NCBI RefSeq assembly: GCF_025210605.1
Contig: NZ_JAOARI010000024.1
Span: forward strand, 62,001 to 126,000
Reading direction: 5' to 3'
Length of the DNA: 64,000 bases
From: Halodesulfovibrio sp.
GTDB lineage: Bacteria; Desulfobacterota; Desulfovibrionia; Desulfovibrionales; Desulfovibrionaceae
Each line of letters opens with the position of its first letter. The stretch's first letter is position 1. The notes under the pieces were generated by a model. The model did no database searches. It was not told the origin of the DNA and saw nothing but the letters and a program-made list of their open reading frames with translations. Shown in pieces: positions 1 to 64,000 of the stretch. The translations under genes and the position numbers were made by a program.

Positions 1-267
1 CTGGAACAGATAGCCAATTTCAGCGCGCAATGTACGAAATTCTTTTTCATCTTTTAATTGAGAGCCTGCATAGGTTACGCAGCCCTTGTGCGGCTTTAAA
101 ATCCCCATGGCAGTAAGAAACAGTGTTGTTTTGCCGCTGCCGTTGTCTCCCAGTACACCAAGGCGGGAACTAGGATATAGCTCCAGATTTGCGCCTGAGA
201 GCGCAGGAGCAGCAGCGCCAGCATAGGTATAGTGGATATCGGTAAGCGAAAGTAGCGGATTGGTCAT
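1..267 (-). CDS. cbiO: ECF transporter ATP-binding subunit (CbiO/NikO type), 3' part missing
   Basis: This is the N-terminal 89 residues of an ABC ATPase; the gene leaves the window at position 1. A Walker A motif (GDNGSGKTT, about residues 40-48) is visible and the last residues in the window are the Q-loop region (YLFQ). The ATG at 265-267 shares one base with the TAA of the upstream cbiQ gene, so the two are translationally coupled. With the adjacent CbiQ and CbiM it would power an energy-coupling-factor importer for cobalt or nickel at the inner membrane. The missing two thirds should contain the signature motif and Walker B. Family assignment is firm from motif and context; the metal is an inference. 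Confidence 0.88.
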   Translation of the reverse strand, partial: MTNPLLSLTDIHYTYAGAAAPALSGANLELYPSSRLGVLGDNGSGKTTLFLTAMGILKPHKGCVTYAGSQLKDEKEFRTLRAEIGYLFQ

Positions 268-1034
268 TAGAGTAACTCCATAAGCTGAAAATAATCGGCA
301 GCAAGTAAAGCTACCCCTGTTAACCCAATGACTGACGCAACAATTGTATCGGCTTTGCGGGCGGGCAGTCTGTGCAGAGAGTGGAAGGTTCCTGTAAAAC
401 CACGAAGTTTCATTGCGTTAGAAACTCTTTCGGCTCTGTCGTGACTTTTAATTAGCACCATAGCAATGAGGTTTGCATAGGTTTTGTAGGTGTGACTGTT
501 GGTTTTGGGTACAAACCCGCGTAGCGTTGCGGCGGTGGACAGGCGTTTGTATTCTTCAAGAATTACATGAAGATAGCGCCATGTAAAAAGGAACAATAAG
601 CTGAGCTTCTGCGGAACTCGAAGTTTGGCTAGCCCTGCTCCGATATCTGTAACTTCCGATGTTGCAAGCAGGGCAATGAAAGCTGTGATAATCGCGTTCG
701 ATTTGAGTGTAATCAGCAAGGTAATGTCAATACCCTCGCGAGTGACGGTGAATCCACCCCATGAAAAAAGAGGAGTGCCTGCTGTTGAAACTGGCAATGT
801 CAGCCAGAGAAAGCCTATAAAGATATTGACGAACACAAGGCGTCTTAAAAGTATTCGTGCTGGAAGTTGAGCGATGAAGAGCAGTGTGCTCCCGGCAATC
901 AGTGCAACAGCGGCAGCAGGAATGGTTGTCAGCATAGCAGTGCAGACAGAGAATATGGTGGCAGCAGCAATTTTAGCTGCGGCATCCATAGTATGAAATG
1001 GACTTGTGCCTTCGGCGAATGATTCAAGTGCCAT
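267..1034 (-). CDS. cbiQ: ECF transporter transmembrane subunit CbiQ (T component)
   Basis: A 255-residue membrane protein of the CbiQ family, which couples the ATPase to the substrate-binding subunit. Four or five hydrophobic segments lie in the first 135 residues. Two cytoplasmic Ala/Arg-Gly signature motifs follow, AATLRGF near residue 168 and AMKLRGF near residue 207; these coupling helices contact the ATPases. It starts 3 bp after the cbiM stop and overlaps the ATPase gene by one base, so the three form one operon read leftwards. No cbiN lies between cbiM and cbiQ, so this is a MQO arrangement. Confidence 0.92.
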   Translation of the reverse strand: MALESFAEGTSPFHTMDAAAKIAAATIFSVCTAMLTTIPAAAVALIAGSTLLFIAQLPARILLRRLVFVNIFIGFLWLTLPVSTAGTPLFSWGGFTVTREGIDITLLITLKSNAIITAFIALLATSEVTDIGAGLAKLRVPQKLSLLFLFTWRYLHVILEEYKRLSTAATLRGFVPKTNSHTYKTYANLIAMVLIKSHDRAERVSNAMKLRGFTGTFHSLHRLPARKADTIVASVIGLTGVALLAADYFQLMELL

Positions 1035-1037
1035 AAG

Positions 1038-1694
1038 CTACTCTGTTGTGGTGCTAGGTGTTGCTTGGGGCGTAGTTGTCTGTGCTGGTGAAGCAATAGT
1101 GAACGGGAAGACCTGCGGGCTAACCTTGGCAAGAAATGTCACAATAACTGCGGAGATAAGTCCCTCAATAATCATGACAGGTACACTGGAAGCCAATAAA
1201 ATTTTTGCTGAATTGAGGAAGTTATCGCCCCCAAGAGCCAGTGTGCCAGATGTGAGCAAGGCTGAAAGTGCAACAGCTGTCATACCGCACAGAAATGCTG
1301 CCATGCGTAGGGAAAATGTCCCCTTAGTAAACATTGGTCGGAAAATATAAAAACAGATGACTGGCGGAAGCGCCATATTGAGCGTGTTGACACCTAGGCT
1401 TGTGATGCCGCCAAATTGGAACAGGATGGCTTGCAACGTAAGGGCAATGAGAATGGCAGGGAATGCTACCCAGCCGAGAAGTAATCCAAGCAATCCATTA
1501 AGAATTAGATGACCGGAAACAGGTCCTATAGGGATATGGATAAGAGAAGCAACAAAGAAAGAAGCTGAGAGTATTGCTGTCGTCATAAGGTTTTCAGAAT
1601 CGAGCTTTTTCAAGCCGATAAAAACTCCTCCTGCTGATAATGCAGCGCAGGAAGCAAGAATGACGGGCGGAAGGACACCTTCGGCAATATGCAT
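1038..1694 (-). CDS. cbiM: Cobalt/nickel substrate-specific component CbiM
   Basis: A 218-residue membrane protein that begins MHIAEGVLPP, the hallmark N-terminus of CbiM/NikM proteins; in that family Met1, His2 and a later His bind the metal. Six to seven hydrophobic segments follow, then a soluble Thr/Pro/Gln-rich tail of about 25 residues. It is the first gene of the leftward operon. CbiM and NikM are not separable by eye, so cobalt versus nickel is open. A nickel-linked LarA-like gene at 29.8 kb and a weak NikR-like site upstream lean towards nickel. No cobalamin riboswitch could be recognised in the short leader. Confidence 0.9.
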   Translation of the reverse strand: MHIAEGVLPPVILASCAALSAGGVFIGLKKLDSENLMTTAILSASFFVASLIHIPIGPVSGHLILNGLLGLLLGWVAFPAILIALTLQAILFQFGGITSLGVNTLNMALPPVICFYIFRPMFTKGTFSLRMAAFLCGMTAVALSALLTSGTLALGGDNFLNSAKILLASSVPVMIIEGLISAVIVTFLAKVSPQVFPFTIASPAQTTTPQATPSTTTE

Positions 1695-1761
1695 AGTTCT
1701 TTCCAGTGAAATATGGTTATTGGATGCCTATCAATATCATTGACTGAAGGTTATCGTCAAC

Positions 1762-1787
1762 GTGTTACGAATTTAAAAAAATAGCAC
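1762..1787. promoter_or_regulatory. Candidate NikR-like operator upstream of cbiM
   Basis: GTGTTAC at 1762-1768 is followed after 12 bases by ATAGCAC, an imperfect inverted half-site. From memory, the NikR motif described for deltaproteobacteria is GTGTTAC, 13-14 bases, GTAACAC. One half is exact; the other matches 5 of 7 and the spacing is one base short. It sits about 70 bp upstream of cbiM. This is weak evidence. Confidence 0.25.
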
Positions 1788-1810
1788 GCCTTGTCGTTTG
1801 AGTGACAGAC

Positions 1811-1841
1811 AGCCCTTTCCCCCATGATGGGAGAAAGGGCT
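1811..1841 (-). terminator. Stem-loop downstream of the first nhaD
   Basis: A perfect 9-bp stem (AGCCCTTTC / GAAAGGGCT) is continued by CCC/GGG after one mismatch and closes on ATGAT. It lies just 3' of the nhaD gene on the minus strand. There is no clear T-run, so it may act as an mRNA 3'-end stabiliser as much as a terminator. Confidence 0.5.
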
Positions 1842-1859
1842 ATCCTGTTTTACAGTTAG

Positions 1860-3308
1860 TTAAAAGAAGATGAAGGTAACCATAAGGAATATAGGGATAA
1901 GGATGCCGAATGACCATGCCATATAGCCGAAGAAACTAGGCATTTTTACACCCTGATCTTCTGCAATAGCACGCACCATAAAGTTCGGTGCGTTACCAAT
2001 ATAGGTGTTAGCACCCATAAATACAGCACCTGCGGAAACTGCCAGCAAGGTGCTTGCCATATCCCCCATAAGGTGAGCAGCGTCTCCACCCGCAGTGTTG
2101 AAGAACACAAGGTAGGTAGGAGCGTTGTCGAGGAATGAAGACAGGATACCTGTCAGCCAGAAGTACATAACGTTAACAGGCTCGCCGTTTGTGTCTGTTA
2201 CCATGTTAATAACAGAAGCAAGAGCACCGTCTTTGCCTGCTTTAAGGATAGCAATTGCTGGAATCATGGAAAGGAAGATGCCGATAAACAGCTTGCCTAC
2301 TTCCTGAATCGGGAACCAGTTAAAGTCATTAAGACGACGACATTCGTTGTCGGTCAATTTTAAGGACAGTCCTGTGATAATGAGCAGGAGAACATCACGG
2401 ACGACATTCTGCAATTCCACATGAACATGGTACACGTTGAATTCAACGTGTGGATTCCACATGCCGGAAAGCAGTACAGCACCGATTACACCGATAAGCA
2501 GAATAAGGTTTACTTTGCCGTCGAGACCGAGTTTTTCGCCACCGCAAGCGTCGGCACCCTCTGGGGATGGACGTCCTTCTTTTCCGAAAAGGTAGGTGTC
2601 GAGAATAAAGTATATGCCGGTCAGAACTGTTGCAGTAAACAGCATTGGAAGCAGCATGTGTTTAGTTGTCCAGAAGAAGTCTACGCCTTGCAGGAAGCCG
2701 AGAAAGAGTGGCGGGTCACCAAGTGGAGTAAGGGAGCCACCAATGTTTGCTACAAGGAAGATAAAAAAGACAACTGAATGAATTTTGTATTTACGGTGTG
2801 CGTTAGCACGCAACAGTGGGCGGATAAGCAACATTGCTGCGCCTGTTGTTCCCATCCAGCTGGCAAGTGCTGTACCGATAACTAAGATGAGTGTGTTGAT
2901 GACAGGAGTGCCCACCAAAGAACCGGTAAGCCGTACGCCGCCTGCAACAGTAAAAAGTGTCAGCAAAAGGATGATGAACGGGAAATACTCTAATAGAAGC
3001 GCGTGTAGTGTTTCGTAGAGCGCAAGTGAAAAACCAAACTTAACTGTGAATGGTACAAGAAAGCATAAAGCCCAGAATAAAGAAATTTTTCCGAAGTGGT
3101 GATGCCAGAAGTGCGGAGCAACTAAAGGCAAAATAGCAATGGAAAGTAACATACAGGCAAATGGCAGCACCCATATGCTAGAAAGAGCAGCACCATCAAG
3201 GTGCGGTGCTCCAGCAGCAGAAGAAGCAACTGCAACGCACGGCAGCAAAAGCGTTGCAAGTAACGTCAGTAGTTTTGTAAACAACATAGAAGGTTTACCC
3301 ATCAACAT
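1860..3308 (-). CDS. nhaD: Na+/H+ antiporter, NhaD family (first copy)
   Basis: A 482-residue inner-membrane antiporter of the NhaD/ArsB superfamily that should exchange cytoplasmic Na+ for H+ or the reverse. It has an N-terminal signal-like hydrophobic segment followed by 11-12 hydrophobic helices. Conserved blocks include TPLGDPPLFLGFL and LSSFLDNAPTYLVFFN, typical of NhaD. The start at 3308 is chosen because GGAG lies 10 bases upstream; the Met two codons later is too far from it. The protein is very similar over its full length to the next gene upstream (second nhaD). The main difference is a shorter central loop without the Cys/Asp-rich insertion. Confidence 0.9.
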   Translation of the reverse strand: MLMGKPSMLFTKLLTLLATLLLPCVAVASSAAGAPHLDGAALSSIWVLPFACMLLSIAILPLVAPHFWHHHFGKISLFWALCFLVPFTVKFGFSLALYETLHALLLEYFPFIILLLTLFTVAGGVRLTGSLVGTPVINTLILVIGTALASWMGTTGAAMLLIRPLLRANAHRKYKIHSVVFFIFLVANIGGSLTPLGDPPLFLGFLQGVDFFWTTKHMLLPMLFTATVLTGIYFILDTYLFGKEGRPSPEGADACGGEKLGLDGKVNLILLIGVIGAVLLSGMWNPHVEFNVYHVHVELQNVVRDVLLLIITGLSLKLTDNECRRLNDFNWFPIQEVGKLFIGIFLSMIPAIAILKAGKDGALASVINMVTDTNGEPVNVMYFWLTGILSSFLDNAPTYLVFFNTAGGDAAHLMGDMASTLLAVSAGAVFMGANTYIGNAPNFMVRAIAEDQGVKMPSFFGYMAWSFGILIPIFLMVTFIFF

Positions 3309-3703
3309 AAACTCAAACTCCTTTTCTCAATCCCAGCGTTATTTAAAAAAATAGACTTAGATTCCGCGCATACTATGCTTTTCGAGAAGGAGTCAACGTA
3401 TTCTGGAAGTTGGTGGTTACTCCGGTTAGAAAATGTGTTTTTTCGAAACTGAAGTAATGTGGTGGGAAAAGAGCTTTTTTTGCTGAAACAGAACGTCGAG
3501 TTATATTCAAATTAAATTTTATTCATGTTGAGTATTCAATCCGTGTTTTTTTAACAAACTTTTGATTTGTGCGTACAAACAATATTTTGTGCACAACTCG
3601 GGAGTGATAGTCAGTGTAAATGCTGTCAGCTAACGTTGAGTTCAAGCCAAAAAAAAACGCCCCTGCCAAACGACAGGGGCGTAGCAATCATTCAAACCTG
3701 AAC
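3309..3703. other. Intergenic region between the two nhaD genes
   Basis: About 395 AT-rich bases. The part next to the first nhaD holds its ribosome-binding site (AAAAGGAG) and presumably its promoter. The terminator of the second nhaD lies at 3648-3682. No further gene is visible. Confidence 0.6.
3648..3682 (-). terminator. Rho-independent terminator of the second nhaD
   Basis: A 9-bp GC-rich stem (ACGCCCCTG / CAGGGGCGT, arms 3657-3665 and 3674-3682) is followed on the minus strand by a run of eight or more T. It lies 21 bp after the stop codon of the upstream nhaD. It shows that the two nhaD genes are separate transcription units. Confidence 0.9.
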
Positions 3704-5218
3704 TTAACCGATGAATACAAAGGTGATAAGAACGAAGGTAGGAATAAGGATACCGAAGGACCATGCCATGTAGCCGAAGAAGCTAGGCATTTTTACGCCC
3801 TGATCTTCTGCGATGGAACGAACCATGAAGTTAGGTGCGTTACCGATGTAGGTGTTAGCACCCATGAATACAGCACCAGCGGAGATAGCAAGCAGAGTGC
3901 TTGCCATGTCACCCATAAGATGAACAGCGTCACCACCAGCAGTGTTAAAGAACACAAGGTAGGTAGGAGCGTTATCAAGGAATGAGGAAAGAAGACCGGT
4001 GAGCCAGAAGTACATGGTGTTCACAGGTTCGCCGTTGCTTGTAACCATGTTGATTACAGAAGCAAGAGCACCGTGCTCGCCAGCTTTCAGGATAGCGATA
4101 GCTGGGATCATGGACATAAAGATACCGATGAACAGCTTGCCAACTTCAAGGATCGGGAACCAGTTGAAGTCGTTAAGACGACGGCATTCGTTGTCGGTAA
4201 GTTTAAGAGAAAGACCAGTGATGATAAGCAGAAGAACGTCACGAACAAGGTTCTGAAGTTCAACATGTACGTGATAGATGTTGAAGCTTACGTGCGGGTT
4301 CCACATACCGGACATAAGTACAGCACCGATAACACCGAGGAGCAACAAGAGGTTAACTTTACCATCAAGAGCAAGCTTCGCGTCTGAACCGCAGTCGTAG
4401 ATCTGACGACCATTTTCAAAACGGCAGCTACGGGTAACAGCTTTTTCGTCATTATCGCAGCAATCGGACGGAGGTACTGGTTTGCCTTCTTTAGCAAAGA
4501 GCATTGTGTCGATACCGAAGTAGAGAGCAAGCAAAATTGCAGCAGCAAACAACATGAGAGGCAGCATGTGAGTGGTGGTCCAGAAGAAGGAAACACCTTT
4601 CAGGAAACCGAGGAAGAGTGGTGGGTCACCAAGTGGAGTAAGGGAACCACCGATGTTTGCTACAAGGAAAATGAAGAATACAACGGTGTGTACTTTAAAT
4701 TTACGGTGTGCATTCGCGCGAAGAAGCGGACGAATGAGGAGCATTGCTGCGCCTGTAGTACCCATCCAGCTTGCGAGCATAGTACCGATAAGCAGGATGA
4801 CAGTGTTTACAATTGGAGTACCGACAAGGTTACCTTTAAGGCGAACGCCACCTGCTACTGTAAACAGAGCAAGAAGAAGAACGATGAACGGAATGTACTC
4901 GAGAAGCAGTGCATGAAGTGCTTCGTACAGCGCAAGGGAGAAACCATATGCCATTGTAAACGGCACGAGGAAACAGAGTGCCCAGAAAACAGACACTTTA
5001 CCAAAGTTGTTGTGCCAGAAATGTGGCGCAGCAATTGGACCAATTGCAATTGAAAGCAGCATACAAGCGAATGGAATTACCCAAATCGCAGAAAGCGTTG
5101 ACCCATCGAGATGCGGCGCACCGTGAGATGCGGACGCAAATGCCATAGCAGGGAGCAACACACCTGCTAAAGCCAAGCTAAGGCTTGAAAAAAATTTAGA
5201 TTTCAAAAAATTAAACAC
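3704..5218 (-). CDS. nhaD: Na+/H+ antiporter, NhaD family (second copy)
   Basis: A second NhaD-type antiporter, about 504 residues, closely similar to the first copy over nearly all helices. It differs by an extra hydrophilic loop of about 25 residues near the middle that contains a Cys-Cys pair and several Asp (CCDNDEK...). I place the start at the GTG at 5216-5218, because AAGGAG lies 9 bases upstream of it. The ATG at 5236 overlaps that Shine-Dalgarno sequence and has none of its own. The N-terminus is signal-peptide-like. It has its own leader and terminator. Tandem duplication suggests dosage or specialisation for salt or pH. Confidence 0.9.
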   Translation of the reverse strand: MFNFLKSKFFSSLSLALAGVLLPAMAFASASHGAPHLDGSTLSAIWVIPFACMLLSIAIGPIAAPHFWHNNFGKVSVFWALCFLVPFTMAYGFSLALYEALHALLLEYIPFIVLLLALFTVAGGVRLKGNLVGTPIVNTVILLIGTMLASWMGTTGAAMLLIRPLLRANAHRKFKVHTVVFFIFLVANIGGSLTPLGDPPLFLGFLKGVSFFWTTTHMLPLMLFAAAILLALYFGIDTMLFAKEGKPVPPSDCCDNDEKAVTRSCRFENGRQIYDCGSDAKLALDGKVNLLLLLGVIGAVLMSGMWNPHVSFNIYHVHVELQNLVRDVLLLIITGLSLKLTDNECRRLNDFNWFPILEVGKLFIGIFMSMIPAIAILKAGEHGALASVINMVTSNGEPVNTMYFWLTGLLSSFLDNAPTYLVFFNTAGGDAVHLMGDMASTLLAISAGAVFMGANTYIGNAPNFMVRSIAEDQGVKMPSFFGYMAWSFGILIPTFVLITFVFIG

Positions 5219-5808
5219 AGCGTAAGACTCCTTCATACAAGTTGCGTATCAAAAGATACAAAGCGGATATACCTATGGAATGCTCAATAAAACACGAACT
5301 ATTGACATTTCATATTGCGTGTGGGTGCAATAAAATTCGGTATATTCACGGACTTCTTGGGTTAAGTAGAAGATAAGTGGCTCTTTTACTCGTACACAAT
5401 GCACATTTCAATAGATTCACCGGAAAAAAATATGATTTGCAGCAAGTTAGTTGTTTTAGCTTTGAAAATCGTTTGGTTAGATAATCAAATTTTTTTGCCG
5501 ATAATCAAATATATAACCGGTTTCACTATGTCCGTTCACTGCGTGACAAGAGTTGTAAAAGCCTGTACACCCAACTCGCGTAACTTTTCAAGAAAGAAAT
5601 TGGTTTGATATCAAAATGGGTATCAGCATGCAGTGCTGTTGCAGCATAATATCTAAAGCGGTGTAGCTAATTTTGTACGTAATTTGTATGATTACGGCGC
5701 ATTGTGTCAAAAAAAGTATGTTCTGTGGCAGCATGCCGATATTACAATAACAACACGCCTGTTGCAGGGGCAGCTCCCGGCATACGTACAGGTCATAATG
5801 GTATGCAG
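5219..5808. other. Long intergenic region with an 11-bp direct repeat
   Basis: Nearly 600 AT-rich bases separate the divergent nhaD and RNA methyltransferase genes. GATAATCAAAT occurs at 5480-5490 and again at 5500-5510, exactly 20 bp apart, i.e. on the same face of the helix, which fits a regulator-binding site. No convincing coding region was found. An in-frame extension of the methyltransferase to the GTG at 5704 has neither a ribosome-binding site nor family similarity. Confidence 0.45.
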
Positions 5809-6399
5809 ATGACAAAAGAAAGAACACCTGAAAGAACCGCTAAGCTCGAACGAGTATTAAAGCTTCGTCAAAAAGATTTGACTCTGGTTATGGCTAATGT
5901 GCATGACCCGCATAACGTATCCGCTATTTTGCGTAGCTGTGATGCCTTTGGTGTGCCGAAAGTACATCTTTATTATACTGATACTCCGTTTCCAAAACTT
6001 GGAAACAAATCTTCTGCATCTGCACGGAAATGGGTAGATACTGAGCGTCACGATAATACTGATGAGCTTATGAAGTCCCTTCGTGCACAAGGTATGAAAG
6101 TCCTTGCTACAAGTTGCTCTCCTAATGCTAAACCGCTTCGTGAGTACGATCTTTCAGAGCCAACCGCTGTCATTATGGGAAATGAACACCGTGGGACGGA
6201 TCCGGAGCTTGTAGAAGTTGCGGACGGTGAGGTGTACATTCCAATGTTCGGTATGATTCAGAGCTTTAACGTGTCTGTTGCAGCTGCGGTGATTCTTTCT
6301 GAAGCATCACGTCAACGTCAGATTGCAGGTAAATACGATCAGCCAACCTATTCTGAAGAAGAGTATAAAGAAGTTCTTGAAGATTGGTTGGAACGCTAG
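5809..6399 (+). CDS. trmH: TrmH/SpoU family RNA 2'-O-methyltransferase
   Basis: About 196 residues. It resembles tRNA (guanosine-18 2'-O) methyltransferase TrmH: an N-terminal basic helix, then VHDPHNVSAILRSCDAFG (motif 1, with the catalytic Arg), then IMGNEHRGTDPEL (motif 2) and MFGMIQSFNVSVAAAVIL (motif 3). These form the SAM-binding trefoil knot. The start is set at the Met of MTKERTPERTAK, because TrmH proteins begin about there; reading frame continues upstream to a GTG at 5704 without support. It should modify tRNA, although rRNA is possible for SpoU relatives. It stands alone, followed by a strong terminator. Confidence 0.88.
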   Translation: MTKERTPERTAKLERVLKLRQKDLTLVMANVHDPHNVSAILRSCDAFGVPKVHLYYTDTPFPKLGNKSSASARKWVDTERHDNTDELMKSLRAQGMKVLATSCSPNAKPLREYDLSEPTAVIMGNEHRGTDPELVEVADGEVYIPMFGMIQSFNVSVAAAVILSEASRQRQIAGKYDQPTYSEEEYKEVLEDWLER

Positions 6400-6743
6400 T
6401 CTGATACCACATACTGTTTTTCATCGGACACGGGGAACATAGTTTTTTCCATCCTACAGGATGACAGATTATTAGCATCCACAGAATTTTTGCACGCTTA
6501 CACTGCATAATTTAGATGCAATAAGGCTGCGGGGTTGTGAAATGAATGAGGGCTATCCTAGCAATAGGATAGCCCTTTTTTTGTACATTGTAGTGGAGCA
6601 CAAGCCGTATAGTTGTCAGAAGAAACGTGCTGGCATCGCAGATAAAAGTCTTTGGAGAGTCCAGAGAAGCTTTCTACAGAAAGGAGCTCTGGTCGTCGAA
6701 GACAAAAAACTCAATAGCAAATTACTCGTATTGGATATCTCTG
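6400..6743. other. Intergenic region after trmH
   Basis: Apart from the terminator at 6549-6582, I see no gene or clear signal in this stretch between the convergent methyltransferase and glycosyltransferase genes. Confidence 0.5.
6549..6582 (+). terminator. Rho-independent terminator after trmH
   Basis: A 12-bp perfect stem (AGGGCTATCCTA / TAGGATAGCCCT) closes on the GCAA tetraloop and runs into seven T. It is one of the strongest terminators in the window, about 150 bases after the trmH stop. Confidence 0.93.
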
Positions 6744-7979
6744 CTACAACAGCCCCAAATCTGTAAGCCAGCCTTCATAGAGAGCCTGAAGCTGAACTTC
6801 TTTTGCTTTTCGTGCCCAGTTTGCAAGTCCGGCAGCTTTTTTTGTTAGTGTTCCAATGTCTTCAAGCTGGTTGTCAATGTGCTCAAGTTTGTCATTTGCC
6901 ATTTGGAGTAGACTGTCATTGTTCGCAGCTTCTGCAACAGCTGCCAGTTTGCGGTAGAGCGGCAGCATTGGGAAGAAAAATGTCTGTAGCAGTCTAATGC
7001 CACAGGCTTCTTCAAATCTTCCTGTCGATTCGAGGTATGCAGCAAGTTGAACATAGCCTGTCTGCCAAAGCGGTTCTTCAATAATGAGCGCAAGGCATGT
7101 TGAAGGGTCAGGCGACTCCATCATTTGCTCGTTTAACTCCTGCTCCCGTTCTGGGGTGAGCGTCATATAGCTTTCGAGCCAAGGAGAAACGGTGAACTGG
7201 TAGCCTTCATCTTGAGCAAACCGATGCTTGTCAGGTCCGAAGCATCCCTTGCAGCGGTCATTGAGTCGCATGGTATCAATGCTGAGATCATCCTCGATGA
7301 CTGATGTTGTGTTGTCCGGTTCAAGCAGCGTTGCCTGAGGAACGATATCGATATTCTGGTCGTTGTTACGGATTGCGCAACATAGTTCGAGAACTTCCAT
7401 TCCGGTTTTATATTTTGTGTCGAACTGCCCAGCGTCCTCAAATGTGCTACTACGCATACACATGCCGTTTACAGGCACAGCCTGAAACGAGCGCGGCTTT
7501 GTGACAGCAGGATGTGTTGCCGGGAAAGACGCAAAAAGTGGCTGCGCCCGTAAAGAAGGTGTAAATGTGGTTCCGCAGCTTTGAACACGCCCTGATTGTG
7601 GACAGATAAGCAGTGGTGCTGCAATGCCGGTGGCAGGGTTGCTCGAAAGATATGTCAGCAGCGACGTAATTGCATCTGTCGTGATCTGTGTTCCTGCTTC
7701 GAGGAAAAAGAGGTAATCACCCTTTGCTGCGGTTGCCGCATTGTTGAAAGCACGTGCCCTATCTGCTGGAGCGGTGATTTCGAGAACAGCAGGGCGCACA
7801 GGTAATAAGGGTGCGGCTTCGTTAATGAGTGTAGATACTGCTGGCACTATCTCGCTGCTTGCAGCAATGAGCACTTCGTACTCAATGTCGCTTGGTAGAG
7901 CAGTAAAAGAAGCAATAGATAATGCCGCAGCCTCAGTAGAGCTGGTGCATGAAACAAGAATGGAAAGTGTTGTTGTCAT
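6744..7979 (-). CDS. Glycosyltransferase family 2-like protein
   Basis: About 411 residues. The N-terminal half is a GT-A fold of the family 2 type: TLSILVSC opens the first strand, FNNAATAAKGDYLFFLEAG is the nucleotide-sugar block in which the usual DxD is replaced by L-E-A, and VNGMCMRSSTFEDAGQFD is the acceptor-side motif. The C-terminal part is helical and repeat-like, with Cys-rich segments (RCKGCFG). It probably transfers a sugar to a surface polymer or protein. The start is uncertain: Met at 7979, 8027 or 8057, none with a clear ribosome-binding site; I chose the one next to the first strand. The altered DxD makes activity less certain. No operon partners are visible. Confidence 0.7.
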   Translation of the reverse strand: MTTTLSILVSCTSSTEAAALSIASFTALPSDIEYEVLIAASSEIVPAVSTLINEAAPLLPVRPAVLEITAPADRARAFNNAATAAKGDYLFFLEAGTQITTDAITSLLTYLSSNPATGIAAPLLICPQSGRVQSCGTTFTPSLRAQPLFASFPATHPAVTKPRSFQAVPVNGMCMRSSTFEDAGQFDTKYKTGMEVLELCCAIRNNDQNIDIVPQATLLEPDNTTSVIEDDLSIDTMRLNDRCKGCFGPDKHRFAQDEGYQFTVSPWLESYMTLTPEREQELNEQMMESPDPSTCLALIIEEPLWQTGYVQLAAYLESTGRFEEACGIRLLQTFFFPMLPLYRKLAAVAEAANNDSLLQMANDKLEHIDNQLEDIGTLTKKAAGLANWARKAKEVQLQALYEGWLTDLGLL

Positions 7980-8359
7980 AGGATGTATCTTGCGGTTAGT
8001 GAATTCGATAAAATCGGGCGTTGCCATATATAATGATACGTATAAACAAGTAAACACAAACTGAGGGTCACGAAGAGATTACCTCTGTAACGGCTGAAGC
8101 GTATACCCGATTGCTGAAATATTGTGTTAGTAAACGTATCTCGCAAAACAGGCAACCGTTCTTGAGACAGGACATGCCAACAAGAGGAGTTATGCGAAGC
8201 AGGACAAGGGGCTGATACAGTTTTGTGGGAACTTGATACACGTTGAGACGTTAAAAGTGTCTCAGGAAGGGAGGGTTTGCATCTTAGAACGGAGTCATAT
8301 ATACCCTGTTCATCTTAAAAACTGATACTGACTTTTTAACGAAAAGTTACGGAAAATCA

Positions 8360-8494
8360 ATGAGTAAGATCGACCTCGCAATACAAACACGACATTGGCG
8401 GAAGCCAATGCAGGTTTGGTGCGGGGTAAGTGAAAGGGTGCAGGGCATACGTCCTGTTTCGGATCTGGTACAGTTATGCGGATGGAACGTGTAA
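8360..8494 (+). CDS. Possible 44-residue leader peptide
   Basis: A short frame starting MSKIDLAIQTRHW and rich in Trp, Arg and Cys ends 48 bp before the THUMP methyltransferase gene. A weak GGAAAA precedes the ATG by 3-4 bases. It contains the 8393-8410 hairpin. It could be a leader peptide or chance; I have no homologue in mind and rate it low. Confidence 0.18.
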   Translation: MSKIDLAIQTRHWRKPMQVWCGVSERVQGIRPVSDLVQLCGWNV

Positions 8495-8518
8495 TTTTGC
8501 CGGATTTTTTATTTGTAG

Positions 8519-8535
8519 CTGCACGAAGCGTGCAG
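8519..8535 (+). promoter_or_regulatory. Hairpin overlapping the ribosome-binding site of the next gene
   Basis: CTGCACG (8519-8525) pairs with CGTGCAG (8529-8535) around a 3-base loop. The 3' arm overlaps the first bases of the AGGAG Shine-Dalgarno sequence at 8534-8538. Such a stem would limit ribosome access and could be a translational control point. Confidence 0.4.
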
Positions 8536-8542
8536 GAGAATC

Positions 8543-9718
8543 ATGAGTATTTTTAATCGCAAGTCAGAGGTGCTTATTACATGTCCCCGTGGGGCAGCAC
8601 CTATCTTGGCTGAAGAAATCAAGCAACTCAATTTCCCGGTTAAACACGAGCTTACTGCTGCGGTGGAAACCTTCACAACAATAGCTGGCTGCATGCGGTT
8701 GAATTTGCATTTGCGTACAGCGCAGCGTGTTCAATTTCAACTGGCATCATTCAAAGCCTACACAGCCGACGATGTATACAAGTACATTCGTGAATACATC
8801 GACTGGGACGAAATTATTACCCCAGACGGCTACCTCTCTATCTCATCTTTTGTTCAAAACGATTCCATTCGTGATACTCGGTATGCCAACGTTCGAGTAA
8901 AAGACGCTATTTGTGACTTTATGCGCGATAAGCATGGTCGCAGACCGGATTCTGGTCCTGAGCAAACAGGTACTGTACTGTTTCTGCATTGGGTTCAGAA
9001 CCGTTGTAAGCTCTATCTCGATACTTCCGGCGAACCGCTAAACCGTCGCGGATACCGTAAGCTTCCTTGGGCTGCGCCAATGTCTGAACCGCTTGGTGCG
9101 GCAGCGTTGCTGGCGAGTGGCTGGGATAGAAAAAGCAATGTTGTGAACCCAATGTGCGGTAGTGGTACTCTTGCTATCGAAGCTGCACTTCTGGGGCTGA
9201 ACAGTGCACCGGGACTTATGCGCGATAACTACGGTTTTATGCATCTGCCTGATTTCGATCAGGGACGTTGGGATAGCCTTCTTGATGAAGCTGAAGCAAA
9301 TGAGCTTGGCGGTCTTGATTTTAGAATCATAGCAACCGATCAGAGTAAAGAAGCTGTTGAAGCTGCCAAAAAGAACGCAATTGCAGCGGGGGTTGATCGC
9401 TACATTGAATTTGATGTGTGCGACTTCCGTAAGACTGAAATTCCAGACGGTGGTGGCATTGTAATCATGAACCCTGAGTACGGTGAACGTCTAGGCGACG
9501 TACGCTTCCTTGGCGATGTGTACAAAGGCATCGGTGACTTCTTTAAACAGAAGTGTCAGGGCTACGACGGGTTTATTTTTACAGGTAACATGGACTTGGC
9601 AAAACAGGTCGGCTTGCGAACATTTAAGCGCCTTACATTCTTTAGTGCTAAAATTGAATGTAAGCTGTTTGGATACAAGCTGTACTCTGGTTCTAAAAAA
9701 GCAAGTAAGCAGAACTAA
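8543..9718 (+). CDS. THUMP-domain SAM-dependent RNA methyltransferase (RlmL N-terminal/UPF0020 family)
   Basis: 391 residues. An N-terminal ferredoxin-like and THUMP domain (about residues 5-160) binds RNA. A class I methyltransferase domain follows, with PLGAAALLASGW, the SAM loop NPMCGSGTLAIEAAL, and the catalytic NPEYGERL, the NPPY-type tetrapeptide of N2-guanine methyltransferases (NPEY here). By family it should make N2-methylguanosine in 23S rRNA (G2445 in the RlmL case) or in tRNA. The start has AGGAG 4 bases upstream. It is followed after 85 bp by gpt in the same direction. Confidence 0.88.
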   Translation: MSIFNRKSEVLITCPRGAAPILAEEIKQLNFPVKHELTAAVETFTTIAGCMRLNLHLRTAQRVQFQLASFKAYTADDVYKYIREYIDWDEIITPDGYLSISSFVQNDSIRDTRYANVRVKDAICDFMRDKHGRRPDSGPEQTGTVLFLHWVQNRCKLYLDTSGEPLNRRGYRKLPWAAPMSEPLGAAALLASGWDRKSNVVNPMCGSGTLAIEAALLGLNSAPGLMRDNYGFMHLPDFDQGRWDSLLDEAEANELGGLDFRIIATDQSKEAVEAAKKNAIAAGVDRYIEFDVCDFRKTEIPDGGGIVIMNPEYGERLGDVRFLGDVYKGIGDFFKQKCQGYDGFIFTGNMDLAKQVGLRTFKRLTFFSAKIECKLFGYKLYSGSKKASKQN

Positions 9719-9803
9719 CGTAGCAGAACTTTCATTTTTAGACGATAACAGCTATTGATGTTACCGTAATACTTCCACTTTTAATACATATTGGACGAAT
9801 ACA

Positions 9804-10292
9804 GTGTCTGACTCCAAACGCTATTCAAAGGTTACTCCTGTATCTTGGGAGTTGTTGCAAAGAGATGCCAAGCAACTTGCTTGGGATTTACTTAATAAAG
9901 GTACCTGGAAAGGCATTTACGCCGTTACACGCGGTGGACTTGTTCCTGCTGCCATTCTCGCAAGAGAAATGGAAATTTACCAAATTGAAACCATCTGCCT
10001 GAACAGCTACAGCTGGAAGAATCAGGGCGAGATGAATATTTTGAAAGAAGCACACGGAGACGGCGAAGGCTGGTTGATAATTGATGATCTGGTGGATACC
10101 GGAGGAACAGCGCGTGTTGTACGAGAAATGTTGCCAAAGGCACATTTTGCAACGCTCTACGCTAAACCGGAAGGTAAGCCGCTGGTGGATACATTTATTC
10201 GTGAATACACTCAGGATACATGGATTTTATTCCCTTGGGATTCTGAAGTGCAGTTTACGGAGCCGCTGGCAAAGCGGGTTAGTGACAGCTAG
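9804..10292 (+). CDS. gpt: Xanthine phosphoribosyltransferase
   Basis: 162 residues, matching the short Gpt-type type I phosphoribosyltransferases that convert xanthine, guanine or hypoxanthine plus PRPP to nucleotide monophosphates. The PRPP loop is LIIDDLVDTGGTAR. AVTRGGLVPA is the pyrophosphate loop. The C-terminal WILFPWDSE segment is typical of the E. coli Gpt group. The GTG start follows a GGA-containing sequence. The nucleoside importer operon downstream makes a purine-salvage role coherent. Confidence 0.92.
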   Translation: MSDSKRYSKVTPVSWELLQRDAKQLAWDLLNKGTWKGIYAVTRGGLVPAAILAREMEIYQIETICLNSYSWKNQGEMNILKEAHGDGEGWLIIDDLVDTGGTARVVREMLPKAHFATLYAKPEGKPLVDTFIREYTQDTWILFPWDSEVQFTEPLAKRVSDS

Positions 10293-10304
10293 TTAGTATA
10301 TATG

Positions 10305-10340
10305 GGGAGTTGCAGGGAACTTCTGCGACTCCCGTTTATT
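10305..10340 (+). terminator. Stem-loop between gpt and the BMP transporter operon
   Basis: An 11-bp stem with one G-T pair (arms 10305-10315 and 10323-10333) and a 7-base loop is followed by GTTTATTT. It probably ends gpt transcription or attenuates read-through into the transporter operon, whose first start codon lies 37 bp further on. Confidence 0.65.
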
Positions 10341-10369
10341 TAGGCACTTATGTTTCATGGGAGGAAACA

Positions 10370-11440
10370 ATGCGTAAAGTAGTGGGTATTGCAATTCTTG
10401 CAGCTATGGTTGCTGTAGCCGGTTTTGGCGCAACTGTAGCACAGGCTAAAGATTTGAAAGTCGGTTTTATTTATGTATCACCTGTTGGTGATGCTGGTTA
10501 CTCCTACGCCCATGATATGGGGCGTCAGGCTGTTGAAAAAATGGAAGGCGTAGAAACTTCCTATGTTGAGTCTGTACCGGAAGGCGCAGACGCAACCCGT
10601 GTTATCAACAATATGGCGCGCAAAGGTTTTGATATAATCTTCGGCACCAGCTTTGGTTACATGGACCCAATGCTCAAAGTAGCAAAGAAATTTCCTAAAA
10701 CAACCTTTATGCACTGCTCAGGGTATAAAACAGCACCGAATATGTCCGCATACTTCGGACGCATTTACCAGTCCCGTTACCTTGCAGGTCTCGTAGCTGG
10801 TTCTATGACCAAATCTAACATCATCGGTTATGCTGCTGCATTCCCGATTCCAGAAGTTAAGCGTGGCATTAACGCATTTACTCTTGGTGTACGTGCTGTA
10901 AATCCTAAAGCAAAAGTTCATGTTGTATGGACAAAAACTTGGTATGACCCTGCAACTGAAAAAGAAGCTGCAAAATCTCTTATCGATATCGGTTCTGATG
11001 TAATTGCACAGCATCAGGATTCTCCTGGTCCTCAGGAAGCAGCTGAAGAAGCAGGCATTTACTCTATCGGCTACAACTCTGATATGTCAGAATTTGCTCC
11101 TAAAGCACACCTTACTTCCGCAGTTTGGAACTGGGCAGCATTTTACCCGATGGTTGTTGAAAAAGTAAGAAAAGGCGAATGGAAAGCTGACCACTACTGG
11201 TGGGGACTTTCTGAAGGTGTAGTTGACCTTGCTCCTTACGGCGACATGGTACCGAAAGATGTGCGTACTATGGTTGATGCTCGTAAAGAAGAAATCAAAA
11301 ATGGTACATTCAAGGTGTTCACAGGCCCTATCAAAGACCAGTCCGGTGCTGTTCGCATCAAAAAAGGCGAAGTTGCTTCTGATGACGTGCTTGCCGGTAT
11401 GGATTGGTTTGTTGAAGGTGTAGAGGGCTCTAACCAGTAG
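10370..11440 (+). CDS. BMP-family ABC transporter substrate-binding protein (nucleoside/purine)
   Basis: 356 residues. A cleavable signal peptide ends at VAQA-KDLKVGF, so the protein is periplasmic. The mature part is a BMP/PnrA-like binding protein: VGFIYVSPVGDAGYSYAHDMG binds the ligand, and GTSFGYMDPM and DSPGPQEAAEE are family blocks. I choose MRKVVGI as the start because GGGAGG lies six bases before the ATG. BMP proteins usually bind purine nucleosides. The gene opens an operon with two permeases and a double ATPase, next to gpt. Confidence 0.92.
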   Translation: MRKVVGIAILAAMVAVAGFGATVAQAKDLKVGFIYVSPVGDAGYSYAHDMGRQAVEKMEGVETSYVESVPEGADATRVINNMARKGFDIIFGTSFGYMDPMLKVAKKFPKTTFMHCSGYKTAPNMSAYFGRIYQSRYLAGLVAGSMTKSNIIGYAAAFPIPEVKRGINAFTLGVRAVNPKAKVHVVWTKTWYDPATEKEAAKSLIDIGSDVIAQHQDSPGPQEAAEEAGIYSIGYNSDMSEFAPKAHLTSAVWNWAAFYPMVVEKVRKGEWKADHYWWGLSEGVVDLAPYGDMVPKDVRTMVDARKEEIKNGTFKVFTGPIKDQSGAVRIKKGEVASDDVLAGMDWFVEGVEGSNQ

Positions 11441-11470
11441 CCGTTGGGCTAATCTGGAGTATCTTAGCTT

Positions 11471-12532
11471 ATGCTAGGTTTTACGATTCAAAAACGTCAG
11501 GAGCCTCTTAAGTGGGGCTCCTTTTTTATCTTTCTGGTTGCGTTGGTCTTCTCCCTTGGCGTGAGCGGCTTACTTTTAGCTGTACAGGGAAAACCACCGT
11601 TCGAAGCAATGTACCTGTTATGGGACGGAGCTTTTGCACATGACTGGGCACTTGAGGATACCATTCTCAAAGCCATACCTATTTTTCTTTGCTCACTGGG
11701 CGTTGCTGTCTGCTTCCGTATGCAGATTTGGAACATCGGAGCAGAAGGGCAATATGCTCTTGGCGCAATGGGGGCTACATGGGTTGTGCTGAGTATGCCG
11801 GATGCACCTGTATGGGCGTTGATGCCGCTTATGTTTCTCGCTGCCGCCGCCTTTGGAGCACTTTGGGCTATCATTCCAGCATTGTTGCGCGAAAAGATGG
11901 GGCTGAATGAAATTATTTCTACGTTGATGCTCAACTATATCGGCATCTTGCTTTTACAGTATCTAGTGTACGGTGCGTGGAAAGACCCTGCAAGCTTCGG
12001 TTTCCCTATGACGATCATGTTTCCTGATACAGCGATTATCGGTGAGTTATTTGGTCGTATCCATTGGGGGATTCTTGTCTGTGCCGGAGCCGGTATTGCT
12101 CTGACAGTATTCTTAAAGCACACACGGCTTGGCTTTGAGATTATGGTCAGTGGTGAGAACCCGCGTGCTGCTCGCTATGCACGTATGCCATATAGTGCGC
12201 TTGTTGTGTTGGTTATGGGTATTTGCGGTGCGTTGGCTGGCTGGGCAGGACTTATTGAGACATCTGCAACGCTTAACCGTCTGCAACCGACTGTTGTCGT
12301 AGGCTACGGCTTTACCGCAATTGTTGTTGCGTGGCTTGCGCGATTGCGTATTACTTCAATTGCCGGTTACTCTATTTTGCTTGCAGGCTTACGAGTCGGT
12401 GTAGAAAACTTACAGTTGGAATTGCAGGTTCCGGCTTCGTTTACCGGCATCATGCAAGGACTTATTCTGTTGAGCGTGTTGGCTGGACAGTTCTTTAACT
12501 GGTACTCATTCCAGAGAAGCAAGCGAGGATAA
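11471..12532 (+). CDS. ABC transporter permease (BMP/nucleoside type, YufP-like)
   Basis: 353 residues with about ten hydrophobic segments. The segment GAEGQYALGAMGATWV is the conserved block of the sugar/nucleoside permease family (BPD_transp_2). It is the first of two permeases, and the second starts 2 bp after its stop, so the pair forms a heterodimeric channel. A TGGAG sequence precedes the ATG. Confidence 0.92.
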   Translation: MLGFTIQKRQEPLKWGSFFIFLVALVFSLGVSGLLLAVQGKPPFEAMYLLWDGAFAHDWALEDTILKAIPIFLCSLGVAVCFRMQIWNIGAEGQYALGAMGATWVVLSMPDAPVWALMPLMFLAAAAFGALWAIIPALLREKMGLNEIISTLMLNYIGILLLQYLVYGAWKDPASFGFPMTIMFPDTAIIGELFGRIHWGILVCAGAGIALTVFLKHTRLGFEIMVSGENPRAARYARMPYSALVVLVMGICGALAGWAGLIETSATLNRLQPTVVVGYGFTAIVVAWLARLRITSIAGYSILLAGLRVGVENLQLELQVPASFTGIMQGLILLSVLAGQFFNWYSFQRSKRG

Positions 12533-12534
12533 TC

Positions 12535-13455
12535 GTGGGCTTAGAACTTATTATTCCTATTCTGGCTGCGACTATTCAGTCCGGTACTCCGATTTTGTAT
12601 GCAACACTTGGCGAGATGCTCACGGAGCGTTCCGGTGTATTGAACCTTGGTGTTGAAGGGATGATGATTTTCGGCGCTTTTTTTGCGTTTGTAATTTCAT
12701 ATTATACCGGAAATCCTTGGCTTGCATTTGCCTGTGCGGGTATTCTTGCTGGAATTTTGGGGCTTGCGCATGCTGTGGTCTGCCTTGTTTTTCAAGGGAA
12801 TCAGGTTGTATCCGGACTCGCATTGACCATTCTTGGTGTCGGACTTGCTGACTTTCTCGGCACACCATACGTAGGCATGTCTGCTGCGGGATTTTCTCCG
12901 TTTTCGCTTCCCTTGCTGTCCTCCATTCCAGTGATTGGTGATATCTTTTTTAAGCACGATGCACTTGTGTATGTGTCTTTCTTTCTACCGTTTTTGTTCT
13001 GGTTCTTTATGAACAGAACACGCTGGGGGCTTGCCCTTGGTGCTGCTGGCGAAAATCCGGCTGCATGTTTTGCGGCAGGACTTAATCCCGTGAAGTTGCG
13101 GTGGGCTGGTATTTTCTTCGGTGGTGTATTGTGTGGACTTGGTGGCGCGTACCTTTCTCTCGCCTACACCCATCTCTGGACAAATAATATGACAGCGGGG
13201 CGTGGGTGGATTGCGGTAGCCTTGGTTATTTTCGCTTTCTGGCGTCCGGGACGCGCAATGTTCGGTGCGTACCTTTTTGGTGGTATTATGGCTTTTCAGC
13301 TTCGGTTACAGGCGGTTGGTGCAACATTGCCGTCATCGTTGCTGCTTATGCTTCCGTACGCTCTGACAATTGTTGTTCTTCTTTTTTCATCAGCGCGAGG
13401 CAAGGGGCGTCAGGCTCCTGCGGCTCTTGGCGTGAATATTGAGCCGGGGGAATAA
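12535..13455 (+). CDS. ABC transporter permease (BMP/nucleoside type, YufQ-like)
   Basis: 306 residues, eight to nine hydrophobic helices. GVLNLGVEGMMIFGAFFAF is the permease signature of this family, and GENPAACFAAGLNPVKLRW is the cytoplasmic coupling loop. The GTG start follows GAGG in the end of the previous gene. It would pair with the upstream permease and the downstream ATPase. Confidence 0.92.
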   Translation: MGLELIIPILAATIQSGTPILYATLGEMLTERSGVLNLGVEGMMIFGAFFAFVISYYTGNPWLAFACAGILAGILGLAHAVVCLVFQGNQVVSGLALTILGVGLADFLGTPYVGMSAAGFSPFSLPLLSSIPVIGDIFFKHDALVYVSFFLPFLFWFFMNRTRWGLALGAAGENPAACFAAGLNPVKLRWAGIFFGGVLCGLGGAYLSLAYTHLWTNNMTAGRGWIAVALVIFAFWRPGRAMFGAYLFGGIMAFQLRLQAVGATLPSSLLLMLPYALTIVVLLFSSARGKGRQAPAALGVNIEPGE

Positions 13456-13458
13456 GTC

Positions 13459-14994
13459 GTGGCAGAATATGTAAACAAGCGAACCAACCGTGGAGCGTTT
13501 GCCGGTCAATCTCCATTTGTACGCCTGCAAGGTATCAGCAAGCATTTTGGAAAGGTACGAGCAAACCACGAGATAACACTGGATATTCGTCCCGGTATGA
13601 TTAAAGCCCTTCTCGGAGAAAACGGAGCGGGGAAATCTACCTTGATGTCTATCCTTTCAGGACGATTTCAGCAAACTTCCGGTGATATTCTTGTCGATGG
13701 GGCTTTGACACTTTTTTCTTCGCCGAAAGATGCAATCAAGGCGGGCATCGGCATGGTGTACCAGCATTTCATGCTTGTCGAATCCATGACCGTTGCACAA
13801 AATGTTTTACTAGGTCAGGAAAAAGCGTTTCTCATCAGCCCGAAAGAACAGGAAAGAGAAGTTGCAGAGCTGGCTGAACAGTACGGATTGCCAATTGATC
13901 CTTCTGCAACAGTTTCTACGCTTTCCATGGGGGAAAAGCAGCGCGTAGAAATCCTTAAGCTGTTGTATCGTGACAGCCGTGTACTTATTCTTGATGAACC
14001 AACAGCTGTATTGACGCCAACAGAAACAGAGCAACTGTTTGAAGCTATGTGGCGCATGGCAGACCAAGGTAAGTCACTCGTTTTTATTTCTCATAAGCTG
14101 AAAGAAGTTATGGCGGTTGCAGATGAGATTGCTATTCTTCGCAAAGGTGAAGTGGTAGACGAGTTTAAAGAAGCTGATGTGCCGAACGAAACCGTACTTG
14201 CTAACCGTATGGTAGGGCGTGATGTTGAGCTTTCACTTGATGCACAACCGGCAGAGCTTGGTGCAACCGTTCTGGATGTTCAAGGATTGGACGGGGACGG
14301 ACTTGAAGATATCATGCTGTCTGTCAAAAAAGGCGAGATTGTCGCCATTGCCGGTGTAGCAGGCAATGGTCAGAAAGAACTTGTTGAAGTTATTTGTGGT
14401 CTTCGTAAGCCTGTGCGGGGCGACGTTGCAATTCTTGGCTTGGAGTGGCACGACTTTTACCCACGGCCCCCAAGAAAAGGGCGATCACTGGCGTATATTC
14501 CAGAAGATCGTCAGGGTCTTGCCACATGCAAGTTTGTTGATCTTGTCGATAACTTTTTGCTTACTACGCGTCACTCCTTTACCACAGGACCTTTTTTGAA
14601 TCGTAGTAAGGCAATTGATACCACTGTTGAAATTGTAGAACAGTTCAACGTACAACCCGGACACATTGATGCTGACGCACGTTCTCTTTCTGGTGGTAAC
14701 CTACAAAAGCTTGTAATCGGTCGTGAGTTTTATCGACAGCCGGATATTATTGTTGCCGAGAACCCGACACAGGGTTTGGATATTTCTGCTACAGAAGAAG
14801 TATGGCAGCGTTTGCTTGAAGTACGCAGCCGTGCAGGTATTTTACTCATTACCTCTGAACTTAATGAAGCGCTACAGTTGGCTGACCGTATTGCCGTTAT
14901 GTATCGGGGGCGCATAATCGATCAGTTCCCGAAATCAGACACTAAAAAAGTGAATGCAATCGGTTTGATGATGGCGGGTGTTACGCCTGAGTAG
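13459..14994 (+). CDS. ABC transporter ATP-binding protein, two nucleotide-binding domains (YufO-like)
   Basis: 511 residues with two ABC domains in tandem. The first (about residues 22-250) has Walker A GENGAGKST, signature LSMGEKQRVEI and Walker B VLILDEPTAVLTP. The second (about 265-505) has a degenerate Walker A (GVAGNGQKE) and signature LSGGNLQKLVIGRE, as is usual for the sugar/nucleoside class in which only one site hydrolyses ATP. The GTG start is 3 bp after the permease stop with GGGGGA upstream. It energises the nucleoside importer. Confidence 0.93.
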   Translation: MAEYVNKRTNRGAFAGQSPFVRLQGISKHFGKVRANHEITLDIRPGMIKALLGENGAGKSTLMSILSGRFQQTSGDILVDGALTLFSSPKDAIKAGIGMVYQHFMLVESMTVAQNVLLGQEKAFLISPKEQEREVAELAEQYGLPIDPSATVSTLSMGEKQRVEILKLLYRDSRVLILDEPTAVLTPTETEQLFEAMWRMADQGKSLVFISHKLKEVMAVADEIAILRKGEVVDEFKEADVPNETVLANRMVGRDVELSLDAQPAELGATVLDVQGLDGDGLEDIMLSVKKGEIVAIAGVAGNGQKELVEVICGLRKPVRGDVAILGLEWHDFYPRPPRKGRSLAYIPEDRQGLATCKFVDLVDNFLLTTRHSFTTGPFLNRSKAIDTTVEIVEQFNVQPGHIDADARSLSGGNLQKLVIGREFYRQPDIIVAENPTQGLDISATEEVWQRLLEVRSRAGILLITSELNEALQLADRIAVMYRGRIIDQFPKSDTKKVNAIGLMMAGVTPE

Positions 14995-15020
14995 ACTGAT
15001 GTGGATAAATAAAAATAGCG

Positions 15021-15055
15021 AAGCCCGTGCAATAAGAAGTTGCACGGGCTTTTAT
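15021..15055 (+). terminator. Rho-independent terminator of the BMP transporter operon
   Basis: A 12-bp perfect stem (AAGCCCGTGCAA / TTGCACGGGCTT) with a 7-base loop is followed by a T-rich tail, 27 bp after the ATPase stop codon. Confidence 0.9.
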
Positions 15056-15074
15056 TATTATATGTAAAAGGAGG

Positions 15075-15479
15075 CTATGAAGGGTTAACCGGATGCAGCT
15101 CTTTAGCAAATTCAACCAGATGTCCTGTAGGGTCTTTGACCATAGCAGATTCAAAATTCCATGGTTTGACTTCTGGCTTTGTTACAGTGCTAGCGCCGTT
15201 TGCTAACGCTTTTTTATACGTTTCAGTTACATTATCCACCTCAAAGCCTATCTGCATTCCGAGTGCTGTGTTGTCTGGATGTGCTCTTTGATATCCCTGT
15301 GGAACAAGTTGAGTGGCAAGTTCATGCTGAGCAAAGGCAAGTACTGTCTCTCCGGTTTCCATTTCTGCGTACGTACCACTTTCATGCGTGAAGCGGAGCT
15401 TCAGACCGAGTACGTTTTGGTAGAACGCAATTGCTGCCGGAATGTCATCAACATATAGAGTAACGTAACCTAGCTTCAT
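15075..15479 (-). CDS. VOC-family protein (glyoxalase/bleomycin-resistance fold)
   Basis: 134 residues forming one vicinal-oxygen-chelate unit of two beta-alpha-beta-beta-beta modules: MKLGYVTLYVDDIPAAIAFYQNVLG opens the first and IGFEVDNVTETYKKALANGA the second, closing with VKDPTGHLVEFAKE. Such proteins are metal-dependent lyases, dioxygenases or drug-binding proteins. Family sequence alone does not give the substrate. AGGAA-type sequence precedes the ATG. It stands alone, convergent with the transporter operon. Confidence 0.85.
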   Translation of the reverse strand: MKLGYVTLYVDDIPAAIAFYQNVLGLKLRFTHESGTYAEMETGETVLAFAQHELATQLVPQGYQRAHPDNTALGMQIGFEVDNVTETYKKALANGASTVTKPEVKPWNFESAMVKDPTGHLVEFAKELHPVNPS

Positions 15480-15670
15480 CGTGTGTTCCTCCAGAAAATA
15501 CGAGTTAATGGTGATCTTGCTATGTGTACTTTTACCCTAATCCAGCAAGCAAGAAAAGAGGGATATGTGATTTTGATGATTCTTACTATCCAAAATGATA
15601 GTATATTTTCACAATATTCAGGCAGAACTATGAACACTGCTGATTGAAAGTAGATAGCATTTATACCCCA

Positions 15671-15850
15671 AAAAGCAGGCTCCCTTGTGGGTGGGAGCCT
15701 GCTTTTTATGATTCTTAGCTAATAGATTTCACTTGTGAAGGTAAACAGTGCTGTTGCATGTGCGGGTAAAGTTTGGCGTTACGATTGTTGCTGATGACAA
15801 GCGTGCTGGTGGCATTATTATTTGAGAATCATTAGCTAAGTTGAGAATGT
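15671..15850 (-). ncRNA. Candidate small RNA with closing stem and terminator
   Basis: On the minus strand, CTTAGCTAAT near 15841-15832 can pair with ATTAGCTAAG near 15724-15715. A perfect 10-bp terminator stem (GCAGGCTCCC / GGGAGCCTGC, arms 15676-15685 and 15694-15703) with five T follows directly. The hairpin serves no annotated gene on either strand, which suggests an untranslated transcript. The strand is not certain because the hairpin has A- and T-runs on both sides. Confidence 0.3.
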
Positions 15851-15979
15851 GGTAACCGCGCCTAGGGTTGATGTAAGCTTTCTTGTGTGGCGTGGTTGCG
15901 ACATTTGTAAATAGTTATATTGTTGTTCCTGTGCGGTATATTTGGGGTTGGCAATGTCGAGTGTGCTGCCTGCACAGTA

Positions 15980-16001
15980 GGGGACACCCGAAGGTGTCCC
16001 C
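15980..16001 (-). terminator. UUCG-capped hairpin after the octaheme cytochrome gene
   Basis: GGGGACACC and GGTGTCCCC form a 9-bp stem closed by a TTCG loop on the minus strand, 16 bp after the stop codon. There is no T-run, so it may protect the mRNA 3' end rather than terminate. Confidence 0.5.
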
Positions 16002-16016
16002 TGTGATTGGATTCAA

Positions 16017-17360
16017 TTAAAGAGGACCAGTACTCATTACAGGACTGAGTTCTTCAATTTTATTGTTTTTGATACGCCAGTTGTAGATGTCTTCCATATC
16101 TTTGTAGACCTGGAAAACTTGGAAGAAGCCATGCCAGTGTGAATAGTCAGGACCATTCATAGCTGAACCGTGGCGAGCACGACGACCACAATGGTGCCAC
16201 AGGTAGTACATAAGTTCCTGATATGGATCTTTCCATTTATCTTCTTTGAGCAGACCCTTGGCAGCGAGTTCTTTCTTCATTTTTACAGCGCCGTCCCAGT
16301 ACTTGTTGTACAGAGCAACACTGTTATCCAGCAGCTGACGCTGTGCGTCGATGTGGGATTCACCGTGACAGCTTTTACAAACCTGACGCATCTTCTTGTC
16401 GCCTTCAACGCCATCTCCGCGTTCACCAGTACGGATTTCGGAACGTTTGTGTACAAGGTTCCATTTGAGACGGGATGTTACGTTGTGCGTAGACTCAAGT
16501 GTGCCGATGCCGCTCATATGGCAGACCGCACAGGTAGGTGCAGTGTAGTCACCCGGCTGCCATGCGCCGGAAGCTGCTTCCCAGTTCCATTCATCACCGT
16601 GGGCGTTGAAAATCTGACCGTGTTTGGATTCTTCGTAGATTTCAATATGCGGATGATCTGGACCAAGGTGACATGAGGCACACGCTTCAGGTTTGCGCGC
16701 TTCTGCAACGGAGAACTGGTGACGTGTATGACATACTGTGCAGTTGCCGATGCCGCCATCTGGGTAACGTGTTCCGACACCGCCCGGCCAAGTCATTTTA
16801 ACCGGCTTGTTATCTGGGCCAAGCTCGACTTCTGTGCCGTGACAAGCCTGACAACCGCCAGCACCTGAGGCACGATTGACCATGGAGCCTTCTTTTTCGC
16901 CAAGGAAGTCAGCGCCTTCTGTTGCGATAAGTTTTTTGAATTTTTCGGACTCGATTAACGGCTTACCTGCAAGGTTAGCATGAGCAGATTTTGAAAATTC
17001 TTCTGCTTCGTACGGGTGACAGCGTGCACAGGTTTTAGCGGAAACCATAGGGGAGATGTAGATATCTGTACCTTTCAGGCCTTCACACTGGCTCGCCATA
17101 GGGGAGTCTTTTTCAACAGCATGACAGTCGTAACAGGATATGCCAGCGTTGCCCATGCGACCATTTTTCCAGCTAGCAATAATGCCCGGTGTCTTAACTG
17201 AGTGACACTCAATACAAGACGCTGCTTCTTTACTGTAGCCGCGTTTGATTACAAGTTTTTTTTCGCCAACTACGCCTGCATTTGCAGCAAGTGCAGTCAT
17301 AAGAACTCCACCAGCTATAAAGATGCTTAACAGCGTAATTTTATGCAGAAATTTCCTCAC
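16017..17360 (-). CDS. Octaheme c-type cytochrome, hydroxylamine oxidoreductase (HAO) family
   Basis: 447 residues with a signal peptide ending near ALAANA, so it is exported. I count eight CXXCH haem motifs: CIECH, CYDCH, CARCH, CQACH, CTVCH, CASCH, CAVCH and CKSCH. Eight haems, the spacing, and a C-terminal [20 protein letters not shown]...WHGFFQV region fit the HAO family rather than pentahaem NrfA. The GTG at 17358-17360 is the start because AAGGAGG lies 5 bases upstream. Together with the NapC-type protein encoded 42 bp upstream it resembles the haoA-cycX pairs of Campylobacterota, which are thought to work reductively on hydroxylamine or nitrite. The cross-linking Tyr of nitrifier HAO could not be assigned by eye. 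Confidence 0.82.
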
Positions 17361-17402
17361 ACGTTCCTCCTTCAAAAATAGAAAAATCAATCCAATGCGT
17401 AG

Positions 17403-17969
17403 CTACTTTTTCGTTGCAAAGTACTCTTTAGTGTGAATTCGCATGTTCTTATGTCCGACATGCTCGTGGCAGCTTGCACACTTTTTGCCAGTATCGCCTC
17501 GTAGGTAGTCCCTGTGGGCAATAAGCCCGCCTTTAGAGATTTCTTTTGGCAACAGGTTTACGTGGCACTTACGGCACGCATTGTCATACGTGAATTTTGT
17601 ACGGTTACGATCGGCAGCAGCTGCCCAATCATATGTGTACGGATCAATAAGCATGTTGTTGACTACGTCAGATACGCCAGTGACTGCTTTTGCTGTGAGA
17701 TATTCCACAAAGGAACCGTGCGGTAGATGACAATCGACGCATTGCGCCTGAAAGCCTTTGGAATTCATTCCGCCGTGTTTTGACTCCTTCCACGATGTTT
17801 GGAACGGCTTCATAACGTGGCAGCTCACACAGAATGTATCTGTATTGGTTGCTTCAACCATGTAGCCAGATGCAAGTACACTGACGACTGTCAGTGCAAC
17901 GCCCATAATGGCTCCACTGAGCCAGATAGAGCGTTTTGATTTTTTTCTCACATCTGCCTTCTCAGGCAT
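17403..17969 (-). CDS. NapC/NirT/NrfH-type tetraheme quinol dehydrogenase
   Basis: 188 residues: a short basic N-terminus, one membrane anchor (about residues 15-36), and a periplasmic domain with four CXXCH motifs (CVSCH, CVDCH, CRKCH, CASCH). This family takes electrons from menaquinol and hands them to a periplasmic multiheme partner, here the octaheme cytochrome encoded directly downstream in the same operon. The ATG at 17967-17969 is preceded by GGGGG at 7 bases. The first gene of the operon, it faces a divergent two-component system across a regulatory region with palindromes. Confidence 0.9.
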   Translation of the reverse strand: MPEKADVRKKSKRSIWLSGAIMGVALTVVSVLASGYMVEATNTDTFCVSCHVMKPFQTSWKESKHGGMNSKGFQAQCVDCHLPHGSFVEYLTAKAVTGVSDVVNNMLIDPYTYDWAAAADRNRTKFTYDNACRKCHVNLLPKEISKGGLIAHRDYLRGDTGKKCASCHEHVGHKNMRIHTKEYFATKK

Positions 17970-18074
17970 CAAATCACCCCCTTAACAGTTAGTAGAGAGG
18001 GGTTCTCCGAAGAGAATTTGAGCGTGCAACGCACGCTACCCTCAGGTTTCTGAGTCATGTTGTTGAGCAGGTAA

Positions 18075-18093
18075 TTCCAAAAAATGTGCCATC
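18075..18093 (-). promoter_or_regulatory. Sigma-54-like -24/-12 promoter for the NapC-HAO operon
   Basis: On the minus strand TGGCACATTTTTTGGAA places GG at -24 and a second GG where GC is expected, with exactly ten bases between. The -24 element is a perfect TGGCAC; the -12 element has one mismatch (GG for GC). It lies about 107 bp upstream of the NapC start. A sigma-54 activator is encoded next door. Confidence 0.5.
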
Positions 18094-18183
18094 AAAGTGA
18101 AAGAAACGTGGAATATAAAATTGTTTGATAATTCGTATTGTTATGATTTTATCAATAAATGAAACATGTTGAACGTGTTGAAT

Positions 18184-18223
18184 TTGTCAGAAATATCTGA
18201 CAATAATTCAGAAAATTCTGAAT
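18184..18223. promoter_or_regulatory. Two tandem palindromes, probable activator-binding sites
   Basis: TTGTCAGAAATATCTGACAA (18184-18203) and ATTCAGAAAATTCTGAAT (18206-18223) are both perfect inverted repeats and share the core TCAGAA-N-ATTCTGA or a close variant. Their centres are 21 bp apart, two helical turns. They lie roughly 90-150 bp upstream of the -24/-12 element, the usual place for enhancer sites of sigma-54 activators, and in front of the kinase gene. Confidence 0.65.
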
Positions 18224-18256
18224 CGGCTGTCATATTTTTCTGAAGCAGGTGGTGCG

Positions 18257-20647
18257 GTGAAAACGAAAATTTTATTCTTTCCCGGTGTGGTGTTGCTGCT
18301 CTGGACAGGGCTGATAATTGCGTTGTTCAGCTGGTTTGTAATGGGCGAGCAGCAGCATATCGAACAGATCGCTTTGCGGCAGGCAAAGGCTTTTTTTAGT
18401 CAGGTTGTCACTGCACGAGAGTGGAATGCCATGCATGGCGGTGTGTATGTGGAAGTAACTGATACAGTGAAGCCTAATCCCTATTTGCAGGGGGAAGACA
18501 GAGATATTCTTACTGTAGACGGCAAGATGTTTACAAAGATTAATCCTGCTTACATGACCCGCCAGCTTTCAGAGATTTTATCCATTAGTTCTGGAGTGTC
18601 GTTTCATATCACCAGCCTTACCCCCAAGCGTGCAGCAAACGCTGCTGACGCGTGGGAAACGGCAGCACTTCGTAGTTTCGAAAAGGGAGCTGCTGAACAG
18701 TTTGAACTTCTTGATCGTGGTTCTGAGCATGCCACGTATCGGTATATGGCTCCCCTGTATGCTACATCTTCATGTATGCAATGCCATGGCGAAGCGGAAC
18801 AGCTTCCTGAAAATACGATTCGAGGTGGCATAAGTGTGTCAATTGCTGCGAATCCATTATGGGCTCTGGCAGATGCCAATCTAGACCGTATGGGGCTGGT
18901 ATTTCTTGTGGTCGGGATTACGGGGTTTGTAGGGTTTGGATATAGCGCAGTGCAGATTATTCGAAAACGCGATGAAGCTGAGACGGCTAGTCGAATTAAG
19001 TCAATGTTTCTTGCAAATATGAGTCACGACATGCGGACGCCACTTACCGGTATTATTGGCATGTCGGAACTTTTGCGCATTAAGCCGGAGCCGCACGAAC
19101 AGGAAGAATATGCATCGCTGTTGCAGCTGTCTGCCAGCAACCTGCTTGAAATTGTGAATGATATAACTGACTTTTCGCGTATTGAATCGGGAAGGATGGA
19201 GTTGAAGGAACGTCCTTTTGTGTTGAGCAGGCTTGTGCAGCAGAGTCTGGATATGGTGCGCTTTGCATGTTCCCGTAAGGATCTGACATTGGAAAGCATT
19301 ATAGGGGATGACGTTCCAGATCAACTGATTGGTGATGAGTTTCGCATACGCCAGATGCTTGGAAATTTGCTGGGCAACAGTGTGAAATTTACAAAGAGTG
19401 GTTCCGTTGTTTTGGAGATTCGGAGCAAAGGAATCCAAGACGGAGTTTGCATGCTCCGCTTTTCGGTACGCGATACGGGTATTGGAATTAAGCAATCCCA
19501 TCTTGATAGTATTTTCGATAGCTTTTCTCAGGGGGAAGCCGCACTTGAAGACGGGCGAATGGGAACTGGACTGGGGCTTTCGATTACCCGCCAGCTTACA
19601 TCAATGATGAACGGGCGCATATGGGTGAAAAGTAAACTTGGAGCCGGTTCGAACTTTACTTTTGAAATCCCACTTGCTTTGCCGGATGAAAAAGAGCGCA
19701 TTGCAGACAATGGCATCACCTGTGTGAGTGTTTTTGGCGAATCGACCTTGCCTGCTGGATTTACCATCCTTGCTGTAGACGATAATCCTTTGAATAGAGT
19801 GTATATTCAAAAAATTCTGGAAGCACACGGGCATACTGTATTGCTTGCAGAAGATGGTGAAAAGGCTCTATCTCTTTTGCAAAGCAGATGCGTGGACATA
19901 ATCTTTATGGATGTGCAAATGCCTGTAATGAATGGCATTGAAGCAACGGTGCAAATACGAACTAGAAGTGATCTTGCCGTTGCGGCGGATGTTCCCATTG
20001 TGGCGGTAACAGCATTTACCGTGGAAGGAGACAGGGAGCGTTTTTTACGGGCAGGTATGAATTATTATGTAAGCAAGCCGTTGCAGGCACAAAGCTTATT
20101 GAATGTGCTGGATGAAGTGTTTCGAGCATCATTACCCCTTGGTGGAAGCGATGTTGCAGTGTCACGGAAAGTGCATGAGGCGCAGGACAGGGCGGCGAGT
20201 GGGGAATTTGAACATCGGGAGGAAGCTTTGGTTCTTCTGGATAAAGAAAAAGCCATGGAGGCGATGGCGGGTAATGCAAGGTTGTTCACCATACTTTGCA
20301 CGAGCTTTTTACAGGAGTCAGTAGATAAAGAAGAGAGCCTAACACAGGCAGTAAGTTCCCACGATTGGAAAGCTGTTATGGTGGCTGCTCATGCTGTAAA
20401 GAACTCTGCCGGATTACTGTGCGCCAAGGCGTTACAAGAGGTTGCTGAACAGATCGAAACAGATTGCCGCATGATAGTAGAAGCACACGGTGGCTCTACT
20501 GACTCTATAGAGCCTGTATCGCAAGCGTACTCTGTGGAGAAGAAGCAGAGTGACGCTATTACGATTGCTGTTGCCAATTTTACGGTGATTATGGCTGAAA
20601 CCCGTGATGCTATTGCGGATGCAATACAGGAGAGTGAGCGTGGCTAA
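18257..20647 (+). CDS. Haem-binding hybrid histidine kinase (Tll0287-like sensor, REC, Hpt)
   Basis: 796 residues. Two membrane helices (about 5-28 and 207-230) bracket a periplasmic DUF3365/Tll0287-type domain with a CMQCH c-haem motif near residue 173. Then come a HisKA domain with NMSHDMRTPLTG (phospho-His about 257), a HATPase domain (DTGIGI, GTGLGLSI), a receiver with FMDVQMPVMNG (Asp about 552) and an Hpt domain with AAHAVKNSAG (His about 711). This gives a complete phosphorelay in one chain, sensing redox state or a haem ligand in the periplasm. GTG start preceded by AGGTGG. Its stop overlaps the sigma-54 regulator by 8 bases. Confidence 0.92.
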   Translation: MKTKILFFPGVVLLLWTGLIIALFSWFVMGEQQHIEQIALRQAKAFFSQVVTAREWNAMHGGVYVEVTDTVKPNPYLQGEDRDILTVDGKMFTKINPAYMTRQLSEILSISSGVSFHITSLTPKRAANAADAWETAALRSFEKGAAEQFELLDRGSEHATYRYMAPLYATSSCMQCHGEAEQLPENTIRGGISVSIAANPLWALADANLDRMGLVFLVVGITGFVGFGYSAVQIIRKRDEAETASRIKSMFLANMSHDMRTPLTGIIGMSELLRIKPEPHEQEEYASLLQLSASNLLEIVNDITDFSRIESGRMELKERPFVLSRLVQQSLDMVRFACSRKDLTLESIIGDDVPDQLIGDEFRIRQMLGNLLGNSVKFTKSGSVVLEIRSKGIQDGVCMLRFSVRDTGIGIKQSHLDSIFDSFSQGEAALEDGRMGTGLGLSITRQLTSMMNGRIWVKSKLGAGSNFTFEIPLALPDEKERIADNGITCVSVFGESTLPAGFTILAVDDNPLNRVYIQKILEAHGHTVLLAEDGEKALSLLQSRCVDIIFMDVQMPVMNGIEATVQIRTRSDLAVAADVPIVAVTAFTVEGDRERFLRAGMNYYVSKPLQAQSLLNVLDEVFRASLPLGGSDVAVSRKVHEAQDRAASGEFEHREEALVLLDKEKAMEAMAGNARLFTILCTSFLQESVDKEESLTQAVSSHDWKAVMVAAHAVKNSAGLLCAKALQEVAEQIETDCRMIVEAHGGSTDSIEPVSQAYSVEKKQSDAITIAVANFTVIMAETRDAIADAIQESERG

Positions 20648-22091
20648 AATTCTTGTTGTTGATGATGAATTGTTGATTCGCACGATGCTGTCTGAAGTCA
20701 TAAGCTCGTTAGGGCATGAGGTTGTCGTAAAAGAAAATCTTACACAGGGATTGGCAGCAGCAAAGCAGACCTGTTTTGATGTTATTTACCTTGATGTTCT
20801 TTTACCAGATGGCAATGGGCTGGAGTCCATTAATGATATCCGTCTTGTTTCTTCCAGTCCGGAATTGATTATCATGACAGGGCATGCCACGCCGGATGAT
20901 GCAGAGGTGGCTGTACGGCATGGTGTATGGGAGTATCTACGCAAGCCCTTCACTGTTGAGCACATTGTCCGGTCACTTACCCGTGTTGTTGCTTTTCGAG
21001 AACAAAAGCGCCAACAGATGAAGTCATCGCTAAAGCGTGATGCTATTGTGGGGAATAGTCCGGCGTTAATGCAAGCTCTTGATCTTGTGGCACAGGCTGC
21101 ATCCACTTCTGTAAATACGTTGGTTCAGGGAAAGACAGGCACAGGAAAAGAACTTTTCAGCCGCGCTATTCATGATAATAGCTGTCGGTCAGATAAGCCT
21201 TTTGTTGCGCTGGATTGTGCTTCATTTACAGAAAATTTGTTGGAGAGCCATCTGTTCGGGCATAAAAAAGGCGCTTTCACCGGCGCTACGGCAGATCGGG
21301 AAGGCGTATTACAGGCTGCGGATGGCGGTACTCTGTTTCTTGATGAAATAGGTGAATTGCCCATGCAGCAGCAGAGTGCTTTTTTGCGGGTGCTCGAAAC
21401 AAAGCGGTTTCGTCCGGTAGGTTCTACCAAAGAGATAACAAGTGATTTTAGGTTAGTTGCCGCAACGAATAAAGATTTGTGGGAAATGGTTCGCTTGGGG
21501 TTGTTTCGTGAGGATTTGCTTTACCGCCTGCGGGGGCTGTCGATTACATTACCACCATTGCGGGAGAGAAAAGAAGATTTACCAGAACTGGTCGAGTGGT
21601 GGTTTTCTGCACGCGGGAATGGACAGGGATTTGGAAATAAGGTTGTGTCAGACGATTTTATGGAAACAATCATGACATACAACTGGCCGGGGAATGTTCG
21701 TGAATTTATCCATAGTATGGACAGGGCTTGCACAGCCGCAGGGCAAGAGGAGGTACTGTACAGTACACATTTACCAATGGAGTTACGAGTACGTGTTGCC
21801 CGTGCGGAAACCGATAAACAGCTTGGCAAAAGCGTTAGCGTGCCGGATGTAGAACAAGTATCCGTAACGCAAGGAAACAAACATGTTGCGGCGATACCTG
21901 CGGACTTTAATCAAGCTGGTTCTGATTTTGTCCCCCAACCATTAAAAGAGTACAGGTTGGCTAAAGAGAAAGAGTATATCGAGGGTTTGCTCAGCTATAC
22001 TAACGGTGACATTAAGCAGGCACACAGACTTGCTGGAGTTTCTCGCGGACACTTATATGAGCTTATGAAAAAGCATAATTGTTCCAAATAA
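20640..22091 (+). CDS. Sigma-54-dependent response regulator
   Basis: 483 residues. A receiver (ILVVDDELLIRTM, phospho-Asp in YLDVLLPDG) is followed by an AAA+ domain with Walker A GKTGTGKE, the sigma-54-contacting KKGAFTGA, Walker B LFLDEIGEL and the arginine-finger region, then a Fis-type helix-turn-helix at the C-terminus (DIKQAHRLAGVSRGHLYELM). The start is the GTG at 20640, 8 bases inside the kinase gene, with CAGGAGAG upstream. It is the natural output of the haem sensor kinase and the predicted activator of the divergent NapC-HAO operon. Confidence 0.92.
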   Translation: MAKILVVDDELLIRTMLSEVISSLGHEVVVKENLTQGLAAAKQTCFDVIYLDVLLPDGNGLESINDIRLVSSSPELIIMTGHATPDDAEVAVRHGVWEYLRKPFTVEHIVRSLTRVVAFREQKRQQMKSSLKRDAIVGNSPALMQALDLVAQAASTSVNTLVQGKTGTGKELFSRAIHDNSCRSDKPFVALDCASFTENLLESHLFGHKKGAFTGATADREGVLQAADGGTLFLDEIGELPMQQQSAFLRVLETKRFRPVGSTKEITSDFRLVAATNKDLWEMVRLGLFREDLLYRLRGLSITLPPLRERKEDLPELVEWWFSARGNGQGFGNKVVSDDFMETIMTYNWPGNVREFIHSMDRACTAAGQEEVLYSTHLPMELRVRVARAETDKQLGKSVSVPDVEQVSVTQGNKHVAAIPADFNQAGSDFVPQPLKEYRLAKEKEYIEGLLSYTNGDIKQAHRLAGVSRGHLYELMKKHNCSK

Positions 22092-22136
22092 TTGTACAAG
22101 CATATTCAGTTAGTAAGCACACCGTTGCGTGCGCGG

Positions 22137-22160
22137 TCTTTTGATAAATAAATCAAAAGA
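22137..22160. promoter_or_regulatory. Palindrome upstream of the cytochrome P460 gene
   Basis: TCTTTTGAT and ATCAAAAGA form a perfect 9-bp inverted repeat around AAATAA. The TTGAT...ATCAA core resembles CRP/FNR-type operators but the spacer is six bases, not four. It lies about 100 bp before the P460 start and 46 bp after the regulator gene, so it could be an operator or an mRNA 3'-end hairpin. Confidence 0.4.
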
Positions 22161-22260
22161 ATAGCGTCTATACTTTCCTAAATACTTGAATGACAGTGGG
22201 TTAGGGTAAGATACTCTAGGTACATAACTGTAATGACAGGTTGTAACCAAGGAGTAGCCC

Positions 22261-22863
22261 GTGGGGAAATCCATACGGAATATCCGAATAGTATTATTGC
22301 TTGTGTGTGGAGCAGCTCTTTTGGCTTGTCCTGCGTTGGCTGTGTATGACGAAAAGGAAGGAACTTCAACGCAGGAAGAGTGGGAAAAAGCATTCAAAGA
22401 GTGGGACAGCGCACGGCAGGTTTGGCATGAACCGAAGGAAGCTCCTAATAAAATGCCGTTTCCAGATAGTTACCGTGATTGGAATGTGTTAAGCGTTTCC
22501 TACCGTGAAGACAAGGAGTCTTTACGAGTGATAATGGGTAATGACGTGGCAATGCTTGCAGCGCGGAATAAATATTTTCCACCATGGCCTGAGGGGACAA
22601 TTTTAGTAAAAGTGCTTTGGCGGCAACGCAGGCTACCCACATGGCCGGAGGCGTTGGTTCCGGCAGAGCTTATTGCAATCGCTATGATGTATAAACAGAG
22701 AGAGCAATATGCCGATACGCTGGGCTGGGGATTTTCCGTGTGGAATAGATTGAAGCGTACATTACCTGAAGATTTTGACGCAACTGTGGAAGAGTGTGTT
22801 GAATGTCATGCTCCGTTGAAAAAAAGTGATTATGTGTTCACCATGCCCGCTATCTTGCCGTAA
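22261..22863 (+). CDS. Cytochrome P460 family protein
   Basis: 200 residues with a signal peptide ending near ACPALA. A single c-haem motif CVECH lies near the C-terminus, followed by APLKKSDYVFT, and WPEGTILVKVLW lies centrally with a Lys in the position where P460 proteins have the haem cross-linking Lys. This layout fits the cytochrome P460 family, small periplasmic enzymes that oxidise hydroxylamine or bind NO. The GTG start has AAGGAG 6 bases upstream. Position after the sigma-54 regulator ties it to the same nitrogen-stress module. Assignment rests on motif pattern and context, not alignment. Confidence 0.72.
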   Translation: MGKSIRNIRIVLLLVCGAALLACPALAVYDEKEGTSTQEEWEKAFKEWDSARQVWHEPKEAPNKMPFPDSYRDWNVLSVSYREDKESLRVIMGNDVAMLAARNKYFPPWPEGTILVKVLWRQRRLPTWPEALVPAELIAIAMMYKQREQYADTLGWGFSVWNRLKRTLPEDFDATVEECVECHAPLKKSDYVFTMPAILP

Positions 22864-22927
22864 CGGGAGTAGGTTATGTACGCAGAAGCGACAGGCGTAG
22901 CACTGTTGCATAGCACAATTGAATAAT

Positions 22928-22960
22928 AAAAAGAGCAGGTGAGTATCTGCTCTTTTTTTT
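22928..22960 (+). terminator. Rho-independent terminator after the P460 gene
   Basis: AAAAAGAGCAG pairs with CTGCTCTTTTT around an 8-base loop and continues into further T, 65 bp after the stop codon. Confidence 0.9.
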
Positions 22961-23053
22961 GTCAGGCTTTCGCGGTATGAATTAATGGCAGTATGTTCAG
23001 CTTTGCCGTGCAATATATGGCAGCGCTGCGTATTTGCTATAGGGAGCGTATAT

Positions 23054-24388
23054 ATGCGTTTTAACGCTAAAGACAGTGTTGTTATTGAAAATATTTGTAT
23101 AGCTGGTGCGCTGTTCTGCCTTGTGTTGGGTGGAACTCTCTACTTGCTTGATGCTGTGGTCGCTAGTGGCTGGGCACTTGCAATGTTGTGTATGTTTCCG
23201 GCAGGTCTTTTAGGAGTTGTTTTTGCGTTGCATAGAAAGCTGCGAAGCGATGCTCTTGAACAATGCAATCGTGTTCTGTGTGAGCTTGCAGAAACAAAAT
23301 TAACGGTGCATACACTGCGACGCAACAAGGCGTTAATGCAATCAGTTTTTAATGCTTCAAATAATATATATTATGTGTTTGATACGCTTTTTGTATGCCA
23401 GAACGTAATAACTTCCAGAGAAGATTTGTTAGAATTTTGTCATGCAACAGATCCTTCCGGACAACGATTAGAAGAGCTTTTTGCCAAGAACTTCTCAGGA
23501 AGAATTAGAGGTGCGTTGCTGGATAGTTTAAAGAGAAACCGACAGCAAAGTATAGAGTACAGCATTGAAAACAACGGCAAAGAGCGTTGGCTGGAAGGGC
23601 GGGCTTTAGCATTGCCGCAAAGTGGGTGCGGTGCACGTCTTGTTGTGTGGATCGCACGGGATATTACAGAAGAAAAATGTAATCGTGAAGCAGTGCGGGT
23701 GCTTTCGACTCGGCTGGCATTATCCGAAGAGCAGCAGCGTCGTAGAATTGCCGTGGAGTTGCATGACAGTTTGGGGCAGATTCTGGCAATCGTGAAAATG
23801 CGCCTCAATCTTTTGGGAAGATATTTAAAAGATGGCGATGAGCGGAAGTTGCATGATGCTGTGATGGAGCAGCTTGGTAGTGGCATTGAATTGACTCGAA
23901 CCCTTGTATGGGAACTGAGCCCACCAACATTGTACGCGCTGGGGCTTGTTTCTGCTGTTGAGTGGCTTGGTGAAAAATACGCCAAGGAGCATGACATTGC
24001 ATTTTCTGTGGAAGATAAGATGCAATGTTGCATTTGGGGAAGCGATTTTAAAATTATGATGTTCCGTATCGTTCGGGAACTCATGGCAAATGTGGTGAAA
24101 CATGCAAACGCAACATCCTGTGTTATTACGTTTACAAGCGATTCGGAAGGCGTAAGCATAACGGTTAATGACAACGGTAAAGGCTTCCCTGAAGGAACAG
24201 TGCAGAAAGGGCTGCAAAAAGGGTTTGGGTTGTTGACTATCCAAGAGTCTGTGTATCACCTTGGTGGGGATGTGCAATATACGTCAAACGGGGTTGGCGG
24301 TAGTGTGCGCATTGATTTTCCTTTCAAACAAATAGCGCCGGTTTCAGAATTTCAAACAGGCGCTGCTACGGGAACGTATGATGGATAA
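23054..24388 (+). CDS. NarX-like sensor histidine kinase (HisKA_3 family)
   Basis: 444 residues. Two adjacent hydrophobic helices near the N-terminus anchor it with almost no periplasmic loop, then a PAS-like region (about 85-200), a HisKA_3 dimerisation domain with RRIAVELHDSLGQ (phospho-His about 237) and a short HATPase domain (NVVKHANATS, NDNGKGFPEG, GFGLLTIQE). This is the NarX/DegS/UhpB kinase class that pairs with LuxR-type regulators. The start is the ATG at 23054, 7 bases after AGGGAG. It overlaps the regulator gene by 11 bases. The signal sensed is unknown; the PAS region suggests a cytoplasmic ligand. Confidence 0.9.
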   Translation: MRFNAKDSVVIENICIAGALFCLVLGGTLYLLDAVVASGWALAMLCMFPAGLLGVVFALHRKLRSDALEQCNRVLCELAETKLTVHTLRRNKALMQSVFNASNNIYYVFDTLFVCQNVITSREDLLEFCHATDPSGQRLEELFAKNFSGRIRGALLDSLKRNRQQSIEYSIENNGKERWLEGRALALPQSGCGARLVVWIARDITEEKCNREAVRVLSTRLALSEEQQRRRIAVELHDSLGQILAIVKMRLNLLGRYLKDGDERKLHDAVMEQLGSGIELTRTLVWELSPPTLYALGLVSAVEWLGEKYAKEHDIAFSVEDKMQCCIWGSDFKIMMFRIVRELMANVVKHANATSCVITFTSDSEGVSITVNDNGKGFPEGTVQKGLQKGFGLLTIQESVYHLGGDVQYTSNGVGGSVRIDFPFKQIAPVSEFQTGAATGTYDG

Positions 24389-25031
24389 AACAATTCGCGT
24401 TGTCATTGCTGACGACCATAAAGTCTTTTTAGAAGGGCTTTGTTCGTTGGTAAAAGATGAAAGCGACATTGAAATTGTGGGTAAAGCGGCAAGCGGGGTA
24501 GAGCTTTTAGAGCTTGTAGATACACTGCGTCCAGATGTGGTTATCTCAGATATAAGTATGCCGGATATGAACGGAATTGTTGCCGCGCAAAAAATAACTC
24601 AGGATTTTCCTGATACGCGCATTATCGCGCTTTCTATGCATAAAGATAGGCAGTTTGTGCGGGAAATTCTTAAAACAAACGCCTACGGATTCTTGCTGAA
24701 AGATTGTTGTTTCGATGAGTTAGCGAATGCTGTACGTGCTGCGATGGCTGGAGAAATCTGTTTGAGTGAGCCTCTTAGGGATTCTGTAGTGATGGACTAT
24801 ATCGGTACGCTACGTAATCCAAAGGATGAAGAGGTTGCTTTATCTGTACGTGAGAGTGAAGTGCTTAAATTAATTGCCGAAGGTAATAGTACTAAAGAGG
24901 TTGCAGAGCAGTTGTGCATCAGTGCTAAAACTGTTGAAACGCATCGCAGGCAGATTATGCAAAAAACAAAGTACTCTAATATTGCAGAGCTTACAAAGTA
25001 CGCAATTCGCTGTGGATTAACTACTGTTTAA
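24378..25031 (+). CDS. NarL/LuxR-family response regulator
   Basis: 217 residues: receiver domain with VVIADDHKVFLEGL and phospho-acceptor in DVVISDISMPDMNG, conserved Lys in GFLLKDC, then a LuxR helix-turn-helix (SVRESEVLKLIAEGNSTKEVAEQL, SAKTVETHRRQIMQK). It overlaps the kinase gene, so both are made together. NarL-type regulators bind DNA as dimers after phosphorylation and control genes for alternative electron acceptors. The following aldehyde oxidoreductase is separated by 159 bp and may or may not be a target. Confidence 0.92.
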   Translation: MMDKTIRVVIADDHKVFLEGLCSLVKDESDIEIVGKAASGVELLELVDTLRPDVVISDISMPDMNGIVAAQKITQDFPDTRIIALSMHKDRQFVREILKTNAYGFLLKDCCFDELANAVRAAMAGEICLSEPLRDSVVMDYIGTLRNPKDEEVALSVRESEVLKLIAEGNSTKEVAEQLCISAKTVETHRRQIMQKTKYSNIAELTKYAIRCGLTTV

Positions 25032-25190
25032 ACGCTCAAACAATATATTGGAAAATCAGAGGGATAAGGATAATCCTTAGAGGTATTCTACCTTTTCCCG
25101 ATTGAGAGCTGTGTTGGTTCAATTTATATATAAATTCCTTAATGGCATTAATCCTCCGGTGGAAGCCGAAGCAATATAAGGAGTTTCATA

Positions 25191-26915
25191 ATGAGAATTC
25201 TCAGAATTAACACTCGTACTCAAGAGTACGCATTTGAAGAACTTGGTGAATACGTAGGGCTTGGTGGGCGCGCGTTTACATCTCGTGTAATTAACAAAGA
25301 AGTTCCAGCAGATTGCCATGCGCTTTCCGCAGAAAACAAGCTCGTTTTTGCTTCCGGTGTGCTTGCGTGCACAAATGCTGCTAACTCTGGTCGTCTTTCT
25401 GTTGGTGCAAAATCACCACTCACTGGCGGCATCAAAGAAAGTAACTCTGGCGGTCAGTTTGCAAATCAAATGGGTAAAATGGATCTTCAGGCAATTATCT
25501 TTGAAGATAAGCCGGAAGATGACACAGAGTTCGTAAATATTTTTATTTCTAAAGATGAAGTAACATTTTCTTCCGCAGCAGACCTTGTTGGTATGAAAAA
25601 CTACCCTGCACAGGAAAAGTTGCAAGAAAAGTTCGGCGAAAAAGCTGTTACTTGTCTTTGTGGTCCTGCTGGTGAGCACTGCATGCAGGCTGCAACCATT
25701 CAATTCTCAGACCCTGAAGGGCTTCCGACTCGTTCAGCTGGTCGTGGTGGTATGGGCGCTGTTCTTGGTTCTAAAAAAATTAAATCCGTTATTCTCGACC
25801 CAGCTGTAAAAGGCAAAGTGGTTATGGGTGATGTAGAAGGGTTTAAAGCAGCGCGTAAAGAATGGACAGACATTCTTCGTAGCCATCCTGTAACCAGCGA
25901 AGGGCTTCCTGCATTCGGTACTGCTATTCTCGTTAACATTGTAAACGAAGCAGGCGCATTGCCGACTAAAAACTTCCGTGATGGTCGTTTTGAAAATGCA
26001 GAGAAAATTTCCGGTGAAACACTTGCTGATACTATCACTAAAAGAGATGGTAAAGTGTCTCATGGGTGTCATACTGGTTGTATTATCCAGTGCTCACAGG
26101 TGTACAACGATAAAAACGGCAAAATGCTTACCACAGGTTTTGAATACGAAACCATCTGGGGCTTCGGTGCACACCTGCTTATTGACGACCTTGATCTTAT
26201 TGCAACAATGGACCGTACTTGTGATGAAATTGGTATGGATACCATTGAAATGGCAAGCTCTCTTGCAATGGCAATGGAAGGTGGTCTTATTGCATGGGGT
26301 GATGGTCCGGCAGCTCTGGAATACCTCCAGAAAGTTGGTACAGGTGACCCTGTAGGTCGTATCCTCGGCAACGGTGCAGGCTTTACAGCAGCAGCGTTCG
26401 GTGTTGACCGTATCCCTACTGTTAAAAACCAGTCCATGCCAGCATATGACCCGCGTGCGGTAAAAGGTGTTGGTGTTACATATGCGACTACTCCAATGGG
26501 CGCCGACCATACAGCTGGCTACGGTGTTTGCCAGAACGTGCTTAAATGCGGCGGTGATGTTGATGGTCATGCTAAAGACGGTAACATCGAAGTTTCCAAG
26601 AACCTTCAGATTGCAACCGCAGCTGTTGACTCACTCGGTCTTTGTCTCTTCGTTGCGTTTGCTGTTCTTGATGACGAGCGCGGTGTTCCGTGCATGGCTA
26701 AACTCGTTTCTGGTTTGCTCGGAGAAGAATACAGCGTGGATGATGTGGTAAATCTTGGTGTTGGTGCACTGCAAGATGAGCTTGACTTTAACCGTCGTGC
26801 TGGCTTTACCGATAAAGACGATCAGCTTCCCCGTTGGTTTACAGAAGAAGCTCTTCCACCTCATAACGTAAAATGGGACTTCACAACTGAAGAACTTCAA
26901 GATGCAAAAGTCTAA
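25191..26915 (+). CDS. aor: Aldehyde:ferredoxin oxidoreductase (tungsten/molybdenum)
   Basis: 574 residues, typical for AOR. The N-terminal domain has YVGLGGRAFTSRVI and SGRLSVGAKSPLTGGIKES, the pterin-binding block. The [4Fe-4S] ligands are SHGCHTGCIIQC (Cys about 292, 296, 300) and the distal Cys in DSLGLCLF. The enzyme oxidises aldehydes to acids, reducing ferredoxin, or works in reverse; the cofactor is a tungsto- or molybdo-bispterin. It is cytoplasmic. AGGAG lies 7 bases before the ATG. It is a single-gene unit with its own terminator; no cofactor or ferredoxin gene is adjacent. Confidence 0.93.
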   Translation: MRILRINTRTQEYAFEELGEYVGLGGRAFTSRVINKEVPADCHALSAENKLVFASGVLACTNAANSGRLSVGAKSPLTGGIKESNSGGQFANQMGKMDLQAIIFEDKPEDDTEFVNIFISKDEVTFSSAADLVGMKNYPAQEKLQEKFGEKAVTCLCGPAGEHCMQAATIQFSDPEGLPTRSAGRGGMGAVLGSKKIKSVILDPAVKGKVVMGDVEGFKAARKEWTDILRSHPVTSEGLPAFGTAILVNIVNEAGALPTKNFRDGRFENAEKISGETLADTITKRDGKVSHGCHTGCIIQCSQVYNDKNGKMLTTGFEYETIWGFGAHLLIDDLDLIATMDRTCDEIGMDTIEMASSLAMAMEGGLIAWGDGPAALEYLQKVGTGDPVGRILGNGAGFTAAAFGVDRIPTVKNQSMPAYDPRAVKGVGVTYATTPMGADHTAGYGVCQNVLKCGGDVDGHAKDGNIEVSKNLQIATAAVDSLGLCLFVAFAVLDDERGVPCMAKLVSGLLGEEYSVDDVVNLGVGALQDELDFNRRAGFTDKDDQLPRWFTEEALPPHNVKWDFTTEELQDAKV

Positions 26916-26944
26916 TACCTGCATTACGCAATCATAGAGAATAA

Positions 26945-26981
26945 AAAACGCCGGAGGAAAAATCCTTCGGCGTTTTCGTTT
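26945..26981. terminator. Bidirectional terminator between aor and glutamate decarboxylase
   Basis: A 14-bp stem with one G-T pair (AAAACGCCGGAGGA / TCCTTCGGCGTTTT) and an AAAA loop, T-rich on both exits. It serves aor on the plus strand and the convergent decarboxylase on the minus strand. Confidence 0.9.
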
Positions 26982-26996
26982 TTATGAATATGTCTA

Positions 26997-28397
26997 TTAA
27001 GAGTGGTTGAATGACATTCGTTTTTTATCTTCGCCGCATGGAGGCGTTTCGGTCAGCTCTTCAATAATCTCTGTAAAATCTTTGAGGAGCAGGTGGAGCA
27101 TATCAACACTGGTGCCGTGTCGAACAACAATTCGTTGAACCACTGTTTCTTCGCAGTCTGGTGGGAGTGTGTAGGTTGGAACAAGCCATCCGCGTTGCCG
27201 TAATTCATCTGAAAGTTGATAGAGACTAAATGACGGCTTTGCATCGTCTTTAAATTTCCAGCAAATAAGCGGTAAGCCCTTTGAGCTGTTGCTGATAAGT
27301 TCAAACAAACCGAATTGCTCAAGCCCAGCTTCAAAGTATTCCGCAGCAGCAAAACACGACTCTTGTACTTTAATGTATCCTTCGTAGCCGAGTCTAAGTA
27401 GATTGTAATATTGCGCGATGACTTCACCACCAGGGCGGGAAAAGTTGAGTGCAAACGTCGGCATCTGTCCGCCAAGGTAGTTAACACGGAAAATAAGATC
27501 TTCGGGCAGGTCTTTTTCGGTTGCCCATATGACCCATCCGCACCCCAGCGGCGCAAGACCGAACTTATGACCGGATGCATTTATCGATTTAACCCGCGGT
27601 AGTCTGAAATCCCATTTAATTTCTGGATGCATGAACGGTGCTACAAAACCGCCGCTTGCTGCATCTATATGCATAGGGATGTCGAGTCCGGTTTGTTGCT
27701 GTAGTTTATCAAGTGCTGCATGCACGTCTTCGACAGGTTCGTAATGTCCAGTAAATGTCGTTCCCATTGTTTGCACAACGCCAATGGTATTTTCATCACA
27801 ATGCGCAATAACATCTGCCGGAGAAGACATATAGCTGCCTTTTCGCATAGGCAGTTCCCGTAATTCAATATCCCAGTATCGGGCAAATTTATGCCAGCAA
27901 ACTTGAACTGGACCGCATACAAGATTTGGCTTGTCACATGGTTTGCCTGCTGCTTTTTGACGTGCTCTCCAGTTCCACTTTAGCGCCATTCCACCAAGCA
28001 TGGCGGCTTCACTTGAACCAGTTGTGGAACAACCGATAGCAGGGCTACAATTTTCATTAGAGGAATCTATGCATTCTTTGGCGTTCCAAAGATTCGAAAG
28101 CATGGAAACACAGCGTGATTCAATTTCGGCTGTCTGCGGGTACTCATCCTTGTCGATCATGTTTTTGTCCATGCATTCATTCATAAGGTCTTGAACTTCG
28201 CGTTCAAGCCATGTCGAACAGAATGTCGCCATATTTTGACGTGAATTTCCGTCTAGAAGCAGTTCGTCGTGAATCATCTGGTACACAGCTTCTGGGTTGC
28301 GTTCTTTACGCGAGATACGGTGTACGTTTAAGGGCTTTGCCATAGATTCGACAGTAAAAAGATCGTCACGGATAGCTGTATGATTATGAAGGGGCAT
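26997..28397 (-). CDS. gad: Glutamate decarboxylase (PLP-dependent)
   Basis: 466 residues, the usual length for GadA/GadB. It converts glutamate plus a proton to GABA and CO2, consuming acid in the cytoplasm. [21 protein letters not shown] is the family block, [13 protein letters not shown] binds the pyridine ring of PLP, and [13 protein letters not shown] carries the Schiff-base Lys. AGGGAGG precedes the ATG by 4 bases. No glutamate/GABA antiporter gene is adjacent, so the acid-resistance role is an inference. Confidence 0.93.
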
Positions 28398-28489
28398 AGT
28401 ACCTCCCTGCTGTTTTGTGAAATTATCAATAAGTACAATATACTATAATAGTTTACTGCTTATGAAAGTATAAGTTGGCAGCAGACACG

Positions 28490-28530
28490 AATAACGCCTT
28501 CTTTACGGTAAAGGTAAAGAAGGCGTTATT
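28490..28530. terminator. Long stem-loop between gad and the lipoprotein gene
   Basis: A perfect 17-bp stem (arms 28490-28506 and 28514-28530) with a 7-base loop, about 105 bp after the stop of the leftward lipoprotein gene and upstream of gad. No long T-run on the minus strand, so it may be a terminator or an RNA 3'-end structure. Confidence 0.55.
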
Positions 28531-28635
28531 TGCAAAGCATATTCGTGTGTAGTTTTTTTTAGTGAAACGAGTTTGAGTAGCTATAGCGGGAACACACAAA
28601 CAGGCTGCGAAAGGCTGTGGCAATACAAAGACAAT

Positions 28636-29100
28636 TTAGCGACGTCTGCCTCTGCCACCGCGTGGTCTTCTGATTGCACCGCGTCTGCTGCTGGTGCGTC
28701 CTCTACTGCGAGAGTAATTTCTACGACTGCCGCGGGTGGATGAAACATTTCGTCTGCGATTATACGAGGCGTTTCCTCTACGATTGTAAGAGGAGCTTCT
28801 CCTACGGTGGTATGTAGCATCTTTTTTGCCCCGGTATCTTGGATAATTTCTAGGGCGATTGTATCTTCTGTTATGGCGGCGGTAGTGGCGGTCTTTGTGG
28901 CGATGGTGATAGTGTCTGCGCTTGTACGTATTGTATGTCGGTGAGTAGTTGATGTTGTAATAGGCGGGATACCCGTAATAGTCGTATCCATAGTCATAGC
29001 CGTATGAATATCCGTAGCCACCTGAAATTGTCGTGGTACACCCTGTCATAACTGCGAGCATTATTCCACAACTAGCCAGTAAGATGAGCCTTTTTATCAT
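28636..29100 (-). CDS. Arg/Tyr-rich low-complexity lipoprotein
   Basis: 154 residues. The N-terminus MIKRLILLASCGIMLAVMTGC is a lipoprotein signal with a clear lipobox, so the mature protein starts with a lipid-modified Cys. After it come Gly/Tyr repeats (GYGYSYGYDYGYDYYGY), then a strongly basic tail of Arg, His, Tyr, Ser and Asn repeats (YNRRGNASYNRRRN...) ending RGGRGRRR. The predicted charge is very high. AAGGAG lies 5 bases upstream of the ATG. It may bind anionic polymers, nucleic acid or metals at the cell surface, but no function is known to me. It is paralogous to the next gene upstream in its signal peptide and leader DNA. Confidence 0.75.
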   Translation of the reverse strand: MIKRLILLASCGIMLAVMTGCTTTISGGYGYSYGYDYGYDYYGYPAYYNINYSPTYNTYKRRHYHHRHKDRHYRRHNRRYNRPRNYPRYRGKKDATYHRRRSSSYNRRGNASYNRRRNVSSTRGSRRNYSRSRGRTSSRRGAIRRPRGGRGRRR

Positions 29101-29185
29101 GGTGTCTCCTTGGCAGCACTGCGGACACAATAGTCGCAATTTTTGTGACAGTGCTGTTGCTTAGTGTGTCTCTATCTCTGGTTCA

Positions 29186-29434
29186 CTATCTTCTGTGATG
29201 TGATGGATGTGATCTGGCGCCATGAGAGTGGTTGTGGTGCTGTCCGTGATGCTGATGATGGTGGTGTCGATGATAGTTGGAGCGTTTCCCATAGTGTGTG
29301 TCGTACCAGTATGGTGAATATAAGTAAGGCGGGTCGCTATAATCATAGCTGTAATTTGTTGAGGTCGCGACGCATCCTGCAAGAGAGGTGAGCAGCATCA
29401 TGCAACCTGCAAATAAAATGAGTTTTTGTATCAT
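29186..29434 (-). CDS. Small His-rich lipoprotein
   Basis: 82 residues. MIQKLILFAGCMMLLTSLAGC is a lipoprotein signal nearly identical in pattern to that of the downstream gene. The mature part starts with Tyr/Ser/Pro and ends in a dense His cluster (RHHHHQHHGQHHNHSHG), a likely site for nickel, zinc or copper. CCAAGGAG precedes the ATG as in the neighbour. The two genes and their leaders look like an old duplication. Function unknown; metal storage or buffering is a guess. Confidence 0.72.
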   Translation of the reverse strand: MIQKLILFAGCMMLLTSLAGCVATSTNYSYDYSDPPYLYSPYWYDTHYGKRSNYHRHHHHQHHGQHHNHSHGARSHPSHHRR

Positions 29435-29789
29435 AGTCTCTCCTTGGCAGTACTGCTGTTGTGCTCAGTACACATGGTAGTGCAGTGCTGCTGCTAAGTG
29501 TGTCTTTCGAAACCATAGCAGAGGGAGAAGGCTTTCTTTGAGTATTTTTGCTTTGAGTATAGTTGCATTACATGCGTCTGGTTATTGGGGCTGAAACACC
29601 GCACGGAATCAGGGATTCAAAGAATTTGCTTTTAGGTGGGAAAGGTTATTTTCTAACAGCTTGGCGTTGCTATATAAAAAAATGAACCCCATGTTGTTAG
29701 AGTGTACAACATGGGGTTCACAGTATGAAAAATTGAGTTTGATTTTGTGTGTAGCAGGTAGATTTAGTCCGCGACAGTGGCAAAAGTTA
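29435..29789. other. Intergenic region upstream of the His-rich lipoprotein
   Basis: Holds the leader of the lipoprotein gene and, at 29674-29720, the terminator of the LarA-like gene. The leader stretch just above the lipoprotein start is repeated in diverged form above the neighbouring lipoprotein gene (shared CAGTGCTG and AGTGTGTCT blocks). No further gene seen. Confidence 0.5.
29674..29720 (-). terminator. Rho-independent terminator of the LarA-like/TRAP operon
   Basis: A perfect 15-bp stem (TGAACCCCATGTTGT / ACAACATGGGGTTCA, arms 29683-29697 and 29706-29720) runs on the minus strand into a run of seven T. It closes the leftward operon. Confidence 0.93.
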
Positions 29790-31010
29790 TCAAAACGCTA
29801 GCAACGTGCCTGAATCGTCAAAACCGAGTTGGCGTGCGTTGTCTGGGAAAATGGTTGCACCAGCTTTTTTTAGATCATCAAATACGGGGGCGGTTGCCCA
29901 GAAATGTTGTAAAGATAATGTGTTTGTGATGCGAACGGCTCTGATATTTGACGGAGCTTTTGCAAGTGCAGCATCTATAACAACTTTATCTGTCGGCAGA
30001 GTGATAGGAAGCCGCCCGCTAGCCCATACGCCGGTGGTAAGGGAATTTGCATACGTTGCGGCGGGGTCAATACTATCTGCGAGTCGTTGAGGAATAAGGT
30101 CTGCCATGCCGATACCGTGGGCATTTCCTTGTGATTCTGGAGTAAGATTAAGTACCACGAGTGTTTTGTAATCAGGCTTTCGTTCGCCTGCCATGCGCCG
30201 CCATGCTCCGATTACGTTGGTGTCCATTCCTGTTCCGCTAATATTTTTCCCCATTTCATCGATGATAAGCAAATCGAGCGAATCCAAAGGAATACGTGGA
30301 AGGATTGCTGCGGAAACAGCAAGCAGTGAGGAGTCTGTTTTTGCTATGTCGTTCTGTGTGCAAAGTTTGATGCTATGCAGTTTTTCCACGGCATTTTCTA
30401 CTACAGCAAGCCCTGCCAGAATGGTAATGTGCTCTTGTATTCGCAGTGCGGCTGGCTTGATGACTTTTTCTAAAGGGAAATTGTGCAGATTATCAGCACC
30501 GCGTGGTTTTCCTAGTCCAATAGCAAGCATTTTGCACAGACCGGATTCAACTTCTCCGTGAAAGAGTGTGTGAGGTTTTACGCGATTCATGACAAAAATA
30601 TAGTCTGCTTCAATGGCGTCCTTTGCGACAAAGACTTCTGCGCCTTCTTCTATATGCCCTAAGCTGACTGTTTCGATAGATGAGACAATCGGGCAGCCAG
30701 TCGACTCTTCTGTAATGCCTAACTTAGCAAGAATAGCGGTTTGTCCTTCCGCAGTAGAACCGCCGTGTGATCCCATGGCGGGGATGATAAAGGGGCGAAG
30801 CCCAAGTGCGGTAAGATTGCGTACTACAGTTTGAACCAGTGGCACTATGCGGTCAATACCACGCGAGCCTACGGTAATACCGACAGAGGCATTCGGCTTT
30901 ATTGCGGAGCTGTCAAAAGAAGCAAAGACCGCGTCTACGGTCTTTGCAACATCATCAATTTGGGACGTCTCGAATTGTTGTTCGACGTCGTAGAAAATAG
31001 GGTACGTCAT
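29790..31010 (-). CDS. LarA-N (DUF2088) lactate racemase-domain protein
   Basis: 406 residues. AMGSHGGSTAEGQ and NRVKPHTLFHGEVESGLCKM are LarA-type blocks, with His residues in places where nickel-pincer-nucleotide racemases have metal and catalytic His; GKNISGTGMDTNVIGA follows. The N-terminal LarA_N domain is clear; whether the full nickel-cofactor site is intact cannot be judged by eye. It starts 10 bp after the TRAP permease gene, so it is the last gene of a TAXI-TRAP operon and probably acts on the imported hydroxy acid. If it uses a nickel-pincer cofactor it would depend on nickel supply. Confidence 0.8.
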   Translation of the reverse strand: MTYPIFYDVEQQFETSQIDDVAKTVDAVFASFDSSAIKPNASVGITVGSRGIDRIVPLVQTVVRNLTALGLRPFIIPAMGSHGGSTAEGQTAILAKLGITEESTGCPIVSSIETVSLGHIEEGAEVFVAKDAIEADYIFVMNRVKPHTLFHGEVESGLCKMLAIGLGKPRGADNLHNFPLEKVIKPAALRIQEHITILAGLAVVENAVEKLHSIKLCTQNDIAKTDSSLLAVSAAILPRIPLDSLDLLIIDEMGKNISGTGMDTNVIGAWRRMAGERKPDYKTLVVLNLTPESQGNAHGIGMADLIPQRLADSIDPAATYANSLTTGVWASGRLPITLPTDKVVIDAALAKAPSNIRAVRITNTLSLQHFWATAPVFDDLKKAGATIFPDNARQLGFDDSGTLLAF

Positions 31011-31020
31011 GAGATTCCTG

Positions 31021-33114
31021 CTACGCTGTTTCAGTCAGAATGATATCATCCAACGTCGTGTCTATATCGAATGCGTTTGTGTATTTTAGAATGGCTGTGA
31101 GAATAGCAAAGATAGTTACTCCAATCCAGCATTGAAGTTCGGGTAATGCATACAGTAGCACAGCATTACAGCCGAAAGTAAGACGGAGCAGCGGGTGCAG
31201 CCTTCGTATATAAACTCCTTCTAGCGATACCGCAGTGCAGAATAGCGCTAACAGGATAATGCCGATAGTCAACACTGTTTGCCACAGTGGACCCAAGAAC
31301 AAAATGGATGGTTCGTATACAAACATAATCGGGATAATAAAAAGCCCACTCGCCAGTTTGAAAGCATGGATGCCAGTCTGAAATGGGTCAGACTTGGCAA
31401 TTCCCGCGGCGGTGTATGCTGCAAGACAAACAGGTGGTGTTACGTTTGCTGACTGTGAATACCAGAAGATCAGCAGGTGCGCCGCAAGCAGGAATATAGT
31501 GGCGTGTTCCGGCGGAACCTGAGAGTTTATGATAGCAAATAATGCCCCCGCCGTGGTCGGGTCTGAGATCATGTCGAGACTTAATCCCATGGACTGGATG
31601 AACTTAGGTTTTACAGCCATGACATAGCGAAGTTTGATGAGGTTAACGAGAAACGGCGCACTGAGTGTCGCAAGAATGATGTATGACGCGGTTACAGGCA
31701 AGCCCATACCAAGAATGAGCGATGCGACCCCGATAAGTCCGATAGTTACAAGTAGGCTTGATCCCGCAACAGTCGAAATGAGCATTGAAAATTTAACGCC
31801 GAGGCTGACAAGAAGGACAATGCCAATGACTACGCCGGAGCAGAGCAGAATAATGGCAGTAGCCACCATGTTTTTTCCACCCAGAGCAAACGCATCAACA
31901 ACATCCATAAGCCCCATACGGTGATTTTTGGTTAGCCAGCTTGCACCGACAATGGCTGCAATAGCCCAGCATGCAGCATACGTAGGGGTGTAGCCGACAC
32001 TCATGAGTGTGATAAGCACGCCGATAGGAATAAAGAACGGCCAGCCTTCTTTAAGTACTTCAAAAAAACGCGGGATGTCCTCTTCTGCTGTTGGTTGTAG
32101 ACCTTCACTGCGGGCGCGTGAATGCACGAAGAAAATTACCCCGACGAAATATAAGATTGCCGGAATGAAAGATATGGCGACAATTTTCAGATACGAAATT
32201 TGTGTCCACTGTGCCATAACGAAAGCACCTGCACCCATAATGGGAGGCATTATTTGACCGCCGGTGCTGGCGGCGGCTTCAACTGCTGCTGCAAACTTGG
32301 GACTAAAGCCTGTTCGCTTCATCATCGGAATAGTAATTGAGCCAGTACTTACGGTGTTTGCAACAGCACTGCCGGACACTGACCCCATAAGACCACTGGA
32401 GAAAACCGCCATTTTTGCAGGTCCTCCGACACTGCGACCTACAACGGAAACGGCAAGTTTGATAATAAAATCTCCTGCACCGGATTTAACAAGAAAAGAC
32501 CCGAACAGGACGAATAGAAAAACATAGGAGGCAGAAATGGTGGCGATGCTTCCGAAAATGCCATCAGGGGCAAAGTACATACGGTATAGGACTCTAGTGA
32601 TGGTAACACCGGGGAAGTTCCAGTTGCCAGAAAGAAATTGTCCCCAGTACAGGGCGTAACTTAAAAAGAAGATAGCGAGCAGAGGAATAATTTTTCCTGC
32701 GGCACGGCGTGCAATTTCCAGCATGAGCAACAGCGTTGTGCCAGCAAAAATCATATCAAGCAGAACCATCTGTTCATTGCGGGCATGAAGCGCATCTTCA
32801 AAAAATACTAAGTACAAGCCACAGATAACGCTGAGTGCTGCCAATAGCCAATCAGCATAGGGCTTTTTATCTAAGCTTTTTGCACTAAAAGGGTAGATCA
32901 TAAATGCAAGCGGCACAAAAAACGCATAATGCAGTGCGTTGCGTTGAATCTCCGGCATAAGCCATACGGTATTGGTGAGAACATGAAATACACTTGCTGC
33001 AATACACATACAGTAAAATACGGTAGAAGGAATGCCAGTTAATGTACGTGTGCTGACCATTACCTCACCGGAATCTTCTGTCGCTTCCACTGATTTTTTT
33101 TTAAAGAACCCCAT
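31021..33114 (-). CDS. TRAP transporter fused permease, TAXI family (DctQM fusion)
   Basis: 697 residues, almost wholly hydrophobic. The first 150 residues form the small DctQ-like part, the rest the DctM-like transport domain with blocks GLMGSVSGSAVANTVSTGS, AASTGGQIMPPIMGAGAFVM and LGMGLPVTASYI. Fused 4TM-12TM permeases of this length go with TAXI-type binding proteins, here encoded upstream in the same operon. Transport is driven by an ion gradient, probably Na+. The substrate is likely an organic acid. Confidence 0.93.
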   Translation of the reverse strand: MGFFKKKSVEATEDSGEVMVSTRTLTGIPSTVFYCMCIAASVFHVLTNTVWLMPEIQRNALHYAFFVPLAFMIYPFSAKSLDKKPYADWLLAALSVICGLYLVFFEDALHARNEQMVLLDMIFAGTTLLLMLEIARRAAGKIIPLLAIFFLSYALYWGQFLSGNWNFPGVTITRVLYRMYFAPDGIFGSIATISASYVFLFVLFGSFLVKSGAGDFIIKLAVSVVGRSVGGPAKMAVFSSGLMGSVSGSAVANTVSTGSITIPMMKRTGFSPKFAAAVEAAASTGGQIMPPIMGAGAFVMAQWTQISYLKIVAISFIPAILYFVGVIFFVHSRARSEGLQPTAEEDIPRFFEVLKEGWPFFIPIGVLITLMSVGYTPTYAACWAIAAIVGASWLTKNHRMGLMDVVDAFALGGKNMVATAIILLCSGVVIGIVLLVSLGVKFSMLISTVAGSSLLVTIGLIGVASLILGMGLPVTASYIILATLSAPFLVNLIKLRYVMAVKPKFIQSMGLSLDMISDPTTAGALFAIINSQVPPEHATIFLLAAHLLIFWYSQSANVTPPVCLAAYTAAGIAKSDPFQTGIHAFKLASGLFIIPIMFVYEPSILFLGPLWQTVLTIGIILLALFCTAVSLEGVYIRRLHPLLRLTFGCNAVLLYALPELQCWIGVTIFAILTAILKYTNAFDIDTTLDDIILTETA

Positions 33115-33271
33115 ATTCCAACCTTACAGTCACTCTAATAAGTTTCAACAATGTTTTTCCGCAAAGCTGTTGCTAGCGAAGTAGTTACGAGCCAGTTGCT
33201 TTTTTATGATGAGCGGTGTTGTTTCCTATCACTATGGTATAGCTGAATTTAGAAACGACACCTCAGTGTTA

Positions 33272-33300
33272 TCCGCCGGAGTGAGAAATGCTCCGGCGGA
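33272..33300 (-). promoter_or_regulatory. Intercistronic stem-loop between TAXI binding protein and permease
   Basis: TCCGCCGGAG and CTCCGGCGGA form a 10-bp GC-rich stem with a 9-base loop, just after the binding-protein gene. Without a T-run on the minus strand it probably protects the upstream message so that the binding protein is made in excess over the permease. Confidence 0.55.
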
Positions 33301-33310
33301 TTTTGATATG

Positions 33311-34309
33311 CTATTTTGCGATAAGGCGTTCAGGAATCTCAATGCCGACTTCGCGGTAGTACTTTGCAGCACCGGGGTGCAAAGCAACAGGAAGACCGGA
33401 GAGAGCGGAATCAAGGCTCATGTTTTTGGTAGCAGAGTGTATTGTTCCGAGGAAATTGAGGTTTTCATAGATAGTCTTAGTGATTTTGTAGACTACGTCT
33501 TCTGGTAAATCTGCACGCACAGCAAGAAAGTTAGGCTGTGCGATGGTGCGAATATCTTTTTTTTGCCCCGGGTATGTGTTGGCTGGGATGATGTAGCGGT
33601 ACCAGATTGGAAAATCTTTCTGGATGACAGCAAGCTGGTCGTCGGAAAAATCAAGAACTGTTGCGTCCCCGTTACTCATAGCAAAAAGCTGGGTAATAGC
33701 TGCTGCCGGTACTCCGGCTGGAATGTTTGCACCTGCTATGCGGTTATCAAGCATAGCTTGTGTTGATGGAGTGTATCCAAGAAATTCAAGTTTGAGGTCT
33801 TTTGCATTAATGTCGAGTGCCTGCAAAAGGGCGCGACCAGAACCTTCTGTCCCACTGCCGCGTTTACCAATGGAAAAGCGGTCAGTCAGTGCTCCAATAT
33901 CAGCAATGGTTCCGGTTTTGGCGTATTTGTTCATTACTGCAAAGTGTTCAACGTTCGGCCACAGCATTGTAATTGAACGGAATGAATCTACTGGTTTTCC
34001 TTCATAGAACCCCTTGCCGCGTGAGGCTTGCAAGCCGAACAGCGATTGCAAAATAGCTAGGTGGGCTTCTTTATTATTCAGCATTTCGATGTTTTCACCA
34101 GAGCCTGCGGAGTTAATGGCTGTGGCTGTTATTCCATCATTCTTTGCAAGCTTAAGACTTACCAGTGTTCCGATTCCTACGCCTACTGGATAGTATGTAC
34201 CGCCTGTGGTGGCAGTGGCGATAATGAGCCGATTACTGTCTTGCGCTGAAGCAGGAAGCGTTGTGGTTAAAAGAATTGCAATTGCAATGAGAGAACAAAA
34301 TTTACGCAC
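33311..34309 (-). CDS. TAXI-family TRAP transporter solute-binding protein
   Basis: About 332 residues with a signal peptide ending TLPASA-QDSNRL. RLIIATATTGGTYYPVGVGIGTLVSLKL is the TAXI signature near the mature N-terminus. I choose the GTG at 34307-34309 (VRKFCSLIAI) because AAGGAG lies 7 bases upstream; the ATG two codons earlier is only one base from it. The protein is periplasmic and delivers substrate to the fused permease. It is divergent from a GntR regulator, with two overlapping palindromes between them. Confidence 0.9.
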   Translation of the reverse strand: MRKFCSLIAIAILLTTTLPASAQDSNRLIIATATTGGTYYPVGVGIGTLVSLKLAKNDGITATAINSAGSGENIEMLNNKEAHLAILQSLFGLQASRGKGFYEGKPVDSFRSITMLWPNVEHFAVMNKYAKTGTIADIGALTDRFSIGKRGSGTEGSGRALLQALDINAKDLKLEFLGYTPSTQAMLDNRIAGANIPAGVPAAAITQLFAMSNGDATVLDFSDDQLAVIQKDFPIWYRYIIPANTYPGQKKDIRTIAQPNFLAVRADLPEDVVYKITKTIYENLNFLGTIHSATKNMSLDSALSGLPVALHPGAAKYYREVGIEIPERLIAK

Positions 34310-34373
34310 AGTCATACTCCTTTTAGCAATAAAAAGTAAAAACAACAGATTGTTACCAAATAAGTGTCAGGAC

Positions 34374-34400
34374 TTGACAAGATTGTCAACAATTTTGTTG
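34374..34400. promoter_or_regulatory. Overlapping palindromes between the TRAP operon and gntR
   Basis: TTGACAAGATTGTCAA (34374-34389) and CAACAATTTTGTTG (34387-34400) are perfect inverted repeats that overlap by three bases. On the minus strand TTGACA within them could also serve as a -35 element for the TRAP operon. They are the best candidate binding sites for the divergently encoded GntR protein. Confidence 0.6.
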
Positions 34401-34548
34401 TATGGTTTGTTGTGAATGTGGTATTTGATGCTGGACATAGAATGGTAGATATTTTACCTAGCTTCTTCCCTTTTGCGGAAACTTGAGTATTATCCAGACG
34501 CCATTTAGATGATGGTATTTTTAAAGATAGTAATGGTAGGATTTTGGT

Positions 34549-35232
34549 ATGAAGGACTGTCCACCTAGCCAACAGGTAGCTGACCATTTGGAAGATCTTA
34601 TTCTGGCAGGGCAACTGTTGCCGCGAGAACGTCTTGGCGAAACAGACATGGCAGAAAGATTTGCTGTTAAACGTCACGTAATTCGTGATGCTTTTAAGAT
34701 TCTTGAAAGCAAAGGGCTTCTTGAAATCAAGCGTTACAAAGGCGCGCGAGTCGTAAGCCTTTCTATGAAAGAAATTAGTGATGTATTTGATATCCGCATT
34801 AATTTAGAAAGATTCGCGTATACCCTTGCGTTAGATAATATGCGTGAAAAAGACTTTGCAGATCTGGAATCGATTGCACAAACGTTTCTCGATAGCGTTG
34901 ATACTGCAAGTATTGAAGAGTTAAGCAGGCTTAATACAGAGTTTCATAATATTATCTACAAGCGCGCAGATAATATCCCTTTACTTGAGATTATTAACGA
35001 TCTGCATATTAAACTGTATATCACACGGTTTGCCGCTTGGGATAAAAGAGAAAATATTATCCAATCCGGCAAGGAGCACCTTGAGTTTATTGACGCATTG
35101 AGAAAAAAAGATCTCGATGTGTTAAATGACCTTGCACGTAGACACATTTACAACTCCAAGATTGCATATGAAAAGCGTGTGTCACAAATTACACCGCTGG
35201 CTTTATGTGAAAAAGAAGTTGGATTTGAATAA
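34549..35232 (+). CDS. GntR-family transcriptional regulator (FCD domain)
   Basis: 227 residues. The N-terminal winged helix-turn-helix (about 5-70) has VADHLEDLILAGQLLPRERLGETDMAERF and the Arg-rich recognition helix KRHVIRDAFKILESKGL. The C-terminal all-helical FCD domain (about 80-215) has the acidic/His ligands typical of the family (D at DIRINLE, H in EFHNII, H in GKEHL, H in RRHI), which bind a metal and an organic acid. It probably represses the divergent TRAP-LarA operon until its substrate is present. Confidence 0.9.
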   Translation: MKDCPPSQQVADHLEDLILAGQLLPRERLGETDMAERFAVKRHVIRDAFKILESKGLLEIKRYKGARVVSLSMKEISDVFDIRINLERFAYTLALDNMREKDFADLESIAQTFLDSVDTASIEELSRLNTEFHNIIYKRADNIPLLEIINDLHIKLYITRFAAWDKRENIIQSGKEHLEFIDALRKKDLDVLNDLARRHIYNSKIAYEKRVSQITPLALCEKEVGFE

Positions 35233-35235
35233 AAG

Positions 35236-35270
35236 AAAAGTCGAATATCTTAGGATATTCGACTTTTTCA
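35236..35270. terminator. Bidirectional terminator between gntR and ycaO
   Basis: A 14-bp perfect stem (AAAAGTCGAATATC / GATATTCGACTTTT) with a TTAG loop, flanked by A and T runs. It serves both convergent genes. Confidence 0.9.
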
Positions 35271-35283
35271 TTATTCCACGTAG

Positions 35284-36426
35284 TTAAAACGGATTTACTG
35301 AAGTTCCGGGGATAAGTGTTTTGCGAATCGAAATATCTGGCAGCTCTTGTGGTATTTCCATCGAAAGGACAGAGGGAAAACCCGCGTTGCGAATATCTTT
35401 GAATACTGCTGCAAGTTCATCTGTAATATTCATGACGCGATGTTGTGGAATACTGCCTACAGCTGTTCCTTCTGGTATTGTTTTGAAATAGCGCATCGAT
35501 GCATCAATAGCCTTTTGCGACGGTGGAGAGGCGACATCTTTCACCATGTTCTCGTTACTGCCATGTAGAAAACGTACGCGGCTTTGTGCAGCTGCTGTAA
35601 TCGCACGCAGTATTGCAACTTCTGGCGATGTATGTGCTCCATACCCCATTGAAACTGCAATATGTGGGTGGGGCGTCTTCGCATCATATAAGACTGTCCA
35701 GTAGACAGAAATAGATTCTACAGGGCATGGAATTGATAGCAGGGTAATATCAATTGATGCCGCGTAAAGTTTGCTGAGTGTGTCGGCAACGGTGCTGGTC
35801 ATAACTTCAGTAAGCGGTATCCGTCTACCGCCGCACTCTGCAAGGGTAAGTTTGCCATTTGTAAACATAGAGCAAATGGCGTGGCGCTCGATAATTTCAA
35901 AAATACCGTGGAGCATGGCTTCTTCAGGAGAGTTACCGCTCGACAAACCGATTGTAGTAAACGCTGCAAGCATAGGTTGTGTGTAATACGCACTGGATGC
36001 TGGAATCCACGATGTAGTGTGTTGTAAGAAATCATACATGGGAATCCACGGTAATTGGCGTTTTTTACTGTGATACACACCCTGATGACTTGTAGGAAAT
36101 TCTGTTGCGGCAAGTATACTGTTACCTTCGTTTTGAAGTTCCTGACAGCTTGCGATCCGCTCGTAAGGGTGTTTCTTTCCTATAGCGGAGCGTTCTACAG
36201 CTTCCATGAGTGCTGCTGTTTGAGCGGCATCTGTGGTGCAGCCTTTCCCCCACGCATTTTGGATAATTGAATTTAGCGGTGTGGCAGCAACAAATACTGG
36301 GATATCAAGTCGATCAATGTGGGTTATATTTGGGCAACAGGCGACACCTAGCGCAGGCATATGGGGCGTAATTTTTGCCAGCGTATTACGTGGGTGTCTG
36401 GTGCGTATAGTGCCTGTTGTGTACAT
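35284..36426 (-). CDS. YcaO-domain ATP-dependent cyclase/thioamide synthetase
   Basis: 380 residues of a YcaO domain. ALMEAVERSAIGKK and GLSSGNSPEEAMLHGIFEII ERHA (split here for length) carry the Glu residues that bind ATP-Mg, and AAAQSRVRFLHGSNEN is the conserved Gln-Arg block. YcaO enzymes activate a backbone amide with ATP to make azolines, thioamides or amidines. The gene lies 9 bp after a TfuA-like gene; YcaO-TfuA pairs are known to make thioamides, either on RiPP peptides or on methyl-coenzyme M reductase, which is absent in this type of organism. No precursor peptide gene was found nearby. The C-terminus ends in TLIPGTSVNPF and lacks the Pro-rich PxPxP tail of azoline-forming members. 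Confidence 0.85.
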   Translation of the reverse strand: MYTTGTIRTRHPRNTLAKITPHMPALGVACCPNITHIDRLDIPVFVAATPLNSIIQNAWGKGCTTDAAQTAALMEAVERSAIGKKHPYERIASCQELQNEGNSILAATEFPTSHQGVYHSKKRQLPWIPMYDFLQHTTSWIPASSAYYTQPMLAAFTTIGLSSGNSPEEAMLHGIFEIIERHAICSMFTNGKLTLAECGGRRIPLTEVMTSTVADTLSKLYAASIDITLLSIPCPVESISVYWTVLYDAKTPHPHIAVSMGYGAHTSPEVAILRAITAAAQSRVRFLHGSNENMVKDVASPPSQKAIDASMRYFKTIPEGTAVGSIPQHRVMNITDELAAVFKDIRNAGFPSVLSMEIPQELPDISIRKTLIPGTSVNPF

Positions 36427-36435
36427 TTGATTTCT

Positions 36436-37452
36436 CTATGACCGAGTCGCGATAACATCGCGTGCAATATCTGAAACACGTTTGTTTCGCTGTAACCAAT
36501 CCCACAGCCCAACTTCATATTCCCATATGTACCCGAAGTACGCAGGGTTCTTTGTAATAATCCAGTCATAGATGGATATGGCAGGTTCCATTTCCGGAAC
36601 AATGATTCCAGCTTTGTTCGCCCATGCTTCTATATATGTTTGCCACGGTGAACTGCTAAGATGGTGGAGTAGTGCCTCCTGCTCTAATAGCGATGCATAT
36701 TCACATTGGACAAGACCGTTGCTCAACAACCATTCTGTGCTATGAATTCGTGCTTTCTCTCGTTCAAAAATTGCTGTGCGTATAGTATGTGGACAGGTTG
36801 TGCTTGTTTGTTTCGCCCATTCCAGCGTATAAAATGTAGCGTACATTTTTGCTGAAATTTCTGCTAATGCTTCTGGCGAAGTAAATTGCAGAAAGTGATG
36901 GATGATTTCTGCCCCGTAGACAATATTACTATTCACAACACATGGGCGTAGATTGAGAGCACAACGACGCCACTTGTGATCTGTAAGGCTTGTAATAACC
37001 GTTCCGCATGCTGTGCGTTCTACCAATCTTCCAGTAGCTATTGCATAGCGTATGGCTGTAAGAGTGTCATGCAGCGTTGTTTCCGGTGTTTGTTCAGACA
37101 GTGCTGCGTATGCATCTTCTTCATCTGCAATGCGTTCAAAGAATCGCCCAACGCCTTCCATGCCAACCTGCTGAAGCTCCTTAGCTCGTATCGCTCCCAT
37201 TCCGCCTGCGCCGATGACCCGTATATGAACGCGGAGTGCATCAACAATTTCTTTGTGCCACACACACGAGTCGCCGTTTGTTTTGCAATCAATAAGTACG
37301 ATGGAGCCGACATCTTCTCGAATATTTCGCCATATATCACCTTGTCCGGCGGGAGGGTGGAATATGAATAAATCAGTATGGGCGGAAAAGCTTTTTTTGA
37401 TATGCTCTTGCGCTGTAGCTTCACCACAAAATATTACTATTTTCTTTTGCAT
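36436..37452 (-). CDS. TfuA-like protein
   Basis: About 338 residues. The TfuA core is clear in the first 150: SIVLIDC, VWHKEIVDAL, IRVIGAGGMGAIRAKEL and QVGMEGVGRFFER. The C-terminal 180 residues are a helical region of unknown role. In YcaO systems TfuA is thought to deliver or release sulfide for thioamide formation. The start is the ATG at 37450-37452, 6 bases after AAGGA; an upstream in-frame extension to 37704 overlaps another gene and has no support. It is the first gene of the pair, with YcaO directly downstream. Confidence 0.82.
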   Translation of the reverse strand: MQKKIVIFCGEATAQEHIKKSFSAHTDLFIFHPPAGQGDIWRNIREDVGSIVLIDCKTNGDSCVWHKEIVDALRVHIRVIGAGGMGAIRAKELQQVGMEGVGRFFERIADEEDAYAALSEQTPETTLHDTLTAIRYAIATGRLVERTACGTVITSLTDHKWRRCALNLRPCVVNSNIVYGAEIIHHFLQFTSPEALAEISAKMYATFYTLEWAKQTSTTCPHTIRTAIFEREKARIHSTEWLLSNGLVQCEYASLLEQEALLHHLSSSPWQTYIEAWANKAGIIVPEMEPAISIYDWIITKNPAYFGYIWEYEVGLWDWLQRNKRVSDIARDVIATRS

Positions 37453-37538
37453 GGTATTCCTTTTTACAGGTTGATAATGCCCGTGACAGGACTGCATAAG
37501 CCATGCCGGAAAATATAAATATTTTCCTACTGTTTTGA

Positions 37539-37853
37539 TTATTGCTTCGAAATAGCAGAAAGAAGTCCCGTTAGCCCGACAATAAGCAAAATAGGGATAT
37601 AAATTATGCCCCATAGTGGTTGGTAGAAAAAGGCAATAAGAATAGTAATAAGAATGAGTGCCACTTGGATGAAGACAAAGGAAGTGCGCCGTGCCGAAGC
37701 CCATGCACTAAATGATTTCCATATAAACATAGCAATCGGAATAATAAGGATTAGTGCCCACCAGTTTACACCGGGGATAACGAGTCGGACTATGAGTGCA
37801 AGCGCGACTACGATTATTGCGATAGCACTGATAACTGAACCACGGTTTTGCAT
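37539..37853 (-). CDS. Small integral membrane protein of unknown function
   Basis: 104 residues with four predicted membrane helices (about residues 7-25, 28-44, 57-74 and 78-97) and almost no loops. GAGG precedes the ATG. It lies 86 bp upstream of the TfuA gene in the same direction and could be the first gene of that operon. I do not recognise the family; it resembles small stress-related membrane proteins only in general shape. Confidence 0.65.
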   Translation of the reverse strand: MQNRGSVISAIAIIVVALALIVRLVIPGVNWWALILIIPIAMFIWKSFSAWASARRTSFVFIQVALILITILIAFFYQPLWGIIYIPILLIVGLTGLLSAISKQ

Positions 37854-38726
37854 AGCGACCTCATCTAAAAAACTTTGATTCGTATTACTCCCAGTGAGAC
37901 GTTGGTTGTACCGCACTGTCCTTTTCTGGGAGCCAAAGATTGTACCAAGTCACGACACGCGATGGCGTAGTGCAGGGGAGTGGCAAAGGCTTTGTTCTAG
38001 GTGTAACGGGAGCATCGTGTGTTGTCTTTAAGGGGTTGCTTGGTACGTTGTAGTGAAAGGTTAACAGTACACATCTTTTACTTTCACTTCGTTGATTAAT
38101 AGTTAAGCTTCATTATGTTGCGAACAGTATGCATATTATTTCTGAGTAATTGTGAGTAGGGGAGCTAGAGATATTGAATAGTCTGCTTTATTAAGGGGTA
38201 ATTTTAGCTGATATTGTAGAAGCGCCACCTTTGTGGGCAATAGATAGAATAGAAAACTAGTACTGGAAGAGAGCTGATTGTATAAAAAGATTATAATGCC
38301 ATAGGGTTTCGAAAACTATCTTATGATTGTTCTTTAATATTAGCATGTTGCTTTTGTTTAATGCTAAGTGTGTTTTTATTTCGTAAAAAATAACACTTGG
38401 TTGGCAGTTATTTTGCATTGGAAATTGTATAGCACCGTGTATTCATGCAGCGTTTTCTATTTTGAATACTAGGCTGTGTAATTACATTGTAAATTTTTGT
38501 TGCGGTTATTTTTTCTTTCTTACTGCGTTGTCTGTAAAAAATGTGTTTTACCATGTATTTTACTTTGATTTTGAGAAGAAAAAGCTGCCTAGTATTCCTC
38601 ACATACCAATTGAGAACGCGCCTTAGGATAGTCTATCCGTAAGTATGCGGCGGTGAATAGTCGGTAGAAATTTAGCAATAAGTATAACGGTGTATAGGTA
38701 GTTGAAAAACCGACGAGGGTTGATGA
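37854..38726. other. Long AT-rich intergenic region
   Basis: About 870 bases without a convincing gene; I searched it for a short RiPP precursor near the YcaO/TfuA pair and found none with a good ribosome-binding site. It contains an AT-rich hairpin near 38368-38398 and a strong sigma-54 promoter match at 38401-38417. Confidence 0.5.
38401..38417 (+). promoter_or_regulatory. Sigma-54 promoter
   Basis: TTGGCAGTTATTTTGCA matches the -24/-12 consensus with GG and GC separated by exactly ten bases and TTGCA at -12. It is preceded by a hairpin-forming inverted repeat (AAGTGT...ACACTT near 38368-38398). The next gene on this strand begins 310 bases further on, so it drives either a long leader or a small RNA. 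Confidence 0.6.
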
Positions 38727-39053
38727 ATGTTTATTGATCGCAAGCTTGAGTGCCGGATTTTGGCTTGTGCGACAACTTCTACAAAAGGCTTTGTACATAT
38801 TTTTGATGCTTGGGCGGTTGTAAAAAAAAAGCGCCCAGACATGCAGGAAGATAAATTTTTAGAACATATTAAGAGGCTTTGCGAATTAGAGTATATTGAT
38901 TGTCCAGAGTGCATGTCTGAGGCTACTGTACGGCAGCAGCTGAGCGTAGCAGATGCAATACAATATACGGTTACCCAAAGTGGGAAAGAGTATTTGCAAG
39001 CAATGGTAGATAGTGATTTATTTGAATTTGAGGAAAAGATAGATTGTATTTAG
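38727..39053 (+). CDS. Hypothetical 108-residue protein, possible winged-helix
   Basis: No family recognised. The sequence is mixed alpha/beta and ends acidic (DLFEFEEKID). EDKFLEHIKRLCELEYIDCPE followed by YTVTQSGKEYLQAM has the look of a winged-helix domain: a recognition-like helix followed by a beta wing and the T-x-x-G-K-E-Y-L motif common in PadR/MarR-like proteins. Three Cys are scattered. GAGGG precedes the ATG by 4 bases. It stands alone behind a sigma-54-like promoter. Confidence 0.65.
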   Translation: MFIDRKLECRILACATTSTKGFVHIFDAWAVVKKKRPDMQEDKFLEHIKRLCELEYIDCPECMSEATVRQQLSVADAIQYTVTQSGKEYLQAMVDSDLFEFEEKIDCI

Positions 39054-39121
39054 TGCGTATATGTAGCCGGATTGAGAACAACCCATGCGGGGTAATGAGC
39101 ATGCCGTTAGTTTGTATTTAC

Positions 39122-39179
39122 TGCAAATAAAGTTGGCGGGTAGGCGAAGCAATATAAAGGCTTGCCAACTTTGTTTGCA
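39122..39179. other. Large stem-loop downstream of the 108-residue protein gene
   Basis: TGCAAA and AAAGTTGGC (39122-39137) pair with GCCAACTTT and TTTGCA (39164-39179) across one bulge pair, a 15-bp stem with a 26-base apical part that can itself fold (AAGC/GCTT). It is not followed by T, so it is not a simple terminator. It could be part of a small RNA or an mRNA 3' end. Confidence 0.4.
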
Positions 39180-39245
39180 ACCGGAAGTGTCGCACAACTC
39201 TTTTGTAATTGCTTGTTGGTTAAACGAATGCAATCTATTTACCTA

Positions 39246-39278
39246 AAAAGGCGGCATCACATTGATGCCGCCTTTTCT
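39246..39278. terminator. Bidirectional terminator
   Basis: A 14-bp perfect stem (AAAAGGCGGCATCA / TGATGCCGCCTTTT) closed by CAT lies between convergent genes ending at 39053 and 39304, with A- and T-runs on both sides. Confidence 0.9.
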
Positions 39279-39303
39279 AAGTGCGTATTAGTTACCGGTG
39301 GTC

Positions 39304-39654
39304 TTATTCTTTAATAACGGCTTTAAGACTTGGTGCTGCCTTAAATGTTACTGTTTTTTCACCGTTAACGGTATCAACAGTAAATTCACCCAATCCACCT
39401 AGATCAATAGTTTGTCCATTCTTTAGTCCCATAACAATAGCAGCTTTTACGACATCAAATGCGAGGTATGCTTCATATTCGTTAGAAAATTTGTCGCTCA
39501 TTGCTGTTGTCAGGTTGTTAACGATATTCTGTGTGTATCCGCTGATCGGATCATGCTTAACGCGCTCACGTACTGCTTCAATATCAGGTGCAATAACTTG
39601 GCATTCATCAGTTGAGCAGGACATACATACGCCGGGATAATCTTGGTTAGCCAT
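39304..39654 (-). CDS. HU/IHF-like fold protein with N-terminal Cys motif
   Basis: 116 residues. The C-terminal half reads like the HU fold: AFDVVKAAIVMGLKNG, then IDLGGLGEFTV, a very short arm, and TVTFKAAPSLKAVI, matching the HU pattern of helix, GxGxF strand and F-x-x-x-x-x-LK end. The long DNA-intercalating arm of HU is missing. The N-terminus has CMSCSTDEC, which could bind a metal or form disulfides. AAAGGAGAG lies 7 bases before the ATG, predicting strong expression. A nucleoid-type or regulatory role is an inference. Confidence 0.6.
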   Translation of the reverse strand: MANQDYPGVCMSCSTDECQVIAPDIEAVRERVKHDPISGYTQNIVNNLTTAMSDKFSNEYEAYLAFDVVKAAIVMGLKNGQTIDLGGLGEFTVDTVNGEKTVTFKAAPSLKAVIKE

Positions 39655-39867
39655 GAATAACTCTCCTTTCTCTACAAATGTTGCATAAGAGTACCATGCT
39701 GAATTTGTTTTGGTCTATTTGATTGCGTATAGAATCTTTTGCAAAGCACAGAGCGGAGAATGTCAATTTGAGTTTTGTTCGAAGTGAAAATAGATGGTAA
39801 CTAATGGTAGTATAAAGGAATTGCGCTTGACCCATACAATCTGTTGCGATAAAAATTCTCTACATTA

Positions 39868-39943
39868 GCCAACATAGCTCAGTCGGTAGAGCAACTGTTT
39901 CGTAATCAGTAGGTCGTCGGTTCAATTCCGATTGTTGGCTCCA
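39868..39943 (+). tRNA. tRNA-Thr (anticodon CGT)
   Basis: The acceptor arms GCCAACA and TGTTGGC pair fully, followed by T and an encoded CCA. The D-arm (AGCTCAGTCGGTAGAGC), anticodon loop TTCGTAA giving anticodon CGT, and T-arm (GTCGG-TTCAATT-CCGAT) are all standard. There is one T-T mismatch at the base of the anticodon loop (31-39). The identity matches E. coli tRNA-Thr(CGU) in layout. Confidence 0.95.
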
Positions 39944-39996
39944 GTAAATAAAGGCACTTGCAGATTTTTTCTGTAAGTGCCTTTATTTACGTTTTT
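39944..39996 (+). terminator. Terminator of the tRNA-Thr gene
   Basis: A 16-bp stem (arms 39944-39959 and 39975-39990), extended inwards by a G-T pair and three more pairs, begins right after the CCA and is followed by five T. Confidence 0.9.
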
Positions 39997-40035
39997 AAAA
40001 GCTCTTTTTGTTGGGTAGAGCGTGGTAGGATTTTA

Positions 40036-40082
40036 TAAAATAAAAACAACCTCCCCCAGTATGATACCGGAGGAGGTTGTTT
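40036..40082 (-). terminator. Terminator of the glycyl radical enzyme gene
   Basis: AAACAACCTCC pairs with GGAGGTTGTTT (arms 40044-40054 and 40072-40082), leading on the minus strand into TTTTATTTTAT. It lies 30 bp after the stop codon. Confidence 0.85.
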
Positions 40083-40112
40083 CAGAATAACATTATGCCA
40101 TTTTGTTTATTA

Positions 40113-42545
40113 CTAACTGTCGAGTGTCGAACGGCTTATGATTTCATCTTGTACTTCTTTGCATAATTCAACGAAGAAAGCACAATAGCCCGCGACTCTA
40201 ACAATGAGATTTCGATAGTCTTCTGGATGTTTTTGAGCTTGGATAAGCGCTTCGTTGTCAAGGTAGTTGAACTGCATTTGCGCGTTACCAAAAATAGAAG
40301 ATGCCTGTAGCAGGCTTATCAATCCAGCTTCTGCTTCGGGTGTTTCCAGTGTTCCCTTCAGGAATTTGAAGTTGTGCGACATTCCTAAGCTCATGGATTC
40401 TACATTGAGCTTCGCAACAGAGTTGATGATGGCTGTAGGACCGTTTTTATCTGCACCTTGGGAAGGACTCATGCCGTCCGAAAGTGGAGAGTTACTTATG
40501 CGACCATCTGGAGTAGCAGCAATCATTTCCCCAAGAGGAGTGTTGAATGATTGGGACAGCGTTCCATGAATGAGGTGCGCATACAATGTCTTGTGCTGAT
40601 TACTTGTTTTTTCTGTAAAGTCGATGATGTCTGCTGCAATCAGGTCTGCGTAGTCAAGGTTGTTACCGTATTTCGGAGCATTGAGGCAGTCCCGCTGTAC
40701 CTGCTCATAGCCTTGCCAGTTGGCATCAAGAGCTTTTTTGAGTTCCGGTAATGTGTATTTTTTGTCATCGAAAACAAGTTTCTTGATTGCAGCCATACTA
40801 TCAACATAGGTTCCGAGTCCGGCAAAAATAGTGCCTGGTCCACTGTAGAGTACAGCGCCACCTGCTGTAACGTCTTTACCACTCTGCATACATCCATCGA
40901 CAAAGAGCGACATATACGGTGTCGGCATAGTGTCGCGGACAAGCTTCTGGTTAATGATAGTGCCCTTAGCCGTCACATCTAAAATATGGGCTATTTGCTT
41001 TTTTACTGCTGCATCAAAATCTTTATACGTTTCAAAATGTGAGATGTCTCCAGTATCCAAGCCAACTTTACCGCCGTAAGATTGCAGCACGCCCTGATTC
41101 AGAACAAATTCAATAGCGATAGGCCACTGAGTAAAGCCGCCCGCAGTCCATTGATGCACTCGTCCGGATTTTTGTGGCTCAACGCATCCCATCAGGCAGT
41201 AGTCGCGGGCATCTTCGTAATCAAACCCTTTTCGGAGCATCATTTTGATATGCGCGTCATCAAAATGGCATGCAGGCATCCCGTTGCCGGACTTAACTAC
41301 TTCAACTACTTTTTGTAAATATTTTCGCGGTGATTGATTGTGGATTCGGCATGCAAGTGATGGCTGGTACATGCCTACTTTGCCGATGGCATCCATTACG
41401 AGGTATGTTAAATCGTTGGTACCATCGCCGCCGTGGCGCTTAACACCACCGACACAAAGGTTGATAAAAGGCATATACCCTGCAAAATATTGTGCTGTTG
41501 CGCTAGGGGTGTACCAGATCACTTCAGAGCACTTGAGAATAAAACAGCTCATCAGCTCGAAAGCTTCAGATTCGGTGAGTTGTCCAGAATCCATATCCGC
41601 AGCAAAGCAAGGGTATACATACTGATCGAAACGACCAAGCGAAGTGCTGCACTGGTTTTCTTCCAGCAAAAAGAGTGACTGGATAGTCCAGATGGCTTGC
41701 AGAGCTTCGTGAAATGTTTTTGGTGGATTAGCAGGAACAGTAGCGTTTACTTTGGCTATTTTTTCCAGTTCTTGTTTACGTGCAGGGTCTTTTTCTTTTT
41801 TTGCTAATTCCTTTGCGTAATCAGAAAGGCGATTAGCATAAATGAGGATTCCGTCACAGGTCTCAATAGCGGCTTCGTAGTGATGCTTTTTTTCAATTTC
41901 CTCAGCAGATAGGTCAGTGCGTTGACCCAATGCATCAAGATGTGCTTTTGCTTCAGCTCGTACGCCATTAATGCCTTTGGAAAACAGAATAATGTCATAC
42001 CCTGGACTTGTGTCACCTCCACCACTTGTATGGTGGTAGGTTAAATCACTTACACAGGCTTCAGCAGAAAATTCCCAAATTCTTTCTTTCCTGAAAAGCT
42101 TTTCACATGCTTCGTCAATAGATCGTCCCTCCCAGAATGGGAACAACTCTTCGCGCATGATCTTTTTATCTTCTTCGCTAATTTCATATGGGTCTTGGGC
42201 GCGGGTGCTGATAGTGTCCAGTTCATCTCGAACCCATTTCCATGCTGTGTCAGGAGAGAACGCACCAGCGCGTGGCTTGCCGCATGGATGCCCGATAATG
42301 AGTTCTCCATCTTGGATGAGCATCGGCGCAGTTTCACAAGCCCGCTTAAAACCTTTAGCGCGGCGAATATTATTAGGCAGGTCAGGGTGCTCTTTTGTGA
42401 CTTCTGTGTATGCTAATGCTCGTCCAATCGTAATGCTTGGCTTAACTTTCAGATATGCATCTTTAAGCCGTTGAATGCGTATAGGAAGTTGTGCTGTGTT
42501 GTCCGAACTAGCCTGAAATTCGTTTGTGTCGCAAGTGCAGGTCAT
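40113..42545 (-). CDS. CutC-like glycyl radical enzyme
   Basis: 810 residues, pyruvate formate-lyase superfamily. The thiyl Cys and base are in MGCVEPQKSG (Cys454, Glu456) and the glycyl radical site is RVAGY (Gly786). From memory of Desulfovibrio choline trimethylamine-lyase CutC, equivalents of its choline-site residues Tyr208 and Asp216 are present (Tyr170, Asp178 in SDLTYHHTSGGGD), as is Thr502 (Thr467), but Tyr506 is Phe471. Whole blocks such as GTIFAGLGTYVDSMAAIKKLV and NYLDNEALIQAQKHPEDYR are CutC-like. The protein would cleave choline or a related quaternary amine, or another C-N or C-S substrate. No radical-SAM activating enzyme gene or microcompartment gene is adjacent, unlike cut clusters, so it needs an activase from elsewhere. 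Confidence 0.85.
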   Translation of the reverse strand: MTCTCDTNEFQASSDNTAQLPIRIQRLKDAYLKVKPSITIGRALAYTEVTKEHPDLPNNIRRAKGFKRACETAPMLIQDGELIIGHPCGKPRAGAFSPDTAWKWVRDELDTISTRAQDPYEISEEDKKIMREELFPFWEGRSIDEACEKLFRKERIWEFSAEACVSDLTYHHTSGGGDTSPGYDIILFSKGINGVRAEAKAHLDALGQRTDLSAEEIEKKHHYEAAIETCDGILIYANRLSDYAKELAKKEKDPARKQELEKIAKVNATVPANPPKTFHEALQAIWTIQSLFLLEENQCSTSLGRFDQYVYPCFAADMDSGQLTESEAFELMSCFILKCSEVIWYTPSATAQYFAGYMPFINLCVGGVKRHGGDGTNDLTYLVMDAIGKVGMYQPSLACRIHNQSPRKYLQKVVEVVKSGNGMPACHFDDAHIKMMLRKGFDYEDARDYCLMGCVEPQKSGRVHQWTAGGFTQWPIAIEFVLNQGVLQSYGGKVGLDTGDISHFETYKDFDAAVKKQIAHILDVTAKGTIINQKLVRDTMPTPYMSLFVDGCMQSGKDVTAGGAVLYSGPGTIFAGLGTYVDSMAAIKKLVFDDKKYTLPELKKALDANWQGYEQVQRDCLNAPKYGNNLDYADLIAADIIDFTEKTSNQHKTLYAHLIHGTLSQSFNTPLGEMIAATPDGRISNSPLSDGMSPSQGADKNGPTAIINSVAKLNVESMSLGMSHNFKFLKGTLETPEAEAGLISLLQASSIFGNAQMQFNYLDNEALIQAQKHPEDYRNLIVRVAGYCAFFVELCKEVQDEIISRSTLDS

Positions 42546-42678
42546 AAAAAGTCCTTTTAATAACTAGTGCTTAATATTCGATCACGCCTGATGGTTTGGT
42601 TGTGCAGATTCACAAGATTGACAATATTCTATTCAGTATTTCGAAAATTAAAGTGGCACTATAGCAAAGGCTCTTTTT

Positions 42679-42711
42679 TTGTGAAGCCCCTACCGTAAGG
42701 GGAGGCTTTAC
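42679..42711. other. Imperfect stem-loop between pstB and the glycyl radical enzyme gene
   Basis: AAGCCCCT and AAGGGGaGGCTT form a stem with a bulged A around ACCGT. It lies between the end of the pst operon and the leader of the glycyl radical enzyme gene. There is no T-run on the minus strand, so its role is open. Confidence 0.4.
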
Positions 42712-42816
42712 ATAAAAATATTATTGTACACCGCGCAGTACTTCGTGCTGGTTGTTAATGTCTGATGGTGGTATGGGCAGCATGGCTTATTGCTGTGCAA
42801 GAGCATATAGCATTAC

Positions 42817-43569
42817 TTAAAACGTCGTATAAAGAAGGTTGTCTAGCGCGGCGTCGCTGTCGTGCTTACGATTCCATGAGCCAGCAATACCCCCTTGGCG
42901 CACTAGAAATACACGGTCAGCAAGTGATCGTGTTTGCGCAAGGCTATGGGAGACTACCAGCATAGGCAGGGTTGGTGCCAGTCGTAACAGAAGCTCTTCA
43001 ATAAGCTTGGATGATTTATGATCAACTGAGGCTGTAGGCTCGTCCAGTAGCAGGATTTCCGGCTCAAGTGCGAGAGCTCTGGCAAGACAAAGTCGTTGCT
43101 GTTGACCGCCGGAAAGTGTCGTAGCAGCTGCTGGTAATCTGTCCTTAACCTCTTCAAGCAAGCCTACTTCATCAAGGACTCTTTCCATGTTTTTGCGAGC
43201 GTTATAATCGCTTGTTCCACGTACAAGTTTTTGTGGAAGCAACAGGTTGCGTTCAATTGAGACTGGAAGCACGTTTGGCGTTTGAAAAACCATTCCGACT
43301 CTGCTTCGTAAGAAATTGGGATCAGTTTTTGGGGAGGTTATTTCGACAGCTTCTCCACCAATGCGAACAACAATGCTGCCTTGGGTTGTGCATCCGTCAA
43401 AACAATCGTTCAATTTGTTTACTGCTCTAAGAAGGGTGGATTTTCCTGAGCCTGAACGCCCGACAAGAACGGTAAGCTCGTCCGGTTTTACGTCGAAACT
43501 TATATCTGAAACCGATGGATTTCCCTGAAAGGATACAGTTACATTGTTAAAAGATATGATGGAACTCAT
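42817..43569 (-). CDS. pstB: Phosphate ABC transporter ATP-binding protein PstB
   Basis: 250 residues. Walker A GRSGSGKST, Q-loop region VGMVFQTPNVLP (typical of PstB), signature LSGGQQQRLCLARALALEP and Walker B ILLLDEPTASVDH. The start ATG at 43567-43569 overlaps the pstA stop (ATGA), so it is coupled. It is the last gene of the leftward operon and energises phosphate import. Confidence 0.92.
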   Translation of the reverse strand: MSSIISFNNVTVSFQGNPSVSDISFDVKPDELTVLVGRSGSGKSTLLRAVNKLNDCFDGCTTQGSIVVRIGGEAVEITSPKTDPNFLRSRVGMVFQTPNVLPVSIERNLLLPQKLVRGTSDYNARKNMERVLDEVGLLEEVKDRLPAAATTLSGGQQQRLCLARALALEPEILLLDEPTASVDHKSSKLIEELLLRLAPTLPMLVVSHSLAQTRSLADRVFLVRQGGIAGSWNRKHDSDAALDNLLYTTF

Positions 43570-44441
43570 CCTTGTCTCCAACGGTTTTTCATTGTTGTGT
43601 GAAGCTTGTGTGCTAGCAGAAAAAGACTTGTGCTTACTGCAAGCAGAACTAGTGCAGCCCCGAAGCCACGTTGTAGTTCCTCGTGCGTTTGGTATTCAGC
43701 TGCTGTTGTATAGATAAAAAATGGTAAGGCTTCGTATGTATCGAACAGACTTCTTGGAAGTCCAGCGTTTGCCACAGCGCCAGTCAGCATGATTACAGCG
43801 GTATCTTCAGCGGCTCTGCCAATAGATAAAATGATGCCGCTCATAATCCCTTCACTGGCAGAAGGGAGTAAAATATGCCGTATGGTTTGTCCTTTGGAAA
43901 AGCCTAAACTGGCTCCCATGAGGCGTAAATCGTCGGACACGCCAGCCAGAGACGATTGCGTTGCTTGTACCATATAGGGGAGTGTGAGTAGTCCCATGCA
44001 AAAACCGGAGAGCAGAAGGCATGTTTTTGCATCAGGCATAATTGTGTGTCGTAAAAAAAGAATGAGTGCGAATCCAAATAACCCGATAAGAATAGATGGT
44101 ATTCCTGCGAGCACTTCCATACAAAATGCGAATATATTACTCCAGCGGTCGTGTCCGAATTCATTAAGGTAGATACCGCAGAAGATGCCAAGGGGGATAG
44201 CTGTTATTCCTGCAAGCGCAATAATGGAAAGTGTGCCAAAACATGCAGGCCATATGCCGTCCCAAACTGGAGCAAAGCGGAAAATAGCATCCAGTGGCGG
44301 TGTTTCTTCAAAAAAGAGAGACAGGCTAATTGTCTCTCCCCCATGATGTACAAGAAATGCAATAAAACCAAGCACCCCAACCGTTGTTAGAAGCACACAC
44401 AGCCAGCAAAAAAGGGTGAAAACTCGCTCTTGAAATCTCAT
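43566..44441 (-). CDS. pstA: Phosphate ABC transporter permease PstA
   Basis: 291 residues with six main hydrophobic helices. The cytoplasmic EAA-type loop is MGASLGFSKGQTIRHILLPSASEGIMSGII. I start it at MRFQERVF (44441), which overlaps the pstC stop by 4 bases; an upstream in-frame Met lies inside pstC. It forms the channel with PstC. Conserved IGRAAEDTAVIMLTG follows the EAA loop, as in PstA. Confidence 0.92.
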   Translation of the reverse strand: MRFQERVFTLFCWLCVLLTTVGVLGFIAFLVHHGGETISLSLFFEETPPLDAIFRFAPVWDGIWPACFGTLSIIALAGITAIPLGIFCGIYLNEFGHDRWSNIFAFCMEVLAGIPSILIGLFGFALILFLRHTIMPDAKTCLLLSGFCMGLLTLPYMVQATQSSLAGVSDDLRLMGASLGFSKGQTIRHILLPSASEGIMSGIILSIGRAAEDTAVIMLTGAVANAGLPRSLFDTYEALPFFIYTTAAEYQTHEELQRGFGAALVLLAVSTSLFLLAHKLHTTMKNRWRQG

Positions 44442-45307
44442 CGTTGGTTTCCTGTAGTGTACCCAAGCAGTTTCAAACCCAGATTGACTAGAATTGTGTT
44501 CAAAAACAAGATTAAGCCGCACGCAAAAAGAGATAAATAGGCAAGGCTTTGACTGTCTGCTGCAACAACCAAGGCGATGTGTGCTGACATTGCTCGTAGT
44601 GAATCAAAAATAGATCCCGGAACCTGCGGAGCGTTGCCTGCCAGCATAAGCGGGATCATGGTGTCACCGATTGCTCTACCAAATCCTAGTACGGCTGCGG
44701 CTGCGAATCCTTTCCGTGATGCTGGCAGTACAAAGTACAAAAGCCGTTGTGCTGGATTTAAGCCAAGCGCCATAGCTGTGAGTGTTATTTTTTGTTCTAC
44801 AAGAGCAAACTGGCTATGCAGCATGAGCACAATGGTCGGCATACTTAACACTGCTAAGCCGATTGTTGCCGCCAACCAAGAAAATCCGCTTCCATGCTGA
44901 AATATGTCGCGAATAAAAGGAACCAAAACAAAAACACCAACAAACCCGTATACAACGGTTGGTATGCTGGTCATAAGTTTTATAATTCGCAGTGCATAAC
45001 GGGCGAGTATAGGAGGTCCCATTCCGTGTACAAAACAGCAAATGCCAATTGAAATTGGGAAGGCAACAAGGAGAGCAGAGGTGGCTAACAGTAGCGAGCC
45101 GACAACCATAGGCAGGATGCCAAAATGCCCTTGAAAAGGTCGCCAGTCCCATGTCAGCAAATTAGATAGAGCTTCTATGTGCAGCAGAGGCAGGCAAAAC
45201 CATAGTAAGAATGCGAAGATGCAGAGGACAATAGCTGCGGAGAGTGCAGCAGAGCTACGGCAAAGAAAAAGCCACAGCGATGGTGAGTTTTTTATTTGAT
45301 GATTCAT
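44438..45307 (-). CDS. pstC: Phosphate ABC transporter permease PstC
   Basis: 289 residues, six to seven helices. ALGLNPAQRLLYFVLPASRKGFAAAAVLG is split by the usual EAA loop, followed by GRAIGDTMIPLMLAGNAPQ, a PstC-type block. There is no good Shine-Dalgarno sequence: the leader up to the ATG is occupied by the 3' arm of a strong stem-loop, which should lower its translation relative to pstS. Confidence 0.9.
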   Translation of the reverse strand: MNHQIKNSPSLWLFLCRSSAALSAAIVLCIFAFLLWFCLPLLHIEALSNLLTWDWRPFQGHFGILPMVVGSLLLATSALLVAFPISIGICCFVHGMGPPILARYALRIIKLMTSIPTVVYGFVGVFVLVPFIRDIFQHGSGFSWLAATIGLAVLSMPTIVLMLHSQFALVEQKITLTAMALGLNPAQRLLYFVLPASRKGFAAAAVLGFGRAIGDTMIPLMLAGNAPQVPGSIFDSLRAMSAHIALVVAADSQSLAYLSLFACGLILFLNTILVNLGLKLLGYTTGNQR

Positions 45308-45315
45308 AACTAAAA

Positions 45316-45345
45316 CAGGTGGAACGCAAAAAAGCGCTCCACCTG
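45316..45345 (-). promoter_or_regulatory. Stem-loop between pstS and pstC
   Basis: CAGGTGGAACGC pairs with GCGCTCCACCTG (one mismatch) around six A, which is six T on the transcribed strand's loop. It lies 9 bp after pstS and 8 bp before pstC. It probably gives the binding protein message extra stability and limits expression of the permease genes. Confidence 0.7.
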
Positions 45346-45354
45346 CCTACAAAA

Positions 45355-46182
45355 CTACATAGGGATGTAGCCGCTAGACTTGATAATATCGTGAGAAACA
45401 GGGCTGGTAATGAAGTCTACAAAGCTCTTCACAATACCAGTAGGGTTGCCTTTTGTGTTCATGTAAAGTTTACGCACTACAGGGTACTGTCCATTTTTAG
45501 CGGTTTCCTGAGTAACAACAACGCCGTCGAGGTTTGGAGCTTTAACGCTGGAGTCAAGGTGACCAATGGAAACATAGCCGATAGCATTCGGATCGCGGGA
45601 AACAGCAGACTTCATTGCACCGTTTGAAGGAACAATGTTAGCAGAAGTAGCTACTGCGCCTTTTTTGAGGAGTTTTTTCCAGTAAACAGCACGAGTGCCA
45701 CTAGATTCATCACGGCAGTATAAGTTGATTGGAGCATCGTTGCCGCCAATTTCTTTCCAGTTGGTGATAGTACCAGCAAAAATAGCACGAACCTGTTCGC
45801 TGGTTACGTTTTTGATAGGGTTATCTGCATGCATTACTGTTGCAACACCATCAATTGCAAATGGGAACAGAACAAGACCGTATTTAGACTGTTCTGCATC
45901 ACTCGCTTTACGACCGGAGTTACCGATATTTACCAGACCTTCACCCACTTTCTGAATACCAACACCAGAGCCGCCGCCAGCGATTGTAATGCGAATATCC
46001 GGATTAGCTGTCATGATTTTTTTAGCAGCTTTTTTCATGACAGGGATGTGAGCTGTACCGCCAGCAATGGAAATAGTTCCTTTTTTGCCTTTAAAGTCAT
46101 CTACACCGTTTGCAAAAGCAGACTGGAAGCAGAATGCACAACAGAGCAGTGCAAGAAAGAAAAGAGAAGATAACCGTTTCAT
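45355..46182 (-). CDS. pstS: Phosphate-binding protein PstS
   Basis: 275 residues with a signal peptide ending near AFA-NGVDDFKG. GTISIAGGTAHIPVMKKAAK and CRDESSGTRAVYWK are phosphate-contacting blocks of the PstS family, and IAGGGSGVGIQKVGEG fits as well. The protein is periplasmic. AGGAG precedes the ATG by 7 bases. It opens the pstSCAB operon. No PhoB box could be recognised upstream, and phoU or phoBR are not in the window. Confidence 0.92.
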   Translation of the reverse strand: MKRLSSLFFLALLCCAFCFQSAFANGVDDFKGKKGTISIAGGTAHIPVMKKAAKKIMTANPDIRITIAGGGSGVGIQKVGEGLVNIGNSGRKASDAEQSKYGLVLFPFAIDGVATVMHADNPIKNVTSEQVRAIFAGTITNWKEIGGNDAPINLYCRDESSGTRAVYWKKLLKKGAVATSANIVPSNGAMKSAVSRDPNAIGYVSIGHLDSSVKAPNLDGVVVTQETAKNGQYPVVRKLYMNTKGNPTGIVKSFVDFITSPVSHDIIKSSGYIPM

Positions 46183-46411
46183 ACGAGACTCCTGTTACAT
46201 ATATAAATATGGATACGTTACGTTTGCCAAAATTTAGATGCGGGAACATACCGTATCCTTTCTTTTTCTGACCAATAGAAAATATAGATCGAAATAGTCG
46301 CTAAGTATTTAAAAAGTCAATAGAGAGAAAGAGAAAGGACACGCTGTGGACTGATGCCGGACAGAAAAAAAGAGTCTGTTTTGCTGGGCGGAGACCCAAA
46401 GACCGTCAAAG

Positions 46412-46461
46412 TTGGGGCAACTTTGCGATGAAAGAAATGTTGCCCCAAAAAGTTGCCCCAA
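46412..46461. repeat. Three copies of a 10-bp repeat, possible recombinase arm sites
   Basis: GTTGCCCCAA occurs at 46439-46448 and 46452-46461 as direct repeats and as its reverse complement TTGGGGCAAC at 46412-46421. Such short repeats about 130-170 bp from an attachment core are typical of arm-type sites of tyrosine recombinases; they may also form a hairpin. Confidence 0.45.
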
Positions 46462-46583
46462 ATTCATAGGTTACCAGTACTGTTTTTCCAAAGAAGTGAC
46501 AGAATGGAGCAGCCGAACCCCCTTGAAACAAAAGAGCCGCCAAGCACTTATAAGCACTTAGCGGCATCTATGAAATGTCCTCT

Positions 46584-46612
46584 TGGTGGAGGCGGCGAGA
46601 ATCGTAACTCGC
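46584..46612 (-). other. tmRNA (ssrA) 3'-end fragment, probable attachment site
   Basis: The reverse complement reads GCGAGTTACGATTCTCG then CCGCCTCCACCA. This is the T-arm and acceptor end of bacterial tmRNA with one extra A in the T-loop. The rest of ssrA is absent: sequence to the right does not resemble tmRNA. Such fragments are left when an element integrates into the 3' end of ssrA. The intact gene would then lie on the far side of the element, right of the window. Confidence 0.7.
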
Positions 46613-46951
46613 AGCAGAATGTACACTCGAAAACGTGTACAGGCAGGGCTTCTGGCTTGTCTCCAAGACAAACCATGTCCCAAAATGTATGAGCATAGCT
46701 AGCATTAGAATGTACTAGAAATCAAGAGGTAGTGCATAAGAATTTCTCATTGAAATGTTTCGGCATCCTGCTGCACATTGCCGTAAGTTCGATTCTTAAA
46801 GTGGGAATCGAATTGGGGTTCGGATATGGATAGATTCGCTTGTTCTTAATAGTTTGTATTTATTGTATAGTGAGCATGGTGTTAAGATTCATGGGCGTGC
46901 TGTAATGAGTCCTGAACCATAGGAATGGATAAGTTGTAAGAGGGGATTGGT

Positions 46952-48676
46952 ATGCGAATAGTTGCGATGTCCGATTGGAATGAAAGCAAACCGCAGGACG
47001 TTCTTTCTGCCGTTGAAAGTTTAGCGCCAGATTGTTTTATTTTTGCTGGTGATGGACTTCCGACTATAAGCAAAAAAACTGTAACAGACATACGTGATGC
47101 AACTAAGCTTAAAAAATTTTTATACGTACAAGGGAATCATGACCTTGAGATAGAAACATGGTGGGGACAATTGAGCGGAGTTGAGTGCTTGAACAATAAA
47201 CTTGTCTTAGTAAATGGGATTCCCATTGTTGGCTACTCAGGGATAAGCAATAAGTCTCATTTTCATTCAAGCGTCCATGGCCATTGGGTGTTCTGCCGAG
47301 AGAAGAATTTAGAAAAAGATTTATATAGCCTTCTTGAAGGTATGAATGGACGAGCAATTTTAGTTACGCATATGCCTCCGCATGGAGTACTTGATTTTAG
47401 GTTTGGTATTGGTCATTTGGGGTCAAGAGCTTTAAAGAGAGTTGTCGAGAAGAAAGTTCCTCTCGTACATATTTTTGGTCATATTCACTCCTTTGGTGGA
47501 GCTAAAAGGAAATTCAAGTCGACTCATTGCTTTAATGTTGCTTCTTTCGAGAAGGAGACCTCTGCTAGAATAGTTGCCATAGATATAACAGCCAAAAGTC
47601 TAACAGGCTTTCACGTACAGGCTGTTCCTTCCAGTAGTTCAAGCGACTTGTTGCTATTATATAATATTTCCCAAGCACAGACTTTAGATGAAATTAAACG
47701 GATAAGGTGTGTGCCGAGTAAAGAAAAAAAACAGTCTTACTTTTCCGTTGATACGGACAAAAGAATGTTGCGGCTAAGATTGCCTCAAATTGCTCAGTGT
47801 ATGAAAGAAAAAGTAGGCGGTAGAATTAGTCCTAATATAGTTCGTGAACTCGATGAGCTTGAGCGTTCACCATTTACGCGAGTGAGCGTGCGTAATTTTT
47901 TTTTGAATGAGTGCCTTCCTTGGCCAAAAGGGTTAACCCCAAGGTTGATGCTTGATTATTATGATAGTGGTGTAAGTCCCCGTAAAGAAAGTTCTCCTAC
48001 ACGTTTGTTGGAAGGTGCTGGTTCTCGGTCTAGAAATGCTGCCAGAAAATTTATTCTTGAAAAAATTTGTATTGAAACAGGTAGATACTGTGTAGATGTT
48101 GACAGGTTGTATAAACTACCTGCAGTAGCTTCTAGTTTTTTTTCGGCAAAGTGGATTCCTGATTCTGACAATATTATTGCGGCATCGCTAGTTACTGAGC
48201 AAGGGCTTGTTAAGTTTACGAAAGAGAAAAAAATAAAGACTGTAGAGCGAAAAGTACAAAAAGAAGCTAGAGGCTCCCTTGTGACTTTGGGCAAAGGTTA
48301 TAAATCATATTTTGATTTTGAGGACGTAATAAATTTCAGTCATGTTTTTTTTGAGGCTGTTGGGGTTGGCAATAAGAGAAAGAATTTTTCTACGTTGAGT
48401 GAAATTACTCAGTTGATTTTGGGTGGTGACATTTCTTATGCTCCTCAATTTATATTAGATTCAGAGTTAAAAAAGAATCTTTCAATCACGCTACATTTTT
48501 TGGATTGTGCAGATAAAGAGTTTCTACATTCGTTGCTAACTAAGTGTTGCGTCAGCGAGGCTCTTTTAATGAGAGATGCTTCTACGGCCTTTGGAGGTAG
48601 TTCGAAACTATCTAAAAAACATTTTGTGCTTTGTCGTTTTGATTTTGAAAGTAATGAGGTCTGCATTCAAGAATAG
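46952..48676 (+). CDS. Metallophosphoesterase-domain protein with large unknown C-terminal region
   Basis: 574 residues. The N-terminal 210 or so are a calcineurin-like phosphoesterase: FAGDG (Asp34), GNHD (Asn62, His63), VTHMPPHG (His140) and FGHIHS (His177, His179) are the metal-binding motifs. The first motif, usually DxH, reads SDWNE here, so its His is replaced by Asn. The remaining 360 residues have no family I recognise; they are mixed basic and hydrophobic, with no membrane helices. AGAGGGG precedes the ATG. Located inside a mobile region next to recombinases and a restriction system, it could be a nuclease- or phosphatase-type defence or element-borne effector. Function unknown. Confidence 0.8.
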   Translation: MRIVAMSDWNESKPQDVLSAVESLAPDCFIFAGDGLPTISKKTVTDIRDATKLKKFLYVQGNHDLEIETWWGQLSGVECLNNKLVLVNGIPIVGYSGISNKSHFHSSVHGHWVFCREKNLEKDLYSLLEGMNGRAILVTHMPPHGVLDFRFGIGHLGSRALKRVVEKKVPLVHIFGHIHSFGGAKRKFKSTHCFNVASFEKETSARIVAIDITAKSLTGFHVQAVPSSSSSDLLLLYNISQAQTLDEIKRIRCVPSKEKKQSYFSVDTDKRMLRLRLPQIAQCMKEKVGGRISPNIVRELDELERSPFTRVSVRNFFLNECLPWPKGLTPRLMLDYYDSGVSPRKESSPTRLLEGAGSRSRNAARKFILEKICIETGRYCVDVDRLYKLPAVASSFFSAKWIPDSDNIIAASLVTEQGLVKFTKEKKIKTVERKVQKEARGSLVTLGKGYKSYFDFEDVINFSHVFFEAVGVGNKRKNFSTLSEITQLILGGDISYAPQFILDSELKKNLSITLHFLDCADKEFLHSLLTKCCVSEALLMRDASTAFGGSSKLSKKHFVLCRFDFESNEVCIQE

Positions 48677-49999
48677 GCAGGTGAAAGAAGGGGGGAGTGG
48701 TTACGGAGTAGCTACATGAGAGGGGCACGGGGTACCTTGGTTGCTACCTCATCTGCGTCCTGCGGTTCGCCTTTGACTACGTGGTTGAAGGTCTGGGTGA
48801 CTACCATGTGAAAGTCGAAAGATACCCAAGCAGCGTAGGAGAACAGGGCAATGCGGGTAGCGAGGGACTGGAAAACCTTACCTTTTACCGCCCGCAAATT
48901 TGCGGTCGCTGATAAAGCTTGGCGTATGTTGTCTTGTTACTGGCTAGGGCGTTTGGCTTCAGGTTTATGGGATAGAATGATAAGGGAGTAGATACCGGAT
49001 TGTTAATGGTTTTGAGGTGTCGAGTCTGACCCGATGAATTGTCGGGACAGGTGTTAACTTCATCTTTGTCCAAGTATATTGTTCCATCGTTGGTGTTACG
49101 GAAGTCAAAGCTTACACAAACATCCTTCGCTACGAACTAAGGTTCACCTTCTTTGCTGATGGGGGAACCTGTCCAAAAGCCCCATGTTCAAAGTTCATAA
49201 TCTCAGTCATAAATTCTCCATAAAAAAAGGGAGACTCGTTCTTGAGCCTCTCTTAAAATTGGATTCCCACCTTGTTGGTTACACTCAACCGCAACTACAA
49301 CGTCGGACAACTCTCTAATATATGCAGGTCTCGTAGGGTAGTCAGGGCTACTTGTTTTGCGTAGTACGCCTTCTATAGGTATGAAAAAGAGGGAAGGTCG
49401 TCTTGAAAAGGTTGATGAGCCGTTGAATGCCGATAGACTTAAGACGCTGCTACCGCTTACGAACTATGACGCTTTACAGAGACTGTGCAGTGTGGTTCAT
49501 ACCCTTGTTAAGTAGTTCTCTTCTATCCTTATTATAAAGGAAGATTTTCTTGTATTCGTCTTCTTTCTTTGCAGCAGTATCCCTGCAAGCTAGGGTTTTG
49601 ATGCTTGAGTTCCGCGAACCATTCAAGCTCTGTAAGAACGTTTAATACCAACTACAACTGTGTCGATAGGACAGAACGAAAACTTCATGGGATGCCTTTA
49701 AACAGTTCATGTACGATGTCATGGGCTCTTGTGCATCAATGCAACGAGTACGCCTATCGTTGCTTGTTCTGTTCTGTAGCAAGAATGTGATAGCTTTTTT
49801 GTATTACTATTTAAAATACTAGATACTATATACTATTTAGTATCTAGCATGTGCTATATTTAAATTTTTAAAATACAAACAGCTCACTGTAAAGTTCAAT
49901 GGTTAATTAAAAAAATAATTTGAGTTCATTTTTAATATGCTACTTCATTTTAAATTACTTTTATGTAGATTAAAACTTATTTATTATGGAGATAGTATT
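48677..49999. other. Decayed mobile-element DNA
   Basis: About 1.3 kb without an intact gene. Short frames on the minus strand at 48712-48897 (61 codons, C-terminal-like ending DEVATKVPRAPLM) and 48885-49073 look like pieces of phage genes. An antirepressor relic lies at about 49115-49256. The right part is very AT-rich and leads into the recombinase gene. Confidence 0.5.
49115..49256 (-). pseudogene. Relic of a Bro-N antirepressor gene and its upstream terminator
   Basis: Read on the minus strand, GGAGAATTTATGA, GAGATTATGAA, TTTGAACA and AAGGATGT match the start of the intact antirepressor at 61901 in the same order. The shared codons EGEP-W-FVAKDV appear with the Trp codon changed to TAG. 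The T-rich terminator hairpin before the start codon is also conserved. After about 30 codons similarity ends. It is a decayed, inverted paralogue. Confidence 0.75.
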
Positions 50000-51055
50000 A
50001 TGCTTTGTGAAATTAATGAACTTAAAAAGGAAGGGAATGGGTATTACTATGCAAATTTTGAATATGAAGATAGAATTATAAATAAAAGTCTTAAAACTCG
50101 TGATGTAATTGAGGCAGTGCATAAGTTATATTTGTTGTTAAAAGAATATGAAGATGACGATGAAACATCACTGAGGCTTTCTGAGGCGTTAAATCGTGCC
50201 TATGAAGAGCGTTATAAAGAATATGCTGACTCAAGAACCCCTTGTGCTCATATTGAAAAGATAATTTCGATAATTGGAGATATGAAGTTGAAAGATATTT
50301 CTGCAAGGCATCTTAATGAAATCCAAAATACTTTAAAAAGAGAAGGAAAAACAAAGACAACTATAAATAGGTATATGGCTCACTTAAGCGTGATTTTTAC
50401 TCTTGCAAAAGAAGAGTGGGAAGTTCTGAGCACTAGTCCTAGGGTCAGAAAGCATCGAGAGAAAGGGAGTAGGACTTATATTCTTAATATGGAAGATGAG
50501 AAGCGGCTTTTCAGTTGGTTTAATAGGCATAAGCCGTTGACGAATAATGGGACTGCACTAGATGGATGGCATTATGCAGATTTTATGATGGTATTGCTTC
50601 ACACTGGTCTGAGGTTATCTGAAGGGATTATGCTTCGTGTTGGAGATATACAGGGTGACCGGTTAAATGTTCGGGCTGAAAATGCAAAAAGTCATGTTGC
50701 TCGAACAGTTCCTTTGTCATTAGAAGCGCAACAAATTTTGGTACGTCGTAGTGAAGGGCTTGAAGAGCCAGAAGCATTTTTGTTCGATGGCATGAAGAAG
50801 GATACAGCAGGAATGAGGATGCGATTAGCGAAGGCTGCTTTGAAATTAGACCATACCGATCTAGGTTGGCATTCGTTGCGCCATACCTGTGCCACTCGGC
50901 TGTTACGTGCTGGCGCTGATATTGTGACAGTTCAAAGCTGGCTTGGTCATGCTGATATAATGACTACACGTAGGTACTTGAAATTAGTCGATGGTGCTTT
51001 GGATGAGGCTTTGGTTAATATGCTTAAAATGTTTGGGGGAAAGAAGGAAGAATAG
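50000..51055 (+). CDS. Tyrosine recombinase (phage-type integrase)
   Basis: 351 residues. An N-terminal SAM-like core-binding domain (about 60-150) precedes the catalytic domain with Arg in LLHTGLRLSEGI, Lys in the beta hairpin, HSLRHTCATRL (His-x-x-Arg), WLGHADIMTTRRYLK with the second His and the nucleophilic Tyr. All catalytic residues are present. The start at 50000 has GGAG 8 bases upstream; the reading frame extends further left without support. It lies 3.4 kb right of the tmRNA-derived site and is one of two integrases in the region. Confidence 0.9.
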   Translation: MLCEINELKKEGNGYYYANFEYEDRIINKSLKTRDVIEAVHKLYLLLKEYEDDDETSLRLSEALNRAYEERYKEYADSRTPCAHIEKIISIIGDMKLKDISARHLNEIQNTLKREGKTKTTINRYMAHLSVIFTLAKEEWEVLSTSPRVRKHREKGSRTYILNMEDEKRLFSWFNRHKPLTNNGTALDGWHYADFMMVLLHTGLRLSEGIMLRVGDIQGDRLNVRAENAKSHVARTVPLSLEAQQILVRRSEGLEEPEAFLFDGMKKDTAGMRMRLAKAALKLDHTDLGWHSLRHTCATRLLRAGADIVTVQSWLGHADIMTTRRYLKLVDGALDEALVNMLKMFGGKKEE

Positions 51056-51847
51056 CATTTTTGGATTTTCTCCACACTCGTTTGGACTATCCGTGAGTGT
51101 TTTATTGGATATCTAAGACCTATAGCTGTTAACTGGCTACGGGTCTTGTTTTTTCTTAGTGTGGGTGTGGGTGGGGCAAAATGTTATGACTAATATAAGG
51201 TCTTATGCTGCGCTTACGGGATATAAAAGTATAACGTTTTTACCTCACTACATTCTGAAATGTTTGAGGGGGTAATTGGGATACCTTCACATCTTGGTAT
51301 TAAGAGTCAGTCGCTAGCAAAGATTATCCACAAGGAAAAATCCAAGAGCGTGTTCTGCGAGGTGTCATTATTGGATAGCAACTATGTAGCTAGATATAAT
51401 AGCACGTGTACTTGTGATGATTTCTGCAAGAAGGGCGGAGTGCTACTAGGGGCTGATGGGCTACCTTAGTAATTTTTAAATGGTATCGTGAAAAGCTTAA
51501 TATTCAGGATGCGGATACTGGCTTTCCAGAGGATTCAAAGTTGGAAATAACAGGTACGAACTGATGGGAGCCATACCCTCGAATTAGGCTTGCTCAACCC
51601 ATCCGCAGAATTCTGTAAGGGGCGGAATGGTATTGGGCTCATGTCACTCTGGCTCGGTGCTACGTCTTTTTAGGTGGTGTTGCAAAGAACTTCTTAATAG
51701 TACCTGCTGTGTTGTGTATAGGCGTTGGCATAAGGGGGGAGCCTTTGGAAGTGAATAAGGTGGTGCTAACAGGCAATAAAAAAGCGTCTGGTAGTAACTC
51801 ATGTAGCTACAGCCAGACGCATTATGTTTTGTATGGAAATGAGGAAG
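51056..51847. other. Gene-poor stretch with remnants between integrase and hsdS
   Basis: About 790 bases. A 69-codon frame at 51260-51469 and a separate 3'-end-like stretch at about 51490-51564 (WYREKLNIQDADTGFPE...) resemble pieces of former genes; neither has a good ribosome-binding site. The terminator of the restriction operon is at 51775-51820. Confidence 0.45.
51775..51820 (-). terminator. Terminator of the hsd operon
   Basis: GCGTCTGG and CCAGACGC (arms 51784-51791 and 51813-51820) enclose a 21-base loop that can fold further; on the minus strand six T follow. It lies 28 bp after the hsdS stop. Confidence 0.85.
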
Positions 51848-53065
51848 CTAAACAAACATTCCTTGTAGTAAGCCTTTCTTAAATTCTTTTATAGCTTCGA
51901 GTTGCTTGTCGAGAGAGTCAATTTTTTCGTCGATGTCTGAGAGGAAGTTGGTTATTTTTTCCTGCTCTGCTAACATAGGAATTTGTATTGGCATTTCAAG
52001 AAATGTTGCAGCATGAATTCTTTTTGCTTTTCGGCTTCCGTCAGCTTTCTCACCGAATTTTTTATAGAAGTTCTTTTGAGAAATTCTTTCCAGTAAAAAT
52101 GCTGGAGAAGCTAAAGGTGAAATTTCAAAACAAGGCAAATCAACAGTGGATTCATATCCGTCTAATTCTTCGGGGATGATGCCAAAAGCACAGTTTAAGA
52201 AGTCCAGTTTGCTATATATGAACTGATTTTTTTTACGGACATAGTATTGTGTGTTTTCACTACCAGCGCGTACTTCATTCTTTGCAAATACACCATTACG
52301 CCAGAGCTTAACCGTAAGTTTTCTGGCATTATCTCCGGTACTACCTTTGATTTTACTTTCAGTAAGAATGTCTCCTACCGTTTTTTCTTCCCAATCAGGA
52401 AACGCATTGCCGTCATCGTCCTTGAAACGGATTTCTTTCGAGAATAGCTTCTGCATACAGCCTTTCTTGTATTGCTGCATACATTCCTTTTGCTTTGCTA
52501 AGTTTTCAATCTTAACATCTACGTCGGACAGGAAGTTTGCAATCTTTTCTTGTTCGAGAAGGGATGGGTGAGTAATTACGAAATTCTCGACATCTGCCTT
52601 TGTTATGTTAGGGTCTTTTCGGCTACTAGCCGCTACCCGTCTCCATTTTTTTACGTTGTGGTTGAGATAAGCTAACAGGAATTGGGGGATGATTTTTTTT
52701 GTGTCGAGAGTAATTCCTGAGATAGCTTGGTTTATGGCAGCGTCAAAATTTAAAAGCCCAGTACGACCAATTTGATTAAAACCTCCATACATGGCGATTA
52801 AGACTGTTCCTTTGGGAAGTAGTGAGCATGATGTTTCTTCAAGACCAAGTTCTGTAAGTGCTTCACTTGTGCTATGAATTATGCCGTTAGTTAGGTCTAG
52901 AGTTTTTAGCCAAGGTATCCCTCCTGTCTGAGTGAAGTAGATAGCTCCTTTACTACGAGAGGGAGTGGCACCGGATTTGATTTTTCCTATCTCTTTTATT
53001 TTGCTTTTTATCCAACTGTCGTGGAAGAGTGAAAAACGAAGCGAAGGAATATTTTCTTGTCCCAT
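51848..53065 (-). CDS. hsdS: Type I restriction-modification specificity subunit HsdS
   Basis: 405 residues with the expected two target-recognition domains, each followed by a coiled conserved region: EQEKIANFLSDVDVKIENL near 175-200 and EQEKITNFLSDIDEKIDSL near 365-390. The two halves are related, as usual. It sets the bipartite DNA target for both methylation and cleavage. The start at 53065 has GGGAG 6 bases upstream and follows the hsdM stop by one base. Confidence 0.93.
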   Translation of the reverse strand: MGQENIPSLRFSLFHDSWIKSKIKEIGKIKSGATPSRSKGAIYFTQTGGIPWLKTLDLTNGIIHSTSEALTELGLEETSCSLLPKGTVLIAMYGGFNQIGRTGLLNFDAAINQAISGITLDTKKIIPQFLLAYLNHNVKKWRRVAASSRKDPNITKADVENFVITHPSLLEQEKIANFLSDVDVKIENLAKQKECMQQYKKGCMQKLFSKEIRFKDDDGNAFPDWEEKTVGDILTESKIKGSTGDNARKLTVKLWRNGVFAKNEVRAGSENTQYYVRKKNQFIYSKLDFLNCAFGIIPEELDGYESTVDLPCFEISPLASPAFLLERISQKNFYKKFGEKADGSRKAKRIHAATFLEMPIQIPMLAEQEKITNFLSDIDEKIDSLDKQLEAIKEFKKGLLQGMFV

Positions 53066-53066
53066 G

Positions 53067-54635
53067 CTATTCTCCCTTACACATAAATACAGGCGCAGGA
53101 ATACCAAGCTCCTGACAATTTTTCAGGATACTGCTGTCTAAGTTTGCTGTAGCAGCTTGCAGGGTGTTTAACTCTGCAACTACAGCTGCAAGGTCTACAG
53201 GCTCTTCTTCTTCAAAGGTGTCTACGTAGCGAGGAATGTTGAGGTTGTAGTCGTTTTCTGCAATTTCCTCCATTGAGGCTATGTAAGCATATTTGTCTAC
53301 ATCCTTACGTTCTGTGTAGGTCTCAATAATCTTTTCAATATGCTCTGGGAGAAGTTTATTTTGTGTTTTGACTTTTTCAAAGTCATTGGATGCATCAATG
53401 AACATAATGTTGTCAGACTGTTCACGGCATTTTTTGAACACAAGAATACAGGTAGGGATGCTAGTGCCAAAAAAGATGTTTGCAGGTAAGCCGATAACAG
53501 CATCGAGCCAGTTCTTTTCTGTGATGAGGTATTTGCGGATAACACCTTCAGCAGCTCCACGGAAGAGAACTCCGTGCGGCAGAACTACAGCCATGGTGCC
53601 CTTGTCGTCGAGGTGGTAGAGCATATGCTGGACAAAGGCAAAGTCTGCTTTGGTTTTTGGTGCAAGCTTACCGTACTGAGCAAAGCGTTCATCAGAAAGG
53701 AATAAGTTAGATGCTGACCATTTTGCAGAGAAAGGAGGGTTGGCAACAACTGCTTCAAACTTCTTAGAGCCATGCAGTGGGTCTTCTAACGTATCCCCTT
53801 GCTGAATGTCGAACTGGTCAAACTTAACATCGTGCAGCAGCATGTTCATTCGAGCAAGGCTGTGGGTGGTAGAGTTGTTCTCTTGTCCGTAGAAGTGTCC
53901 AACATCTACATGTCCTTCACGGGCAATACGAAGCAGCAAAGAGCCAGAGCCGCATGTTGGGTCATATGCGCTGCTGATACGTGTTTTATTCTGCGTAACG
54001 ATGCGTGCGAGAATAGAACTTACTTCTTGCGGAGTGTAGAATTCTCCAGCTTTTTTGCCCGCGCCGGATGCAAATTGACCAATAAGGTATTCGTAAGCAT
54101 CGCCAAGAATATCGGCTTCACTGTCTTCAATGCGGAAGTCCAGTTCTGCTAGCTTAGCAAAAATTTTGCCTATCTTTTTGTTCTTAGCTTCAACGGTCTT
54201 ACCAAGTTTTACAGAGGTAAGGTCTACATCATCGAAGAGTCCCATAAAGTCGTCTTCTGAGTCTTCGCCCTGAGTAGAGTCTTCAACCTTTTTCAAAGCC
54301 TTGGAAAGGTCGTCCAGAATGAACTCGCCTTTGTCTATCTGCTCAACGAAGTGATGAAAGAGGTATTCAGGCTCAAGAAAGTAGCCAAGGATTTTGATGG
54401 ATTCGTCTTTCAACGCTTCCTGTAGTTCTTCATCGCCACTTTTCCATACTTCAGTGAAGGTCATGCCATCATCTTTGAGCACTTCGTTAAGGGTGTAATC
54501 AATCTTTTCAGAAAGGAACTTAAAGAAGATGAAGCCGAGGATGTAGTTTTTAAATTCATCAGGGTTCATGCTGCCACGAAGCTCGTCAGCGATGTCCCAC
54601 AATTTTTGGTGCAGCTTGCGTTGTTCAGGACTCAT
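53067..54635 (-). CDS. hsdM: Type I restriction-modification methyltransferase HsdM
   Basis: 522 residues. An N-terminal helical domain (HsdM_N, about 5-150) is followed by the N6-adenine methyltransferase domain with the SAM site DPTCGSGSLLLR and catalytic NPPF (VVANPPFSAKW). It methylates adenine in the HsdS-defined target. It lies 18 bp after hsdR and is coupled to hsdS. Confidence 0.95.
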   Translation of the reverse strand: MSPEQRKLHQKLWDIADELRGSMNPDEFKNYILGFIFFKFLSEKIDYTLNEVLKDDGMTFTEVWKSGDEELQEALKDESIKILGYFLEPEYLFHHFVEQIDKGEFILDDLSKALKKVEDSTQGEDSEDDFMGLFDDVDLTSVKLGKTVEAKNKKIGKIFAKLAELDFRIEDSEADILGDAYEYLIGQFASGAGKKAGEFYTPQEVSSILARIVTQNKTRISSAYDPTCGSGSLLLRIAREGHVDVGHFYGQENNSTTHSLARMNMLLHDVKFDQFDIQQGDTLEDPLHGSKKFEAVVANPPFSAKWSASNLFLSDERFAQYGKLAPKTKADFAFVQHMLYHLDDKGTMAVVLPHGVLFRGAAEGVIRKYLITEKNWLDAVIGLPANIFFGTSIPTCILVFKKCREQSDNIMFIDASNDFEKVKTQNKLLPEHIEKIIETYTERKDVDKYAYIASMEEIAENDYNLNIPRYVDTFEEEEPVDLAAVVAELNTLQAATANLDSSILKNCQELGIPAPVFMCKGE

Positions 54636-54653
54636 AATGTGTGTCTCAATGGG

Positions 54654-57434
54654 TTACATTTTAAATTTATCAATAAGGGCATTCAGCATAGTAAGAATGC
54701 CTTTTTTCTTTGTTCTGCGCTTGAGTAAGCCAAGTGATTCAGTGAATGCTTCATCAAGGATAGATTCATCTTTTCTACCTGAGAACTCGTATTCATCTAT
54801 AAAAGCACGGAGTTTGTCTTCATGCAGATTTTCACGCTTGGCGAGAGCTTTAAGCTCTTTTTGTTTTTTCTTTTCTAAGAACTTGGCAAAGTTGGTTTCG
54901 ACGTCACCTTCAAGGTTGCTGTGTTTAGCAACAAACGCTTCCACAAGCTCCTTCTTGCTCTTAAGTTCATGAGAGTCATTAATCTTTTGAATGATAAAGG
55001 CTTTGTCTTTCTCGAAGCTCTTTGAGTCTGGATCGAGTTCATTAAGCAGTGAAAGAATGTAGTCCACGTTAATGTTATCTTTACGGAGCAGCTCAATTTC
55101 AAAGTCGATGTCATCAAGGACAGAAACTTTTTCAGCTTCAGCTCTGTTCACTACTTCGTCGTACAAGTCACGGTACTTGCTGGTGTAGTCTTCAACTTCT
55201 TGTTCGGTGATTTTTACATCGTCAAAGGTGAAGTCTACAAAGGAGGCAAGGCGTGTTTTAATACGTAGCAATGCTCGGAACACTTCAATAAAGTTCTTTT
55301 TGTCCTCTTCGCTTTGAAGGTCGTCAATGGACTCAAGCGTAGGGTAGGCTCCCTTTACCATCTCAATGAGCCTATTGAACTCTTCAAGGTGCTCTTCATA
55401 ACTTTTCATGAGGACTTCTTCTAGCGGGCTTTTGTCAGAGAAAAGCGTTACCGCTGTGTCTACAGCCTTTTTAATAGGGCGGTAGCATACGACGTTACCG
55501 TGCTTTTTCTGTTCATTATACAAGCGGTTAGTGCGACTAAATGCCTGAATAAGCCCGTGGTGCTTGAGGTTCTTGTCTACATAAAGAGTGTTGAGCGTCT
55601 TGCTGTCAAAGCCCGTGAGGAACATATTGACCACAATAAGAATGTCAATTTGTTTTTCCTTCACACGTCTCGCTACGTCGATGTAGTAAGAGTTGAAGCT
55701 GTTCTCTTTGCCGCTGGTGGTGCTGAAGTTTGTGCCGAACTGGGTGTTGTAGTCCTGCATAAAGGATTCAAGCATGTCCCGCGAGCTTTGTGTCTTTTCT
55801 TCCCCAGCATATTCTTCAGGGTCTTCATTTGCTCCAAAAGAGAAGATAGTAGCGATAGTAAGGTCATGCTTATGCTTCTTGAACTCTTCGTAGTACTTAA
55901 TGAGCACAGGAATACTTTTAACAGCAAAGATAGCAGTGAAGTTGCGGTCAAACGTTTTTCGACTGTGATTTGAGAGGATGTGGTCGGTTACAAGGCTGAT
56001 ACGTTCAGGAGCTTGGAAAATTTCCTCAGTATCAATTGCTTCTACTTCAGCATCGCTGTCGTCTGCGCTTTCGTTTTGCTTGAACGTCTTGATGTATTCA
56101 ACACAGAAGCCGAGCACGTTCTCGTCTGAGATAGCATCCTGAATAATGTACTTATGAAGGCACTCGCCAAACAGAGATTTGGTTGTGTTCTGGCGGTGTC
56201 CGTCTTTATCCACTAAGCCGCCACTAGAGGCGTTTTCAGCGAAGATAGGTGTGCCTGTGAAGCCGTAGCACTGATGATTGGTAAAGAATTTTGTAATGGC
56301 TGTGTGCATGTCACCAAACTGAGAACGGTGGCATTCGTCAAAGATGAAAACAACACGCTTCTCTTTAACGCACTGTAGCACTTTGCTATGGCGTTCTGCG
56401 GAAATAGCACGGGTAAGCTTTTGAATGGTTGTAACAATAACTTTTTGTTCTGAGCCAAGGTGCTTAACAAGGCTGGACGTATTCTCAGAGCCAGACACAG
56501 AACCGTCTGAGAAGTGGTTAAACTCTTTTGTCGTCTGGTAGTCGAGGTCTTTACGGTCTACAACAAATACGACCTTATCTACTGTGCCTTTCTCTGCAAG
56601 TAGCTGGGCAGTCTTAAACGATGTAAGAGTCTTTCCTGAGCCTGTAGTGTGCCATATATAGCCGTTCTGTGCTGCTGCATCTACACTTTCAGAGATGGCT
56701 TCTGCTGCATAGAACTGGTACGGACGAAGCACCATAAGGCAGCGGTCTTGCTGGTGTAGCACAATGTACTTGGCAATCATCTTGGAGAGGTGGCAGCGTT
56801 CTAAGAAGCTATCTGCAAAATCAGAGAGGTTGTTAACTGAAGTGTTTTCTTCATCTGTCCAAGCGAATATTTGCTTGCTGCTCATGGACTTGTTGTTTGC
56901 AAAGTAGCGTGTATTGACTCCGTTGCTAACAACAAAAATTTGGATGTAGGCAAAAAGTGACTTTTCGTAGGAATCTTTTTTGTAACGACAAATCTGGTTG
57001 AACGCTTCTTTGATTTCCTTGCCACGGCGTTTAAGCTCAACTTGAACAAGCGGTAGCCCATTAATAAGAATAGTTACGTCGTACCTGTTCTCGTATCTGC
57101 CAGCGTGGTTGGTCACTTGGTTAGTCACTTGGAAGCGGTTTTTGCACCACTCCTCGCAGTCTAAGAACTCGATATAGATAGTCTCGTTGTCACGGTGTAG
57201 CTCAAACTTATCTCGAAGTTTTAAAGCCTTCTTGAACGTACCGCCACCATCAAGGTGGGTAAGAATGCGTTTGAACTCTTCGTTCGTGAGAGAAACGTTA
57301 TTGTGCTTTTCAAGCTGCTCTTTGAAATTAGCTTCAAGAGCGTCAAGGTCGGGAATGGTGACTTGCTCATACCCACAGGAAGAAAGCTGTGCGATGAGAT
57401 TCTTTTCTAATGCTGCTTCTGATTGCGTACTCAT
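54654..57434 (-). CDS. hsdR: Type I restriction endonuclease subunit HsdR
   Basis: 926 residues. The N-terminal nuclease domain shows RYDVTILINGLPLVQVELKRRG, a PD-(D/E)xK-type site with ExK. The translocase motor follows: Walker A WHTTGSGKTLT, Walker B FIFDECHRSQ, motif III GFTGTPIF, and the C-terminal helicase lobe ending VNMFLTGFD...SRTNRLY. The C-terminus is a helical region for complex assembly. The gene is first in an R-M-S operon, complete and apparently functional. Confidence 0.95.
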   Translation of the reverse strand: MSTQSEAALEKNLIAQLSSCGYEQVTIPDLDALEANFKEQLEKHNNVSLTNEEFKRILTHLDGGGTFKKALKLRDKFELHRDNETIYIEFLDCEEWCKNRFQVTNQVTNHAGRYENRYDVTILINGLPLVQVELKRRGKEIKEAFNQICRYKKDSYEKSLFAYIQIFVVSNGVNTRYFANNKSMSSKQIFAWTDEENTSVNNLSDFADSFLERCHLSKMIAKYIVLHQQDRCLMVLRPYQFYAAEAISESVDAAAQNGYIWHTTGSGKTLTSFKTAQLLAEKGTVDKVVFVVDRKDLDYQTTKEFNHFSDGSVSGSENTSSLVKHLGSEQKVIVTTIQKLTRAISAERHSKVLQCVKEKRVVFIFDECHRSQFGDMHTAITKFFTNHQCYGFTGTPIFAENASSGGLVDKDGHRQNTTKSLFGECLHKYIIQDAISDENVLGFCVEYIKTFKQNESADDSDAEVEAIDTEEIFQAPERISLVTDHILSNHSRKTFDRNFTAIFAVKSIPVLIKYYEEFKKHKHDLTIATIFSFGANEDPEEYAGEEKTQSSRDMLESFMQDYNTQFGTNFSTTSGKENSFNSYYIDVARRVKEKQIDILIVVNMFLTGFDSKTLNTLYVDKNLKHHGLIQAFSRTNRLYNEQKKHGNVVCYRPIKKAVDTAVTLFSDKSPLEEVLMKSYEEHLEEFNRLIEMVKGAYPTLESIDDLQSEEDKKNFIEVFRALLRIKTRLASFVDFTFDDVKITEQEVEDYTSKYRDLYDEVVNRAEAEKVSVLDDIDFEIELLRKDNINVDYILSLLNELDPDSKSFEKDKAFIIQKINDSHELKSKKELVEAFVAKHSNLEGDVETNFAKFLEKKKQKELKALAKRENLHEDKLRAFIDEYEFSGRKDESILDEAFTESLGLLKRRTKKKGILTMLNALIDKFKM

Positions 57435-57869
57435 ACGAATCCTACATAGTTATAACTGATATAATTAAGAGAACGCAGGCAGATTTACAGGCAGCTAAGG
57501 CTTTGTCAAATATTGTGATTGAAAAATAGTAAAAATTTCTTTTGGGTTATACGTATAAGAACTGCCGCCAAATCTCCCCCATGCGGTGTCTACTGTCCTT
57601 GGCAGGGTAAATCTAATTGTGTCTTGAGGTCAGCGTGAGCATATGCTGAATCTTTTTTTGTAATAAGGAGGGTAGAGGGAAATTAGACGGGAAGGGACAT
57701 TTGGGTTCGGTTGGCTAGTGAAAGCTGTCAGGGCAACCTACACCCTGCCTTGACACTTCATGGTTGACACTTTTCATATCTATACGTGTCCAACTCACGT
57801 TGTCAAAATGCCAGTTTGACATTTTTTGTCAAAGGTCATAGATGTTGCCTTGACACTTTGGAGGTAGTC
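57435..57869. other. Regulatory region between hsdR and the resolvase
   Basis: About 435 bases between divergent genes. The right part is packed with TTGACA/TGTCAA motifs (listed as a repeat). The left part should hold the hsd promoter. No gene is visible. Confidence 0.55.
57750..57858. repeat. Cluster of TTGACACTT repeats upstream of the resolvase
   Basis: TTGACACTT occurs at 57750-57758, 57764-57772 and 57850-57858. Related TTGTCAA (57800-57806), TTGACA (57816-57821) and TTGTCAAA (57826-57833) lie between in both orientations. This spacing fits resolvase subsites (res) or operators through which the resolvase represses itself. Confidence 0.6.
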
Positions 57870-58442
57870 ATGAGTCACCACATTGCATACATTCGAGTTA
57901 GCTCTATTTCACAGAATACAGAACGCCAGCTAGATGGGCTTGAGTTTGACGCTACATTTGAGGAGAAGGTTAGCGCGAAGGATACAAAGCGACCAAAGCT
58001 TAAAGAATGCCTTGAGTATCTCAGAAAAGGGGATACGCTACATGTCCACAGCATTGACCGTCTTGCACGAAACCTTCAAGACTTACTCTCTCTCCTCAAT
58101 TCGCTGCTAGACAAGGGCGTGACCGTAGAGTTCCATAAAGAAGGATTAAAGTTCACTGGCAAGAACGACCATATGCAAAATCTTCAGCTACAGATTATTG
58201 GCGCGGTAGCTCAGTTTGAGCGAGAGCTGATTAAAGAACGTCAGCGAGAAGGTATCGAGTTAGCAAAACGTGCAGGAAAATATAAGAAGCCAAAACCTAA
58301 GGCTCTGACAGATAAACAAGTCATGGATATTATGTCACGAAAGGCTTCTGGAGAATCAATAGCCTCGCTAGCCCGTGAATATGGGGTTTCAAGGCAAACC
58401 ATCTACACAAGTCTCAACCGTGCAGATTTAAACGGCAGTTAG
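57870..58442 (+). CDS. Serine recombinase (resolvase/invertase family)
   Basis: 190 residues. The catalytic Ser is in IAYIRVSSISQNTERQL, with conserved Arg residues in HSIDRLARNLQD and QLQIIGAVAQFERELIKERQREGI. The C-terminal helix-turn-helix is SIASLAREYGVSRQTIYTSL. Length and layout match Tn3-type resolvases. The start at 57870 has TTGGAGG upstream; an in-frame extension to 57786 covers the repeat region. It probably resolves element dimers. Confidence 0.92.
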   Translation: MSHHIAYIRVSSISQNTERQLDGLEFDATFEEKVSAKDTKRPKLKECLEYLRKGDTLHVHSIDRLARNLQDLLSLLNSLLDKGVTVEFHKEGLKFTGKNDHMQNLQLQIIGAVAQFERELIKERQREGIELAKRAGKYKKPKPKALTDKQVMDIMSRKASGESIASLAREYGVSRQTIYTSLNRADLNGS

Positions 58443-58607
58443 CACAAAGGAAAACACTCTATCCTTTTAATAAGGTCGCAACAATGTTTGACATCAGGCA
58501 GAACTAAGCCAAGATACATGTAACCACCTATTTCCCCTAGCTATTTGAGGGTGAGACATTTTTTTACTAAATTTTAGTTCCGGAAAAGTTACGGGAAATG
58601 CACCGCA

Positions 58608-58672
58608 TCACTCGTCCGTGAGTACGAAGTATCGAGGTAGACCATCTACATAAACCTAAGCAGAACTTACTG
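58608..58672 (+). pseudogene. Relic of a resolvase C-terminal helix-turn-helix
   Basis: Translated in one frame this reads ASLVREYEVSR-stop-TIYINLSR, matching ASLAREYGVSRQTIYTSLNR of the intact resolvase 240 bp upstream, with the Gln codon now TAG. It shows an older, diverged copy that was lost. Confidence 0.75.
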
Positions 58673-58684
58673 GATTAGCAATAC

Positions 58685-58721
58685 ATACTCTCTCATCAAT
58701 CTTGGTGGGAGAGTATTTTTG
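58685..58721 (+). terminator. Terminator in the resolvase downstream region
   Basis: A 13-bp stem with two G-T pairs (ATACTCTCTCATC / GGTGGGAGAGTAT) and a 6-base loop is followed by five T. Confidence 0.88.
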
Positions 58722-58855
58722 TGCCTATACACACGCTAGATTCTAGACCTAGTGGAAATGCTTTCATGAGTTTGCAATGAATCTTTTAGTCGTGTTACAG
58801 CCGTTAGATTCTCTGCCCTGATTTATGTCCCTGCTTTTGTCTGCTGGGGGTCGGG

Positions 58856-59512
58856 GTGAATAACTATAGCTATGGACACACTATGTCATCAACAAACACT
58901 GACACCGCAACCATGGAAGGGCGTCTTTTTCGAAATGCAATGCGTGGCTGTATCAACTGTGGGGCTGAGCGTTCTGGATTCTCTAAGTACTGCGACAGAT
59001 GTAAAGGACTTATGTACCGATGGGGGCACACCTCAGGACGCGCTTTAGAATGCTCTGAGTACACAAAAGAAAGGGATTACACACTAAACCTCATAAAGCA
59101 GAACTACGAGCAGCACGAAGGACTACAGCAGTCTGTCAAGATGGTAGACACTTGGCTTGAAAGAGGAGCCTTTCCATTATTAGCCAACCACTCAGCAGAA
59201 GGAGTAGACGGGCGAAGCTTGTTTACAGAGCTTGCTGCGGTCTACACGTTTCACGCTGTTAACCCTGTAGCACGTAACTTTATGGGAGGATGGGAGGCTC
59301 TATACATTCAGTTAGCACAAAGAGCCATCGCAATGGTTCCCAAGTCTAAGCGAGCTTGCTGGGCTACCCCTCCAAAGAAACGTGACCTCGGCTACGCTTT
59401 CTTTATCTACCTTAAACCTATTTTCATGAACATTGCTTCAAGCTATGGAGAAAGTCTTCGCAAGCAGGCAACACTTAAAACGCAGATGGAGGAGCCGTTT
59501 TCATGTGTGTAG
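58856..59512 (+). CDS. Zinc-ribbon protein of unknown function in the replication cluster
   Basis: 218 residues. CINCGAERSGFSKYCDRC near residue 32 is a four-Cys zinc ribbon; the rest is mostly helical and I do not recognise it. The GTG start is preceded by GGGGGTCGGG; an alternative is the Met nine codons later. It overlaps the downstream polymerase-like gene by 10 bases, so it belongs to the replication operon. The ribbon could be a primase-type zinc-binding module made as a separate protein, since the helicase encoded downstream lacks one; this is a guess. Confidence 0.6.
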   Translation: MNNYSYGHTMSSTNTDTATMEGRLFRNAMRGCINCGAERSGFSKYCDRCKGLMYRWGHTSGRALECSEYTKERDYTLNLIKQNYEQHEGLQQSVKMVDTWLERGAFPLLANHSAEGVDGRSLFTELAAVYTFHAVNPVARNFMGGWEALYIQLAQRAIAMVPKSKRACWATPPKKRDLGYAFFIYLKPIFMNIASSYGESLRKQATLKTQMEEPFSCV

Positions 59513-61005
59513 CTCAGGTTGAGACAAGCGAGGAATACGCAAAGCGTGTAGCTAAAGCCAAAGACCTGCACCGCTCGTTTCCTTTGATGAAAACCTTATG
59601 GAGTGAATCCGACGAGGTGCGACAGCTAACAGAAGTCTTGCTAGAACAAGTTCGAACAGTGAAAGCTCGCAAGCGATTTAAAAAGGATAGCTACGAGAAC
59701 AACCTCATTGTCCTGATTGGCAACCTAGTTAAAGCTTATACGTATGATAACATGTGGGTTGCCTATTCAAGGTCGCCTAGAGGCTACAGAGATGCTCAAC
59801 GATACAATCCTGCAAATGTCTCACGCAACATGGCACAACTCACTACAGACCTTGTGGAACTTGGCTACTTAAGACAAGAAATTGGCACAGAGGTAGGGTT
59901 TCAAAAATACTGCTCACGGGGAAAGGCTACCTCTAAGCTCTTAGCATTATGGAAGTCCTACGGAATAACCTACGACCTATTTCATGAACATCCAGAAAGT
60001 GAGCTTCTACTTCTCAAGAACTTTAAGACCAAGCAGCCACTCTATGTCGACTATGAAGAAACTAGCGAAACGCAAGCTATGCGTAACAATCTGATAGAAA
60101 TCAACAACTACATCGAAAAGCAAAACATCTCCTTAAACATCAGTGACGATACATTCGAAGAGATGATTAAAGGGATGGAAGAAAAGGAAGAGAAGAAGAA
60201 AGGCTTTATTTCATGCAGAGCTAAAGTTGCTTTTGATAGAATTCGCCTTAAGCGCATTTTTAACAACTGTACCTTCAATCACGGAGGTAGGTTCTACCAT
60301 GCGTGGTGGCTTGAAGTCCCTAAAGAGTACCGAAAGCATATCACCATTAATGGACATGAGACTAGAGAGATTGATTACTCCACTCTACATCCTAGCATCC
60401 TATATGCTTGGAAAGGGTTATCTACTCCTACTGCCCCGTATGGAATAAGTGGTTATGGCAAAAGACTACGTCCTGCTATCAAGCTTGCAATGCTTATTAT
60501 GCTCAATGCTAACTCTCGCCAAGCGACACTTAAAGCAATACGCAACAAGCTTAAAGACACCTTCGAAGAGTTCGAAGACTCCCAAATGGTTCGTAAACTT
60601 CATGACGCTATCAAAAAAACTCATGCTCCAATTGCAGAGTATTTCAACTCAGGCATCGGGGTCGAGCTACAGCGTATTGATTCAGACATAGCGGAACGTG
60701 TAATGATGAGGCTCAATGGACTACGCCCCACGGTAGCTCTACCTGTACATGATAGTTTCATAGTTCCAGCATATGCTGAAGAGTTTGCAAAGCAGGTTAT
60801 GCTTGAAGAGTTTGAACGAGAATTGAAACAAACAACTCAGGTAGATTCGAAGATTGATAAGAAGACGAAGGCTATTCGCAATGAGCTTAAGAGTGGCACG
60901 CTTCGCATTCCTACTACCCTCGACATTGGAAGTATGATTGATAGTGGTGATAGTAGGTGGATATGGGAGATAGATATGGAGGAGGGGGAGGGTATGGCTA
61001 TATAA
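59503..61005 (+). CDS. Polymerase-palm protein resembling the TV-Pol family
   Basis: 500 residues. After a basic helical N-terminal half, three polymerase-like motifs follow: EIDYSTLHPSILYAW (motif A, Asp291), RLRPAIKLAMLIMLNA (motif B-like, basic residues and Lys) and LPVHDSFIVP (motif C, His416-Asp417). The order and the D-Y-S-x-L-H-P motif resemble the TV-Pol family, which is related to family A DNA polymerases and T7 RNA polymerase and occurs in mobile elements. There is no 3'-5' exonuclease domain. It overlaps the genes before (10 bases) and after (49 bases). Likely role: replication of the element. Similarity is by motif recall, not alignment. Confidence 0.62.
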   Translation: MCVAQVETSEEYAKRVAKAKDLHRSFPLMKTLWSESDEVRQLTEVLLEQVRTVKARKRFKKDSYENNLIVLIGNLVKAYTYDNMWVAYSRSPRGYRDAQRYNPANVSRNMAQLTTDLVELGYLRQEIGTEVGFQKYCSRGKATSKLLALWKSYGITYDLFHEHPESELLLLKNFKTKQPLYVDYEETSETQAMRNNLIEINNYIEKQNISLNISDDTFEEMIKGMEEKEEKKKGFISCRAKVAFDRIRLKRIFNNCTFNHGGRFYHAWWLEVPKEYRKHITINGHETREIDYSTLHPSILYAWKGLSTPTAPYGISGYGKRLRPAIKLAMLIMLNANSRQATLKAIRNKLKDTFEEFEDSQMVRKLHDAIKKTHAPIAEYFNSGIGVELQRIDSDIAERVMMRLNGLRPTVALPVHDSFIVPAYAEEFAKQVMLEEFERELKQTTQVDSKIDKKTKAIRNELKSGTLRIPTTLDIGSMIDSGDSRWIWEIDMEEGEGMAI

Positions 61006-61856
61006 TAGGTATACTCTATGTCATTACCGGACTATTTAAGAAGCTGTCCGTAAAAGGCTCTCAGGGAATTTCCTTGGGAGCTTTTTGTTTGGGTGAACTC
61101 TGGATGTTCACAGCAGGTTCTGGCATCGGTAAATCCACAGTAGTCAATGAGATTGGCTACGACCTCCTTATGAGGCACGGTGTAAAGCTCGGCATTATGG
61201 CTCTCGAAGAATCGGTGAGAGACTCTGCTGACCGCTACATCGGAATCCAATTAAACAAGCGTGTAGGTCTTACACGTAACGGCATCTCTCAAGACCAGTA
61301 CAAGAAAGCATGGAAGACTTCTCTCGGTAACGGGAAGGTATGGCTCTTTGACCATTGGGGTTCGACTGACATTGATAACCTCATGGCAAAGCTACGCTAC
61401 ATGCTTGTAGGTCTTGGTGTAGACTTCCTTATCCTCGACCATATCAGCATCGTAGTATCCGATCTCGATACCATTGGCGAAGGCGAACGTAGGATGCTCG
61501 ACGTTCTTATGACTCGTCTACGCTCCCTTGTAGAAGAGACAGGGAAGACCATCATTGCCATTACACACCTCAAGCGTTCCGACAAGAAATACAACGAAGG
61601 TGGTCAAGTATCCCTTACCGACCTACGAGGCTCTGCTTCTATCGAGCAGTTGTCAGATGTTGTTGTGGCTCTTGAACGTGACCAGCAGGGAGAGAACCCA
61701 AACCAAGCAGTAATCAGAACATTGAAGTCTCGACCTACTGGACGAACGGGACTCGCTGACACCATTCAATACAACCCTGATACGGGTAGATTACTACCTG
61801 TGGATGAGGAAGCCCTCCAACACTTCGAGAGGGAAACAGATAACGACGACTTCTAA
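60957..61856 (+). CDS. T7 gp4-like replicative DNA helicase, no primase domain
   Basis: 299 residues of a RecA-type hexameric helicase. GSGIGKST (residues 54-61) is Walker A, GIMALEESVRDSADR and DFLILDHISIVVSD (Walker B) follow, then IIAITHLKRSDKK and SLTDLRGSASIEQLSDVVVALERDQQ, split here by family alignment memory. These match the C-terminal half of phage T7 gp4 block by block. The primase half is absent. The start is unclear: the first 30 codons overlap the polymerase gene and look atypical (GGGGGYGYI), and no better start codon lies before the Walker region. A frameshift joining it to the upstream gene cannot be excluded. Confidence 0.8.
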   Translation: MDMGDRYGGGGGYGYIIGILYVITGLFKKLSVKGSQGISLGAFCLGELWMFTAGSGIGKSTVVNEIGYDLLMRHGVKLGIMALEESVRDSADRYIGIQLNKRVGLTRNGISQDQYKKAWKTSLGNGKVWLFDHWGSTDIDNLMAKLRYMLVGLGVDFLILDHISIVVSDLDTIGEGERRMLDVLMTRLRSLVEETGKTIIAITHLKRSDKKYNEGGQVSLTDLRGSASIEQLSDVVVALERDQQGENPNQAVIRTLKSRPTGRTGLADTIQYNPDTGRLLPVDEEALQHFERETDNDDF

Positions 61857-61888
61857 GGGAGGCTCATTAACGTGGGTCTCTCTTTTTT
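61857..61888 (+). terminator. Terminator before the antirepressor gene
   Basis: GGGAGGCTC pairs with GGGTCTCTC (with G-T pairs) around an 8-base loop and is followed by six T. It begins right after the helicase stop and ends 13 bp before the antirepressor ATG. The same hairpin is conserved in front of the relic antirepressor at 49.2 kb. Confidence 0.75.
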
Positions 61889-61900
61889 AATGGAGAATTT

Positions 61901-62548
61901 ATGAACGAGATTATGAAGAGCTTTGAACACGAATACTTTGGAGAAATTAGAACCCTCACTAAGGAGGGTGAACCTTGGTTCGTGGCGAAGGATGTGGCGT
62001 TAGTACTTGGGTATAGCAATCCTCATGATGCAATCCGAAGGTTCTGTAAAGGGGTGAGCGAAACACGCACCCCTACAGCCAAGGGTATGCAAACAATGAA
62101 GATAATCCCTGAACGAGACCTCTATCGTCTCATTATGCGCTCCCGCCTACCTCAAGCAGAACGCTTCGAAGAATGGGTAGTAGGCGAAGTACTCCCGTCC
62201 ATCCGTAAGCACGGTGGCTACCTCACTCCTCAGAAACTCGATGAAGTTCTGGACGACCCCGACACTCTCATCAAGCTTGCTACGAACCTGAAGATAGAAC
62301 GCCAAAGGAGACTTGAAGCAGAAGCCCAACGACTCGCAACGGAGTCACAGCTTGAAGCCGTTCAGCCTAAAGTAGAATTCGCAGAAGCTCTTGAAGTATC
62401 CGAAGATACCATTCTTGTACGAGAATTGGCGAAGCTTATTCAGCAGACTACCGGATACAAGACGGGTGGGAACAGGTTCTATAGGTGGCTTAGGGATAAT
62501 GGGTATCCAGAACTACTTCCAGACTGGAGGGCAGAATGCTCAAGTTAA
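61901..62548 (+). CDS. Phage antirepressor (Bro-N domain)
   Basis: 215 residues. The Bro-N domain covers about 5-110: EPWFVAKDVALVLGYSNPHDAIRRF, then EVLPSIRKHGGYLTP. A coiled helical linker follows (LEAEAQRLATESQLE) and the end (VRELAKLIQQTTGYKTGGNRFYRWLRDNGYP) is a KilAC-type helical domain. Such proteins counter prophage repressors. GGAG lies 5 bases before the ATG. A decayed inverted paralogue lies at 49.2 kb. Confidence 0.9.
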   Translation: MNEIMKSFEHEYFGEIRTLTKEGEPWFVAKDVALVLGYSNPHDAIRRFCKGVSETRTPTAKGMQTMKIIPERDLYRLIMRSRLPQAERFEEWVVGEVLPSIRKHGGYLTPQKLDEVLDDPDTLIKLATNLKIERQRRLEAEAQRLATESQLEAVQPKVEFAEALEVSEDTILVRELAKLIQQTTGYKTGGNRFYRWLRDNGYPELLPDWRAECSS

Positions 62549-62625
62549 AGGAAGCCTTAGTAGCCTTCTTAATATCCTTTACCACAGCCTTAGCACTCTT
62601 CTTTATTTGTAGAATTTGGAGCTAA
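62536..62625 (+). CDS. 29-residue membrane peptide
   Basis: MLKLKEALVAFLISFTTAL followed by ALFFICRIWS: two Lys at the start, one hydrophobic segment of about 18 residues, then Arg near the end. GGAGG lies 5 bases before the ATG. It overlaps the antirepressor gene by 13 bases and ends 2 bp before the KilA-N gene, in an operon-like row. It looks like a holin-, toxin- or small regulator-type peptide. Too short for family assignment. Confidence 0.45.
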   Translation: MLKLKEALVAFLISFTTALALFFICRIWS

Positions 62626-62627
62626 CA

Positions 62628-62897
62628 ATGAAAAGACAAGTTGAACTCACCTTCAATGGTATTACGGCTCTTATCGAATCAGACGATGAGGGCTTTTTTA
62701 ATCTTAAAGATATCTGGAAAAGTTTTAAGCTCCCAGATTCAAAGCGTCCTCAGAACTGGCGTGATGAAATGAGACGAGTCTTAGAGAATGACGCAAAATT
62801 GCGTCATTATGGAAAGGGTAGAAATTCGAAGTTGTTGGCTGACGAAGATGCAGTCTACGCCTACGCCGGATGGGTACAACCTGAGTTTGCCTTTTGA
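62628..62897 (+). CDS. KilA-N domain fragment
   Basis: 89 residues. FNLKDIWKSFKLPDSKRPQNW and YAYAGWVQPEFAF are the start and end of the KilA-N DNA-binding domain seen in phage antirepressors. Full-length members continue after the PEF motif with a C-terminal domain; here a stop follows at once, 48 bp before a convergent integrase. GGAG lies 6 bases before the ATG. It may be a truncated remnant or a free-standing domain. Confidence 0.65.
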   Translation: MKRQVELTFNGITALIESDDEGFFNLKDIWKSFKLPDSKRPQNWRDEMRRVLENDAKLRHYGKGRNSKLLADEDAVYAYAGWVQPEFAF

Positions 62898-62945
62898 AGA
62901 AACGAGTCAATTAAAGCTAGGGATTCGGTTCTGCTTGCGTATGGC

Positions 62946-64000
62946 TCATATGTCAAATCTTAGGCTAGTTAAATCGAGTTCTTCATCAAAAGTAATGAAC
63001 TGTGTAACTGTCTTGTACAACGTGCTCACTTTGAACTCATTGCCGTAACGTTTGTACGTCTGGCTGTTCGGCAGGTCATGCCCCATCACATAGTGCAGGC
63101 ACACTTCCTCTACACCTTGCCCAAGCTTCTGTTTCAAGTGGTCAATCACGGTATGTCTGAAGCTGTGGAAGTCTTTTTTATCTGTGCCTATACCACTGTC
63201 AATACCGCACTTGCGGCGGTAGCCAATGTTTCTACTTGCCTTACCATCTCCGTTAAACCAGCGAGAAATACGTTGTCCGTAGCCGTCCCTATGAGGTGTA
63301 ATTTCAGGGAATAGGCGGTCATGTCCTTCAGAGCGTAGTTTCTCTACGTACTGTGGAAGGCGTAGCTTCTCTGTGAGGAACGGATGTAGCGGAACTCTAC
63401 GAGCTGCGGTGTCGTTCTTCAGCTTTTTGTCAGGCGTGTTTAGGTTGTTGCTTATGAGCCAGATACCGTCCTCTTGGTAGATGTCATCTAAATGCAGTTG
63501 CGCTATTTCATTCACTCTCATGCCTGTGAAGAGGGCTATGAGAGGTGACCAGAACTGGAATGGTTTAGCGTGTGTTCCCTCTCTATACTGTTCAGAGTGT
63601 AAGAGCTTCTTTAGCTCCTCAGTCGTGTATGAGCCACGTTCTTCACTAGCCTTCTGTTTCTTTTTAAACGCTTTGTTAGCGGCATAGTTTTCTTTCACGT
63701 AACCGTGTCTTTGAGCGTAGGAGAGCAAGCCTGAGAGCTTGCCTAGATGTTTGTTAGCAGTGGTTAGAGACATCGGAGTGCAGTTCATATTCAATAGTTG
63801 CTTAATACTTTTGCCACGGTACTTCACGACCTTTCCACGGTTTGCAGGTAGCTTAAGTAAGGCTTCCTTGTAGCTGTTAACAAGGTCATGGTTAATCTCA
63901 CTACAGGCTACTTTTTCTCCTGCGAAGTCGAGGAAGAGTTGCAGGTTTGCTCTAGCTTCCTGAGCTGATTTCTCTGTCCAGTTCTCACGCTCGTTTTCGG
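62946..64000 (-). CDS. Tyrosine recombinase, N-terminus beyond the window
   Basis: The reading frame is open to the right edge, so the true start lies beyond 64000; a GTG at 63827 is only internal. The catalytic domain has Arg in ALFTGMRVNEIAQL, HSFRHTVIDHL (His-x-x-Arg), YVMGHDLPNSQTYKRYG with the second His and Tyr nucleophile. The core-binding domain covers the part near the edge. It faces the KilA-N fragment and is of a different subfamily from the integrase at 50.0 kb. It may be the integrase that used the ssrA site. Confidence 0.9.
   Translation of the reverse strand, partial: ENERENWTEKSAQEARANLQLFLDFAGEKVACSEINHDLVNSYKEALLKLPANRGKVVKYRGKSIKQLLNMNCTPMSLTTANKHLGKLSGLLSYAQRHGYVKENYAANKAFKKKQKASEERGSYTTEELKKLLHSEQYREGTHAKPFQFWSPLIALFTGMRVNEIAQLHLDDIYQEDGIWLISNNLNTPDKKLKNDTAARRVPLHPFLTEKLRLPQYVEKLRSEGHDRLFPEITPHRDGYGQRISRWFNGDGKASRNIGYRRKCGIDSGIGTDKKDFHSFRHTVIDHLKQKLGQGVEEVCLHYVMGHDLPNSQTYKRYGNEFKVSTLYKTVTQFITFDEELDLTSLRFDI

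Follow-up and report, generated by a model that had tools for sequence, protein, structure and literature searches.

A probably stripped-down or repurposed YcaO-TfuA pair in Halodesulfovibrio and the Ser-less TfuAs of sulfate reducers

Background

Pairs of YcaO and TfuA genes belong to the machinery that puts sulfur in place of oxygen in protein backbones. TfuA is credited with two roles, the liberation of sulfide from ThiS-COSH and the support of its partner YcaO in binding substrate. The closest YcaOs in our tree to the one considered here belong to the Nif11 clusters of Sinorhizobium medicae pSymA and Mycetohabitans rhizoxinica. At about 30% identity, these clusters have, like the present island, a TfuA followed by an extra domain, either separate or fused, and then by YcaO; they differ from it in a Ser-containing TfuA and in the presence of Nif11 precursors and of genes for ThiS, MoeB and a methyltransferase in the vicinity, none of which is seen here. 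The best NCBIfam models for the pair are those of the methanogen pair that acts on an McrA glycine, and the solved structure 6xp8 shares the TfuA fold; however, the scores (163 bits against 365 for TIGR03266 and 80 against 235 for NF033432) fall far below those required for McrA thioamidation, and the methanogen TfuAs sampled have a Ser where that of this strain has Gly. McrA was rejected as a target on account of these low scores, in keeping with the preliminary description of the locus, which had not expected it here. In the same superfamily, the E. coli YcaO thioamidates the ribosomal protein uL16, thereby furnishing a precedent for a housekeeping target, and YcaOs of this type have no TfuA nearby (PMC13063428); on the corresponding model, NF040716, whose cut-off is 700, the YcaO of the present pair scores 23.8 bits. 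By means of a Ser-Lys pair, TfuA reportedly hydrolyses ThiS-thiocarboxylate (PMC13185837, citing Liu et al. 2021).

Gene organization of the island

The pair lies in the near-complete, 3.38-Mb genome of a sulfate-reducing, sulfide-producing Halodesulfovibrio strain, within the 64,000-nucleotide stretch that was analysed as a whole (the window). The genes for the YcaO (380 aa; 35284..36426, minus strand) and the TfuA-like protein (338 aa; 36436..37452, minus strand) are both real, as judged from their profile matches, and are separated by the 9 bp originally reported. The TfuA reading frame as listed, of 422 aa, starts too early: given that the ortholog in the congener G402 is 338 aa long and that AGGA precedes the matching ATG, we place the start at the ATG at 37452. 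Upstream of TfuA is a gene for a membrane protein (104 aa; 37539..37853, minus strand), whose two long hydrophobic blocks agree by hydropathy with the four helices ascribed to it earlier and which matches PF20040 weakly, below the cut-off. Beyond it, in divergent orientation, lies orf9 (108 aa; 38727..39053, plus strand), with weak DUF2513-like similarity. A terminator-like hairpin (35236..35267, minus strand) is common to the ends of the YcaO gene and the GntR gene. The genes flanking the island encode a nickel-pincer cofactor-dependent isomerase (group 22) and a TAXI TRAP transporter (29790-34345), and the choline trimethylamine-lyase CutC (40113-42545).

Conserved residues of YcaO and TfuA

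The YcaO is a clear member of its superfamily (PF02624, 172 bits against a cut-off of 25.7; E 2.4e-50). Alignment with 90 comparison YcaOs, a set that includes azoline-type and 570-aa versions, indicated that it retains Glu75, Glu78, Glu177 and Glu180 as well as Lys61 and Arg181. The claim that its ATP-binding Glu residues are intact thus stands for these four of the five universal positions but fails at the fifth, codon 278 (GCA; 35593..35595, minus strand), which specifies Ala within an ALTEAAQSR motif where all 90 others have Glu. The motif-1 Ser found in 85 of the 90 is likewise replaced by Ala at codon 71 (GCA; 36214..36216, minus strand). Phylogenetic analysis placed this YcaO beside those of the TfuA clusters of Sinorhizobium and Mycetohabitans (support 98/90), upholding its description as a TfuA-associated version, albeit on a very long branch (2.95). 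The frame is intact and most other motif residues are kept. Hence, while the natural inference from the sequence is that catalysis is reduced or altered, the enzyme may still work, given its open frame and largely preserved motifs.

The TfuA-like protein scores above the cut-off on PF07812 (59.6 bits, cut-off 30), and its predicted structure aligns with 6xp8 over residues 3-221 (VIA-align Z 18.2). The TfuA fold thereby occupies approximately residues 1-221 and is followed by a conserved C-terminal part extending to residue 338, which is of low confidence in the AF2 model. Among 91 loci we recovered no clear homolog of this part; its similarity to the Sinorhizobium/Mycetohabitans domain is weak (E 0.007, probability 5%). 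A scan in which each species was represented by a single genome gave 80 TfuA loci, whose products we aligned with the solved structure 6xp8 and with TfuAs encoded on plasmids and by sulfate reducers. One Ser of the GASSMG motif is invariant in all 88 TfuAs from outside the order, but its place is taken by Gly at codon 84 of this strain (GGA; 37201..37203, minus strand) and by Lys in G402. Judging by this invariance, the Ser is presumably the nucleophile. The position of the conserved Lys is occupied by Leu according to one alignment and by K202 according to another alignment together with the model; on the latter two, K202 may well fill the Lys position in the TfuAs of both this strain and G402. 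Accordingly, a loss of both Ser and Lys in this strain, which we had entertained, was dropped upon realignment and inspection of the model.

The island across the genus

Comparison with nine congeners revealed that the island is patchily distributed. In four of them it is empty, with the flanking GntR and HU-like genes lying about 110-140 bp apart, as against about 4 kb in this strain, and orf9 is also not present at the site. In G402 the same site holds the membrane protein, TfuA and orf9 but no YcaO, with TfuA followed after about 90 bp by the GntR gene. The G402 TfuA (L010:12666-13682) is of equal length and 59% identical, the identity rising to 74% over residues 161-338 and falling to 44% over residues 1-160; the membrane protein and orf9 are 76% and 48% identical, respectively. 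Synonymous sites are near saturation between the two strains, so that the constraint can be read only roughly and only its direction, namely towards protein conservation, is safe. As nearly all relatives elsewhere carry both genes side by side, G402 is likelier to have lost YcaO than never to have had it. The persistence of the membrane protein and the C-terminal part of TfuA without YcaO suggests that these have a role of their own; a tethering of TfuA to the membrane is our guess.

The membrane protein, TfuA and YcaO form an accessory island that was probably gained by lateral transfer. A phage origin was set aside, with no relatives of the TfuA in viral contigs and none of the YcaO in phages. 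Relatives on plasmids are only about 30% identical, and plasmids yielded no homologs of the membrane protein. The island gave no match with PADLOC, and we discarded the possibility of a defence system.

The search for a substrate

In a six-frame comparison of positions 37454-39304, from TfuA to the HU-like gene, with G402, conservation was confined to the membrane protein and orf9 together with the shadows of these two, and no further conserved short ORF was found within the island. Genome-wide, the search covered Nif11-type precursors, and no Nif11 domain was found in the host or its nine congeners. The earlier statement that there is no local precursor peptide is therefore confirmed. There is also no exporter, protease or sulfur-carrier gene among the neighboring genes scanned.

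Ser-less TfuAs in sulfate reducers

A Pfam search across 348 genomes of the order recovered TfuA in just four, namely this strain, G402, G591 and G617 (the last with two copies), and a 395-genome sample of the phylum yielded no other. The invariant Ser is absent from all five of these proteins, being replaced by Gly in this strain, Lys in G402, and His, Ala and Ala in the others; the three TfuAs of G591 and G617 have also dispensed with the conserved Lys. All four genomes encode DsrA, the dissimilatory sulfite reductase, above the cut-off. The trees are compatible with a single loss for all five (AU p 0.30 and 0.21), and the Ser-less versions may thus descend from one event rather than several; since five sequences possibly represent one event, the contrast of 5/5 with 0/88 is purely descriptive. 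The G591 and G617 pairs (L066-L068) resemble that of this strain in the Ser-less TfuA and the DsrA-bearing host, but differ in that YcaO comes first, the TfuA is 450 aa long and the YcaO has Glu278. Further, G591 has eight Nif11 domains and G617 six, some adjoining the pair: Nif11 precursors adjoin L066 and a Nif11-leader protein follows L067, neither of which has a counterpart in this island.

Our literature search found no description of Ser loss in the TfuAs of sulfate reducers, although an argument from sulfide-rich cells has been made in general terms (PMC13063428). The methanogen TfuAs that we sampled retain the Ser, and two methanogens bearing thioglycine have no TfuA at all (PMC5589413). 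It is conceivable, if somewhat doubtful, that loss of the hydrolase site from TfuA is the rule among sulfidogenic bacteria, such that the Ser-less TfuA would be a general sulfide-fed, ThiS-independent partner in thioamidation, with the TfuA of the present lineage having gone beyond this to operate with the membrane protein and without thioamidation. We consider the pattern of Ser-less TfuAs in sulfate reducers to be the most useful aspect of the pair, as it can be tested: natural Ser-less TfuAs in cells with bulk sulfide would separate the two roles of TfuA without engineering and would predict which YcaO-TfuA clusters require a sulfur carrier.

Functional implications

Each protein has lost a conserved residue and no target peptide is found nearby, so that a stripped-down or repurposed pair is probable here rather than an ordinary antibiotic-peptide pathway. 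The preliminary reading of the pair as a thioamide maker survives insofar as the YcaO is TfuA-associated, but it is weakened by the lack of the invariant Ser in TfuA and of a universal Glu in YcaO, and by the sister species having TfuA with no adjoining YcaO. At the level of sequence, catalytic competence appears doubtful for both proteins. We tentatively favor, at somewhat short of an even chance, the proposal that this is an accessory island in which TfuA is a pseudo-hydrolase kept as a scaffold, the island having drifted from thioamidation and the YcaO being altered or on its way to being lost. Under this proposal, dissimilatory sulfate reduction would fill the cell with sulfide, making release from ThiS-COSH unnecessary, and we infer that the hydrolase site could decay for this reason, with Ser replaced by Gly. 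TfuA would initially stay as a docking or scaffold subunit helping YcaO to engage its substrate; with the drift of the island away from thioamidation, the constrained unit would now be TfuA, mostly its C-terminal part, together with the membrane protein, while YcaO would be altered or in the process of being lost.

Alternatively, in a modification of the preliminary reading, the pair might still synthesize thioamides by drawing on free sulfide, TfuA being a non-catalytic partner and the target a distant peptide or a cellular protein. The YcaO does have four of the five universal Glu residues, Lys61 and Arg181, an open frame and an affinity with TfuA-linked YcaOs, and the modification of uL16 in E. 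coli sets a precedent for a housekeeping target (PMC13063428). Yet with neither Glu278 nor Ser71 in the YcaO, no precursor in the island on comparison with G402, no Nif11 in the genome, and a G402 TfuA that has no adjoining YcaO, we regard this as rather unlikely. The absence of YcaO from the G402 island, the patchy presence of the island, the loss of conserved residues from both enzymes and the fast divergence of the N-terminal part of TfuA would befit a plain remnant, an acquired RiPP-type island from which the precursor and exporter have gone and which is now decaying without serving any function. This is a still weaker candidate, for all frames are intact, and 74-76% identity in the C-terminal part of TfuA and the membrane protein, at near-saturated synonymous sites, speaks of constraint. 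That the membrane protein or orf9 is itself the substrate of a thioamidated RiPP locus is very improbable: both accompany TfuA in the two species, but neither resembles a leader-core peptide, both remain in G402 without YcaO, and the neighboring genes scanned include no exporter or protease. The pair is also a warning that a YcaO-TfuA match alone, the usual hallmark in genome mining for thioamides, does not necessarily signify that a working thioamide pathway is present.

Other YcaO and TfuA loci

The single YcaO of G402 is located elsewhere in its genome and is of the 570-aa type found across the genus. YcaOs of this type (570-600 aa; L006, L017 and L018-L024) occur in nine of the ten genomes of the genus, with no TfuA alongside. 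We had considered them to be of the uL16 type, an assignment that was dropped as the two copies compared with NF040716 gave no match. The same genome as the island also contains, on contig C14, a TOMM-type cluster (L052:755-16569) that combines four tandem YcaOs, a SagC/ThiF-like protein, a nitroreductase, two methyltransferases and TonB/ExbB/ExbD/TPR genes, and has no TfuA. Although this cluster has a SagC-like partner of its own, a connection with the pair is conceivable. In G617, the YcaO-TfuA pairs are directly followed by genes for large helical proteins of 727 aa (L067:8356-10539) and 670 aa (L068:10275-12287). The former has a Nif11 leader domain at its start and, at its end, acidic and Ala/Val/Gly-rich repeats; it is possibly a giant precursor or a leader-tagged protein.
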